DNA from: Cyathus striatus
Lineage: Eukaryota > Basidiomycota > Agaricomycetes > Agaricales > Nidulariaceae
Length of the DNA stretch: 64,000 bases
Assembly (NCBI GenBank): GCA_025738555.1
Contig: JAOVFP010000001.1
Coordinates: forward strand, 4,836,001 to 4,900,000
Reading direction: 5' to 3'
In this document: positions 1 through 64,000 of the stretch, piece after piece
Numbering within the stretch: the stretch's first letter is position 1
Layout of the letters: each line of letters starts with the position of its first letter
Translations under genes and position numbers: made by a program
The notes under the pieces: generated by a model
Database searches by the model: none
What the model was told of the DNA's origin: nothing
The model's input: the letters and a program-made list of their open reading frames with translations, nothing else

Positions 1-546
1 TACTGCCACCGACCGTGGTAGAGGTAAACAGGTCATAAGCGACGTCAGCAACAACCGTGCCGGAGGTGGACTGAGACCACTTCCAGGTCGCCTACAAACA
101 TATCGTTGAAATGGTTGCGAAAATACTAGGATGAAAAAAACTAACAGGGATGCTCTTGATAGCAGATAACTGTTTATTGAGACCGCTGTTTAGTTGGATG
201 TTAGTGAAGCTCTTCACCCCGTTTCCTCCGGTCCAGGTCCAGGTATTTTTCCAAGCAATAGTTGTTCCGCTCAACGAAGTAAGAGAGGCGCAGTCAGATC
301 CTGAGCTGGCACCATCTTTCCCCCATTGATCAAGAAGGAGTGAATATTGACCTGCTGTGACCGTATCCCATTGACCTGTGGGGTGGAATATTAGCAACTT
401 ACGGATGCAAACAAAGCATTGGTATATGACATACCGCAATGGGATGAGGTATCAATTGACTGCCGCGCTTTTAACTCAGCAGCGGGAGCCGCAGAAATAA
501 ATGGAATGAAGGCCAGAAAGAGCGCAAGCTTAGCACGAACGAACAT
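1..546 (-). CDS. GH12 endoglucanase/xyloglucanase, 3' end cut by window edge
   Basis: Secreted glycoside hydrolase family 12, which cleaves beta-1,4-glucan or xyloglucan outside the cell. The start at 546 gives a typical signal peptide (MFVRAKLALFLAFIPFISAAPA). Exons on the minus strand are 546-435, 375-146 and 91-<1, with GT-AG introns. The joined protein reads CGQWDTVTAGQYSLLLDQWG, then a Ser/Gly-rich stretch, TWTWTGG, VKSFTNIQLN and ATWKWSQST, all hallmark GH12 strands. The catalytic Glu residues lie beyond the window edge, so activity cannot be judged. The reading frame that is present has no lesions. Family assignment is by recognition of conserved blocks; the exact substrate is not deducible. 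Confidence 0.88.
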
Positions 547-1379
547 TGTATTGAGAGTTTCGGGTTTCACGATTTGGTTTTGGCGAGAGACTTGTAACAC
601 TAGCCAGCTTTTATATGCATACTTTTCGCTAAAGAAACGAAAGGTATTTCCGAGATATAACTTCAAGACTGTCATAGAACACATAAGACCGACACGCCAG
701 ACTGTGCCGACACGAAAAAGAGTATTTTGATATACGGGCCGCAACGGACCTGGGAGGTTTGTGTCACCAGGAACATCATGTGCGTCGGTAATAAGTATCC
801 ACAGAGTTATGATGGTGGAGGAGAATCGAAAGAAGCTTCAAGTTGCGCCTTACACCTTTCTCCGATAATACCTCACAGATGTTAAGTAGAGACTCGTTTA
901 ATGAAGCAGCTGATTGGGACGCTTGTTTAGAGACCTCGTGGAGAATTTGTGGAGAACCAGTCCTAATGACGGGCCGCAGAAGTACAGGTCGTTGTTCCGA
1001 GATTTTTACAGCCCATAGCGACAGAGAAGCACGGGGAGAACGTAGTTAAGAACCATATAACGACATATGCAACTGCGCGAATTATCGGCCCGTGAATTGA
1101 TTCGAAAAAGCGTAGTCGACCGTATTCAAGGTAGAAAGTAGTCTAGTAGGCATAGCTTGAAGTGTGCTATACGGGTGTACTTCAAGTTGACTGTGGTGAC
1201 CCAAGTGGAGACGAAGGCCATATAGCACGTGTCAAGCTTCTGCGCCGCACACACGCGATGTTTGGCAACGGCATCCAGTTCAAGCATGAGCAGACCGCCA
1301 GGTACCAACTTGGCTAGTACTTACTAGCACCTTTTGAGCACCTTTCCAGCTAATTGCTGACAACCAGTGCTCGTTTGAA
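547..1379. other. Intergenic region between GH12 and POP5
   Basis: About 830 bp between two divergently transcribed genes, so both promoters must lie here. No convincing coding exon was found; the short open frame at 843-1049 has no recognisable protein features. Confidence 0.5.
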
Positions 1380-2068
1380 ATGGTCAGATTCAAGGTTCGT
1401 ATGCCATGGCCTCTATCCTTCAGTGCAAAGCTGATTTACATACAGAACCGCTGGCTTCTTGTCGAATTTATCCCTGTTAACCTTGGAGACAAGCCTAAAC
1501 TAGGGCCTTCCAATCTCGATGGAAAGACAATTTATGCTGCCCTACGCCAAAGTGTGATCACCAATTTTGGGGATACAGGTTGGGGAGCAGTAGGCTTATC
1601 GCTAACTGGTGTGTTCTTCTACATCTTCATGGCAGGCGTGTGCTAACAGCGTAGCGCTTTACTTCTCCAGTGAAATACTTTTCTCCTATGACGAACGTTT
1701 GCATAATACGCGTTGCCCGGGATCCACACAAAGTTGCATGGGCAGCCGTTACCCTTCTCACTTCCATCGAGGGTATCAAATATATACCGAATGTCGTCCA
1801 TTTATCGGGTTAGCTTTGCTCGACTTCCTTGCTGGGCAAGTCTGCTAAACATCTCGGTACCTTAGGAACAATCAAACACGTTCAGCTTGCAGCCATTGAG
1901 CACAACAGATTGGTTGTAGCTAGGTACAGGGCGCAAGCAAAGCTTTCTGGTATGTCTAGTGCTATCCTGTTCTATACACCACTGATGTTGTTTCCAGCTA
2001 ATTATAAGGACTCTTACGATAACTATCTCGAATCAAGCGAGAAGGAGATTGAAAAGCTGCAGGACTAA
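1380..2068 (+). CDS. POP5: RNase P/MRP protein subunit POP5
   Basis: Nuclear protein subunit shared by RNase P (tRNA 5' processing) and RNase MRP (rRNA processing). Exons are 1380-1394, 1446-1608, 1671-1808, 1866-1949 and 1998-2068, giving 156 aa with all phases consistent. The N-terminus MVRFK, completed across the first intron by NRWLLVEFIP, is the Pop5 signature. Further typical blocks are LDGKTIYAALRQSV, FGDTGWG, VKYFSP, CIIRVARD and the C-terminal ANYKDSYDNYLESSEKEIEKL. The first exon is only 15 bp, so a simple ORF search puts the start wrong. Length matches fungal Pop5. Single-copy housekeeping gene, no oddities. Confidence 0.93.
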
Positions 2069-2567
2069 TCTATCTACCTACTTCTCTGTGGTGTACTCTC
2101 AACCACTGCCACTTTCACATTCATAGATAGGTGCATACGATCCCTTATGCTGATTTCATGGCAGATTCTCATATTTACTTCAGGCTTCTTAAAGTATTAA
2201 CCCCACGCATCACTCGACTAACAGTTGGGCACGCTCCGGTATTGAATCCTCGGACATCCCAGCGGGATATTCAGCAGAGTGCTTTACGGACGCCCGAAGT
2301 CAGCTTGTAGGGTTGAGTAAGATGTGGCAGGCTTGTATTAGGTATCAACGAAGCTTGGAAGCTGTATGATAGAATCGAGTCCCAGCTAGTTACGACTTAC
2401 CTCTCACAGTGCACTGTAACTACAGCCTCTTCAGGTGCCCACGTGAATGCGATCCCGTGTGGGATGACGTACGTCCCATTTCGAGGATATTTGATATCTC
2501 ATCGTTCGCTCGTGTATATAAGCCGGCTCCGGAAGTGTAATGTTACTATAGTTGCTACCCACACACC
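2069..2567. other. Intergenic: POP5 3' end and DUF427 promoter
   Basis: About 500 bp without coding potential. Its right end holds the TATA-containing promoter of the next gene. Confidence 0.5.
2515..2522 (+). promoter_or_regulatory. TATA box of the DUF427 gene
   Basis: TATATAAG, 46 bp upstream of the ATG at 2568. This spacing leaves room for a short 5' UTR. Call is by motif and position only. Confidence 0.55.
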
Positions 2568-3096
2568 ATGAAAGCTGTTCTCGACGGTCACACCCTAGCA
2601 GAGTCCACCGAGACTAAGGTAGTTGAAGGGAATCACTACTTTCCTCCTTCGTCTATCAACAACGATCTATTCGCCGACTCAGGTACTCAGTATGTCAATG
2701 TCCCTCCCTTGTAATCAGATGGGATATTCCTAAGAACTTATGAATTGTTGTTGCTTAGATATCACTGTCCATGGAAGGGGTGGGGTTTCACACTCTACTA
2801 CTTTGATTCCAAATATTCAATATGCACTGACTAGGGACGCAGCGTACCACAACGCAGTCATTGACGGAAAGACCACGAAGGATGTCGCTTGGTGAATTTC
2901 GCCAGCACTCTAAAGTCTTATTAATGCTCATGATCACTCCAACGACTGAAGGTCTTATCCCCACACCATCACTGACAGGGCAAAGCCCATTGAAGGTTAT
3001 TATGCATTTGATAAGGTACGCCCTTGATCGCTTAAGCTGAGCATAAGCAACAGTGATAACATGTCTTGTCCCCAGAGTAAAGTTACTGTTGAATAG
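2568..3096 (+). CDS. DUF427 domain protein
   Basis: Small protein of the DUF427 (PF04248) family, usually about 90 aa; its biochemical role is not established. Exons 2568-2689, 2759-2779, 2835-2891, 2979-3015 and 3076-3096 join in frame to 85 aa. Recognisable blocks: the N-terminal MKAVLDGHTLAES, EGNHYFPPSSI, YHCPWKG (the conserved Cys-Pro-Trp core), AYHNAVIDGK, DVAWAKPIEGYYAFDK and a short end SKVTVE. The second exon is just 21 bp. The splice sites were chosen because only they keep the core in frame. No long ORF marks this gene, so it would be missed without splicing. Confidence 0.88.
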
Positions 3097-4172
3097 TGCA
3101 GGCGGTGTATTAAGTACAACAAAGATACGCGCTACCGCAAAACTATACGAAATCCTTTGTGACCTTAATGTACTTATTATTCCCAACTGGTTCTTTTGTT
3201 CTCTTGAATATATTTCTGAAACTCGTATCTTTATGTCATGGTGGCACTCCCCGGTGCTTTTCGTTGCTTGTAGGTATGTGCAAGACGTAGTAATGCTAAC
3301 CCCCTCTGTCGATAAATTTCAAGGCATTTCTGAGGTTTGAGCCTAGCTCCAAAAATAGCTTTATAATCGTTGATTCTTGGTACAATTTGAGTATGTATAT
3401 TGTACCGCTGTCCGATGGCACCTACATCATTCTCAGCACTGAAATAAATACAGAATCCAAAAGTGGCTTAACTCACCAACAAAATTAACCATGAGTCCGT
3501 CCTCACATCTCAGCACCTTGATAGGCAGGTTGTTTCAATCCAATTCTGACACCACACTAAAGCCCGCACATGAAACATAGTAAGCAATGCTCCAAGGCTA
3601 TTTCCGCCACCTGCGAGTGACAACAGACATCAAGTAAGTCTTGCCGTGAACTACTTAATATTATAACTCGTTAATTTATATCGTTGGAGCCCTTATTCAG
3701 AACCTCACCGGAGGAATTCTCATCAAGCTTGAAAAGAGATACCTGATGTAAAACATACACCTCAAGCACAAGGTGGATCGAACCATCGTCTTTATTGAAA
3801 TGCAGGACATGAATCCGATAGCAAAACCCGTCATAGTTTTTTTTTGCCTGAGGGCCTGGGCCTGTGGAAAAGCTTGGATGTTTACCGCAGTATCTAGTAA
3901 ATTATTAGTAAATTTAGAGTTAAAGGAAACACAGGAATGCAGTACAAAGGAATTTAATCACTTTTATGCGGTCACTGGTGCTATCAGACGTATGGGTCAA
4001 TGCGTAATCTGGTATGATTGGTTATAGCTTCGGACACGGTTGTCAATCATACACTACATAGAATCAACATAGAATAGTTCTCCATCAATACCTAAGTATA
4101 TGGAATTTCAGGATAAGTGTTCCAGTTTGGTTTCAGTGGACGTGAAGTAACAAAACGCACTAACCAAGCCAG
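3097..4172. other. Intergenic, no gene seen
   Basis: About 1.07 kb with only short unrelated open frames on both strands. The right end should include the MED8 terminator and 3' UTR (minus strand). No recognisable protein block or RNA gene seen. Confidence 0.4.
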
Positions 4173-5273
4173 TCATGAAATCCCTTCCATCGGAGTCCCA
4201 GTCCTTCCAGCAGGAGACATCGGACCATTCGTACCGCCAGCAGGCGAAAACACTCCATTCGAGGTCGGGGACATAATATCGCTTCCGAACAACCCTACCC
4301 CGCTCCCAGAAGGTGAAAATAGAGGATCACTAGGTGAATCTTGCTGCTGAAGCACAGGAGCGGGGGACTGTCCGTCCATAGCTTGATCCACAAGTGCACC
4401 TTGAATCCCATTCATCTCGTCCTCATCTGAGCTATCACTTTCTTCTCCGTGGCCGTGGCCATGATCGTGGGCACCTTCGCCAGCATCGACATCGATAGCT
4501 TCCTGCGTCGCTTCCCCACGAGCCGTATCTTCCTTCCTCCCAAACCTAGGATCCCAATCCAACTCCTCAGGCTCCGGTTCTTCTACCTCCACGCGTTGTT
4601 TCCAATCAAACCTATCCCTAAGCATAAGCACGGCCCTCAGAGCCCTATCAACGCGCTTATCATGCGCCTCTGCAATTTCCGCGCATTCCCTAAGCACGTC
4701 CTCATACTCGGGTTTCTTCTTCTTGTAATTCGGGAACGCTTCAAGCGCCAGTGTCGGCTTCTCGTCTGTAGATGCGGTACCAAGGACACCTAACGATCCC
4801 TTTGTGCTCATGTGTCCCGCTAGCCTGCTCACCGTGTCGTTTTCTACGGTTAAAACGTCGGTTGTCTGTTGATTGCGCAAAAGCTGGATCACTTCCCCGT
4901 CCAATACTGCATCGGACATGGGTCCAATGGGGTGCAGCGCGATCCGTTCGTAGATGTTCCCTTGCCCTTGCCCCTGTCCTTGCAGTCGTGATGCTTGAGT
5001 TGGTAGAGGGTTAACGAGTGCATTGGAGAAGTTGTGTGTCTGGGAAAGAAGGACATTGTATTTGGAAAGGATGTCTGGCCATGAGGGCATGTAATGTGGG
5101 TTTCCGCCGGCATCGAGGGTATACTGGAGGGTTTGGATAGATTCTATGATTTGAGCTGCTTTGAAGCGGAGAGATTCGAGGTGGGAGACGGGGAGGTGGG
5201 CAAATTTGGAGAGGAGCGGGTCAAGGTTGGGATTGGATGTGGATGGAAGAGTTATGTTTGGTGCGAAGGCCAT
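4173..5273 (-). CDS. MED8: Mediator complex subunit 8
   Basis: Head-module subunit of Mediator, which links activators to RNA polymerase II in the nucleus. Single exon, 366 aa. The N-terminal half carries Med8 hallmarks: LESLRFKAAQIIESIQTLQ (about residues 33-51), MPSWPDILSKYNVLLSQTHN (62-81) and ERIALHP (109-115). The C-terminal half is low complexity: an acidic stretch with repeated HGHGHG and SDSSDEDE (about 270-286), then a Pro/Ser/Gly tail ending in three SPAG(R/G)T-like repeats. A Gln-Gly repeat (QGQGQGQG) sits near residue 100. Start chosen at the first ATG. It is divergent from the transporter gene at 5646. Confidence 0.9.
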   Translation of the reverse strand: MAFAPNITLPSTSNPNLDPLLSKFAHLPVSHLESLRFKAAQIIESIQTLQYTLDAGGNPHYMPSWPDILSKYNVLLSQTHNFSNALVNPLPTQASRLQGQGQGQGNIYERIALHPIGPMSDAVLDGEVIQLLRNQQTTDVLTVENDTVSRLAGHMSTKGSLGVLGTASTDEKPTLALEAFPNYKKKKPEYEDVLRECAEIAEAHDKRVDRALRAVLMLRDRFDWKQRVEVEEPEPEELDWDPRFGRKEDTARGEATQEAIDVDAGEGAHDHGHGHGEESDSSDEDEMNGIQGALVDQAMDGQSPAPVLQQQDSPSDPLFSPSGSGVGLFGSDIMSPTSNGVFSPAGGTNGPMSPAGRTGTPMEGIS

Positions 5274-5645
5274 GGCAGTACTATGGAGTGAATTAAAGCG
5301 AAGACTTAGATAGTTGAACCCAGATAGACGAATGACTGTTGTTTGTAGTAACTCCTATTGTCAATTTTTTATCAGTGATGCGTCAATCAAACGAATTGCA
5401 GGCCTATGATGGGCGTGTGTGGGGTATGTCAAAAGTCAGAAAACATAAAGCGCGATGGCGCTGATGGAGTTGAGTCCTATTAGTAATCACGTGATACCAT
5501 GCCACGACGAATCGTAAGGGACGTACTCAACGACGACGACAACTACAACAGGCCAGCAAACTTACACCAGCGAGGGCATAGCCCACAGTGCCTATTCCCA
5601 ACAACGGCGCAGCAGTTCAATTAACACACGCAACCCACACCGAAG
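5274..5645. promoter_or_regulatory. Divergent promoter region, MED8 / sugar transporter
   Basis: A 372-bp gap between two divergent starts. It contains a palindromic E-box CACGTG at 5488-5493, inside TCACGTGA, a site bound by basic helix-loop-helix factors of the Cbf1 type in fungi. Binding here is inference. Confidence 0.45.
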
Positions 5646-8320
5646 ATGACCGGGTTCGCGCCTGTTCCGTTAGCCCATGAACAGGGAGACGAGTACGAGC
5701 AGAAGTTCAAGGGCGTCTCGAAAATCATTGGTCCTAAATGGGCCCATTTACCGACTCTTACTGTTGGCTTGCTGGGCGTGCAGATATTCTGGAGTGTGGA
5801 GATGTCGTATGGTGCGTTCCATATTTGACTTACCCCGCAGTCTTGTTGAGCAACTTTACGCATAGCTTCTCCGTACTTACTATCGCTGGGACTATCAAAA
5901 TCGAATATGGCTGTTGTATTTATTGCGGGTCCGCTATCCGGACTACTTATGCAACCTCTAATAGGTATCCGTGGGCATTCTACCGTTCCGTCGAGCATTC
6001 GACTGATCGCATGTCGTAGGTGTCCTCGCAGACAACTCAACCTCCCGCTTCGGTCGTAGAAGACCCTACATGATCATGGGAACTATTGTATGCATGCTCG
6101 CCATGCTTCTCTTGGGGTTCACGAGACCCGTCGCGTCCATATTCACTGGATGGGATAACAGCGCTGTCAGTATCCTGCGTTGCCTTCGCTACCCGTTCAC
6201 TAATCCCCTCATCGTTAGAATGATATTCTTACAATATGGCTAGCAGTTCTATCTATTTACCTAATAGACTTCTCAATCAATGCAGGTATGTCCTGATTCA
6301 TTCACCAAAAGCTACCAACAAACCAATTAAAGCACCTCGACAGTGCAAGCAGTCGATCGCGCACTCCTAGTAGATACCATACCTTCATCCCAGCAACCAC
6401 AAGGCAATGCATGGGCTGCACGAATGCTAGGTGTTGGAAGCGTCATCGGATTCTTCGTGTACGCATACTTCCTTTCATTCCTCCGGCCAACTCTCCAACT
6501 CCCCAACTTAACTAATCTTCGCATTTATCCAGAGGAAACATCAACCTCCCAGCATACTTCCCCTTCTTGGGAAAATCCCAGCTCCAAGTCCTCTCCGTCG
6601 TCGTCTCCGTCCTCCTCTTAGCAGGGCACCTCGTTATGGCGTTCTTGGTAAAAGAAAAGGTGTTGCTTAAACAGACAACTGATACCGGGTACCGCTTGTC
6701 TCCTCTTAAACCATCTATATGAATGCTAAGAACTAGTCGTTGCGCAGAAAATCGCGAGGAAAGTCATTCATCCAAGAGATCAAGGCAATATGGACCAACA
6801 TGCTCACTCTTCCCAGAGTGATACGGCAAATTGTAAGAGCATCCACACGGCTTTTAGTCTTTAGTATTGAAAAACTTCCTTGCCTTGCAGTGTATGATAC
6901 AATTCTTCGCTTGGCTAGCATGGTTCCCCATTCTATTCTACACAACGATATACGTGGGAGATCTGCACAAACGCGCCTCTCCAATGCCGCAAACCGACGA
7001 AGAACAAACTGCCTTAGACACAGAAGCTACCCGACTTGGCTCAAGAGCATTATTCTGGTCGTCTGTTCTCTCACTACTAATGAACGTGATTCTGCCTGCA
7101 TTCGTTGCCGAAGCGGCTGAGACGCCCGGGAGTCCTGACGGGAGAGGATGGGCTGATAGATCGGGCAAAAAGTGGTGGGAGAGGTTACTGGTTGTACCTA
7201 GAAGATTGCAAGTACATTTGGCTAGTCTGTGGGCTGTGAGCCACGGTGTATTCGCAGCATGCATGTTTGCGACGTTGTAAGTCTTTTAAACTAACTCGGA
7301 GACGTCGATGATAACTGACTCGAACAGCTTTACGGAGAGCGTATTTGGGGCTACTATACTCATTACAGTTACTGGTTTTTCATGGGCAATCACGCAATGG
7401 GCTCCGTTCTCACTGGTAAGATCCGTAACACGCCACAACAGTTTTAGGAGGCTAACATTCATACACCAAAGCTTGCCGAAGCAATACTCACGGAGCCTGC
7501 TTCGTTGTCGTATGATGAACCAGCCGTGATTCGCCTAGCAGATGCACGAACGCCGCAGAGGCGAAGCGGGGAAGGAGAACGAGAAGTATTTCTCTCTCAT
7601 GGGGACGATGCCTCCGACGACGAAGGGGATGATGAGGACGAAGAATTAAAAACTGAGCGTTCAAGAAGCCTGCTAGGCAACTCCGGAGCACAGTTAAGTA
7701 GAATCGACGTCAGCGCAAGCGGTAGAATCATCAACGGCGTTCCAGAAGATAACCACTATGTAGATCTTGGTAGAAGAGGGAGGGAAGGGGAAGAAGGGGG
7801 GAATGGAGGAGGATTGAGCGCCAAAGCAGGGATAATCCTCGTAAGTTTCTGTCAGCCCTTTTTCCGGAGTAATGCACTCCATGACTTACACGCCCATCAC
7901 GCTTAAGGGCATTCATAATGTGTTCATTGTGATTCCGCAATTTCTTATCACTGGCCTATCGGCTGTCGTGTTTGCTATTTTTGACCCCGAAAAGAGTGTG
8001 CTTCCGGAGCATCATGGGAGTGCAGCTGCTCCAGGCACGGTGGCCAACGGAACGGTGCTGTCCCTCGAGAAAAATAACCTCACTGCCCCGGTTGCAGCGC
8101 TTGTGAGGGAATTTGGTGCAATGATGATTAGAGATGCAGTAGAGGAAGAGGAAAGGGAGGGACAGTCGAATTCAGTTGTTTATGTGTTTAGGTGTGTTGA
8201 CCGTGAAATGATACTTTTCTTACTCTAACTGACCTCTGGGAATGTAGATTTGGAGGTTTAGCTGCTACAATCGCATGCATACTAGGATGGAGACTTGCCA
8301 GGGAATTGAGGCATAGATGA
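5646..8320 (+). CDS. GPH/SUT-type sucrose or glucoside transporter
   Basis: Membrane sugar:proton symporter of the glycoside-pentoside-hexuronide (sucrose transporter-like) group of the major facilitator superfamily. Twelve exons (5646-5811, 5866-5964, 6020-6165, 6219-6285, 6344-6458, 6533-6688, 6748-6832, 6891-7276, 7328-7415, 7472-7840, 7908-8191, 8248-8320) join in frame to 677 aa. Motifs: MSYASPYLLSLGLSKS after the first membrane helix, ADNSTSRFGRRRPYM (the MFS loop 2-3 motif), DFSINAVQAVDRALLVD, and WAARMLGVGSVIGFFVGN. Several hydrophobic segments are separated by a long acidic loop (about exon 10, DDASDDEGDDEDEELK), as in fungal members. The protein ends with a last helix and LARELRHR. 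Substrate (sucrose, maltose or other glucoside) is inferred from the family, not seen. Confidence 0.88.
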
Positions 8321-10091
8321 CAGAATATCTGTCGTATGGTGTCTGAAAAGATGGCATACTTATTAACCCCTATACTACTTTCATGATGGACATTTTGTTT
8401 TCGGTTTGATGTACAGTACTATATCCACTATTGCGATATCCTTATGTAGATACTAGCTATTATAGGCTCATCACTATATTCTAAGCTGCAATATTTAGAA
8501 TGTAGGGTCAATAAGTTAAGCTATGTGTAGGGTTCATGAAGGGTCCTTAGGCCGTAGGACTTTGCGAGCTCCTGTAATGGTTGTTTGGTTCAGAGGTCGA
8601 AGCCTAACAATACATAGCCTTATAGGCTATGTCAGGCTATGTCCGAAAAGCTTTGTTCAACAACTTGACAAAAGCTCATCACAGTCACCACCGATAGGAA
8701 CGCAGGCACTCAATCCGCACTCGACCTTTCAATGGAATACAACAGGCTACAATACATTTGCCGTCGTACTCTTCTCTTGGGCAACGCTCTTGATTTTTGT
8801 CAAATGACCTAGATGTCTGTATTGCATCATTCGAACCATGATGGCTATGTTAAGTACTCAAATGTTACTGTGCTACTACTGTGTAGCTGAAGCCGATTTT
8901 TTCACCGAAGACATAAGCATGTCGGCTGCTCTTGACATTAATAGGATGGTTGCCGTATCCAATGGGGTAATCGAGGGCACTTGTTACACATCAGAATGAT
9001 TCACTGTAGCACTATTGAGGTTAATGCACGAACAGTGCACAGGAATCTCCGCCACCCTGAGATACTATGTCATCTGTTGTTGGAGAATAAACTGCTTAAG
9101 CAGTGTTTTGACGCAGTCGCGAGGGGAGTCGACTCCACGTAAAACTGCGATGGGCCTAACGTCGATGGCTAGACAGATTAGCATCATCTCACTACCAGCT
9201 ATTATCCTAATGTCAAACCCGGGTTCGAGAGCTATTTTTGGATTCGTACCCTCAATTTCCACCAACATTGGCCTGTTATTGACGCAAGAGATATCTAACG
9301 TCGTGGTCTTGTCTGCTATGGAATTTGTCGGTGCCTTGCACGCTGATCCCTTCACCCTGGTCCATGGTTAGATGACGGCGACGCAAACCACATTTTTCTG
9401 TCTATTGCTTTTCTACAGGCCAGACAAGGCGCCCAACTATCAAAAATTCTCGTTCAGTTTAGGTCGCTGATCTACTTAGACGGATACAGTCTGCGGGAAG
9501 ATGATCCCGAAAAAAGTTTGGCTACTTCGCCTCCGTTTCCAAAATCCGAGCTTACTGGAGTGCGCTGGAGTCTCCTGGAGTAGTCTATTTATTGGTACTG
9601 CGCTAGTGATCTAATCCGGGCTTGGTGGAAGAATACCAAGAAGGCGGAACATATCTAACGGAATTAATGTAACTGATAGCGCATGTAACTGTTGAACTCC
9701 GGGTTCGGGGAGGTGCTATGAAGGCGGGATATACCCATCGCAACAATCCATACTAGTCATGTTCCAGGACGGTTTACGATCGATCATACTAGCTTATGGC
9801 TCGATTTTTCTACACGTGTCTGTATTTCCTTTGGTGTTAGAGATCAACTGTTGATTTCGTTTCTGCGACGGGCTTGCATGTTCAATACCGAGGCTGGCGG
9901 AATGTGGACCTGACGGGTACGGAGAGGTGGCCGATATCAACTCCACAGTCTAGTATTTAATGAAGAGCAAAAATCGTGTTTCTTCATCTCCTTCCTTCAT
10001 CGGTATCCTCCTACCGTCTAAACAGCTTCCAGCTTAGAGATTTATTCATATTTTATCTACTCTTTTCGAATTTTAACTTTCGATAAACATA
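8321..10091. other. Intergenic, no gene seen
   Basis: About 1.77 kb. Overlapping open frames near 9015-9371 (plus) and 9065-9355 (minus) have no recognisable features. A perfect 8-bp-stem hairpin lies at 8612-8632 (ACATAGCC/GGCTATGT), followed at once by another GGCTATGT-like copy. The last 150 bp are pyrimidine-rich, consistent with the promoter and 5' UTR of the gene at 10092. Confidence 0.4.
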
Positions 10092-12712
10092 ATGCAGGCC
10101 TCTCTTGGATTTGGAACTCCCACACGCTCTGTTGCCTCTTCTCGTCGCTCCCCTTCCAAGGATGTGACTCCTACTTACGATACCTACGAATATGCACTCC
10201 ATGGAGGTGACTTCCGTAGTGTTTCCCTCGCCGCGGTGCAAAATATCATCTTCCTTCTTCGTATTGCCAGCAAGTATCTCTAGTCTACAGCCACCATTGT
10301 CGTTACTCAGTCTTAACTTTTTCAGAGTGGAAGGTCGCCTACTTCGGCGGATCTAAATTCGACAGAAATCTTCAGCTTCCGTATTGTAAGTTTCTACGAT
10401 ACCTCTGCCTCCCTACAACTAATCAATTTCATGCTACCAGCTTCTCGCGTTCCTGAAGATGAACTTGAAGCTTCTTTGAACGCAGTTATCGACGAAACTT
10501 TGAATGGTGAAAAGCATGAGGTACTCCGTGCCTCTGGCAAAGCTACCGTCGCTAAGCTCCTCGCTGCTAAAACGGTCAAGGATGCAGTCATTGCTCTCGA
10601 CGAAATCTCGAATTTCTACAATGCTGCCCTTGATACCCTCGGAGGACGCGTCTACACTCCTCTATCTGCTACTAGCCCTCCCTCTGAGGCAACGACTCCC
10701 TTGAAGAGCTTCGCCGGATCTGTTGACCTCAACCTGGCTGACCAGCTCCTTGCATCTCAGCTTTCGCCCGTAACTCTGAACGCCACACCCAAGGTGCAGC
10801 TTCCTGTATCCTACTTCACATTCAGGGTTGCCCGTCACCCAGACCGCCTGATCATCAACTGGCCCACAGAATTTGGCCAGGACTTCCTCAAGGCCACTGT
10901 TAAAGTCGCCTCGCAGCTCAGGAAGGAAAAGCGTGACCCCTCTTTCATTGACTTCATCGTAAGTATTATTTTTAGTCTCCGCTTTAAGGGTCGCAGTTCT
11001 AAATTTATGGCTGTCGGATAGGCTTTCCACGTCGGTTATCACCTCCTCCAAACGGGTCAGAACCCGTTTGACCCGAAGGAGGCCCGATTCTTGGGAACCG
11101 TCGGCTTCAGGAAAGATACACAGACTTACGTCAGTCTTACAGACCCTGGCGATGGTCATGTCTTCGGAACCACTCGCAAATCCAGGTGGATGCGCGGGGC
11201 CATTGTCCACGTTGAGCGTAAGTGTTCCGTTAAGTATATATAGCCACCACCTTACTGATCTGGCTCTAGACCTTGAGCGCCCCCAAAATCTCTCTCGTGA
11301 ATCCATCGAATCGTACCGCATTCCCTCTATCCTTGACTTCGCTAGGACGCGTCTGCATACCGGAAGCGAGGCCCCCAACACATACTTCGTTGGTCGTGCT
11401 TTGAAAGATAGTGGTGAATTCGGACATGATTTCATCAAGGTAGTCAATACCACCTCTGCTGCTGCCACTGGCGCGTTCCAATTAGGGGCTGCTGAGTGCA
11501 AGGTTGCCATGGATGGCTTGAAGACTTCACAGATGGTTGCTTACATGCGCGCTCTTGCTGGTCACGCCTTGAGGAACCACCGCCAATACTTGTAAGTTCT
11601 TTGGCTCTTGCTCTTGATTGACTGCGATTCTGAACTCTGGGGTTTAGCTCTGCGGCATTTAACCTTAATCACCCCATCCTCGATGATCTTAACCCCAATG
11701 AAGATGGTACTCCTCGTCTCCTTTCCGAGCAAATGGACATTGGTCGCCGTGGTATCGAGCTCGCAGCTCTTGGTCACTTCGACAAGGTGACATGGGATGG
11801 TGCCGCTGACTCTTATCCTTCGCAATGTAAGACTGCATTCAATCTCAACAATCCCCTTACTAAGAAACTCTTAGGTATTATTCTCCAGCTCGGATTCCAG
11901 AACGCCCTTGAGCTTGTCCATCGCGCCCATTCCGTTGGATTGACCACTTATATGTCCGCCGGCTTCAAATTTCACAACATCCAAGATGCCGTCCTCTCTG
12001 GTGTCGATGGCATCGGCATCGGAGGTGCTCAGATTCTCCGATACATGGACAGCGTCACTGGTATGCACGGACCTTATACTGAAGAGTACATTGACAAGAT
12101 CACTGTGGCTCGCGACAATGCCGCCAGCTCGGTGCGTGGGCGAGGTGTTCACCTTCTCACTCGCCTGGATCAAATGTACTTTGAGGGTTCTCTTACCGAG
12201 GAAGAAGCTTCCATCCGCGAATCCTTATACCAGGCTTTATACGAGAAGAACGAGGATGATATCCAGCGCATTCTTCACGATGAAATTGCAGCAGAGTCGG
12301 TTGCTGCCATCCCCGGAGATGGCGAGAAGCCTTGGGTCGGTCGTGCTCGCCGCATTCTTCGTGCCAACCCCTCGCCCATACTGAGGAAGGGAGCTGATGC
12401 TCTCGAGGATGGAGAGACGATCTGGAACGACTTCATCCTCAGTCTCCAGACTCTCGTCAACGATGAAGATGATGTCGGACTCCATGCGTAAGTAACCCTT
12501 TATACATGTCTGCTGTCATTCTCTTACGCCTCGTTGGATAGATATGCCCAATCGGAGCCTTGGAGAGCCCTTCGCATGGCATACTGGGCAGCCATTGGCG
12601 AGACTAAGGTACATACTCCGCGATTATGATTTCGAACATGCTGCTGACATTGTATATATAGCCGCGCCAGGGTGAAAACCGCGTTGTTCTCAAAATCACT
12701 CCTTACTCCTAA
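10092..12712 (+). CDS. Conserved-looking protein of unknown function, about 724-740 aa
   Basis: Not recognised with confidence. Exons 10092-10260, 10326-10385, 10441-10958, 11022-11217, 11270-11591, 11648-12487, 12542-12608 and 12662-12712 join in frame to 740 aa. A further 48-bp candidate intron (11828-11875, gtaaga...cttag, length divisible by three) would give 724 aa. No signal peptide or membrane segment. The middle part has an ordered alternation with blocks such as YRIPSILDFART, ELAALGHFDKVTWDGAAD, VGLTTYMSAGFKF and GVDGIGIGGAQILR. These read like strands and loops of a TIM barrel with a Gly-rich phosphate-binding end, loosely recalling MfnB/DUF556-type enzymes. That is a guess from pattern only. 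Codon use and splicing are clean, so it looks like a functional cytosolic enzyme. The C-terminus VVLKITPYS is strongly defined. Confidence 0.8.
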
Positions 12713-14342
12713 ATCAGCATGCTGATACCCAGCGCAATAATGTTTCGCAGTCCGTTTTCTCACTTGATGATTTCCGAGAAGGAAATGATGATTCATCTAT
12801 ATGTACATCCTATATATTTTACCTACTGCATAGAATGGAATTGTGTATGTATCTAGGCGTTGCTTACACGCTGCATCCTCTACTTATCCCCTACACCTAT
12901 TTAAACAAATACATGCATTGCCCTTTCAGCCTCCGATGAGTTTGAAAGAAACACGACAAGACTCCGATTTCTAGTTCCCGCTCCGACAACGGTGACAACA
13001 TCGTGACAATGTGTTCCCACAGTCGGACCCAGTCTCATCAACAGCGATCTAACATCGACAACAGCTCTTACCACGCAGGACCTTGTCTCCACCATCTCTA
13101 ATATCCCAGACGATGGACTCGATTGTACGCTTCAAGACATGAATGAAGACCCTTCGATGTCTCCGTTTCATCCTGGAATTATCGCCCATTGAGGTTCGCC
13201 GTGCTGGACGAGCTGCGGGCACCATCTTTCATCTTCCCGTTGTGGCCATTACCTGGGTCTTGTCATAACCACACGCACAGCATAGGAGGCAGCACCAACT
13301 CGTCATCTCGTGGGCAGCGGATCACTCGTCGCTCCGCACAGTTAACTGCAAGAACGAAAAGGAATGCTATGGAACTTCGATCTGAATAAGCCTGGCAGGG
13401 ATTACACAACAGCCGACGAAGACTTACATGCTTGCATTGACATTTCTGTTGGGGCTTTCAAGTATGGGTCCAATCCTCATCGAGGGTGGGGAGCTGGGAA
13501 AAGAGAATGTTGAAGAACGTCGACAACGTACAGTGTAATTATACCGACACTCTCGGTGTAGACGCGGATATTTTCGGGTAATCCGAAGAATTTAATGGAA
13601 GTTATAAGAGTCAGGGCTTATACTTTGAAAAATCCTTGCTTAGTGACATAGAAAAGTCAAGAATACCAAAGACTCTGATCTCTACAACTAATCTCGAGAC
13701 AATTCCATCCACTATGCTTCTTGGTAACACAGAGACTTTTCGGACGCCTTCGATGGTTTTCCATATTTGATTATAGTGTTTCTAATCACCGGTCAACACT
13801 GATCCACGTTTCCCTTTCCATCGATATTGGAATGCGATGGAAAATGTCGATGCATGGCCCTTGTCTTTCATTGTCGTCAACATGGGTGTATCTGAAAACG
13901 TACTGGCCGGCGGTAGTGCCTGTCTCTGAGATAATACGCTAATTTCCGCCGGCTTCAATATGCGCACGCAAACAGGCTCGCACGAGTCTCCAGTGTCCTG
14001 GCTTTTGGAATGCGAAATGCCCTTCCTGTGGTTATACTTCCGTAGCATCATACTGAAAGTGGTTTCGCTCAGTATGGCATTAATGCGTTTCGGAATGCAT
14101 GGAAAGGGGGTATATATAGACTGCTCTCATCCCTGCAGGATCGTCTTTGATAACGATGGACACTGTAAAACTACCTTGGAATCTGGATTGACCCACCTGC
14201 TCATGCCATTTGGAAGAGATCCCGAGATCATAATGGCTTAAACTGCGTGGCATCATCCTTAAAAGAGATGAGAGAACAACCGGAGGGCGAGTTAACGAAA
14301 CCCTTTCCCTTCCTACCCTCCCATTTGTTTATTTCCGAGGCG
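12713..14342. other. Intergenic with a possible gene relic
   Basis: About 1.6 kb. Around 13785-13930 one plus-strand frame reads RFPFHRYWNAMENVDAW followed by SFIVVNMGVSENVLAGG before a stop, and 13950-14050 continues with protein-like text (SAGFNMRTQTGSHESPVSW). Around 13170-13260 another frame reads LELSPIEVRRAGRAAGTIFH. These look more like decayed exons than random frames, but no family was recognised and no complete gene could be built. Confidence 0.35.
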
Positions 14343-16547
14343 ATGATTTCTCAAGAAGTTGCCCTTTGTCTGGTCGCGTTCGTGTTTACTGGGGTCATGT
14401 ACCTCCTGCAGCAACGTCAAAGGACCATGGGTTTACCATTACCACCTGGACCTAAGAAGTGGCCCATCGTGGGGAATCTCTTCCAGCTACCTACCAATTT
14501 CGAGTGGGAGACATATGCTGCTTGGAGTGACCTGTACAGTCAGTTGTGTGCGGCACCCGGACGTGAAACTGGTAGAACTCATCATGTAATTTTTCTTCTT
14601 TTTCTGCAGACTCGGATATTTTGCATGTTGATGCGGCTGGAACTTCGATTATCATTGTGAACTCGCATAAAGTAGCTACCGAACTGTTCGATAAGCGTTC
14701 TGCCCTATATTCTAGCCGGTACGCATTTCTTTTATTTGTGATGTGTCTAGTAGACGACGAACTGGTTGTTCAGGAGGTATTCCACTATGCTCCACGAACT
14801 GTAGGTTTTGTTTCGTTTTTAGTTAGAAAAGTACCATTGAATTTTGTTTTCAGGATTGGTTGGGATTGGTTGTTCGGTTTCATGGCCTATGGGGAGCCAT
14901 GGAAAGAACGGCGTCGTTTATTCCAACGACACTTCCATCCGTTGGATAATATGAGCCATCATCCTCGAGAACGTGAATATACCAATAAAATGCTCCGCGC
15001 ACTTCTAGAATCCCCTGAACATTTCATGGAGCACTTGAGACAGTAAGCCTTTGAGCAACACCAACAGCGACTCGGAGTATATAACGCAGCAACTACCTTC
15101 TTCTTTTTCGACAGCATGGCGGGCGCGATCACGATGTCCATTGCATATGGAATCGACATTCAACCCCTCAACGATCCTTATCTCGAAATCGCAGAAGAAG
15201 CCCTTGTTGGTCTTGCTGCTGGTGCCAATCCTACCACCTTTTGGGTGGACGCTCTTCCGTTCTTGAAGTATGTGCCTTCCTGGTTTCCAGGTGCAGGCTT
15301 CAAGAGGAAGGCGAATATCTGGAGAGAATGGACACGCAAGATGGTTGAAGTCCCCTTTGCTGAGGCTCGTCGTCAAATTGTCGGTCGCTTGATTCTTTCT
15401 TTTGTTCTTGGCACCATGCTAATTTTGGGTCATCTATTTTTAAAAGACCGACGGAGCGGCAGGAACTTCTTTTATTTCCATGAGTCTTGATGCTTTGGAT
15501 GAAAATAAAGACAATGCTCATGCTCTACAGGTTATTAAAGAAACAGCTGGTACGTTCTTCGTAGGTGCGTAATTTTTGTTCGTTTTTGGCGGAACTATCA
15601 AGTGAGAATTTGCTGCATAGGTGGGTCGGACACCACGGTTTCCGCATTGAATACATTCGTTCTGGCCATGGTGTGTTACCCCGACGTACAAGCCAAAGCG
15701 CAAGAGGAACTGGATCGTGTCTTGGGAAAGGCCCTTCTTCCGGACTTCAGCGATGAGCCGTCCCTTCCGTATATCACTGCTATAGTGAAAGAAGTTTTGA
15801 GGTGCGCTATAACATCAGGGTATTCCTGTTCAGTCTCATCATATAAACAACATCGTAACAGGTGGCAGGTCGTGACGCCAATGGGTGCGCAAATAAATCT
15901 TATACTTACAGGCATACTTCTAGACGGTCAACCGCAAATCCAACAGCAATCCCACATTACCTCATTGAAGACGATGAATATCAAGGATACTTTATGCCGA
16001 AGGGATCCGTTGTATTAGGCAACGCATGGCAAGATTTATCTCGGATTTCGTCTCTCAGATCTTACCCTTTACTATTTTGCAGGGCTATTCTTCATGACAA
16101 GGACGATTATCCGGACCCGTTGATTTTTAGGCCAGAGAGGTTCCTCAAAGCCAACGGACAATTGGACCCCGATGTACGCGATCCAACTGCAGCATTTGGA
16201 TTTGGCAGGAGGTGAGTTGCATTCCAGCGAACGGAAGCCAGCATTCATACTGACATTTCCTTTGAAATGAAGGATCTGCCCAGGGAAGCATGTGGCACTT
16301 TCCACGTTATGGATCGCAGCCGCATCGATCCTATCCGTTTACAACCTTAGCAAGTCGAAAGACCAAAATGGAAACGTTGTTGAGCCAAGGATTGAATACC
16401 ATTCTTCCATGATTTTGTAAGGCCGCTCGCCGTAAATGCGGACATGCAATTACTAAAGCTTCAATTTTCAGACATGCTTTGCCATTCAAATGCAGTATTA
16501 AGCCTCGCTCTGCCGAGGCAGAAAGACTCATTAATTCTGCAATTTAA
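14343..16547 (+). CDS. Cytochrome P450 monooxygenase
   Basis: Membrane-anchored haem monooxygenase, class II microsomal type. Twelve exons: 14343-14538, 14610-14718, 14774-14800, 14854-15042, 15115-15379, 15447-15564, 15621-15801, 15862-15884, 15947-16028, 16083-16211, 16273-16416, 16472-16547. Together they give 512 aa, the usual P450 length. Seen: N-terminal hydrophobic anchor then LPLPPGPKKWPIVGN; I-helix AGTFFVGGSDTT; an ExxR region KEVLRW; PERF-type FRPERFLKANGQ; haem loop FGFGRRICPGKHVA with the axial Cys. Exons 3 and 8 are micro-exons of 27 and 23 bp. The intron after 16028 starts with GC (gcaag) rather than GT. The start at 14343 places the anchor at the very N-terminus; upstream in-frame ATGs would add a charged leader. 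Resembles basidiomycete P450s annotated as O-methylsterigmatocystin oxidoreductase-like; substrate unknown. Confidence 0.92.
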
Positions 16548-16861
16548 ATTTGTTAGCAAATGAACATCATAGCTGCCGGCTCGGAATGTAGTCTATGAAT
16601 TCCTTTCAAATTCCTTTCTCGAAGATATTTATTAGTGGGTTGATGTGGTTGAATTGCCATGAGCACTAGCTACATACATAATAGCAGGTACATATTGACG
16701 AGCTCCTTTTATTTATTTTCTCTTTCATTGTGAGTTTGACCAAAGTCTTCAGACAAGCGACCGCTACATGTCTACGCGTCTGTCATATGAAGACTACGGA
16801 GCTTGAACACACTATAGCGCAACATATCGCGTCTCATCAACAACTACTGTGTACACCGCTA
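16548..16861. other. Convergent 3' region, P450 / GH105
   Basis: Short AT-rich gap holding both 3' UTRs. Nothing else seen. Confidence 0.4.
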
Positions 16862-18432
16862 TTACAACTGTTCGTACTCTAGACTAGCCAGCAAGAATGC
16901 AGCTAGGCCCTTCAGATCATTCAAGTCGGTAGGTTGGCTCACATAGTACTATGAGAAGATTGGTGTCAGTAGCATATAACTGCATGTAGATCAGAGTAAG
17001 TTCATACGTCGAAGTCTCCTGTGGTGTCCAGGCTTCCAACCTACAATGCGGGCCATTAGCAGATATCCCGCTAGTTGAAAGGTACTGTAACTCACAACAA
17101 CAGTATTTAACCACCCCATGGTACCGTCGGCATTGGCAACTACCCAGTTGTTAACAGCATAGTTGTATGCCTTCTTCGCAGCTTTAACAATACTTCCATC
17201 TGCATCACTTATCCACCCTTTTCTAACAGCTTTCAGCAGAGAGTACACAAACATCGAAGTCCCACTGCTCTCGAAATAGTTTTTTGCTCTCCCAGGCTGA
17301 GTAATAACTAACCACCAAGCTCCCGAGTCTTTATCTGCCGCGTCCCTGATATGAGGTACAAGCGTACGCAGCAAGTTTAGGACAAGAGTTTGTCCCTCGC
17401 TAGATTCCGGAAGGATGTCTAGAACGTCGACGAGCGCCATGCTGTACCAACCTAACGCACGGTCCCAGACCTCGGGAGAATGTCCCCTATCAGGAGAGGC
17501 CCAGACGGTTTTCTTCGAGTAATCATAACCGTGGTATAAGAGGCCGGTATTGTTGGGTGCTGTGGCATTTTGGGCGGTGTTCTCATACATGAGGCGGAAT
17601 TGTGCAGTGATATCCGCTAGCAAAGGGAAATGTCGGTGAGTACCAACCTAGCGCAGCAGAAAAGGCACCTACACCAAGCGGTAGCATTGGATTCTTGAAA
17701 CATTTGCGTGTACGTAGCATAGAATATTTCACCCATGTAGATTCCATCGAGCCACCCTAAAACGAGCCTCAACTTAGGGCGAACAGTGTTAAGGCAACGC
17801 TAAGCTCACCTTGATTAGGGTACTTCAGTTTGTGCCAGAATTGGCCCTGAGCAGTTCGTGGATGAGAGTTGAGCTGAGTTCGGAAGATGTCTGCGGCCTT
17901 CTTATACTTTACTTGCTTTGTGAGATCATAACTGGTAAAAGGGTTTGAATAAGGGAACTTGACGACAGTCAACAATGTAAGGTAGGGCTTACAGGTATAA
18001 GAAAGTTGGGCCCGTTCTTGAAGGTCGGTCAGCAATGCAATTAACGGAGATGTCAGCAGTACCTTAGCGGGTCCAAAACATAGTCGGTCAAGCTGAAACA
18101 TAAACAGTCGTTTCTAACATCGTCACACACAAGGAATCGGCTCACGTATATGACCCATGTACAGTGCCATTGTCAAATACAATATTATCCACTCCAGTCT
18201 TGATATAATTCAAGTACGTCTTGTTTCCTGTCTTCTCGTACAACAATCTCAGACCCCACTGAAATTCACCATGTTCGTATGAGACAATTGGCTGTCCAGA
18301 AGACAAGCCATTTCCCTGACTACGAGCAATGGCAGAATCAGCAGCCCAGACCGCATATGAGGATGGACGAGCATAGGTCCCAGAGGAAAGAGAAAGAAAG
18401 GCAACAAATCCTGCTAGTAATATACGCAGCAT
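16862..18432 (-). CDS. GH105 unsaturated rhamnogalacturonyl/glucuronyl hydrolase
   Basis: Removes the unsaturated uronic acid left at the non-reducing end of pectic fragments after lyase action. Secreted: the start at 18432 gives the signal MLRILLAGFVAFLSLSSGTYA; an in-frame ATG at 18465 would put polar residues before it. Blocks in order: SYAVWAADSAIARSQG, YEHGEFQWGLRLLYEKTGN, a spliced TLTDYVLDPLRTGPTFLYLYDLT, FWHKLKYPNQGWLDGIYMGE (the DGIYMGE motif holds the expected catalytic Asp), WASPDRGHSPEVWDRALGWY, SGAWWLVITQPG and ESSGTSMFVYSLLKAVRKGW. The end is read through a last exon as YVSQPTDLNDLKGLAAFLLASLEYEQL before TAA at 16862-16864. At least six exons; inner boundaries were not all fixed. 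It faces the P450 tail to tail. Confidence 0.88.
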
Positions 18433-18757
18433 CTTCGTCGAATTGGTAATGGGAAGCATTGACAAGAACTGAGTTTATATCATAGGTCCAATACTTCCTT
18501 TGCGAATTCGCGGCTCTAAAAATAGTCAAATTTAGAGCGACGCATGGTGAAGTGTCACTAGACCACGATGTCCTTGCAGCGGACCGTTATGTGACCACAC
18601 CGGACAGTAAGAGAAGTCGTCGGTCGACTTCGGGGGAATCACGGAGTATGATGCTAACGACGTTGCTCCGCAAGTAGTCGCATTGCCACTGGCGCGCAAA
18701 ACATTAGACTCGTCACCTATGTGACACTCCCGACAGGTATATTTCATTGCTTGAACA
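18433..18757. other. Intergenic, GH105 promoter and 3' end of the phosphatase gene
   Basis: Both neighbours are on the minus strand. An open frame at 18532-18810 overlaps the phosphatase last exon in another frame and is taken as a shadow. Confidence 0.4.
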
Positions 18758-20734
18758 CTACCGAGTACACACACTATAGAGAGAGCTCGCAGATCCAACC
18801 ATCGAGTCAATATCTATTTCATTATGTCAGATGCATATTGAGAAATTGTAATCGACTCACACTTGAAGAAATCGTCGATGGGAATCATATCTAACACTCC
18901 CAGAGGAGTCGAGGTTTCCATGGGTTGTCCTCCCCACAGGACACGAAGGAAATGGTCTTGTGTGTTTTCTTTCTGATATAATTCAAAGGCCACCTAACAA
19001 AAGGTTTATTAACTTAGAAACAAGTGTGATAACTTCGTTCGTACTTCAGAGCCCCTGTATAAAACTCGCTTCAATGTTAAATGATAGCCTTCTTAAGTAA
19101 GAAACTTACATTCCAGGCCAAACCATAACATCTACTTGCAGGAATCCAAGAAGAGGGGATATTGATCCATCGTGCGCGATCTGGAGAAAGTCAATATACC
19201 CCAAAGTTCAAGTAAGAACCAAGTCTATGCAGAATCCGACATACGTTATGATAATACTTCACATCTCCCTTTCCATCTACCCACAGCTGTAATCGGCCCC
19301 TCATCTCCAGCACCCATGCACCATACCTCAATGCTGAATAAGCAGCAGTATCCGGGGCATCACGATACAAATATGAGTATTCCCAGTTTCCAAGACGAAA
19401 TACAGTTTCAGCCATACTCTCAGAAACGCATAGCGAGGTGTCGTTAACACTGCAAGGTAGCGATTTGGAATGGCACAGCTTTGCACTGAGATTGTCGTAG
19501 TAACTACGCGTCGGAACACGTTATGCCAAATATTTCATTTCTGAGTGCAGATGCAAACGTACTGATCAAAACTCGCGTGCCACCCTCCATCATTAGGATC
19601 AATCCCACTAACTGCATCCAATGAAGCATAGATGCTCTTCGCTGCATTCAAGTGGTCCTGCCATATCTGCCCTTTGCTCCCGGTAGTGAAACCGCTCTTC
19701 AGATTGTTTGCGTTAGGGCACGAATACGTTGGTTCCAGAGAATCGAAAGTTGATGACTGAATCTGCACTTCAATGTTCGATGAAGGCGTGGAGGGAAATA
19801 GGCCTTTTAGTAGCCCTGATGCGACTTGAGAGGTAATTTCATTGTTCGTCACACCTGAACCGCAGAATTAGATCCACATGAAAGTCGGAAGGTAAGCAAG
19901 GGTACAAACGAATCCGGACTTTTGAAGGATCAAACTTCGAGGTGAGTTCTAGACGAGAAGCATACACATTACGGAGATCCTGTTACTTGAAGTCAGCGAC
20001 TGGTAATAAATTGCTACGCATACGAACTGTTCCGTGAGTAATCGAGTCTTCTAGGCCTTCACTAGTGATCTGTGGAAACTGACAGCTGTAAATCATTATA
20101 GCAAGTCTGGCAGGGTTTACGTTACGTAGTAAGAGCGGTTACGAACGTGCTGTTCACAAATCCAGGTCCAATCGTATTCGTCCAAGGATTAAGAGGATCA
20201 CTGTAGGCCTGCCAATGCACAGCTTCCGTATCTTTGTCTTGTCCTGTTGAACTGAAAAATTCCACTTAGATGAGATACAATTGACAAGGACCCAATAACG
20301 AACCTCTGAGCACCATAAAGTGGACCTTGTCCTTCACAACTCCACGTAACGTCTTCCTTGAAGAAGGTATTCGAGGAATACGGGGTACGCTTATGATGCC
20401 TTTGGATTACCTCTACATACTGGAGTTTGTACTCCTTTGCCGGTGTTCTGGATAGACCTACGTGAATGTCAATATCACGCAAAATCAGACGTAAAGCTCA
20501 CTTGTATTCAGAACTCCTTGTGTGTGGCATGTTACACCAATTATACAGCCCATAGATCTCCTTTGGGGTTGTACTAGAGTTGAAGATTCCCGGTGCACCA
20601 GTGCCGTTGATGACGAATGTCAGATTGTTAATATTAGTTGCTTTGGGAGGATAATATGGCACGTCCTGTCCTTCTACTAGAGCAAGTTTAGCGCCTAGCA
20701 GACCAATTAATGCGAGAAAAGTTGAAAGCATCAT
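18758..20734 (-). CDS. Secreted histidine acid phosphatase-type protein
   Basis: Histidine phosphatase superfamily, clade of fungal acid-phosphatase/phosphoxylose-phosphatase-like proteins. Tandem ATGs at 20734/20731 precede the signal MMLSTFLALIGLLGAKLALVEGQ. Blocks in order: EIYGLYNWCNMPHTRSSEYK, LQYVEVIQRHHKRTPYSSNT (the RHxxRTPY catalytic motif), WSCEGQGPLYGAQR, FVNSTCQFPQITSEGLEDSI, NAAKSIYASLDAVSGI, ESMAETVFRLGNWEYSYLYR, KYYHN, an IHDGSISPLLGFL block (catalytic HD), VAFELYQKENTQ, FLRVLWGGQPM and LGVLDMIPIDDFFK. It ends YIDSMVGSASSLYSVCTR before TAG at 18758-18760. Many short exons; not all inner borders fixed. Looks intact. Substrate could be phytate, sugar phosphate or another phosphomonoester. 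Confidence 0.82.
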
Positions 20735-21286
20735 GCTCGAACGATGCCAAAATTGAACTGGCAGTAGTTCCAGAAGTCGCGCACCGATATCGTTCCACGG
20801 CGCTTGTGTGAAATAGTCTACACATCTTACACGTGTGTCGTTAAGGTTGAGAAACGTGCTCATGGTTCATGTGCTCGGAAGCGATTTCTTGATTCCACTG
20901 AAGACGTTCGAAACAGGTGCCTAGTCTTCATGGACACCTGTCGGAGTTACGTGGGTGTTGCGAAGAATGCGTGTGTGGTAGGTATTGTCGTAGTGAGTAG
21001 TAGTAGTATTGGTTAGATAGCAGCTGACTATCGGTATAAGTACCTCCATCGAGGTCAGAGTCCACTTGATTCAACGCAAATAATAAAACTGTGTTTCATT
21101 ATGTATGCTTATTTGGCAAAACCTTCGTCAAATAAGTCTCTCTTGAACTCAACTTGAACTTGTCTTATGCTTCCACTATCACACAGCGACATCCAGCCGA
21201 CCTCTACATACTACCATGTCAAAGTATAATGTATATCATAGTATACCTATATTAGAGGTGGTGTTATTCTCTTCTTACTGCATAAC
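20735..21286. other. Intergenic, phosphatase promoter and peptide-gene 3' end
   Basis: No coding exon recognised. Contains a run of GTA/TAG-rich sequence near 20990-21010 and AT-rich DNA up to the stop codon of the peptide precursor. Confidence 0.4.
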
Positions 21287-22362
21287 TTAATCGAGTTCAT
21301 CAAGCCCAGCGTACTCCCTCTCATACATATCCATACCCTCTTCACGCCTGAAGAACAATCAGTAAAAGCATTCGTATCCAAATCAAAAATAGTTCACTTA
21401 CTTCAAAATCGAAAGGGCAGTCTTGCCGATTTTTCCAAAGATCTTTCCGAACCCTCGCTCCTCGAGTTCGTCAAAGTCACGCTCATACATATCCATCCCA
21501 TCCGCCTCTCGCCTACAATTATCTGTCAATATTGACTGCTTTTTAAACTAAACCCATTCTGACTTACTTCAAGATTGAAAGGGCAGTCTTGCCGATTTTT
21601 CCAAAGATTTTTCCGAACCCTCGTTCCTCGAGTTCGTCAAAGTCGCGCTCAGACATTTCCACCCCATCCACCTCTCGCCTACAATTGTCTGTCAAAATCG
21701 ACCGCTTTTTTAATCAAGGTATTCTGACTTACTTCAAGATTGAAAGGGCTGTCTTTCCGATTTTACCAAAGATCTTTCCGAACCCTCGCTCCTCGAGTTC
21801 GTCAAAGTCCCGTTCATACATAGCCATCCCGCCTTCTTCTCGCCTAAAATTGTCTTCAGCATCGACTGTCGCTTCCAATAACGATATTGTCACTCACTTC
21901 AAGATGGATAGAGCGGTCTTTCCGATTTTTCCGAAGATCTTTCCGAATCCTCTCTCCTCGAGTTCGTCGAAGTCACGTTCATACAAACTAGTATCTATGC
22001 CTTGCTCACGCCTATAGAAGTGTATCGTCACCAAATGATCTCATTTCCAAACAATGTCACTTACTTCAAGATGGAAAGGGCAGTTTTACCGATCTTGCTG
22101 AAGATTTTTCCAAATCCTCGTTCGTCAAGCTCGACATCGCGGGCGGAAATACCCGCCTCGCTAAGTTGACGCTCGTATATGTCTAAAATAGTGCGGCTGA
22201 TGATAAATTACTGTTAACCTTCGAAGGTAAGCAGACTATTAAGGTAAATACATACGCAGCAAGTTCCTCTTGCTGTGCCAATGAGCCAGCAGGGTTTGGA
22301 GCAGCGATAACAGAAGGGGCAACAAGAAGAGCGGCGGCAGCGAAAACAGCGATTTTGACCAT
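21287..22362 (-). CDS. Secreted precursor with five tandem cationic peptides, one per exon
   Basis: No known named family recognised. Seven exons (22362-22256, 22196-22065, 22011-21898, 21843-21733, 21678-21568, 21512-21402, 21347-21287) join in frame to 248 aa. Residues 1-21 are a signal peptide (MVKIAVFAAAALLVAPSVIAA). Exon 2 holds the first core, with Ser at position 7, and exons 3-6 hold GFGKIFGKIGKTALSILK unchanged. Each core is followed by Lys-Arg, a Kex2 site. The Lys codon is split AA|G by every intron and Arg is the first full codon of the next exon. Between sites lies an acidic spacer, for example MYERDFDELEER. The last exon carries only a spacer and ends LDELD. The core has four Lys, no acid, and Ile/Phe/Leu spaced for an amphipathic helix. 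Layout matches fungal Kex2-processed repeat proteins; acidic-pro plus cationic-core also recalls antimicrobial-peptide precursors. Activity is inference. Confidence 0.88.
21348..22196 (-). repeat. Tandem exon-plus-intron repeats of the peptide gene
   Basis: Lower exon borders fall at 21402, 21568, 21733, 21898 and 22065, a period of 165-167 bp made of a 111-132 bp exon and a 53-55 bp intron. Exons 3-6 are near identical and the introns share their ends and some of their body, so whole exon-intron units were duplicated. Confidence 0.85.
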
Positions 22363-22499
22363 TTTGATTGGGGTGTAAGTGTGGTGAGTTAGTATGGTAT
22401 AGAGTTTAAAAGAGAGAAGCGATCAACGCTAAGCTTGAATGGTTGGCAGTAAGAAAGGAAGTGAGACCAGCTGAAGAATATGAACAGTGAAACTGCATT

Positions 22500-22507
22500 C
22501 TTTTATA
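22500..22507 (-). promoter_or_regulatory. Possible TATA box of the peptide-precursor gene
   Basis: TATAAAAG on the minus strand about 140 bp upstream of the ATG at 22362. Distance allows a 5' UTR of about 100 nt. Motif-only call. Confidence 0.4.
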
Positions 22508-23714
22508 GCTGCTCACTTGACATTTCTCTTACCAAATATAATAAGTATGAACATATACAAAGATTATGACAGAAGCCAATAGCAATCATGATGCGTATGC
22601 TTGGATTGATAGTCTCCTGGACAATAGGGCAGTGAATGCGGCTTTCATGCAACCAAGGGAAGAACACGAAGCAGGTATCAGTTGATGCCGATGTCATTTG
22701 GATCCCCGAAAATGCCTTCGTACTGCTAGAAACTCAAAGAAAGGCACAGCACACATGTACGGGCGCACGTTATCGTGAAAGACACTGCAACGGAGTCTCA
22801 TCAGACCTGCATCGGAATGACATTAACTAAGCAACTGGTTGCTTGAATAATATGTTGAACTCTAAAAATATTCTCCGCTCCGAGTGTTGAAACTACCGGC
22901 GGTCTGCGATATCGGGTTTAGTATGTTGCACGGGGTTGGACTATTGAACAGCCCAAAGCCATGTTCGTCCTTAAAACTGGTAGGTACTAAATAAACCGGA
23001 TAGGCTTCCGCTAATTACGACTCAGTTGACTTGTTCCATTCCCTTGCCGATGTGCACCCTTGTGCACCGTAGCAATAGACATACAGGGGTTTCGAAATCG
23101 CGTTGATTAAAATCCGACTTATCCGTAAATATATCCACACGAAACGCTGAATTAGAAGAAAATATACATACATCTATGTAACATCTCGTGTCTTTCAATG
23201 ATGGTGATTGCAGCCAACTGGTCGACTGATTCTTCCGAAAGTTCCTACCACTCCTCAGCATGATGTGTAAAAATACTAGCGGTAACTATGTAGCACTAAG
23301 CAAGCCTACTTTACTTTTCCCCAATCCATATCAGTAAAGATTTTCATTGGCTGCATTTGGATTTTCGTGCATCGTCAGCAAATCATCAAAACGAAGGCTA
23401 ACGAAGATGATTCGGATCACAATGTTCCGTCAATTGCCGTTGCCTGTTATCTGAAGTTGAAACATCGAAAGTTGTTGGACAGGACACAGCGCCAGGGCAG
23501 TAACGGTACCAAAAAATAGACCCAATCCATTTTTTGGATGCCGAAGTGATAAAGCAGGGCAGCGATGAGTGATCGCAACAAATCAGGTCTGAGAGAACAG
23601 AAGGACAAAGTTTCGGCAAAGTTTTATTGTGCAGAGTGACTTAATTATAAAACAGTACATACTTAATGTAGACTTGTTGGTTACAGAGAACAGTGTCGTG
23701 ATCGCTATAAGTAT

Positions 23715-23736
23715 TATATATATATATATATATATT
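23715..23736. repeat. TA dinucleotide microsatellite
   Basis: Uninterrupted TA repeat of about 11 units. Confidence 0.85.
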
Positions 23737-25007
23737 TGTGGAGCTTAAAGGCTATTGATTAGCAGTTCGCTAGGCAGGTTGCCAGCTATTGGTACAGGGT
23801 TGGCCCGTGAATTTAAAGTAAGGCTCCACTCCAGAGGAAATGGATTTATACACGTTCTGTGAGGATGTCGGAAAAATCGAGATAGCCTGATAAGCACCTG
23901 ATGCTTCTGACGGCCATATCAGCGGCCATCAGGCTTAACTTACGGCCATGTAACTACCTATATCGGTACATATATGTGTCATATACTTCAGGTCAGACGT
24001 TGATATTTTCTTACTAGGTTATCCCTCAAACCATGTAAGCAACTTATGTTACTATATATCATTCCATAACCTTGTCATAACCTCTTACAATGATTTTTGG
24101 ATAGTTATATCAGACACTGACCAGAGCCATGCCATAGTGATCAACACCATACATTAGCTGATGGTTTTAGCCAAATAAAGATGTCAGTTAGATGTCTGTC
24201 CGTATAAGTTTACCACTGTAAACTAGTAAGCTACATATTTCTCCATATTACTCAACGTAGCTGCTGGAAGTTGTGTTCGACCATCCATATTAGTTCTCTA
24301 TCACATAATATACTGATGATAAATAGTAGACATGCATCAGTAAGGTAAATACATCTAGATCAGGTATCTTAGTATTGAGGAGTGGTGGATGCTTCGGACT
24401 CGGCTTCTGGGGCCACTAGCTTTTGTGTTTCATCTACTGGCATGACTTGGCAACATTACTCATTCATCCAAACACAGCGATGGCAGTGTGGAGTGAGTCG
24501 GATGTGGATGTTCAAAGTTACCAGCTTGACAATTCCAGATTTCGATCTTCCCTGAGATGAGTGATAAGGAGTTCAGGAAATTGAAAGTGCTTAGCTGGGG
24601 AGAGGTATAACACCATGTAAGGTAGTGCAAAATGTGTGGTTGAGGTTGGCCCTTGCTCAGTGCAGTGGGACTGTTTCTGGGATGGCAACTTGGTTAGTGA
24701 GGACAAGGGTGTCATCGCTGGTCTTCTCAAGGAGGGGGGGCACTGAGAGCGAAGACGTTAGTTATGATTCTGATGAGTAGACAAAAGTTGTGCCACAAGA
24801 CATCCACATCCCCACTATGGTCTGTCCGAAGTTTGGTCCAAAGAGTCTTAAAAGAGTTTGTTTATCAGATCTAGTCATGTGATCGTGTCCGCATTTCTGT
24901 CACTGTCAGTTGGAATCAAATTCAACATGTCGTGGCGCATCAATATTGCGCATACAGCTTCTTAAATTCCCTCCTCTTCCCAAGTCTCTACATTCACATT
25001 CATAGCT

Positions 25008-27473
25008 ATGCCAGAACTAGTAGAAGGGAAAGCTCATTATCTAACGACACTCTGGGGACTTGATAAATATGGAACACAACCATACAACTTCAGTGTTCTG
25101 GGCTTTTGGGCGGACCTCACTGGAAGTGAAGCAGCAGCTCTTAATATTTCCACTGGCCTGGTGCAAAAACTGTCAAATAATTCTAACTTTAAGCATGGTA
25201 CTAATGGAAAACAAACACCCTTACTTGCTGAGATGCTCCAGTTCTCTGATACAAATCCAAATCCTATACCTATTACATCGCTCAAGCTTCATGGTGTCTA
25301 TTATTCAGTCAGAGCTTTGATTATTGATTTTGGAAAAGTTTGGCTTAGGGTAAGATTTACTATTATTCTCCTAATTAATTAATAGCTAAAATATTGTTGC
25401 AGCTTGCATACTTAACACATACATCAGTCCAAATATATTCCAGGGAGAGATGGGAAGATATATTGGGTGTACCACAACAGGTAAGCTGTATTAAATTTGT
25501 GCAGTAGAATGTATCTAAATTTTACAACTGTACATCAGACACGAAAATTCTCTATTGGTCTAGGGATTGAGTGTCAGGAGTTCATATTGGCATTTGTGAT
25601 TCTGGACAAGCTCTTTCAGGTTTCTCTATCTGAATCACTATTAAAGCTCATCTAACAATTACTTTAGCCTGTTTGGGGTACATCCAGAGTTGATTTTGGA
25701 TTTGAACCACCCAATGTATATTCAGAATATGGACAATTCTTAGAAGGTGTTGCAGAATGGATTCGTAGCTGCTGGAATGAGCCTCATAATGATTTAGCTG
25801 CATCTGCTATTCATAATGCGAATACAGTATGGGTTGGAGTGGGTGCTTATACCATAAGTGAGATCTTATTTATTGCTGGTAAGTTTGTTACATGAAACTA
25901 CAAGTGGTTGGTGTTAATTTAATAATAATCTATTAGGTATACCTGCATGCATTAGAGAATGTGAAATTTTCAGTAACCCATCTAGAACTGCATGACTTTG
26001 TGAAGCCTACTGGTCTTTTGCTCATCAGGCAGTGAAGAAACTCCCGTAAGTTAAACCTCACATTTAGATAATTCCAATCATAATTGTGACTAATAACATG
26101 ATTGCCATTATTTATAGTGGTCTGCTTCGCTCTTCATGGTATGAGGGAATGTTGGCACCAGATACTAGTGAGTGCAAAAAATACCCTAACATTATGTTGC
26201 ATATCTATGGAAAGAAATCAATTTTTCTTCCGTCTCACTTGGTTGATTTGGCCAATATGCATAATGTAAGTAATGATATTCATGTTTTAAATGTCTATGC
26301 ATCTCAAATATTTTTTTAGAAAGCTATCACTGAAATTGATGCAGCTCATGATCAACCATGGTTCAGATCAGAGTATCCTGACATGCTTCCTGACCCATTT
26401 GAGCCAGCATACTTATGGGATGGTTTCAATACACCTTCCAAAGAACATCTTGGCCATCTCATCTTTGGATCCAATTGGTGGTCTAAAATCCAGTCCCATT
26501 ATAACTTTCCCATTCCTGATATGCTTGATCCATTGACTATTCTGTTTTGTGAAAAATATAAAGGTAGGTTTTTCTACATCTCAAAAATTATTTCTGATAT
26601 TGTTTTCCACATAGGATACCTAGAAAAAATGCCTTCTTATTTATTACATCCTTCTCATGATTGGAATGTCCTTTCAAACCTCAGGGATTGTTGTCGACGA
26701 GGCTACAAACCTTTTATATATTCAACATCTTTGAAACGGGGGGGCCCTTTGGTCAATGATAGACCTATATCCTGATAATTCAAAAGCAAATCTAGAGTAA
26801 TAATTGTACTTTTCATATTTTTAACACTTTTTAACATATTGATACTATAGTGACACAAGTTGTTCTTCTCTGAAGAAAGGAAATCCTGAAGACCATACTT
26901 TCTCCAAGAAGAGTACTACAAATGGTGTTGCTATTGGTCCCCTTGAGTACAGTGGAAGTGGAAGGGTATACAAGGCAGGCCTACGTAAAATAAGGTATAT
27001 ATGGTTTTTTTTTATTAGTAAATTCATTACTAACAATATGTCTGTCAGTGTTCCTTTGTGCAGCTATCTAAGCCAAGAGTTTAGACCAACAGATGTTTCT
27101 CAAATTGCTGTGCAGGAGTGGAGAGCGAAATTTTTAGTGAAAGAAAAGGCAAAATTAATCAAAAGTTATGCAAAGAGAGGCTATACCTTAACATCTGCTC
27201 AACTTCTAGCTGTTGAAAAGCATAAGTTGACTACAGCTGCAAAAACACAGCGGAATAAAGAAGTAGCCATTGCACATCAAAAGTACAAACAGATTTTTGG
27301 TGACACTTGTTCTTTGGAGTCAAAGTCTGATATTTCTTTGGAACCACCCATCAAAAAGAGAAGGATTAGTGCAGATAGAAAGCTTGCTATTATTTCTCAG
27401 GAGGGGAATAAAGATAAAGAGAACATAGATTCTAATCTTAGTTGTAGTTCTCATCTCAGGTGGCCTAGGCATT
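25008..27473 (+). pseudogene. Broken intron-rich gene of unknown family at the edge of the TE island
   Basis: Not recognised. From ATG 25008 the spliced frame runs through at least seven exons with good GT-AG sites (donors after about 25350, 25481, 25619, 25878, 26048, 26266, 26562). Blocks: TTLWGLDKYGTQPYNFSVLG, YSRERWEDILGVPQQ, KFSIGLGIECQEFILAFVIL, NVYSEYGQFLEGVAEWIRSC, SSWYEGMLAPDTSECKKYPN, LVDLANMHN and FEPAYLWDGF. A basic C-terminal part follows from about 27045 (VQEWRAKFLVKEKAKLIKSY, then PPIKKRRIS, a possible nuclear signal). Lesions: TGA at 25993-25995 where Arg fits, and a run of seven G near 26741 that shifts frame between the block before it and WSMIDLYPDNSKANLE after it. The setting suggests a transposon-carried or captured gene. 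No transposase motif was seen. Confidence 0.6.
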
Positions 27474-27590
27474 AGTTTCCATACCTAGCTCTAATAGTTC
27501 ACTGAGCACTGTGAATAAATTTGTCAGAATTCAGTAACCAGTTTAACCAGTTAAAAGCTTCTATATATAATATATATATCCAAATATTCC

Positions 27591-28812
27591 CACTACCTTT
27601 AGGTAGTAGGGTTTATGTGGTGTTTTCGAAAACACATTTCACAGGTCAATCACTCAGCATTGCACCGGATCAAAACCCGCCTGGTATGGTCAAAAGTTTG
27701 CTTGTGTTTGAACTGTTCTCTAGGTGTCTCTCTTTCCCGACCTCTGTCTCTGTCTACCTCTCACGTCTACACCATTTCTTCGTTATGCCGGATTGTTTCC
27801 TATCTTAGGAGATACATTCTCATTTTCATGATGGTGCAATTTAATTTTGAGTTTGGTATTGTATGTTGATTTCAGTGGTGGTTTTCATGTATTATTGCAT
27901 GTCCAACTCTCCCTCTTCTTCTACTTTACCTGTTATGACCACCATTTTTAATTCATGCCTGTCTTTCCCTTGCTTTCATTGATGAATACTTTCTTTGATT
28001 TCATAGAGCTCACTAGCACTGATCATAATCGTGAGCTGCATTTTTGCTATCATGGCATTCATTGCCGCCCATTGGTGAGTGGCTGTCTTCATGTCTAGTG
28101 CCGCACTCATTCTGTATGACTCCGTCTTTCTGTTCCCTCCTCATTCACCCTCACAAGTGTACAGTCTACAACCTGCTCTCCCACCTGCTCTGTATCAGGC
28201 ATCTGTTCCTCTGGAACTTGCATCTGTCCACCAGGATTCACCGGTACATCATGTGAATCCTGTGCCTTGAGGTTCTTCGGCTTCACATGCTAGACTTGTC
28301 CTTCCAATTGCGCACAATGTGACGATGGGATCAATGGTACTGGACGCTGTCTGAAGGTTAATATCACTGGTGTACCAGAGACCTGTGGATGTGAGAACAG
28401 AGTGTGCAATTCCAGTGGGCAGTGTATGGACTCCCAGAGCAGCTCCTCCTCCCATTAACATCTCCCCCCTACCATGCCCACATGTATTCCCAATCACTCG
28501 TTTCTTCAAAAAAGCAAAAAGACTGGAACTCAACCCAGAAAACACAACAAAAAAGATGACTTCACCCACTCCAAATGTGAGCTTAGTGTTGAAGTTTAAT
28601 AACTATTCCAGGCTCTTAAACCTTTGTATATTACTTATGATTTGTAACAACACTGATTACATATGAACGTACCATACCATATTCAATCACTTAAAATAAT
28701 CATATTATGTATATAAACACCCACCAACCTTCCACTACCCAAAGTACACATTCAAGCTTTCATACCAATAAAATCACTTACTACATAACAAACAAAAAAA
28801 CATTAGGTAGTG
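27591..28812. mobile_element. Short repeat element, copy A, CACTACC/GGTAGTG ends
   Basis: Left end CACTACCTTTAGGTAGTAGG, right end ATTAGGTAGTG, so the ends are inverted copies of CACTACCT. Copy B at 48947-49994 shares both ends, including the outer flank tattcc on the left and GGG plus a TTGCCAG or GGCAAG motif on the right. Internally T/C-rich with no transposase, hence non-autonomous. CACTA-type ends suggest, but do not prove, the EnSpm/CACTA class. No target duplication was identified. Confidence 0.55.
28159..28458 (+). pseudogene. EGF-like domain gene fragment inside copy A
   Basis: One 100-codon frame is Cys-rich with EGF spacing: TTCSPTCSVSGICSSGTCIC, PPGFTGTSCESC, FFGFTC, TCPSNCAQCDDGINGTGRCL, ETCGCENRVCNSSGQCM. 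It matches the pattern of Agaricomycete secreted or membrane EGF-repeat proteins. One in-frame TAG at 28291-28293 sits where Gln is expected. No start and no upstream exons were found, so this is a captured fragment. Confidence 0.7.
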
Positions 28813-28847
28813 GGCCCTGCCGCTTGCCAGCCTTATTTTACTTATAT

Positions 28848-29730
28848 TATGAATATGTATACCTTTACTCTAGATGTAAACTTGAGTCAGTGATGTGCTA
28901 GCGGTGGTGCAGGCCAAAATCATAAATGTAACTGTGAGTAGGAGTGTAAACAAGTCCAAACACAATCAACTGCTGAAGCGGACAAGCCCTTTATGGTGTC
29001 AATATATTTGTCTGGATCTACTTCTAAGCTATAACATGTAGCTGAGTATGTTACCAGGATGTATACCTTTACTCTAAGTGTAAATTTGAGACCTGTGAGG
29101 TGCTGCTTGAAGCAGTGTTGTAGGTCAAAATCATGAGTGTAACTGTGAGTGGGAGTGTAAACAAGTCCAAACACAATCAACTGCTGAAGCGGACAGGCCC
29201 TTTATGGTGTCAATATATTTGTCTGGATCTACTTCTAAGCTATAACATGTAGCTGAGTATGTTACCAGGATGTATACCTTTACTCTAAGTGTAAATTTGA
29301 GACCTGTGAGGTGCTGCTTGAAGCAGTGTTGTAGGTCAAAATCATGAGTGTAACTGTGAGTGGGAGTGTAAACAAGTCCAAACACAATCAACTGCTGAAG
29401 CGGACAGGCCCTTTATGGTGTCAATATATTTGTCTGGATCTACTTCTAAGCTATAACATGTAGCTGAGTACGTTACCATGATGTATACCTTTACTCTAAG
29501 TGTAAATTTGAGACCTGTGAGGTGCTGCTTGAAGCAGTGTTGTAGGTCAAAATCATGAGTGTAACTGTGAGTGGGAGTATAAACAAGTCCAAACACAATC
29601 AATTGCTGAAGCGGACAGGCTCTTTATGGTATAACATGTAGTTGAACATGTTTAAACTTGAATAAACACAGCCAGGGCTGGTTTTTTATGGTCTCAATAA
29701 ATGTGTCTGAGTCTACTTACATGTATTAAG
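28848..29730. repeat. 211-bp tandem repeat, about four copies
   Basis: Units begin at about 28853, 29064 and 29275, each starting GTATACCTTTACTCTA and containing TCCAAACACAATCAACTGCTG and TTTGTCTGGATCTACTTCTAAGC. Copies 2 and 3 are almost identical. A shortened, diverged fourth copy runs to about 29730, next to the 3' end of the Plavaka transposase. The 86-aa frame that recurs every 211 bp on the minus strand is a product of the repeat, not a gene. Confidence 0.85.
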
Positions 29731-32700
29731 CTAAATTATTTACATGCAGAAACATATCTCCATCTACTGTATCCATGAGGTAGTGAAGACCAGGATCAGG
29801 AACAGGAATTCTCATACTGCTATCAAATACAGGGCACATAAGAGCCCCCTGGATGACAAAATCCAAAAGAAGAAAGGAGGAGGTCCTGTCTTCAATAAGA
29901 ATTTGACAGTTATCCCACAATGTCAAAGGACTCCATGAGTTTTCATGAAATTCATGTATCAATGCAATGTCAACAGTTCTCCCTGACAGCAATTGACAAT
30001 GCAGTAGTGATTGAAGGCAGGCTACAGTCATTCTAGAACTTTTACTGTCTGTGTTAATTATAACACAGTCATAACGTTTATGGTTATGAAATGATGGATT
30101 GCATCTCAAGATATCATGAGACTCTGTCCAGTCCTCCATGGACTGATATGTAATATAGAGACACTTGAATTGCTGGACCTGTTCATACAATATCCATTAA
30201 GCTAAGATATAGTTATCACTTTAAGAAATACTCACATAGATTAGATCTTCATAGCAAAGAGCTTCCTCTGGAAAATTGCATGTGATGAAGGAGCAAAGTC
30301 TGTCATCGAATGAAATATAATCACTGTCCTTCTGGGAAAACTTTTGTTCCACTTCCCGAGACTCCAAACTTCTTCCACTAATACATGCTCCAAAAGCCCA
30401 GTGCTTTTCACTCCCAGGCACAATATCCTCCAGATCTACTTCAGATATTAATTTTTGTTGAATGCTTTCATCAAAATTCATAATAGCCATATGAATAGCA
30501 GCTATTGCTTCTAGATTTTCATCAATTTTTGTCATCTAGATCCATGATTTCATTATATCACATATACATATTATCTTGAGAAATATTGAGATATATGTAC
30601 CTGTTTATCAATGTGTTTTTTGTTAGTTTGTGTATAAGCTTGAGCAGCTTCTTGTTGAAACCCCTCCCCAGGATGAGTGGACATATTATCAGTGGTACCT
30701 TTTTGTCATATTTCTGAGATGATATGAGAGACATAATGCTGCTTGGGAAAATTGAAGTTCTTTTTGTACATCATTGAAATCTACTGTAGGCACAATTTAT
30801 TTCAGTAAATTATATAAACTTCCAGTAGAACATTTGCATACGCTGCAATACTTTTTGTAGTCTTGAATTATTCCCTCCAGATGTTGAAGGTGACATTCTG
30901 TTATGCACCTTAGACCAATCATAAGTCTATACTTTTGATATGCTCATATACAATGAACAAGGGGAGAATTCTGAGGAAGAAGCTGAACAATGCAAGGAAG
31001 TATGCACTTTAGAAAGTTCAAGTATAAATTAAAGTTCATTATCAAGTACTTGTCAGGACATCTTACCTTAAGAATATCATAAAAGCATTGCCCATCAGCA
31101 AATGAAATTGTAGATACTGCATCAATATGCTTCAGGTCTTTCCAGTATGGAAATCTAGACATGCTAAATTATGCAAATTGGTGAATAACTTATCTGTACA
31201 AGTCAAGTAGTGCTTTAAGACTTACTTTCATGACAACTTTCCTAAACATTTGCTATCATCTAAAACATTGCTTAAAAGAACCTATATGTGTTTCCCCCAT
31301 TTACCGAGATCATCTGAATGTAGAGTATCATATGATGATGCAGCATATGGATTGGAAAATCGAAAGTCCCACAAGAAGTGCTACTCAGAAATTCAATCTG
31401 AGAAAAGAGGCTTTGTCACATGAAGTATAAAAAATTACTCACTTTTATATTGTGTAGTCCATGGCCTCACAGAATTTTTTCCCTTGATGTCTTTGAATGT
31501 GCATGTGAAGCCTGTTCTAACACAGAACACATATTTTCTGGTGTACGAAGCTCAAAAGACTCTGTTACAAGGTCTAGCTGTGACCGGTGCACAAGGCATT
31601 TTGGACAAGGGTAATGTGCTGTTGCAGCTCGGCATGCACAGAAATATGATGCTTCTTCACCATCCTGTGATGCAATGAGAATTCCAGGGTAAACGATTCG
31701 GACCACATTATCATTGCACATGTGAGTTTCTCCATATTGAGAGGGTCTTTTAAGGGAGTAGAAAACTCTTCCCAGGACTTGCTGATACACCTCTCTTTTG
31801 AATTCTGAAAATTCCAATGTCTCTGCAGCTCCACGCTCATTAGGGTGTCCTGGATCCACAACCTGCATACTTTTAAATTTCATATGAGGACAATACATTT
31901 AAGGACTTACCATTGGCATATAGCCTAGTAGTATCCCACCACCATTCCCTGATGCATTCCTGATTTTCCTTGGAAGCCATGCAGCATGAAGGATCATAGG
32001 ATATACTTTGACATGTTTTGTAACTAGGCCTTTATCAAGCCAAAAATGTAATGGAAGATAGCTATGTGGAAATGGACCATCATCAGGTAATGATGACTGG
32101 TGTATTGTAAATATTGTAAGTATGTGCCACACACTTTCAAAATTTAACTACTTACATCCACATTCCACCAAGTGTCAGCAGTATTTGGTTCATCAATGAT
32201 ATGGTCCTCAACATGTTCTGGTCCCCCATAACAATATATTTTGCAAACAGCATTCCAGACACTAACAGATGCTAGTGACCTGTCATGAATTAAACTAAGC
32301 ACATACTCCCAAGGATCTCGGTAGTAAAATTCAAAATCGAAATTCTTTCCCTGAAAAACAGCTGAAATTTTATCACGTCTAAACTGCAAATAATAAAGAT
32401 GATAATATCACAGTCAGTGTATAAGTTAGAGATAAATTAAGAAGCTCAATGAGTTACCTGAATAGTGTACTCCCTAGCTTTTGCAAGAGATTCACTCATG
32501 TCCTTGTAGCTGCGCATTGTGAGTCTACTTGTGCCATTAGACCATCCATTGTTGATGCCATTCAGCTGTTTATTGATGAGATCTTTGGAAAGAAGACCAT
32601 TCACAGCTGTTTCTGTGTATTCAAAATCTTCCCGTGTTCGAAATGGAGCCCAAGGTTGACAACATTCAGTGGCTGGTTCAAACACTGATGGCCTTGGCCT

Positions 32701-33213
32701 CGGAGATGGGACATTTGACACATGACTTGATAAGGTAAGAGGAATTATAGTTATATCTTTGTAAACACTATGTGGATGAGGGATTATTTTGATGTAAATT
32801 TCTGGAAGCTCTGGCCCATAGACTTTGTTCATCAATCCAGTGGTAAAGCCTAAAAATATTTAAATAGAAAAATCTAAATTAATAGAAATTTGATATTCAC
32901 TTTCCGAACTGACTTGCTCTTCATAAATCTGTGTCTCTGAAAGACCAGACATAATAACATCAGTGCTGTGGTTTTGACTAGTAAAGGTTAAAACTTGGGA
33001 AGATGTCTGATCAAGCTTTTTCTCCACCAACTGCACCTCTTGTTGTCTTCAATTCACTTTCACTGATTGCCAGAGTATCTTACAGGCTTCTTGATGTTTG
33101 TGAAATCCCCATCTATCATGATGAGCTTTGCAGTATCGGCAATAGGTAAGTAAATCAAGTCCATCTTGATAGTTAGTTTTTCTCTGTGACTTTGCCTTTG
33201 CTGTTCGTACCAT
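29726..33213 (-). pseudogene. Plavaka-family transposase, decayed copy
   Basis: DNA transposase of the Plavaka family, a group of cut-and-paste elements common in Agaricomycetes. Starts at ATG 33213 with MVRTAKAKSQRK, then a C2HC-like finger YCRYCKAHHDRWGFHKHQEA. Downstream exons hold WAPFRTREDFEYTE, FYYRDPWEYVLSLI, YPMILHAAWLPRKIRNASGN, then the diagnostic VVRIVYPGILIASQDGEEAS and CACRAATAHYPCPKCLV, SRFPYWKDLKHIDAVSTISF and FPKQHYVSHIISEI. The ORF ends LHVNNLA at 29726. Several introns of 50-60 bp are present. At least two in-frame TGA codons (33049-33051 and 30706-30708) lie where Arg is expected, so this copy is probably inactive. Terminal inverted repeats were not located. Confidence 0.82.
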
Positions 33214-33552
33214 GTCAGAGATTGAATGGGGTGAAGTTGGAATTCCAGTTCACATCACTGCATCAATTGTATTAGGTGTGTATGCAGATGAGATGACTCA
33301 GATTCTCAGATTCTCAGATCTAACTTAGATGGCTTCAACCTCATGCATTGATCCTGTCAAGATGTCAAGTTCCACTTGATGACATAATGATATTAATAGT
33401 GATGCAAATGTATACCAGTGCCTCAGTGCCTCTGGATCTATTTACCTGAATCATGTATATGCAATCACACAGTGATATGAAACGAAAAGATTTAAAGGTA
33501 ATCTAACTGTGAAATCATGTTAAGTCTCTATTTGTACCATCATTACTTCCAA
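33214..33552. other. Gap between Plavaka and the next ORF
   Basis: AT-rich, with a short direct repeat (CAGATTCTCAGATTCTCAGAT near 33299). No gene. May hold the 5' end of the Plavaka element. Confidence 0.35.
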
Positions 33553-35002
33553 ATGGCATCTCAGCCACCTCTTGCACATCATGATAGCCTCTCTCCAGAA
33601 TGTGATATCACATTAACTGTGACAACTAGCCCAAGAAAACTTGTTGAGGTGAGCATATACAAACATATTACTTTGCATGCTGATGATGATGTGATTATGT
33701 TAAAACAGGTGGCTCGTCGCTTTGAGCTGGAAAGGAATTTAGCTAAAGAGGAGATCTGGTCTCTTCAATGAAAGCTCGCGGATGCTGTAGATCATGATGA
33801 AGATAGTGATAGTGATGTTCCAGTTTTTTCTGCTCATCCTGCACATCCTGCTCAAAAGCGAAGCCACATGGTGTCCCATTACAATGAAGAGCCTGAGATA
33901 AAGTCTCAGATTGTTGATGCAGGTCGAAAATTTGTCATCCTCTTTGGACTTTGGCTTCGACTTGGAGCAGAATCGTTTAAGATTGTATATGATTCAGGTG
34001 CAAAAGATGCTGAGTGATTCGAAAATTCTGACAATAAGGTTCAAGGACAGATTCAGGAAATTCGGGAGGTTCTGGGACTGGCGCTAGCAAGTAATATGTC
34101 CTCAGAAAATCACATGTGGATTTCAAGTTTTGTAAGTTGAACAGTCTGCTATATGCATATCACATTATCTCATGTTTCATACCCTCTCAAACACCTATCA
34201 GTTTATAAAGGGTATGAAGTCACAATGCTCAAATACATCCAGTCGTCTTCACCAACAGTGTGCTGCTCTCTTTGATATAGAGTCAGAATCTGATTTGTTC
34301 GACATTGATGTCAGAAAGGAGAAATTTTGAGAGCATATTGGATGGGTGGATAATGGCCATGGGCATGGATCGTACTCCAGTGTGGACGTAGAAATCCTTC
34401 ACAAAAACTATAAGGGCTCATTTGATTACAGCACTATATTCTGAAATCCTATTCTGATGTGGGTAAGTTGGTTCATTTTTTATAGTGCTAACCAACTCAA
34501 CTGACTGCTGAATTTTGAGGTATTTGTCGCAATTATCTATGGGCCAACAACCACAAAGGAGATGAAGAATAAAATCACCACAGCTAGAAAAAATGATACT
34601 ATGGCTTGGAAGCATGGTATCCGGCACACTACACCTGGAGCTATTGCTAGTGCTGCAGTGTTGGTATGTAAAATTTCTTGCTTTGATATGTCTTCATGTC
34701 CTTACATGATTTAACAGGCTCATTGGACACTTTCCACTGATGATTGTCTTCAAAGCAGGGGTGCATTCATAGGCATTAACTATGCAAAAGACTTTGATAA
34801 GTACTTGGAAATTCTGATGAAAGGGCTTTGCTTGAGAAAAAAGGGCATTCTTGATATTTTTGCTGAGTGGGACCATGTTATTTTTCCGAATTCTGATTCA
34901 AGCCTGGCTAGTGAACATCATGATACAAGTGGTGGCTTGAAAAAGGCTTTGGAGATGCTTGAAGCTGATGAAGCAGCGGTTGATGAATCTGAAGCAGAAT
35001 AG
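33553..35002 (+). pseudogene. Decayed TE-type ORF of unknown function
   Basis: Frame from ATG 33553 (MASQPPLAHHDSLSPECD) runs to TAG 35002 with at least two introns (after about 34134 and around 34458-34518). Blocks: RFELERNLAKEEIWSLQ, GRKFVILFGLWLRLGAE, GMKSQCSNTSSRLHQQC, EHIGWVDNGHGHGSYSSVDV, EILHKNYKGSFDYSTIF, AWKHGIRHTTPGAIASAAVL, FIGINYAKDFDKYLEILMKG and VIFPNSDSSLASEH. In-frame stops at about 33769, 34015, 34328 and 34440 are all TGA. This ORF type recurs near transposons in Agaricomycete genomes, to my knowledge without a defined role. It might be a partner ORF of a transposon. Confidence 0.55.
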
Positions 35003-36026
35003 CTGAAGGAAATAGCTTCGATGACATTACTAAATTTTACTGCTTTGTAATTGTAACATGTACTGAGAAATAATTGTACGTATGTCACCAGTACTTGACC
35101 AATACTATGAAAAGACATATCGACTAACCTCAATAGACTAACCAAAATAATGAATGTGTATAAAATGTGTAAGCTCCGACATGTCAAACTAAAGCCTAAT
35201 CCTTCAGACATCCACTATGAGATACAGTTGTATTCCAAAGACATGTGGCTGCTCATCTTAGAACAGGTCTTGAGGTTGGTTGCCACAAGTGGCCAAGCCT
35301 GCAATGTTGATATGAGGAATGCATTAGCAATTCCACATGCAACTTCTATGTAATGACAGTTTAGAATTTTTATGACTCATGACAAGTGAAACGAGCTGGA
35401 ATGTTGCACATTAGAATGTTATGTCAGTTCAAAGTTGTCAATTGTTCCAACAAGCTGGTCTAGGTCTACCACTGTCTAACCTGTTACCACCCAATAAATA
35501 TCAGTTCTAATTGTAACCAAACTATAACTCTACTATAATACAACTGAGCTCGCTTGCACCTTACTGAAGTGATCAACAAGTCACCATGTTTTCCGGCAAC
35601 ATTTGGAATTGCTATGTGGAGGTGAAGTGTGCGGCCTCAATCCTTATGCATATGACATGTAACACGGACTCTGAGTGGCTGTACATATTATGTTGCATAA
35701 GTACTACTACCTTAAAGTTACTAGCTCTTTATCACCTATTTCAGTAAGTACTCAACATTCAACTTCTATTAGATCCTTCCACAATTCTCAAGCACTGAAA
35801 TTTAAATAACAAGATATGACTACCAGGGATGCCAGAATTGTTCAGTAAGTCACATACAGCCTTGGCCGGAACCCTGTAATTATTCAGCTCGCCTCCACTC
35901 AAAATATACCCCCCTTGGAATGGATACAATCTGGACCCTAATGTACAGCATATTCATAGATATATAATCCAGTTCAGATTGACATAGTCTGAACTAGCAA
36001 CAGTTATACATCTTTTCACCTTTCAA
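35003..36026. other. TE-island spacer, no gene seen
   Basis: About 1 kb of AT-rich, CpG-poor sequence with only short frames. Confidence 0.35.
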
Positions 36027-36631
36027 TGTCCCAGCCTCGTTCCAAGTGCTCCAAGCGCAAATCGTCACCAGATATGGTGAAGCTCAATAAATTCCCCGCA
36101 TGTCGAATTGGCAACCTTCCCCCACTGATTGGTATGGTTCTATATTTCCATAAAATAATGCTACAATAATAGCTAACAGAGTGAGGAATTAGGAAAGGGC
36201 AAACTGACCCGCAAAACTCCACCTCCTTCTCAGCCTCAGAAGGCTACTACCAGTGGCCTTGGGAAGATGAACCTTGTTAACATGACTGGCAATATGGGAT
36301 ATGGCAAGAGTGAAACTACATTCGACAGTGAGAAAGTTGATTTTAGGTTTTTGCATAGTGAACAGTCTTCTAATCAATGTAATATCCAGATTTCATTAAA
36401 ATGAAAATTGGATGACAACATCATCGACCTCATGGACGAAGAACACCCTATGAAATTTACTCCTCCTGCTGCACTAAATGAGGACAATATAGGATGGTTG
36501 AAGGTGGAGGTCAATGAGATCAAGACCATGATTGGGAGTATCATGGCATGAGCTGATGAAGATAGACGTGAAATTGACATGAAGCTGCAGGAGCTACTTC
36601 TTGAGGTAAAAAGTTTGGATAGTTTGACTTG
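36027..36631 (+). pseudogene. Small decayed ORF with basic N-terminus and helical C-terminus
   Basis: From ATG 36027: MSQPRSKCSKRKSSPDMVKL, then FPACRIGNLPPLIG. After a probable intron of about 50 bp the frame continues EELGKGKLTRKTPPPSQPQK, later KLDDNIIDLMDEEHPMKFTP, GWLKVEVNEIKTMIGSIMA, a TGA at about 36550, then ADEDRREIDMKLQELLLEV. The last part could form a coiled coil. Family not recognised; it may belong with the ORF at 33553-35002. Confidence 0.4.
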
Positions 36632-37465
36632 ATTGCTCCAGTGGCCTGTGATAGTTATCAAGTTGTAAATTGTAAATTGTACAAATAATGAATGTATATG
36701 TTTTATGACAGTTAGAGGCTGCAACAAATTTGTTACTATATTGTGTATACTCTGCATCCTGTATTGTATATGTGTCTATAAAGGAGATAAGCAATAAGCA
36801 GTTGATATTGTGCTTATCTGAAAGATATGATGTTACAAGATATCATCACATTGATATCTTCCATATATGCTTACATCAGAATTACAACGATTATCAATGA
36901 TGTATAGACTTACTGCATGTGTCAGTTCTGACTATTAAGATCATTTGTATTATAGGTGATCGGTATAGATTGATTCTATAGCTACAATATGGTGGTTACT
37001 GTGCTTACCATGCTGAGCAGCTCCTGATCATGCTGATGATCCACTATTGGTTGATTCTTGAGCAATGTAGGCACCTGAAAGGCTGATCAAAGGCTTATTA
37101 TGTTATAACACCTGATATTCACATGTCTGAATAATAATACTTATGATTAACATCTACAGCTATCTGGAGACGTCCAGACTCATAATGATGACTACTATTA
37201 TGTGTAGTGATTGGCACCATAATAACTAGTTTCTAATATATATAGTCACCATTTCCATCATGCTGATTTTTACCTGATCATACTTATAATCTACTATTAG
37301 TTGATTCTTGAGCCATGTAACCCCCCTGAATAGCTGATGACCTTATATGGCCCGATATGGCCATATCAGAACAAATATGCTAATCTCAATTTTTCCAACA
37401 GAACAGTGTGGGACTCTAGGAGCAGGGAACAGCTGGTGTGATAGGGGTGCATCAGGCACCTAATG
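36632..37465. other. TE-island spacer with a diverged duplication
   Basis: Two related stretches, about 37010-37095 and 37250-37345, share CATGCTGAT, CTACTATTAGTTGATTCTTG-like and AGCTGAT motifs. The right end should include the 3' end of the LINE. No gene seen. Confidence 0.4.
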
Positions 37466-38188
37466 TTAACTGGGTTGTTCCCTGTGGTAATGTGTGAGCT
37501 CCTTAATACCCACTAAAACCCCTGCTTTGGATAGCCATTTGTCTGGGAGGGTGTCAATGAGAAGGTTTATATTGAGAATCTGTTGCCAGGTGTTTTGGAC
37601 AATATTGTGCTTGAGGGCTCGTGTCCCATAGGCATGGCTATCTGTAAGTATTTTGTCATGGTTTATTCTAGTGTTGATCGTTTTGATCCACCTGGATTCT
37701 ATTTCTGTGGGTGTGTGTATTTTTAAAGGGTTAGCTTCATCCCCTATGCACCATTCACATCAGAGTTTCCAAATGAGGTAGACTGCTTCAGAGACTATGA
37801 TGTGGAAGAGGCAGGTGGGTGCTTTTAGAAGTTCATTTTCACCTGATTTAATTTCAGCAAGTGATATGCCCATGACTAGGCCTATTGATATGGAGGGCCA
37901 TGGTATGTTTGTGGATTGCCATGTTGCTTGTGCAAGTTTCCAGACAGTATCTTGGCCAGAGACTTGACAGTCAAAGAGGATATGTGTAATGTTCTCCACC
38001 TCTACATTACATTGGGTACAGGGCATGTATTGGTCTTTTAATGGGGTGTGTTCCCAGAATGAGCCTATCTTGTGGGAGTCATGGAGTGTTTTCCACAGGA
38101 ATGTTTTAACTTTTTTGGTTAGTGTGGTTCCATGTAGTATGGATTTCCAGATAGTTTCTGGTGTGGGGCATGAGCCTGTGTTCACTTC

Positions 38189-40151
38189 CATCAGCAAATA
38201 CCCACATCACAAATTTAGGCAATTAAGGTGGAAAAAAGCTTGCTTTAAGATAAATTTAGTTGAAAATAGTACCATAAGACGTCTTAGGCAAATAAGGAGA
38301 GGTCCCATACTTATTTCAACTAATAATATTGGCATAAGAAGCCATTAGCTTGAACTAAGGTCATTTAAGCTGTAAATTAATATAATTTAATTACATTGTC
38401 CTTCTTTATGTCATCACATTAGGAATATATTAGTTAGGTTTGAGCTCAAACTTAGTTGATTTAAGCTATGAATTAATCTAATTTAAATAGATATTGTTCC
38501 ACTTTAATCATACATTTAGGCAGAAATTAGGTAGGCTCTTGCAATTTAAATTGCATATAAGGAGGGAATAGGTTTATTTCACAACAGATACTACCAATGG
38601 ATATGCATGACTCAATATTTGCTATTAATCTACATACAATGAATGACTGATAAATGCAGCAACAATCTATGTATGGAATAACGAGGTGTCTATGTATCAC
38701 TAAGAGCAATCATGAGCAAGTAAAGGAACTAGTTGAGCATTTGCTGAGGTCCATTATATTAAAATAGTGACAGGTTGTGGGAGCAGCAGAGGCGAACAGC
38801 AGTGGAGAGAGTTCAGACAACAGCAAGAATGTGAGAGAGAGATAGAGTGTGCGAGAGAAACAGAGCATGCGAGAGTTTGAGTGAAGAGCATGAGTGTGAG
38901 AGTGTGAGTGAAAGAGAAAGCACAAGAGGGGGCACAAGAGAGTGAGAGAACGAGAGAGAGGCACGCAAGTGAGGGTGCAAGAGGGACTGAGGGAGAGAAT
39001 GAGTGAGAGGCACGCAAGAGAGGGCACAAGAGGGAGAGAATGAGAGAGGGCACATAAGAGAGGGTGCACAAGAGAGGGTGCGAGAAGGAGGGAACAAGAG
39101 AGGGTGCGCAAGAGAGGGCGCAAGGAGGGAACAAGAGAGAGGGTGCATGAGCAAGGGCGCGAGAAGGAGAGAAGGAGAGGGTGCACGAGTGAGAGCACGA
39201 GAAGGAGAGGAGAGAGGGCACAAGAGCGAGAGGGCACAGGAGGGAGAGCACAAGAGTGGATAGTCCCTGTAGCCAAACTTCAAGCTTCAAGCTTCAATAG
39301 ATGGATATAAGTAAAGGGGATGGAAGTACTTACTGGCACGGACACCCAGCTTGACAAAACATGAATCAAGTACACCCAGACAAGTTCTTGAAGGCTCAGA
39401 TTGCTGAGTTCTGACTCCTACCACCCAGGACAGAAGATAAATGAAAGGTTGGAAGGGGTCTTGAGGGAGAGGGGAGAGCAATATGTGTACGCATGGCTTG
39501 CAGAGGTGGGTGGACCATGGAAGACAAGAGGGAGAAAGTAAGGGGAAGGTTTGGGGAAAGTTGAACGTGCTCAGAGTTCAAAGAGTTGAACGACAACGTG
39601 TCTGTGACGTGGAAAAGTCACGTGATAATCATGTCAGCTTTCCAATGATTTGATTGGCTTAGGAGCTCTTTGGCTGAATATTTTGGCTTAACCTTAATGG
39701 CAGCTGTCGGACTTGCATTTAGCTACATAAAGACTTTGGAATTTTGTTGTGCATTACAGGTAGATGTATTGATAACACGTTGAATATTATAACTTTGTAA
39801 ATGCATTTTGTTTTTTGAATCATTAGGATTATGTGTAAGGCCAAAGGCAGTACAGGTATTTATAAGACTCGTTACTCAAGGGACATACTTCAGTACTCTA
39901 CCAAAACTCTACTATAATATAGTTAATAAAAGGTCAAATTAATAAGTATTAGTAGTTATATAGACCTACTATTGACCTAAATGCGTGTGAAGTAGTGCAT
40001 TTAAGCCAAGATTAGTAGGCTGTACATGTGCACATTAGTACACTTAAGCCGAAATATATTACATTTAAGGATATGTATAGAAATATAAGGCAAGGGGTAC
40101 ACCTTAATTTAACTAACTTAACTAATTTAGTCAACGGGGAATTTGCTGATG
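38189..40151. mobile_element. 1963-bp terminal-inverted-repeat element inserted in the LINE
   Basis: Left end CATCAGCAAATACCC (38189), right end the inverted copy GGGAATTTGCTGATG (to 40151); 11 bp match perfectly. The two bases TC flank both sides. Removing the element and one TC joins the LINE frame as ...QAI-EVNT..., exactly in phase, proving the boundaries. No transposase inside, so it is non-autonomous. It contains a strongly purine-asymmetric block and AT-rich ends. Confidence 0.82.
38818..39255 (+). repeat. Purine-rich GAGA/GGCACAAGAGAG low-complexity block
   Basis: About 430 bp almost without pyrimidines, built of irregular units such as GAGAGGGTGCACAAGAGAGG. It produces three overlapping long minus-strand open frames made of Leu, Ser, Pro and Cys; these are compositional and not genes. 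Confidence 0.85.
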
Positions 40152-43100
40152 TCAATTGCCTGGGCAGTGGTGTCAATGTTAAGTTGTGATGCAGTTCATT
40201 TCTTAGTGGTTTTACAATTTTTGATTGCTTTGTAGAGTTTTGATTGTGTCATGCATGACAATTTAGCACCAAGGGATTCAGCCCATTCACCTTTCGAGAG
40301 GTCTATTTGGTCTGGTTGTGGTTTTTGTGCTCCTTCAGCTGCTAGTTGGTCTGCTCCTTCATTCCCAATATTTCCACTGTGTCCTTTGACTTTTTTTAGG
40401 AGTATAATATTTGGTGTAGTGATAAGTGTGACATAGAGTGTGCAGAGGATGGCAGCATTTTTCATTTCAATGAAGCCCTGGTCAGCCCATTTCTGAAGGT
40501 GGGTAGCAAGGCCATTGATGCAGTATTGGGAGTCACTGATAATCTTTATAATTTTTGTGTTTAGGTTTTGTTGGATGCTGAGAAGAATTGCAACTAGTTC
40601 AGCTGCATTGTTGGTGGCTAGGGCATGGGGAAGACATATTGCTGTATTGTTAGGGTGTGCTTCTGCATACCAGAGGCCACCACCTGCAGATGTGCTTGCA
40701 GTCCCATTTGCTTCACAGGATCCATCAGTATGTATAGTAACTGTGTCAGCAGTCCAGGGTGTCCGGGGTGTGATGGTGTGCTGGTGAGGTGGAGTGATGT
40801 TGTCAATGGAGGAGAATACATGGATGTGGTGTAGGGGGTTGTCTGGGTGTGAGATGGGGAAGGTATGTAGGAAGTCAGTAGGTGGCTCATAGCCAGGAGG
40901 CATGGTTAATTTTGGGGGGTGGAATCTTATTTTGTATAGTGGGTTCCATTCAGGGCATAGGGATTGTAGTTTTGTGTAGGCATTAGCTCAGCATTGAATA
41001 GGGTTGGTACATCCTATATGCCGGTCTTCCACACAGTGGTTACAAATACAGTTGTGTTCATTGATATGTCCTGTGGCCCAGTTTTTTCTTGCATGGGTAG
41101 CCAGGTCTCCTGTAGACCAGAATTCATGGTTTTCAAGTTGGCATGTGCCATATTTGTCATTGTACACTCTGTTTTTTCCTTCAATTTTGGCTAGGTGGAA
41201 CCAGAAAGGCATTGCAAGTTTCATGCAAGGGGAGATTTCTGTAGGTGCAAATTTTGCATCATGGTTTAATGCTGCTCTTAGCATACATTGGAGGGATTTT
41301 GGAATAGCTTTAGATTGGTCATATATTTTCCAGTTCTGCAATAGGAAGTTGTGGCATTGTTTGTGGCCAATGTGCTTTTGCACTTCTGCTTTTGCTGCTA
41401 GAGCCAGGGCATGGTCAGCTAGTTTGGCCCAGGGAGGGCAGCTTATTGGGTCAGGATCAGTATATGTCTTGAGTTTCATGAGTTCAATTGCATCATTATG
41501 GGCTTTTAGGTCTAGTAGGTTGTGTCCTCCCTTCTCTATGGGGAGCTGTAGAATTGCAATGCTTATTGCATTGTATTTTTTTTCACCTTTTTTGTTGTAG
41601 ACAAAGTTATCAATGAGTTTAACAAGGTTGTTTTGGATGACTGAAGGCATTCCTTGAACTCTGGTTAGATATTGTGTGTAGCTTCCCACAATTGCAGAGG
41701 CTGCTTTGCATCTCCCTATCAGAGTAGGGTTGAATCACTCCCAGTGTAGGAGTGTGTGGCAGACTTTTTCCACAGTTGGTTGCCAGACATCATCTTGGGA
41801 GATATTGTAGCCATAGAATGCTCCAAGTATGCAGATGGGTTCACGATCATTGATGATATGGATGTTGGTTGGTATGGGTGTATGGGTGGCATTCATGCAT
41901 CAATTTTGTCACATTAGGTCACGTGTTTGTTTGTTGCCCAGTGGGATAATGGCTGTTTTTGCAATATTGAATTTGGCCCCTGAGGCTTTACACCATTGGG
42001 TAAGTTCAGAGAAGAGTGTGCATGTATCATCTTCATTGCCAAGAAATATTGTGGTGTCATCTGCAAAGAGGTTAATTTGCAGAGGGTTGGAGAGTCCTGG
42101 GAGGTTAAGACCTATTATGGTAGATGCATGGATATGACTTGCTAGTGATTCAATTGCAATGTTAAATAGGAGGCATGAGAGGGGGTCTCCTTGTTGTACT
42201 CCCCGGATGATGAGATATCCTAGGCCAATGATTCCATTGAGAATAATTTTTGTATGTGCTCCAGTGTATAAGGCTTTCACTGAGTTTATGTATTCATCTG
42301 GGAATCCCAGTTTTTTTAGTGATTTCCAGAGGAAGTCATAACGGATACAATCATAGGCTTTCTCTTGGTCAAGACGGACAATGGATCCAGGAGTGTTAGT
42401 GGAGTCACAGTGGTGCAGTACAAGTGTAATGAGCTCAGTTTGGTCTGTGATGGATCTATTCTTCATGAATCCAGCTTGGTCAAGTTGTATAAGGTCAGGG
42501 GCAACAGTAGATAAGCAGTTGGTGAGGGAGCATGTCATTATTTTATAGTTTGTGTTTAGAATAGTGATGGGGCAGTAGTTTTCAATGAGTGCCCTGTCAT
42601 TTTTCTTATGAATTGGGCACATCCAACCTTCATGGAATCCAGTGCTTGGTGTGACACTGAACATGCTGATGTCAGCATACAGTTGTTGTAGAATATTAAT
42701 TATGTCTGGGGAGGGTTCTTCTGTTAGGCAAGAGGCAATGTGAGCAGCATCGAGCCATTTCCATATTTCAACTAGAATTCCATCAAGGCCTGATGCTTTG
42801 TTGGTTGGGACTTGTTTGAGAGCCACCCTGATTTCTCCAGGAGAGAGGCCAGCAGCTAATTTAGTTTTTTTATCTGGTGAGATCTTATGTTTGAGATGTG
42901 ATAGGACTTCTTCTGTTGTGTCATATTGCTCAAGGTCATCAAGCCTATACTCTAAAGAGGATTGGAGGGCATCATGGTAGTCTGTGGAAATTTTTACCAT
43001 TACATTAGAGTCCATTGTGTATTCAGGAAGGAGGCCTTGGGGATTTGATCAGAGTGAGTGGATAGTTTCTCTGGGTTTGTGTTCTTGGTTAATCATAGTC

Positions 43101-44546
43101 AAACTTGCTATTTGTTTTTCCCTCAAGGTGAAAGTGGGCTGCAATTTTGTCATGTTCCCATTTTGTTTGGGTGGCTTGGAGTTTTTTGATATTGACTTCA
43201 ATAGTGGTTAGTCGGTGGGAGAGGTCATCTGGGCTGAGAGATTCTGCAATGGCTAGTGTATCCTTGCGGCAGGTGATCCATTGTGAGATTTGGATATTGT
43301 GATGTAGTCCTTGGTGTTTTACTATATCACTTACCTGTGTGAGGACACAGTTTTTGTATGAGGCCCATAGTGTCTGGATATTTAGGTCAGGTAACTGTGG
43401 TTAATCCTGTATATTTTTTAGGGCAGTGCATAGTTCTTGGGTTAATTTTTGTATGCACTTCTGGGCTCCTTTGTTCTTGGCTACATATGCTGGGAGTGCT
43501 CTTCAGCCTTTTCCAATGAAAGGTTCTGTAGGTGGAGCCAGTTGCATTGAGACCAGAGAGTGGTCTGTGAACACACCTGAGGAGGAGATAGTCCATTCAT
43601 GAGAGAAGTCAATGAGTTTTTCATTAGTATATATGCGGTCTATGCGGGAGCAGGAGGTGAGCTGGTTGCTGAAGGTGTAGTCTAGTGAGGTGGGGTTCTC
43701 TAAGTGCCATCCATCAAATAGTTTGAAGTGGTCTTTAAGTGTGGTGAATGTGTGTGGTGCATTTACAGCCTCCCATGGTACTGGTATGCAGTCTATTGAG
43801 GATTCAGTCATGTTGAGATCTCCCAAGAGGATGTGCATTTTTCTGCATGGTCTGTGAATACGCCAGGCTTCTTGGAGGGTTGCCCAGAAGGCAGTGTTGG
43901 CTTGTTCATTGCCAGATGGAGCATAGACTGCTGCTATATGTGGCCAGTTGTCATTCCTGCAGTGGAGTGATATGGCTATTGCTTGCCCAGGGACAAGCTC
44001 AACAAATTCATGTGTTTCCCAGTTGACTAGGCCTTTGTGGAGTATGATGGCTACACCTCCTCATTCTGAGGGGTATTCTGGGTCTGGGAAGTTTATTATG
44101 AGGAGATGGGGATGGTCAGTTTGGATTTCATGGAGTACAGTCTCAGTGATGTGAGTTTCCTGCACAGTCATTATACCAATGCGAGAATCTCTCATCAAAG
44201 CATGTACATGATTCCATTTAAGACACATTGCTGGAGTACCTCCTCCTCAGATGTTTAGGGTAGCGATCCGCAATGCAGATCACGAGTTCTTGAGTTTGTA
44301 AGCATTGACATTTGTGGTATTAGTGGTGATGTCATTGAGATATTCCTCTTGAGGATTTGGAGTATCCAAATCCCCTTGCATTCTGGTGGTGTCTGTGACA
44401 CCTGATGCTGGGGGTGATTGTGAGCTTTGCTCCTGGTGGGGAGCAGGCTCATTGTGGTGCCATCCTACCCCCCCGGGGTCATCATTGGAAGTTAAATGGC
44501 ACCTAGATTTGCACTTCCTCTGCCCCCAGGGTTGTAAGTTGTCCAT

Positions 44547-46380
44547 GACTGGTTATTCTCATCCGTTGTTGTGTATAATTCATTGGTTGTATTTAGCATA
44601 GTTAAGGTTGGTGGGGTTTGTGCCACTGTCTACTACTAGACTCAGCTTATAAAGCCATGAAGGAGTTCACCCAACAGTGAGAAGTTACTTATCCTTCAAG
44701 CTAGGTCTAGGCACTAGGTGCTAGCCATGTAAGGTTATGACTCCTTACAAGCTGCAGTTTGGGTCAAGATTGCATGTCTTTATGTATTGTGGAGAATGGA
44801 AGTAGGAGTGTGTCTCACTAGGTGGAGGGGATGAGTGATGTATGTATGGATGGGTTGAGAATTTCAGTGACATAATCAAGAAGGATATATTTGTGAGCAT
44901 AAGTATCTAAGTGTTCTAGAGTTCTTGACCATGGGTTTCATCTATGTTCACATTCAAATAGGCTTCCTTCTACTCCATCTCCATTTAGGGTGAGTCATGG
45001 GTTAGGGTATTCTGTTCATTAGGAGTCCTTTGTCATATGTGGTTATGTGGTGTATGTGGGGTGGAACAGAGAGTCTTGCTTATGGAGGTATGTTTAGGAT
45101 CGCACCCAGACAACAGACTCCATCCATACCTCCAGGTTACAGACAGGTATAAGGCGCTGGTGGCGCTGGTGGAAATAATCATAGGTATAGTATGAGGCAA
45201 TCAGAAGTAGTACAAAGATACATAGGCCTGGAATTATGAGCCAAAGGAGTCTGATGTGGGGGGCATTTGATGGTGATCGTTTGTTGAGTCAATATGTTGT
45301 CTATTTATGTGTCTGGTTCATGGATAGGGTCGAGCTGTTGTAGTGTAGTGTATCTGGAAGACTGGGTTTGTTCTGATGCAGGGTAGCATCAGGGGATTGC
45401 TGAATTGGCTTGACATGTTTAGCATTTAGTTTGATAGTCATGGTTATGGACACTGTAGGGTTTCGAATTTGGTGGTGTTCTGCATCTGAGGGGCAGTTGG
45501 GGATAGTGGGCATTAGAGATAGTTTGCAGCAGTATAGTGGTTCTAATGGACTACTTTCACTATCTACATATGGTCCAGTAAGAGGGTAGGTATTGTATCA
45601 GTCTCTACGATGGGCTTGGTTGCAGTGCACATATAGGGGGCTAGGTAACAGGTTAGTCAGGGATTGTGTGATTGTGATAGATAAGAGGGGGGATACCTGT
45701 ACATTCTTGTTGCGGTGTTGGCAGGGGGTTGGGACAGCGGCATGGTGGTATGACCAGAAATACAAGTCAGTGATCTGTACGTCAGGCATAGGAGGAAGAT
45801 TGTGGTCCAGAAGGAGGAGAGAAAGAGTGCTATGAAAGCACTTTTGAGGATGATGTATTCAAGTTCAGGAGGTGTCATCTGGAATGAGTTAGGAGTGGGG
45901 GACAAGGGGAGTTGTATATTTATACAAGAATCCTTTGCATATGGGGTTTAGCGTGTTACCATCTATAGGGTCTTAGAAATATATTCCTGTTACGTTATGT
46001 GGTAGGTGTATTTCATGACCGAGATGGGGGCTAGAGTTAGGCTGTCTTGTTGGTTTGTTGTCATCATTACTCTGTTGACACATGTCAGTTGTCATATGTG
46101 TCACTTGAATGTATTTCTCATTGGTTCATTGTCGTCATTTTTGTTTGCCATGTATCATGTATCATATGTGAACATAGAGTCTAAATCTCAGGCTTAGGTT
46201 ATGAGGAGTGGCAGGACAAATGTATATTTCATAGGTATGGAATCTACATTGGAGCAAGTACAGGAAGGGATAGGAAACATATTTATATTTATAGTTGTAT
46301 TTATATTGTGAGCAAGGTTGGTAGCAAACATATGTATCTATATATTCTCAGAGACCCCTACCCTGGAGCCATGTCCCCTT
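44547..46380 (-). other. Inter-ORF stretch of the LINE with broken membrane-protein-like frames
   Basis: Between ORF1 and ORF2, about 1.8 kb, too long for a usual spacer. On the minus strand 45905-45657 encodes a hydrophobic segment (SAFIALFLSSFWTTIFLLCL). The frame 45513-45094, with two internal stops (TAG, TGA), encodes LLWLIIPGLCIFVLLLIASY followed by basic FHQRHQRLIP. It may be a captured gene, a nested insertion, or chance. No family recognised. Confidence 0.35.
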
Positions 46381-48206
46381 CATGAAGACCCTCTGCCTCC
46401 CCCCCAGTTTCCATTGGTAAAGGAGCCATGCCCCATGTTGGTTCTAGTGTTGGTGCAGTCTGATCCCCTCCTGTTCAGATCAGCAGCAGTGAGGTGATGG
46501 CAGGATTGTGCAATGTGTGTGTCATGCCACCCAGGGATGCTGATGAGGGGGCAGAAGTGCACAGAGTGGTCTTGAGAGAAGCAGATGAGGCACCAGATGA
46601 TGGGAGCTGTAGTTTCATTGATGGGATGGGGGATAACATAGGTGGGGATCTGGATATGGCAAATGGCTTCAACCCATTATTGTTCTCCACTGGAAAGGAG
46701 TGAGGGGCAGCAAGTGTATGAGAGAGTCCATTCTTTCCCTTCACTCCCAGGGTTAGCATAACGAGTGGTGACAGAGAGGGTGTTGAGGAATGCTTCCATT
46801 AATGGTCCATGAACATAGCTAGTCTCTTGAGAGGCGATAGGCATAGAGTCATGGGCATTGTCTGCTACGGACCATACCGAAGCTGTACCACAGAGGGTGA
46901 CAGTGGTAGCAGTAACCACTCTGGTCTGGTTCACTGTGGTGCCTTCAATAGCTTTGAGGCCAGTGAGGTGAGTGCAGAAGGAGGTGCGGAGGAGGGGGAG
47001 GGGGAGAATAAACATGGTAATGTTGGCATTGTTGTATACTTCTTGCATGGAGACGGATGCAAGCTGGGCAGGGGTGAGATTACATAGGAAGTAGTATTGT
47101 GGTGGGTGATATCTGGTGGAACCGAGACTGGCATGTGGGGAGTTCATGGGGAGTAGCTGGATGGGGAGGAGGTTGGGCTCTGCAATGTCATGGCGTTTGA
47201 GCTCTGTGATGAGGAGCTCACGGCGCTTCTCATTGCTAGCCTGCACAGTGTCTCAGCCAGCCCAGACAAGGGCCTTGAGTCTGAATTCATTGCATGGGTC
47301 TTCATACATTTGCCTGCCTGTGGCAACCATTAGAGCGAGGAGAACCCATTCCTGAAGCATGATCTTGTGGAAGCCACCAGTAGGAGCACGTGTGTAGTTG
47401 GATAGTAATGCCATGCCAGTGGGGACCTGTGAGGCCAAGAAAGATGAAGTCATGGAGGATCCTGGAGCATTGGTGGAAGACGACATTGTGGAGAAAGTGG
47501 GAGGGGCAGGTGTTGATGACAATGTGGGGGCTGTGCCATCAATTACCATATTTGACATGTTGTTGGGCTCCCGAGTTGCAGTGGATGAGTGTTCAACAGC
47601 ACTCCAGGCAGCAGCCAGTTTAGGGGGATGGGAGCTGAGAGGCCAGAAGACCTGTGGTAGAAAGCCTTCGCAAATGTTGAGCTTTTTGCTGGGACCGACT
47701 TCGAGTGGAAAAAGTCTTGTTCCTGGGTGAGGGGGGTGAGGTATGAGGGAGAGCGAGGGGATAGTGATGCTTACCTTATCCACAACCTTCCCAACTAGTG
47801 AGTGTGTGCTTACTTCACTCCTTTTCATGACACGTCCACAGGTGGGGGTGTAGGGGAGGTGGGGAAAGTCGGCCTCATCCATCAAAGTTTTGAGGTTATC
47901 GTTATTGCGATGGATTTTTGAGGCTGGAGCCATGGGGGGGGAGTGTTCACAGCGACACTTGTCACCATACAGGGGAGGGGGACCATCTGCATTTGGGGCA
48001 GAGTTTGCATCAACGTCCATGAGAGACATGATATGAGCTTGGGTTTTGTGAGTGTGAGTGGGTGGTAAGTTGTGAGGAAGAGCAGTGTGCAAGACAGGAG
48101 AAGTAGTACCAGATAGTGTGGGTTGGGGAGCAGAGATGGGCATAGGATACCGTGGTGTGGATATGTACTTGGATTCAGGAGAGAACAGCCAGGGCTTGTA
48201 GGCCAT
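46381..48206 (-). pseudogene. LINE ORF1 (Gag-like), decayed
   Basis: Starts at 48206 (MAYKPWLFSPESKYISTPRY). Pro/Ser/Thr-rich N-terminal half (DVDANSAPNADGPPPLYGDK), then a more ordered part (GFHKIMLQEWVLLALMVATG, FRLKALVWAG). After a TGA where Arg fits (about 47250) it goes on QASNEKRRELLITELKRHDI, YHPPQYYFLCNLTPAQLASV, and a tail with Ser-rich text and finally Gly/Asn-rich NGNWGGGRGSS in another frame. Position upstream of ORF2 and RNA-binding-like composition support ORF1; zinc knuckles were not seen. Confidence 0.55.
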
Positions 48207-48946
48207 GTATTTTTGGGAGAAAGAAGCAAGTTGATAAAGTTGTATGTTTTGAGAAGAAAAAGAAAAGGTTCAGTTGATGTCACAAGCAACACATTGCAAA
48301 GGAGGCTGCATGTACAGGGGTCCAGGGGAGCATGGTGGGCAGTGTGTTGGTCAGATGATGGCATCTTTGTACTTGAAGGTGAGTCCACTTCTGAGCCATA
48401 CAACAAGTATTCGAGGAATACTTTGGATTGGGGATACAGGGTTTGTACTGGTAGTACGGCGCTACAATCTACTTGTGTTTATCTAACCCTGAGAGGTACC
48501 TCGCCCTCAGGAGATGCCATCCATTGCCATGATTGCACCTGTCTCCTGTGTTAATCGGTGCAAGGGGGCAGCCTAAGGCTCAGGCACATCACCGAGGTCA
48601 TCTGGGCTCTGAGTAGAGTCCCGTCACTGTGAACAACAATGTATGGATGCCTGTCCTTGTCCCCACTTGAGCGTGGGAGAGTAACCAGATGGTGGTGGTT
48701 ACAGATCAAGGAGCCCCCCAAGTATTATATTTAACTCAGTGGCGATGCAGTAAATGGTGTGCCATAATATTTTTCATATGTTTACAGAGTAGTACATCTC
48801 AAATCTGGTTCTGTCTGCTATTTCACCTGGAATCTATTAATTTCTGAAATTTTGTGATTTCATGAAGACAATCGTTAAAGCTTTTCTGATATTGAGACTC
48901 AGAGCACCGAGAAGTTGAATTTATATACTTCGAAAGCCAGTATTCC
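48207..48946. other. LINE 5' region or spacer
   Basis: More GC-rich than the LINE body around 48480-48720, which may be the 5' UTR/promoter of the LINE. No coding features recognised. Confidence 0.35.
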
Positions 48947-49994
48947 CACTACCTTTAGGTGGTAGGGTTTTAGGGGGCGAAAGTAAATTTTTTTGGCAGG
49001 GATTTTCATAAAAACAAGGTGACGTAGTGACTAGTAATTGGCACGCCCCTTGGTCTCAAAATCCAAGCAGTGGTGTCTTTGTCTGTCCTTTTGCGATTTT
49101 ATTTTCTTCCTTCCTTCCTTATTCCTACTTTACCCTCCATCATTGATCAATCGCAACACTGTCAGTTCTTCTTAATGGTGTAGTGGTTGAGGCTTTATAC
49201 AATGAGCTGCTAAAAGGGTGCTTTGTCTGTATCAACTTGCTATCAACTGCCGCGGCCTCAGGAATTGTATTGGAAATCGGTGTTCATACAGCTGAAATTA
49301 CTGTTACAACGACAAGGTTGCTCGCATGTTCCCTGAATATTTGCGTGCATTCTGAGTCTCGTTGGGGTGTTTGTAAATTGGCTGAGTCGTTCTTGGTATG
49401 ACGGATGCCAAAGGTCTCTCTCGCCAACGAATTTGCTTGCTCACTACCTTTGCTACCTGTGCTCTCGAGATGGAGCCAATTGTTATGCCAATGCTCTCTG
49501 ACTCTTCATCTCCTAGCCCTTCAACTCCTCGCAAGTGTCCCTCGGAAAGTTTCCTGCCCTTTGTTCCTCCACTTTCCGCTAAGCCTATGCTTCCACATCT
49601 GCCATCTGAGACCTCTTCAGCTTCTCCCTCGAAGAAAAGCAAGTGTTACTGAAGCACGTATCCGCTCCCTACTGTGTTGGTTCTGTGTATTCCAAATTTT
49701 GTACCTCTTCTTCCCTTGAAGTAGCTGCCTCAATGGCCTCTTTGTATTTTTGACGTTATCTATCATCTTCTGATACGGACTTTAGCGCGTTTCTGAATTT
49801 TACCTCTTTCTTTGTCTACCTCTTATGTACCGTTGTCTCCTTATGAAAATATCAAAACCCTTACTTACTTTCTTATATTCCCAAACTTGTACTGCTACTT
49901 TCTTACAGAAATCTAATGATATTGGTTTTGCTCACTCTAGATTTTCCCTGTTTTCTGCTTGCCCTCGTCACCTTACAAGGAAAAATGGGTAGTG
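48947..49994. mobile_element. Short repeat element, copy B, CACTACC/GGTAGTG ends
   Basis: Left end CACTACCTTTAGGTGGTAGG, right end GGTAGTGGGC, matching copy A at 27591. The cargo differs: short T/C-rich sequence with one Ser/Pro-rich frame (49398-49652, ending SPSKKSKCY). It lacks the EGF fragment of copy A. No transposase. Confidence 0.55.
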
Positions 49995-50100
49995 GGCTAT
50001 GCTGGCAAGAGCCGGCCTTAGGGTTTATATAATAGAATCATAATTTGTGTGTGCCGTCTCTACCGGAACATTGGTTTCGTTTTTACCATTACAGTATTCG

Positions 50101-50430
50101 CTAAATACTTTCGACGTCTACCAAATCAACTTCAGCAACCGCATTCGAGACGGGTGAGCCTGGATCCGTAATTGGTGTAACACTAAGCTCTGTTTCAAAA
50201 AATATGTTGTCGGTTTCTAGAATATGAACAGGTGCCTCGAATGCAAGGCAAATGATGCATTGAAGACTATTTGGCAGAATTTGGGGCCAAGTATAGATAA
50301 ACACGATTTATCGAAGACTTGAATCAAAGGGATGCTTTCCACTGGAGACGGGATGCGAGGGAAAGAAGAGAAGGGTGAGGAATTGAATGAAGATTGACGG
50401 AATGATTCTCGTCCATTACGTTGAATGATT
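50101..50430 (-). pseudogene. Relic of a lactonohydrolase (SMP-30-like) exon
   Basis: Minus-strand text VFDKSCLSILGPKFCQIVFN followed in another frame by LAFEAPVHILETDNIFFETE lines up with exon 2 of the intact gene at 51095-52609 (VFDESFMSVLGPNPIFVQVA, FEAPIYVPETDEIFFSSS). A frameshift lies between the blocks, and the other exons are missing. Confidence 0.7.
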
Positions 50431-51094
50431 TCGATTTCGGGAGAATAATCTAATCATATTTACTAGAGTGAGTCTTAATGGAAGAGATGATGTTTGATAC
50501 TAATGCCTAATAAGCTCGAGCTATTGGAGTTTATTTCTGTGCAAACACAAGCGGAGGTAAATACCAAAATGAGAAGTATGACGTTCATTTGAACGAGTGA
50601 TGTTATGATTTAGTGGGTACGCAGAGACGGCTCCATAAGAGTAGCAAAATCACCTATATACTTCTCTAGGTATATTTAGACACGGCGCTCCGGAAATACT
50701 CCCTCAAACGTTGGCAATGGTACAGAGGGCTCACAATAATCCGAGGTCAGATGACATCTCACCACTAGTGAACTAGATGTGTACAAATATTCGTCCCGCA
50801 CCCTTCAAACATACTTTATTGAATCTGTAGCCAGTGTTCGGATGATCCAGAAGCGAATTCGTACCAAGAGGGTTAGTATCAAGTTAGAGTACCATATAAA
50901 ATACAATGACGCCCGCCCAATCCTCGTATGAACGGGAACAAATCGGATAACTCACACACATATTTTAATTGTAGGCGACTTCGACTTCAGTTTAAAGCCA
51001 CAAATTCATTAAATTTGATGCATTAAACTGAAGACTAAGAAAAGCGACTCTGATATGGAAATTTCAGTAAGATGATATTGTTGAAAACCGCAGC
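50431..51094. other. Intergenic, relic remains and 3' flank
   Basis: About 660 bp, AT-rich. No further lactonohydrolase blocks recognised. Confidence 0.4.
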
Positions 51095-52609
51095 CTATAA
51101 AGTGAAAAGACCGCTCTTCGCAGCTATTTTGGCAATGAATAAGGTATGACCTCCCAAAATCATCAGCCTTCCGTCTCCAGCAAACGCCATGTTGGCGACG
51201 CTGTTTCCGATGAAGAATTTTCCGAGGAGCCTGCCTTTTGGATTCCACACCTAATATTTAACGGTATAAGACATCATTTAAAGAATAATACCAACAGACC
51301 AACAGAGCGACCTACCTGAACGCCTTCTCCACAACCAGCATATACATTACCTTGACTATCTACAATAATTCCATCTGGTAGGAAGGAATCGGGAAATGCA
51401 AATGCACGTTTGTTCGTGAACATTAATGTATCAGGATCAACGTCGAATGCGTATCTGCTCCATGGTTAGAATGATTGGAATATATGCAAGCAGAAATAAC
51501 GAACATTAAGGCCGGAAGGGTTTGGACTACTCCATTAACTCCGAATCCAGTGGTATCGGTGCTGGACGGAACAAGTCAATAAATAGCTGAAACTTGACCA
51601 TAAATGACCTACATATAAGCAATTTTTCCGTCAGGGGAGAATGCAATTCCGTTCGGCATTTGAATATCTCCTACCACAACTTGTACGCTTGCTGTTTCAG
51701 GATCGAACATATACACTTGAGGAGGCATGAGAGGAGGTGGTCGGACACCAAGAACAAAGCCATAACTGTATATATATCGACTTAAACAACCAAATTTGGG
51801 GGCTTTTTTTTAAAAAAAAATCAGCCACACCTTGGATCAGTAAAAAATACTTTCCCGCTTGGGTGTATTTTGAGGTCATCAATGGAATTGAATTGCCTTC
51901 CAAAATAGTTATCCAGTATCACCGTGAAGTTAAATGGCGGTTTAGGATCAACGAGTGCAAGAACAGGCGGATTCTGGCCAAATCCTTCTGTGGAGTACAA
52001 AAGTGATCCTTGGAATGGACCTGTCCCACCATTCGTCATGTTAAGCGTCCCAGGAAGGTCAAGCTAACAATTAAATTTGTGAATTAGATTACAGGAGAAA
52101 TCATGCAGGAGCGATGCGCACTGTTTCCACAGGGACGTTGATGTCGCTTGAGTTACTCGCTAGAGCTTCCTCGACATCCGCCATTTTCACTTTGCTCACA
52201 CGATTGGATTGACTGGAGCTGACATCAAAGAGTGAACTGGAAAAGAATATTTCATCCGTTTCGGGAACATAAATAGGTGCTTCAAAGGCAAAAGCAAATG
52301 TCGCATTGCTTGCTACTTGGACGAAGATTGGGTTGGGACCAAGAACAGACATGAAAGATTCATCAAAGACTTGGATAAACGGCGGGGTTCGGCCATGTGG
52401 ATTGAATGTCTGGTTTGACGAGGACGTTCGAAATGTCGCGTTTTCACCCAAGACCGCGAACGATGTAGGAGGAAGGAGCTGTTGACATTCAGGTTATGGA
52501 GTTCAAAATATTAACATCCTTCAGAACTCACGTCTAAAGATGTCGAGGCATTACTACCTGCGTTCTGGGCAAGTACAGCACCAATTAGACCAAAAAAGAC
52601 TAGATTCAT
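51095..52609 (-). CDS. Secreted SMP-30/gluconolactonase-like lactonohydrolase
   Basis: Six-bladed beta-propeller family that opens lactones using a divalent metal. The start at 52609 gives the signal MNLVFFGLIGAVLAQNAG. About eight exons. Blocks in order: LLPPTSFAVLGENATF, PPFIQVFDESFMSVLGPNPI, FAFEAPIYVPETDEIFFSSS, LDLPGTLNMTNGGTGPFQGS, YFGRQFNSIDDLKIHPSGKV (the N-S-I-DD/HPSG region), FFTDPSYGFVLG, QVYMFDPETASVQVVVGDIQ, MPNGIAFSPDGKIAYI, YAFDVDPDTLMF, DGIIVDSQGNVYAGCGEGVQ, VWNPKGRLLGKF and FAGDGRLMILGGHTLFIAKI. It ends AAKSGLFTL before TAG 51095-51097. No lesion seen. A TA-rich TATA candidate lies at 52673-52685. It is the only intact member of three copies in the window; substrate unknown. 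Confidence 0.87.
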
Positions 52610-54313
52610 CGAAGATATAGAGCAGCTAGTGCAAAGACAGATGTATGGGTGTCCTGGCGAAGCTTCCTCCTATACATATATATATGTTTTCTCCTGATGC
52701 TATACGATATGTCAGGAGACGTAGTAATCAAGGGGAGCAGCGGTGAGCGAAAGTATATATTTAGAGCCAGGCTTACAATATGCGCATTGACCTTCAGTTT
52801 CAGCTACCTACACCAGTGGCGCTGTAGTCGCGGCTACGTGCATTCTACATTGCTGGCACTTCCATCCTTGTCCTCTCTTGTTCCGTGCCTCGCTTGTCGA
52901 TGCATTTAGCTCAAGGAAAGGGGATATAGGCGCTGCTGATGTCTAATTCAGCTAAAAGTATCATATGGCACATATGATAAGAGGTGTCATTATTCAGTTG
53001 AAACGTGGGGTACTGATGGGTATGATTTTTGTTACTAAAAATTACAGAAGTGAGTATAACCATGGAACGAAGAGCGCTCACCGTATTCCTACACAGCGTC
53101 GGTATCTTTTCCACCAAGTGTCGCTCATTTTCAAGGTACGAGTGCAGAAAGATACTAAGCATAGCACATGGGCCTAAGTATTTATGTTGGAATGTCACTT
53201 GAGTACTCGGACAACGTACCGATGTCGGAAGGACCGAACGAGTTTTGTCGGTTGAAATTTGATATCGGAAATAATCGGCTGACAAAGCTTTGATGGTGGC
53301 CGCCGGAATCAAGGACTCATTCGGTTTCTCTCTTCCCTCTCTTCCTTTGCATCAGTCTCTTCAACTATTCCGAATATCTGAACAACATGGCACATCATAC
53401 TCGTGTCCATTCGGACCGAAGCTGGTGACTGTTCAGCTGGGATACTACTGCTTTAACGTCACAGAAAGACTAATAGCCTTCTTTCGCCGAGAGTATCTAT
53501 GAATTCTTCCTAAGGCTCTTGTACGCAAAATCCGTCAGCAGTATGCTTTGGGCCGCTAGGCATATCGCGGCAGTCACCGGTGGGCCAGCCACCGTCAATC
53601 ATATTATTCACAGGATGCAGGCCTCAGGCAGGCCAGGACCCACCGAAACAATATCAGGTTCTTCCGAGTAGTAGGTTCATAGGATGAGATAGCTGATGGT
53701 CTCACGATTACAATCAATCATTGATAAGTAGAGGAGAATCGGGGTAGAGGAAGAAGATGGAAGTAATCAACTAAGCTTCGTGGAAAAGAGTCTAAAATGG
53801 AGCGCTCTCGACTTTTGAGGCTAAGATTTCAGTCATTTCCAATCCCTCCCTACGCCTACTCGTTCGCAGCGAACATTCGACGCGCCTGTACTCCTCTTTC
53901 AACACCTCCCCCCCTCACCGAGTACGTGGCATATCCAAACTCCCAATGCGCTCTGAACGGTTTCTCCAAACACGTGTTACTTTCATCTTAGGCGAGTTTT
54001 ACCAGAAAATCGGTTCTCTCCAATAGTTCACAGCAACAGAATATCCCGTATTACCTCCTTCGTGTCTTCGCTGACAATCTAACGCAACCCCGGAGTATAT
54101 ACCCTTCCATTTAAAGTCTTTGCCGAGTTAGGGCATAGCGATCTCGCGGAGAATCGCCCACCAAAGAGTTAATTCCGCGTGCGATATACAGCTGTTTCCG
54201 TGGGATTCAACGAAAAACATCACCCCACTGATTTTGTCGCTTTCTCTGGGCGGAAGGAGGGTTTACCGACCTCCTCAAATACTTCTCTTTCCTTCTACTC
54301 TTGAGACATAACC
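52610..54313. other. Intergenic, divergent promoters of lactonohydrolase and desaturase
   Basis: About 1.7 kb. Short frames (52911-53312 minus, 53290-53502 plus) show no recognisable features. The last 300 bp before 54314 are pyrimidine-rich, as in strong fungal promoters. Confidence 0.45.
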
Positions 54314-55842
54314 ATGCTCTCCTCTCTCACTAAGAACTTCCCCGACACACACGGGGTGCGATGGTTTAACGTTGGTGTGCTCACGGTGACACCAGCCATT
54401 GCGGTATATGGGCTATTGTTCGCGCAGCGGCGACGTGAAACTATATTCTTTTCGGTTGTATACTACATATTTTCGATGCTGGGTGAGAAACAGTCGTCAT
54501 CGATGCCATCTTCTCGTAAAGCTGAACGTAACGCGTTCCTCGTGGAACAGGTATCACTGCAGGTATGTGTATTTGTAAAGGAAGAAGGAAGTCGTTGACA
54601 GCGATGTCATAGGTTATCACCGACTATGGTCTCATCGATCATACAATGCTTCTTCGCTGTTGCAGTATTTTTTGCTATTTGGAGGAACAAGCGCCGTGCA
54701 AGGATCCTGCTACTGGTGGGCAAGAGCGCATCGTTCGCATCATCGTCATACGGATACCGACTTGGATCCCTATGATGCCAATCGCGGTTTGTTATGGACA
54801 CACATCGGGTGGATGGTATTCAAGTCCAAACTTCGCTCTGGTCCAGCAGACATCTCTGATCTGCGAAAAGACCCGCTGATCCAGTGGCAACATCATCATT
54901 ATTTTCCTCTGGCCATGATCTTCGGCTATCTTCTCCCGTCTCTGGTGCCTGGGATATTTTGGGGGGATTGGTTAGGAGGAATCTACTTCTCTGGAGCGTT
55001 ACGTCTGACAGTGGCACATCATGCAAGTTGTTCGATTACTTTTCTGTGTATGCTTCATTGAACTTATTTCCGACAACTCTTAAAAGAGTACATTTTGCAT
55101 TAATTCCATTGCTCACTGGCTCGGATCGACGCCATACGACGACATATTGTCCCCAAGAGATCATCTCCTGTCGGCGATCTTGACAATGGGAGAAGGCTAT
55201 CACAACTTCCACCATCAGTTCCCAATGGATTATCGAAATGCATTCCATTGGTATCAATATGATCCCACCAAATGGTTTATTGGAGTGTGCAATCTATTCG
55301 GACTAGCGACTCATCTTCGCGTTTTTCCCAGCAATGAAATTGCCAAGGGCGCGTTGATAATGAAATTGAAAGAGCTAAAAAATGCGCAGGAGAACATAAG
55401 TTGGCCGAAGTCACTCAACGATTTACCAATAATTAGTTGGAACGAATGTGAGCCATACTTACTTTCCACGTTTGATTATCCAAGCTAAACTAATTTTGTA
55501 GTCCAAGAAGAATCTCGAACCCGACCTCTAATTTTGGTGTCAGGATTTATCCACGACGTCACGGATTTCATCGAACAACATCCGGGAGGGGCGAGCTACC
55601 TGACTAAAAGTTCCGGGGCAGACGCTACAGCGCAATTCTTTGGCGGGGTGTACAGACACTCGAATGCGGCACACAATGCAAGTACCCACACACTCTAAAG
55701 CGTATTTTGCCATCTAAATTTCATATACATGCAGCTGTTGTCGATGATGCGGGTCGCCGTTCTCGCAGGAGGTGTAGAGACAGTGGGAGACAACGTGATA
55801 CCACCCTCTCAGAGGCTATTTGTCAGTGAGCGGAGTCCATAG
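54314..55842 (+). CDS. OLE1: Delta-9 acyl-CoA desaturase with C-terminal cytochrome b5 domain
   Basis: ER-membrane enzyme that makes palmitoleate and oleate from saturated acyl-CoA. Exons 54314-54482, 54551-54562, 54613-55022, 55087-55447, 55502-55677 and 55735-55842 give 411 aa. Three histidine boxes are present: GITAGYHRLWSH (first box spans the 12-bp exon 2), ARAHRSHHRHTDTDLDPY and GEGYHNFHHQFPMDYRN. The fused b5 domain has FIHDVTDFIEQHPGGASYL and FFGGVYRHSNAAHN, with the expected haem His residues. The introns after 55022 and 55677 begin with gcaagt instead of GT; only these donors keep the frame (HH|STFCINSIAHWLG and HN|LLSMMRVAVL). Somewhat short compared with yeast Ole1 because the N-terminus is short. 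Start at the first ATG; upstream stops support it. Confidence 0.92.
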
Positions 55843-56164
55843 CAAAGGAATTATTATGTAGTTTTCTTTTTCTCATTAAGCGGGTATTTGGAAGTTCGCA
55901 ATAGACTGGTTTACGGTTTTTGAAATAGGGTTAAATTTAGGCGTTTTTAGTTTGTGAAGAGTTATTACGTCCCCTTCGAAGTCCACAAGCGGATTTATTA
56001 GTTGTATAAATAGGCAGCTCGCTATTTATTTCCAGCTTATCAGATAACGAATTATAAATATATACATATATATTACACAATGCATTCGGGTTTCAAGTTC
56101 AACCTTTCCAGAAATTATCATAAGAAGCACTGGCATTCACGCCCTAATTAATAATAAGCCTCCA
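55843..56164. other. Convergent 3' region, desaturase / dioxygenase
   Basis: AT-rich gap with a TATATA run near 56058. No gene. Confidence 0.4.
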
Positions 56165-57534
56165 TTAAATCCTTCCGCATGTAATTATGAGACTGACCAT
56201 AGTAATGTACCCAATCAGCCCCTGCTGAATGACGCCTCCCAAAAGATGAAGCTTGAAGACGGGGTTGTATTTCCCCTGTGGACCATGGCTATCTTCAAAA
56301 ATATTGAGCGAGTCTCTCCAGTTTCGCGTGCGTCCTAATGTGTTTGCGATGGGGTTCAGAATATACGGATGCATCTGCAAGTGGTAAATACGAAGAGATT
56401 AAAAGCAAGTACACTCAAAAGCTCACTCTATCAATGACAAGATTAATGTCATCATCAAAGAAAAACTGGCCAGTATGGGACAAACGTCCGGCCTTGAAGG
56501 TGCCATTGGGCAGGGGGGTCCACTCAGGGAACACCTTGGTATGCACATGGGTCGCACGGCCGGTATAATATCCCGGGAAGATAGCTACATGAAATCCCCA
56601 TTAACACCTTTGCAATTGAATTGAAAAAAGAATACATACTGGTAAACTGGACAACACCATTAACGTCTGTAGGCCAAGCACCCCTCAACCAGGATTCCTC
56701 ATGTACAGTACGCGGGAAGGCAGAGAGCAAGCCGGATCGTTTACCGCCGACTTGGGGCTTCTCGCCTACGAGGTGCGGATGTGGGACCGGATGGCCTGGG
56801 ATATTTTTGGGGTGTGAATATAGATAGGTCGAGGGGTGGGGTGGGGGTGCCTAGGAACGTAAAAACTTACCAGCATAGCTTCCGGTGGCATTAGCCTGCC
56901 AGATATCGACCAACACGTTGGGAAGGGGTTTGCATGTCTCCACGTCTATGACGCCGATGTCTAGAAGCTACCATGTATAACAAGTTATTTTTAACTTTTT
57001 GGTTTGATTATCATGGAAACGGGAACGCACGAGTAACAAACCATCTTGGTATTCGGCGATGTTCTGTCGTATGAGGTGTCCTTCGGTATGATAGTACGGC
57101 CCTTCGGTGACTTCGGGTGCTAGGACGCAGGAGTTGTTCTGGATGTGGGTCTCGGAGATGGGTGTGCACCCCATGATCTTTTCACCGCCATCATTGGCGC
57201 TTATCTCTGGCGCAAGGGGCGCAGAAAGATCCTCATATGTGCCAGCGGTAAAAAGCTGCTGGTTGGACGGGAGATAGCTAGGCATCTCAGGACGACCAGC
57301 AAGGACTTTCTGTGCCCAGGAACGCTTCCGCTGGGCGGTAAAAGATTCGATGGCGGGTGCGCACTGTGGGCGAAATGATGGTGAGGATTAATTGAATAGC
57401 ACCGAGATGGAAATAGGTACATGATAGGCTGCAGCCTGGAGAGCCCTCTGTGCCTCAATTTCTTGTTCGTTTTTTGGTTCCTTGTGGGCAATGGCGAGTG
57501 GTAGTAGGGCAAGCAGGAGATGATAGACCCTCAT
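56165..57534 (-). CDS. Secreted intradiol ring-cleavage dioxygenase
   Basis: Non-haem Fe(III) enzyme that opens catechol-type rings between the two hydroxyls. Signal peptide MRVYHLLLALLPLAIAHK from 57534. Exons join through CAPAIESFTAQRKRSWAQKV, MGCTPISETHIQNNSCVLAP, EVTEGPYYHTEGHLIRQNIA (the EGPYY segment typical of the family, with an Fe-ligand Tyr), LLDIGVIDVETCKPLPNVLV, DIWQANATGSYAG, GAWPTDVNGVVQFT, IFPGYYTGRATHVHTKV (Tyr and the two His ligands), GQFFFDDDI and NPIANTLGRTRNWRDSLNIF. The chosen stop at 56165 gives the end IITCGRI; splicing to a different tail is possible. Secreted fungal members act on lignin-derived hydroxyquinones or catechols. Divergent from the lactonase gene at 57985. 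Confidence 0.88.
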
Positions 57535-57984
57535 GGTGCAGAATGAAATTGCACTTTAAAATTGGGTGGTGCTTAAGTATTTAGATAGTGATGAGAAGGA
57601 CAGGCCGAAGAAAGGAAAGATGGGGCTTATGTAGTTTGTCCATGATGTCGGTGGTTCACATGAGCATGCAACAAATCCAAGACCCGCCCGTATTTTTGGA
57701 CTTGGATAAATTGATGATCCCTGTTTACAGCCAGTTTGACCATAAGCTAGGGTTAGACCAGACGCGGCCATCATGTCTTCTTAATGTCTTCTCGCCAGGG
57801 CAACACTCAATCCAACTGTTCAGCCTGATCTGTTCTTCCAAATCATGAACTAGAGACCTTACTGGGTTATCCTGGCTGAACTGAGGACCTTACTGGGCTA
57901 TCTCATCGCGAACTGAGGACCTTAACAGGCTATCATATATCATATCTGCATTCTCTGGGACCACAAACACCCAATCTACCTCAG
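57535..57984. promoter_or_regulatory. Shared promoter, dioxygenase / muconate lactonizing enzyme
   Basis: A 450-bp gap between divergent starts of two enzymes of aromatic-ring catabolism. It holds three direct repeats near the lactonase side (see separate entry). Confidence 0.7.
57847..57934 (+). repeat. Three 25-bp direct repeats in the shared promoter
   Basis: Copies at 57847-57871, 57878-57902 and 57910-57934, consensus GAACT-AGGACCTTACTGGGC then TATC, spaced 31 and 32 bp start to start (about three helical turns). They sit 50-140 bp upstream of the lactonase ATG, so they may be operator-like sites or lie in its 5' UTR. Confidence 0.8.
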
Positions 57985-59330
57985 ATGAACCCACAAGAAT
58001 TCTACAATCTATCCGACAGCAACGCCCTCTCCCAACCACACCACATCCTAACCGGCTCATTCCGCTCACTCTCGCTCTACCTCCTCGCCTTCTCCCCGCT
58101 CAACCGCACCCTCCACCTCCTCTCGTCCTCGCCCACGTCCCTCGGCCCACACCAGTACCTCGCCATAAACAGCGCCAGAGACAGAGTCTACGCCACTAGC
58201 TGGGCATGGCCTCCCCAATTATCAAGCTGGGAAGTCGAGTTTCGAGGCGAGCAGCAGGCGGGAAGAGTTGACCATATCAACAATGTACCCATCAGTGTGT
58301 GTCTTTCTCCTCCATCTTAAGAAATAGCCGCTTCTTACATTCGCAGCCGCAACCTCCTCGTACATATCCATTCCGCCCCCCTTCACACATGTCTACTCCA
58401 CAGGCGGTCCAACAGGCGAAGTGCACCTCCTCGACGCAAACGGCGCAATAGGCGACAAAATCCAGGAAATCCTCTTCGTCCCGCCCGAGCAGCTCGAAGC
58501 GGCGGATAAGACCAGGGTTGCACTCGTACGTCCGTGTCCATAATTATCCTCCAGTGCTAAAATCAAACACGCAATACATAGAGAACGGGCTCACACGGGA
58601 TCGAATTCTCCCTTCCATACAATTTGGCATTCGTCCCCGTTCTGGGGACCGACTCAATAGAAGTCTACAAACGCGTTTCCACCGGACACCTCCAACACAT
58701 TCATTCCAGCACTTCGCCAAGAGGCAGCGAAGCCCACGACGGGCCACGACATGTCAAAGTTCATCCCAATGGAAAGGTAGTGTACGCAGTCACTGAACAC
58801 TGTATGCCCTACCTCTCCCTTTCTATTCTTGCACTAACATCCCCAAAGCAAACTTCCTAGACGCATATACCCTTTCCCCCTCAGGCACACTTACCCACCT
58901 ATCCTCCACCCCCCTCATTCCACCCCACCTCGCCGAACTCCAACACACATTTCGCGGGGACACGCTCCTCCTCACGCCTCCCTCGCCCTCACACCCTGCC
59001 CCATACGCCCTGTTTGCCACGACCCGTGGCACCGGCGGAAGGAACGGCTGGCTGTCCATCGTGCAACTCGACTCCGAGGGACACTTTTCCGATAAAGAGG
59101 TGGTAAGATGGGAGACGCCAACGTCAGGCGGGAAAGCCAACGCGATCGATCTCCTCCCTAAGAATCTACATGAGGAAGGCGTATGGATCGTCCTCACAGA
59201 CGACGAGGAAGCCACCAAAGGAGCAGTACGTATCCTCGAGTGGGACGGGTGGAATAGTGAAGGTGTGCGTATTGTAGCGGAGTGGTCTGACGAAATGGAG
59301 GGAGCAAGTCATGCGCTTTGGTTAAATTAA
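57985..59330 (+). CDS. 3-carboxy-cis,cis-muconate lactonizing enzyme (cyclase)
   Basis: Seven-bladed beta-propeller (lactonase family, PF10282) that cyclises 3-carboxymuconate to muconolactone in the fungal protocatechuate branch of the beta-ketoadipate pathway. Exons 57985-58294, 58347-58525, 58582-58801 and 58849-59330 give 396 aa. Blocks: HHILTGSFRSLSLYLLAFSP, YLAINSARDRVYATSWAWPP, HVYSTGGPTGEVHLLDANGA, RGSEAHDGPRHVKVHPNGKV followed by VYAVTEHSNFLDAY (the H-GPRH/HPNG and TEH blocks typical of the fungal enzyme), LFATTRGTGGRNGWLSIVQL and a C-terminal EGASHALWLN. No signal peptide, so cytosolic. Head-to-head with the ring-cleaving dioxygenase suggests co-regulation, although the secreted dioxygenase and cytosolic cyclase act in different places. 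Confidence 0.9.
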
Positions 59331-59374
59331 TTTATTCCAGTTCCTTCCGATGTACGATACATGCTAATGAAAGC

Positions 59375-60891
59375 TCATAGCTTCCCCTTCGTCCCATTCC
59401 CATTAACCCCAATTACAGCTCCCACCAATCCGGGGACAGCATCGTAAAAGTCTAGCACTGATCACTTATCAGCATAGCTTTCGAGAAGGAAGAAAGAATG
59501 GACGCACTAACGACCCCAAACCTCCCGGGCTTCTGTTCCTTAAACCACTGAAGCAAAAGCTGGTTCATACCAGGTGTATCCGTTCCATTTCCCAGTGCAA
59601 ACACCTACGCCACGTTAACCTCACTCCCAGTAATGAGGGAAAAGGCATACCTGAGGCGTAACGTCCGTCCCAGACACCCACGCAGCACTCGCAAAGCTGA
59701 TATACAGTCCGTCCTTGTCTGCACCAGGAGAAGAAGCAAGAGCCAGGTGCGCAGTTGTAGCGTTGAACTTGGTTCTGATGAAGGATTCGGTGGTACCATC
59801 ATCTGGGGGTGGAATTGCATAAAAGTCCTATTCCACTCCCATCAGCGTCAAGGTAAATGTAAGGAAGGGGGACAAACCTCGATATACGCCTTCTCCCCCT
59901 TCTCGTTATACACAATCTCAATATCCGGCCCATTGTCCGTCCACGCCTGCGGGCCCAGGTGTATCCCAATCCTCTGCGCGTACTCTGGAGTAGCAGGCAA
60001 CATATCATAATCGAATCGTTGGAGTAACACTAGTTTTCCCCGGGATTCTTGGAGGGTCGGTAACTAACCTCATCTTAGCATTTGCTACGAATATAAAGAG
60101 GGGGGAGCATACTGTGCCATTTTGCTGCACCCACATTCTCCTCCCCAGGTCCCCTTCGAAGAGGTTGTATATCATTTCTTGTAGTTTGGCATCGCTAGGT
60201 GTACCCGTTCCTGATTCGTGATTGAGGCTTATGAGGAGCGTTTCGGAAGGGTGCTTGGAGAGCCATGTGTAGAGACCGAAGAAGACGTCTGAGAGGGAGG
60301 TGGTTGGTGCCAACAGCGCTTGTGCTGTAAGGTGGGATTTAGCAAATAGCTTTAGTACTGAGTAGGAACGCACCATGATGCAGTCCAATCGTATCATTCC
60401 CTGGATTATACGCATACCTCAAATCGAACACGCGTATCCCCTCGTTGATCATCTGAAATAGCGAATGCTCCTGACACCTAAAAACTGTGTTGTCCGGTAG
60501 AGGACCAGTGTACCTCTCGAGCGAGGCTTGCGTCTCCGCTGTATAGTTCCCTGTATGCACCTCTTAGAGTTCATTTTACGTGTTATTGGGAAAAGAGCGC
60601 ACAAGTACTGGTATCATGCGTCCCAGGAAGATTCATCTGCACAAGCTTCGTCCCCCCGGGTACACTCGCCATCCACTCCGTGAGCGAACCCACACCCTCA
60701 TCAATATCAGCCCCCAGAATCGGTGCACCGCGAGTGAGAATCTCATTCAACGCCGCTTGAGCCAGGAACGAATCTTTCGTTGGAGGTGCGGCCATAATAA
60801 AGGAGGAAAATGTTGAAGGGGAAGAGAGAACGGGGATGGAGAGGAGAAATGTGAGGGTGGTAAAGAGGAGTAAAGTGCGCGTGCGGAACAT
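59375..60891 (-). CDS. Secreted PI-PLC X-domain protein
   Basis: Phosphatidylinositol-specific phospholipase C, X-domain type (bacterial/GPI-PLC-like, single domain). The start at 60891 gives the signal MFRTRTLLLFTTLTFLLSIP. Blocks in order: GSLTEWMASVPGGTKLVQMN, LPGTHDTSTC (catalytic His), CQEHSLFQMINEGIRVFDLR, YAYNPGNDTIGLHH (second His), DVFFGLYTWLSKHPSETLLI, SLNHESGTGT, GDLGRRMWVQQNGT, LPTLQESRGKLVLLQRFDYD, HLGPQAWTDNGPDIEIVYNE, KFNATTAHLALASSPGADKD and KPGRFGVVMLDFYDAVPGLV. It ends GVNGNGTKGKL before TGA 59375-59377. About seven exons; not all inner borders fixed. The stop codon is only 44 bp from that of the convergent lactonase gene. Substrate (PI or GPI anchors) inferred from family. 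Confidence 0.85.
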
Positions 60892-61585
60892 TGCGCGCAG
60901 GAGACTTCGTCGAGAGCTAGAGCTGGCTGGGCGTGAGTTGTGCTGGGGGTGTTTGCTGAGCTCACAGTTGCTAGAGGAAGAGCACATTATATATTGGACG
61001 CCCCTTCGCTGCTTGGGAAGGAGCGAAGAAGGGTCGTCGCATGGGCGCATCGCGAACGTTGGCCGCTACATGCCGGTTTGGTGTCAGCTGCTGGGAGCTC
61101 TGGGAAATCGTCTAAGAGAATAATAACGGCATGTTGGAAGAATAGCTTTGGATTGCATGCTTGTCGATGATGGCGGTTGTAAGTAAGAAGAATAGACCAA
61201 TAACTTCACTTTCGATGAGATAAGACGTAGCTACCGCGCACATTGATCTCTTCGCTCGTCATCGCAGGCAGCATTCATACCATCTTCAACTCACTGCAGC
61301 TCTCAAGACCTTGCATTCACCCGGAAAATCATAATGTTGTTCACCCACCATCCCGCTCAAATCATCCAACTCACAACCACCCTCGGAATCACACATTCAC
61401 CTGGTCATAGAAATGGATTGGGAGCATGTAATGATGAAACGGCATAAATCATGCAAGAGAAAAGTTTATAAAAGCAATAAGAGAGCAACAACTGAACCCA
61501 GAGCTCCACCCATGACCGGCGATCTCTCTCCAGCTCGTACCGCGTAATCCATGAAATACAAGGTATGCGCCATAAGAAGGGCTTT
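60892..61585. other. Intergenic, PI-PLC promoter and eS30 3' flank
   Basis: No exon recognised. Open frames at 60836-61170 on the plus strand overlap the PI-PLC first exon and are shadows. Confidence 0.45.
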
Positions 61586-61955
61586 TTACTTCTCGGGGTT
61601 GGGGTTCCTAGAGTGCTTGTCAGTAGGTTTAAGGGTTAGATAACGAAGTAGATACGCACATTCTCCTCTTTCCGCCCGGTAATGTTGTAACATTGACGAA
61701 ACTACAAAAACCAGTTAATTAATCTCTTCGCCTCGAAACAACACAAAAATACGACGCACCGGCGGTTGTACAAAATACGCTTCTTAGCACGGCCCTTGGG
61801 GGTCTTTTTCTTCTCTTGCTTCTCTACTTTGGGAGTCTGAGACTTGACTTTGCCGGCACGGGCGAGAGAACCGTGAACTAATTTCCATCAGGGAGCAGCA
61901 TTGCAGTCAGAACAGGCAGAACAGAGCACGAGCATAGTTTCACACCTTTTCCCAT
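61586..61955 (-). CDS. RPS30: 40S ribosomal protein eS30
   Basis: Small-subunit ribosomal protein near the decoding site. Four exons (61955-61946, 61877-61760, 61701-61660, 61607-61586) give 63 aa. The first exon is 10 bp (ATGGGAAAAG). The protein reads [57 protein letters not shown] and NPNPEK, matching fungal eS30 end to end. It lacks the ubiquitin-like leader found on animal FAU. All junction phases agree. The gene would be invisible to ORF searches because of its short exons. Confidence 0.96.
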
Positions 61956-62348
61956 GTTGTGCTTGAGGATGCCGATGTCGTACAGGACGATGGCAAGGAT
62001 GGGCGCAGACCTGTATAGTTTTGAAAAATAAGGTTTACATTCCGTAAGCAGAAAGTCATGTGACAAATCGGACTTCACATTCTCAACTACCAGCGTAAAC
62101 TATCCTGGACTCACAAGTGATGTCGACGTCCTCCTCTACTTTTACTTCAGGAGGCTTTCAACTGTGACAGCCCCTCTCCAAAGTCAAACGCGTCAGAAAA
62201 TGGTGTAAGAGAGATCAAACTTCCAGTTGGCCTCAGTGGCGGTTCTGAAGATGTTTGAAGTCTGACGCCACTGCTATAGGTTGTTGAAATGCAATGTCAC
62301 CCCACTTTATATCGAAACTGCACATGATTATCACATACCAACATCCCC
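61956..62348. other. Promoter of eS30 and 5' flank of the lactonohydrolase pseudogene
   Basis: Divergent gap of about 390 bp; nothing else seen. Confidence 0.4.
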
Positions 62349-63840
62349 ATGAATCTTGTCCTCATTGTCTTTATATGTGGTGTACTTGCCCAGAATGCGG
62401 GTCGTAATTCAATGTCTTTAGATGTGAGTTAAAAGTGATCTAGTTTCGTACTCCCTTTCTGAATCTGACCAGCCCCTTCCTCCAAATTCGTTCGCCGTCT
62501 TGGGTAAGAACGGAACGTTTCACACGTCGTAAAACCAGGCGTTCAATCCGCATGGCCGAATCCCGCCGTTTATTCAAGTTTTTGATAAATCATTCCTGTC
62601 TGTCCTTGGTCCCAGCCCAATTCTCGTTTAAGTAGCAAGCAATGTGACATTTTCCTTTGCCATTGAAGTACTCATTTACGTTCCAGAAACAGATGAAATA
62701 TTCTTTTCCAGTCCACTTATTGATGTAACCTCCAGTCAATCCAATCGCATCAGCAAAGTGAAGATGGCGGATGTCGAGAAAGCACTAGAGAGTAATTTAA
62801 GTGCTACTAATGTTCCTGTCGAAACGGTACGAAAAATATCTTCTATTATAAATAGTACGCTTTTATATTCCAATATATCATTAATTCGTTAGCTCGACCT
62901 TTCTGGAACTCTTAACATGACAAACGGAGGCACAGGTCCATTCCAAGGATCGCTTTTGTTCGCTACAGAAGGATTTGGTCAAAATCCACCTGTCCTTGCA
63001 CTTGTTGACCCGAAACCACCGTACAATTCCACCGTGATTTTGGACAACTACTTCGGAAGACAATTCAACTCCATAGATGACGTTAAGATTCATCCTAGTG
63101 GGAAGATATTCTTCACTGATCCGATGTACGCCTAGGTTGTCTAAATTATACGCTCGTTTTTTAACAAATCCACAGTTATGGCTTTGTTGCTGGAGTTTGG
63201 CCATCTCCTATTATGCCTCCTCAGGTATACATGTTCGACCCCCAGACAGGAAGCGTACAGGTGGTAGTGGGAGATATCCAAGTGCCAAACGGAATCGCAT
63301 TCTCCCCCGATGGAACAGTTGCTTATGTGTATGCTATCTGACGTATGCTGCAGCTAGTTTCTGACCTATCTACCTAGTTCTGACACCTTTGGCTTCGCAA
63401 TTGGTGGAGAGAATCAAACTCGTCCATCGCTAATGTTCGTTATTTCTGCTTTTCATATTACCAATAATATTAACCATGGGGCAGATATGCATTCGATGTT
63501 GATCCCGACTCGCTAATGCTGAAGAACAAACGTGCATTTGCATTCCCAGATGCCGGTATTCTAGACGGAATTACTGTAGACAGTGAAGGAAATGTATATG
63601 TTGGTTGTGGAGATGGCGTTCAGATTGGTCCTCTAACTATGTCAGCCGTCAGAGACATACTAATTTGTCGACTATCAGGTATGGAACCCGAAAGGAAAAC
63701 TCCTTGGAAAGTTTTTCATTGGAAGCATTGTAACTAATATGGTATTGGTATTTGCTGGTGATGGAAAGCTAATGATTATTGGAGGCTATACACTGCTCAT
63801 TGCCAAAATTGCTGCGAAGAGTGGTGTTTTCACTTCATAG
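62349..63840 (+). pseudogene. Second SMP-30/lactonohydrolase copy, decayed
   Basis: Paralogue of the gene at 51095-52609 on the opposite strand. It starts MNLVLIVFICGVLAQNAG at 62349 and ends AAKSGVFTS before TAG 63838-63840. The same exon order is kept: PPFIQVFDKSFLSVLGPSPI, VPETDEIFFSSPLIDVTSSQ, LDLSGTLNMTNGGTGPFQGS, YFGRQFNSIDDVKIHPSGKI, QVYMFDPQTGSVQVVVGDIQ, YAFDVDPDSLML and DGITVDSEGNVYVGCGDGVQ. Lesions: TAA at about 62547-62549 and at about 62632-62634 in exon 2, and the donor after GVQ (63623) reads at instead of gt. Overall identity is still high, so duplication and decay are recent. A role as an expressed truncated protein cannot be excluded. Confidence 0.8.
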
Positions 63841-64000
63841 GATACGCAGTTTCTCTAGATTGAAATTGATGGGTATCTGATTTGAGCCTCTGACTAAAAG
63901 AGATTTGTACGGTGCGTATTCGATAAGTATTCGATTCACCCAAAGGGCATATCTGACAAGTATGCGATATCTCATTTTTATTATAATTTCCCAGCGACCC

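Follow-up and report, generated by a model that had tools for sequence, protein, structure and literature searches.

The window, by which we mean the whole 64,000-nucleotide stretch of Cyathus striatus DNA analyzed here (from a genome of 107 Mb in 24 contigs), carries on its minus strand, at 22362-21287, a seven-exon gene for a precursor with five peptide cores. The start ATG lies at 22362 and the stop codon ends at 21287; removal of six introns of 59, 53, 54, 54, 55 and 54 nt leaves an open frame encoding 248 amino acids. A splice search that started from the ATG, the stop codon and generic patterns for donors and acceptors recovered the identical six introns at both penalty settings, all of them in phase 2. 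The original prediction, made from the letters of the window, had placed a gene of seven exons at 21287..22362; these coordinates proved exact and the frame is kept across the exons, and we add the strand, which had not been given. The features of this gene, and of the elements to its right, are the following.

22502-22507, minus strand: TATAAA, a probable promoter element by sequence, beginning 145 nt upstream of the ATG
22256-22362, minus strand: exon 1, with start codon, signal peptide and first part of the acidic propeptide (intron removal, splice search)
22197-22255, minus strand: intron 1, 59 nt, phase 2 (splice search)
22065-22196, minus strand: exon 2, propeptide with ELDER end and core 1, GFGKIFSKIGKTALSILK (22117-22065 plus last base 22011)
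22012-22064, minus strand: intron 2, within the Lys codon of the first Lys-Arg site (splice search)
21898-22011, minus strand: exon 3, Kex2-site Arg, acidic linker, ELEER, core 2 (21950-21898 plus 21843)
21733-21843, minus strand: exon 4, Arg, linker, ELEER, core 3 (21785-21733 plus 21678)
21568-21678, minus strand: exon 5, Arg, linker, ELEER, core 4 (21620-21568 plus 21512)
21402-21512, minus strand: exon 6, Arg, linker, ELEER, core 5 (21454-21402 plus 21347)
21844-21897, 21679-21732, 21513-21567 and 21348-21401, minus strand: introns 3-6, at the same place in the later units (splice search)
21287-21347, minus strand: exon 7, last Kex2-site Arg, terminal acidic tail EEGMDMYEREYAGLDELD, stop
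31470-31898, minus strand: Plavaka transposase fragment (Pfam)
37763-44060, minus strand: LINE-like element with zf-RVT, RNase H, reverse transcriptase and endonuclease-like domains

Each core had been predicted to have an exon of its own, and one core per exon is indeed what the spliced model contains, with the refinement that the intron falls within the Lys codon of the Lys-Arg site. All five core introns interrupt this codon (AA, intron, G CGN), and each of exons 3-6 comprises the end of a Lys codon with the Kex2-site Arg, a linker and a core, and stops inside the next Lys codon. Given this position of the introns, each core exon (132, 114, 111, 111 and 111 nt) forms a symmetric phase-2 module, whose gain or loss would leave the frame intact. 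The 165-bp exon-intron unit was detected as a tandem array, and the coding pattern for EER-GFGK, which the window contains four times, was absent from all 100 dinucleotide shuffles; together these results indicate that the five-core repeat is not a product of chance. We are nearly certain that the locus is a real gene.

The precursor gene has a GH88 gene (minus strand) and a cytochrome P450 gene (plus strand) to its left, and the Plavaka transposase and the LINE-like element to its right. The Pfam scan of the window covered 40 of its 108 listed open stretches, and nothing in these 40 suggested a biosynthetic cluster; a dikaritin or RiPP cluster was considered and rejected, as the scan gave only P450, GH88 and transposon-type domains and none of the UstYa matches listed for the genome lies in the window. 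The window also holds a tandem array at 28855-29630 (211-bp unit, 3.7 copies, 95% matches) and, at 38826-39256, low-complexity GA-rich repeats in which the minus strand has long open frames.

The spliced protein opens with a signal peptide, MVKIAVFAAAALLVAPSVIAAPN, recognized by eye, which is followed by an acidic propeptide ending in ELDER, five cores separated by four acidic linkers ending in ELEER, and an acidic tail ending in LDELD. The core is the 18-residue sequence GFGKIF(G/S)KIGKTALSILK, with Ser in core 1 only and with no Tyr, Trp or Cys. ELDER precedes core 1, ELEER precedes cores 2-5, and Lys-Arg follows each of the five. The signal peptide, the five copies with a Gly-to-Ser change in the first, and the flanking motifs (5/5 cores) had all been described before and are all seen in the 248-residue protein; with five repeats and five Lys-Arg sites, the sequence supports the view of a putative secreted multi-peptide precursor with a Kex2 site after each core. 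Charges alternate along the chain (-5, +5, -6, +5, -6, +5, -7, +5, -7, +5, -7), a core with its Lys-Arg contributing +5 and each inter-core linker -6 or -7, and the free 18-residue peptide would carry +4. The hydrophobic moment of the core is 0.61 compared to 0.24 in shuffles (p 0.0018). In a single-sequence AlphaFold model of one 36-residue unit, which is of moderate confidence, a helix spans residues 21-35, within the core, with a pLDDT of 82-83 there; the model of a full-length relative, P0007, was unusable (pLDDT 39.8).

We found clear signs of selection on the core. Among the five copies 13 of the 18 codons vary, 12 of these 13 only synonymously, and pooled over 10 pairs pS was 0.56 versus a pN of 0.013. 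When the observed nucleotide differences were placed neutrally, a mean of 15.6 amino-acid changes resulted versus the one observed, and none of the 20,000 neutral simulations, in which unit 4 was taken as ancestor, was as conserved as the five cores. The core peptide is therefore under purifying selection, and the five-core gene is a functional sequence rather than a decaying repeat. The last 11 linker residues are constrained as well (pS 0.49, pN 0.019, units 2-5).

Relatives were sought in three protein searches, each of which scored about 8000 candidates. The window protein as lone query matched one protein, P0001 (E 0.0098); P0001 as query matched seven more; and a profile of these eight and the window protein matched 17 proteins at E <=10, 15 of them below 1e-3, with E-values and a share of ELD tails that are biased by the inclusion of the window protein and its tail. 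Named sources of the profile matches include Agrocybe pediades (3.6e-44), Crepidotus variabilis (1.4e-26) and Clonostachys (9.7e-39 and 3.2e-6), all of them predicted proteins, and metagenome proteins are also among the relatives. We take Agrocybe and Crepidotus to belong to the Agaricales and Clonostachys to be an ascomycete. Two profiles rebuilt without the window protein scored it at 74.9 and 64.2 bits, compared to 29.1 and 24.6 bits for the best of 1000 unit-shuffles that keep the repeats. As these profiles lie far above the shuffles, homology is supported beyond composition and repetition; as the direct search gave one relative only, the family link rests on the chain through P0001 together with the rebuilt-profile scores. 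A search of fungal proteomes had been proposed along with the original prediction; the protein searches yielded relatives (profile scores of 64-75 bits versus a shuffle best of 29), and these scores support the conclusion that the window protein is not an orphan and belongs to a wider fungal family (P0001-P0009, P0011 and P0012) for which no name was found.

Counts over relatives given here use 20 proteins, P0001-P0020, of which P0019 (E 1.5) and P0020 (E 3.9) are of uncertain membership. The relatives keep an acidic linker, a Lys-rich amphipathic core and an acidic tail, often ending in ELD (exactly so in 11/20, with LD in 14/20), and their core sequences differ. P0001 seems to be derived from unspliced DNA and has several cores within a single open frame, so that an exon per core may not be general in the family. 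Eighteen cores were picked by hand, 2 from the window and 16 from 15 of the 20 relatives, and 16 of these had a hydrophobic moment above that of shuffles (p < 0.05), the cores of P0010 and P0018 having no significant moment. The full precursor had no Pfam match above cut-off. DUF3197 (2.4e-5; 24.6 bits versus 27 needed) and KH_KhpA-B (0.0017) stayed below it, no stretch passing in either case, and were dismissed as artefacts of repetition and composition; PDB matches were attributed to chance (best E 0.11). The literature searched contains no description of the family, and the supplementary lists of Umemura and of Le Marquer may include members unnamed. Within Pfam, PDB and this literature, the earlier statement that no named family is recognizable therefore stands. 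The precursor had also been called new, which holds for the family and not for the class, as Kex2-processed repeat proteins (KEPs) have already been published.

The sequence contexts of Arg and Lys in these precursors were markedly different. Across the 21 precursors Leu occupied P4 of 230/499 Arg versus 7/415 Lys, and an acidic residue lay within 3 residues of 428/501 Arg versus 96/419 Lys; the control, seven ORF stretches elsewhere in the window, gave 9/74 Arg and 9/89 Lys for Leu and 34/74 Arg and 27/89 Lys for acids. The segregation by nearby acids was significant in 19/21 proteins (not in P0005 and P0013), with Fisher values that are too small because the repeats of one protein do not count as independent samples. 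In the window protein Leu, Ile or Met occupies P4 of every one of the 18 Arg, Leu in 7 cases. According to the excerpts of PMC8528282, the extended Kex2 motif LxxR has Leu or another aliphatic residue at P4 and Arg at P1, accepts residues including Glu and Ile at P2, and is disfavored by Asp at P3. LEER before cores 2-5 and ILKR match this motif, whereas LDER before core 1 has the unfavorable Asp, as do LDER and LDAR sites in several relatives; the FIR ends seen in many relatives fit at P2, with a P4 that is often Asn and so not aliphatic. Among 64 Arg-bounded Lys-rich cores of the relatives (P0015 and P0020 contributing none), 53 are bounded by a single Arg at each end, without Lys-Arg, and in 8/20 relatives neither Lys-Arg nor Arg-Arg occurs past residue 20. 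The excerpted text of PMC9769878 describes apparent cleavage after single Arg among KEP products in Pichia.

Kexin P-domains (P_proprotein) were matched at two loci of the genome, and an exon-by-exon search with prokaryote controls gave no match to the trypsin family (PF00089) in it. Kexin cutting at both Lys-Arg and LxxR would therefore be the simplest route to the 18-residue peptide. The original prediction included a further cut, at the lone Arg that precedes GFG, and the agreement of ELEER with LxxR and the single-Arg boundaries of 53/64 cores in relatives make it plausible; we consider it likely that both cuts would be made. Arg sites inside the linkers (YER, SER) may also be cut, which makes the true products uncertain.

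We searched the genome for other precursors of this kind. The window unit matched only its own five exons, with no same-core paralogue. Searches with P0001, P0005 and P0012 missed even the window gene and P0009 matched it at E 0.117, so that distant paralogues may still exist; the best match elsewhere for these four queries was weak (E 0.094, contig C8). The tail pattern [LF]-[DN]-E-[LF]-D-stop (TAA/TAG) occurs at 9 places compared to 3 for a backward control, namely the window gene, five repeat precursors with other cores, one probable case (L015) and two that look like chance (L009 and L012). An exon search with one other-core precursor gave 33 exon matches at about ten places, and four further loci among these carry tail variants (REYYDLEDLD in two, REFFELIELD and REFYELNKLA). 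Altogether nine other loci (L021, L022, L023, L024, L026, L042, L043, L044 and L045) encode precursors whose core is longer and of another type (STTGGRVAKKVAENVVES...KKKR, with variants), and which have acidic linkers and the window tail or a variant of it, e.g., EEREFYDLNELD and EEREYYDLEDLD; we know of no name for them. L023 has a clean splice model with the tail REFYDLNELD and 13 introns (7 when introns are penalized more heavily), in phase 2 throughout in both versions, whereas the models of L021 and L024 are imperfect. L023 has the layout and tail in common with the window protein, and scored -6.3 and 1.3 bits against the window-family profiles, i.e., no profile homology. The shared tail and layout are consequently not proof of common descent with the window family.

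Several further observations were made in the course of these searches. L024 (C17:2.89 Mb) and L026 (C23:1.755 Mb) are nearly identical loci on different contigs with matching flanking open frames, and probably represent a recent duplication. At L022 and at C10:76.3-81.6 kb, similar precursor units flank, as judged by eye, a gag-like open frame of about 840 residues, perhaps a retroelement insertion. L025 may contain one more precursor, at approximately 3563-4570, whose cores are rich in Arg and Gly (SPEKRSFDAENLQARRGSGRRR...) and which ends in IRELNELD. UstYa (DUF3328) gave at least 32 exon matches on 11 contigs, some of them close together (C3:2.56 Mb, C9:0.32 Mb), and the source fungus may make dikaritin-type peptides.

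By the features assessed, which are a signal peptide, near-identical repeats with dibasic sites and the presence of Kex2 in the organism, the precursor is to be classed as a KEP. The explanation that we favor, with reasonable though limited confidence, is that of a Kex2-processed repeat protein that would release membrane-active peptides. A Golgi kexin would cleave the precursor behind both Lys-Arg and Leu-x-x-Arg (LEER/LDER), the C-terminal Arg would be removed by a Kex1-type carboxypeptidase, as for Ece1, and the 18-residue peptide would be secreted. The acidic linkers would hold the helix neutralized until cleavage, after which the freed peptide (+4, strong hydrophobic moment) could become helical on membranes and permeabilize competitors, grazers or another interacting organism. 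We infer this membrane activity from charge, hydrophobic moment and layout, and lean slightly toward it as the main role; an antimicrobial or lytic role is likewise what we would infer for the core peptide. In C. cinerea, no phenotype was seen in six KEP knockouts, and none of the synthetic KEP peptides assayed, whose sequences differ from the window cores, was antibacterial, as far as the excerpts of PMC9769878 report.

The near-identity of the five cores, maintained by selection, would also suit a receptor ligand. The released peptide might be a signaling or pheromone-like molecule, an alpha-factor-type KEP product whose identical copies raise the dose, and mating factors are among the characterized KEP products in the excerpts of PMC9769878. 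However, the relatives keep charge and amphipathicity rather than core sequence, and core copies vary even within the single precursors P0012 and P0008, a pattern more in keeping with membrane action than with recognition by a receptor; the window protein, when read through, showed no STE13-type XA/XP spacer repeats. Since the family conserves physics and not sequence, membrane activity is favored over a ligand, which we regard as rather improbable. An amphipathic, secreted, multi-copy product could instead coat hyphae or other surfaces, as a surface-active or fibril-forming peptide like those derived from Ustilago Rep1, which are KEP products forming amyloid-like fibrils (PMC9769878, in part). 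This we consider unlikely, given that the core is short, Lys-rich (+4) and predicted to be helical, in a comparison that takes Rep1 from its description only, and that linkers of matching negative charge are those of spider lytic-peptide precursors.

Two other readings concern what becomes of the precursor. The stable product might be the whole 37-residue acidic-cationic unit, or an intact structural or wall repeat protein, if only Lys-Arg or nothing were cut: Lys-Arg is the canonical Kex2 site, the charges within a unit nearly balance, and LDER before core 1 has the unfavorable Asp at P3. Yet cores 2-5 are preceded by LEER, which agrees with the extended Kex2 motif, and the predominance of single-Arg boundaries means that a unit defined by Lys-Arg seldom exists in the relatives, so that we hold such a product to be less likely still than a surface coat. 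A RiPP precursor of the dikaritin/ustiloxin type, with cyclized or otherwise modified cores, would share the signal peptide and Kex2-flanked repeats, and a P450 gene lies 5 kb from the precursor gene. However, the GH88 gene sits between the two, the core has none of the residues Tyr, Trp and Cys, and none of the at least 32 UstYa matches of the genome is in the window, the nearest on the same contig being 3.5 Mb away among the matches listed; this reading we consider highly improbable. A KEP releasing membrane-active peptides remains our preferred reading. KEPs are widespread in fungi and their functions largely unknown (PMC9769878, in the excerpts). The present family defines a sequence grammar of LxxR and Lys-Arg sites around Lys-rich helices, acidic linkers and an ELD tail, part of which genome surveys for dibasic sites would miss, and the gene and its relatives supply a short list of synthetic peptides for testing.

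Published systems share parts of this design. Excerpts of PMC6339444, PMC7329392 and PMC9769878 report KEPs in Agaricomycetes and describe the signal peptide, near-identical repeats and intervening Lys-Arg also found here. The window precursor differs in adding the alternation of acidic linker and cationic helix, the extra LxxR sites, the ELD-ending tail and an exon per core, and the KEP peptides named in the excerpted PMC9769878 look, on reading, unlike the window cores. K2PP effectors have in common an LxxR extended Kex2 site after a pro-region, but they release one protein after an N-terminal pro-domain rather than repeated short helices (PMC8528282, in the part consulted). Ece1 of Candida is, according to the excerpts of PMC5784256, a secreted polyprotein that Kex2 cuts after Lys-Arg and from which, once Kex1 has trimmed the C-terminal Arg, the membrane-damaging peptide candidalysin arises; the likeness is drawn from description only, and the toxin of Ece1 is one among several different peptides, whereas the window cores are all the same and come with acidic linkers and LxxR sites.

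The closest layout is that of spider-venom complex precursors, in which cationic linear peptides lie between anionic linkers that start with an iPQM (Arg, with Glu at most 3 residues after it) and end with a PQM (Glu at most 3 residues before Arg), as given in the excerpts of PMC8290080; some spider transcripts end in a truncated linker with an iPQM and no PQM (PMC7889660, likewise in part). In the window protein a PQM lies upstream of 5/5 cores and an iPQM downstream of 5/5, and the tail, a linker without a final Arg, carries no PQM. Over the 21 precursors including the window protein, a PQM lies upstream of 47/69 and an iPQM downstream of 45/69 Arg-bounded Lys-rich fragments, counted without a shuffle control and by a rule that drops some cores (at least 14 residues, at least 3 Lys, net charge of at least +2 as Lys minus acids). 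The spider PQM protease is trypsin-like. By contrast, the window system is fungal, in a genome with kexin P-domains and no trypsin-family gene detected, and its protease probably differs from that of spiders; we read the likeness as convergence in layout. More tentatively, and at less than even confidence, a fungal superfamily without a name, spanning Agaricales and the ascomycete Clonostachys, may have independently reached the spider-venom design of cationic lytic peptides silenced between anionic linkers, with Arg cuts in an acidic or Leu-x-x-Arg context and a truncated end linker, and in this genome, with one symmetric phase-2 exon per core and about ten loci with different cores, it may constitute a secreted peptide-weapon repertoire. 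If so, the number and type of cores could be changed by exon duplication with the frame intact. The exon-per-core structure makes the origin of new peptides by this route directly traceable, and, read as convergence, the likeness between fungi and spiders is a striking example of two kingdoms arriving at the same means of making and muzzling lytic peptides.
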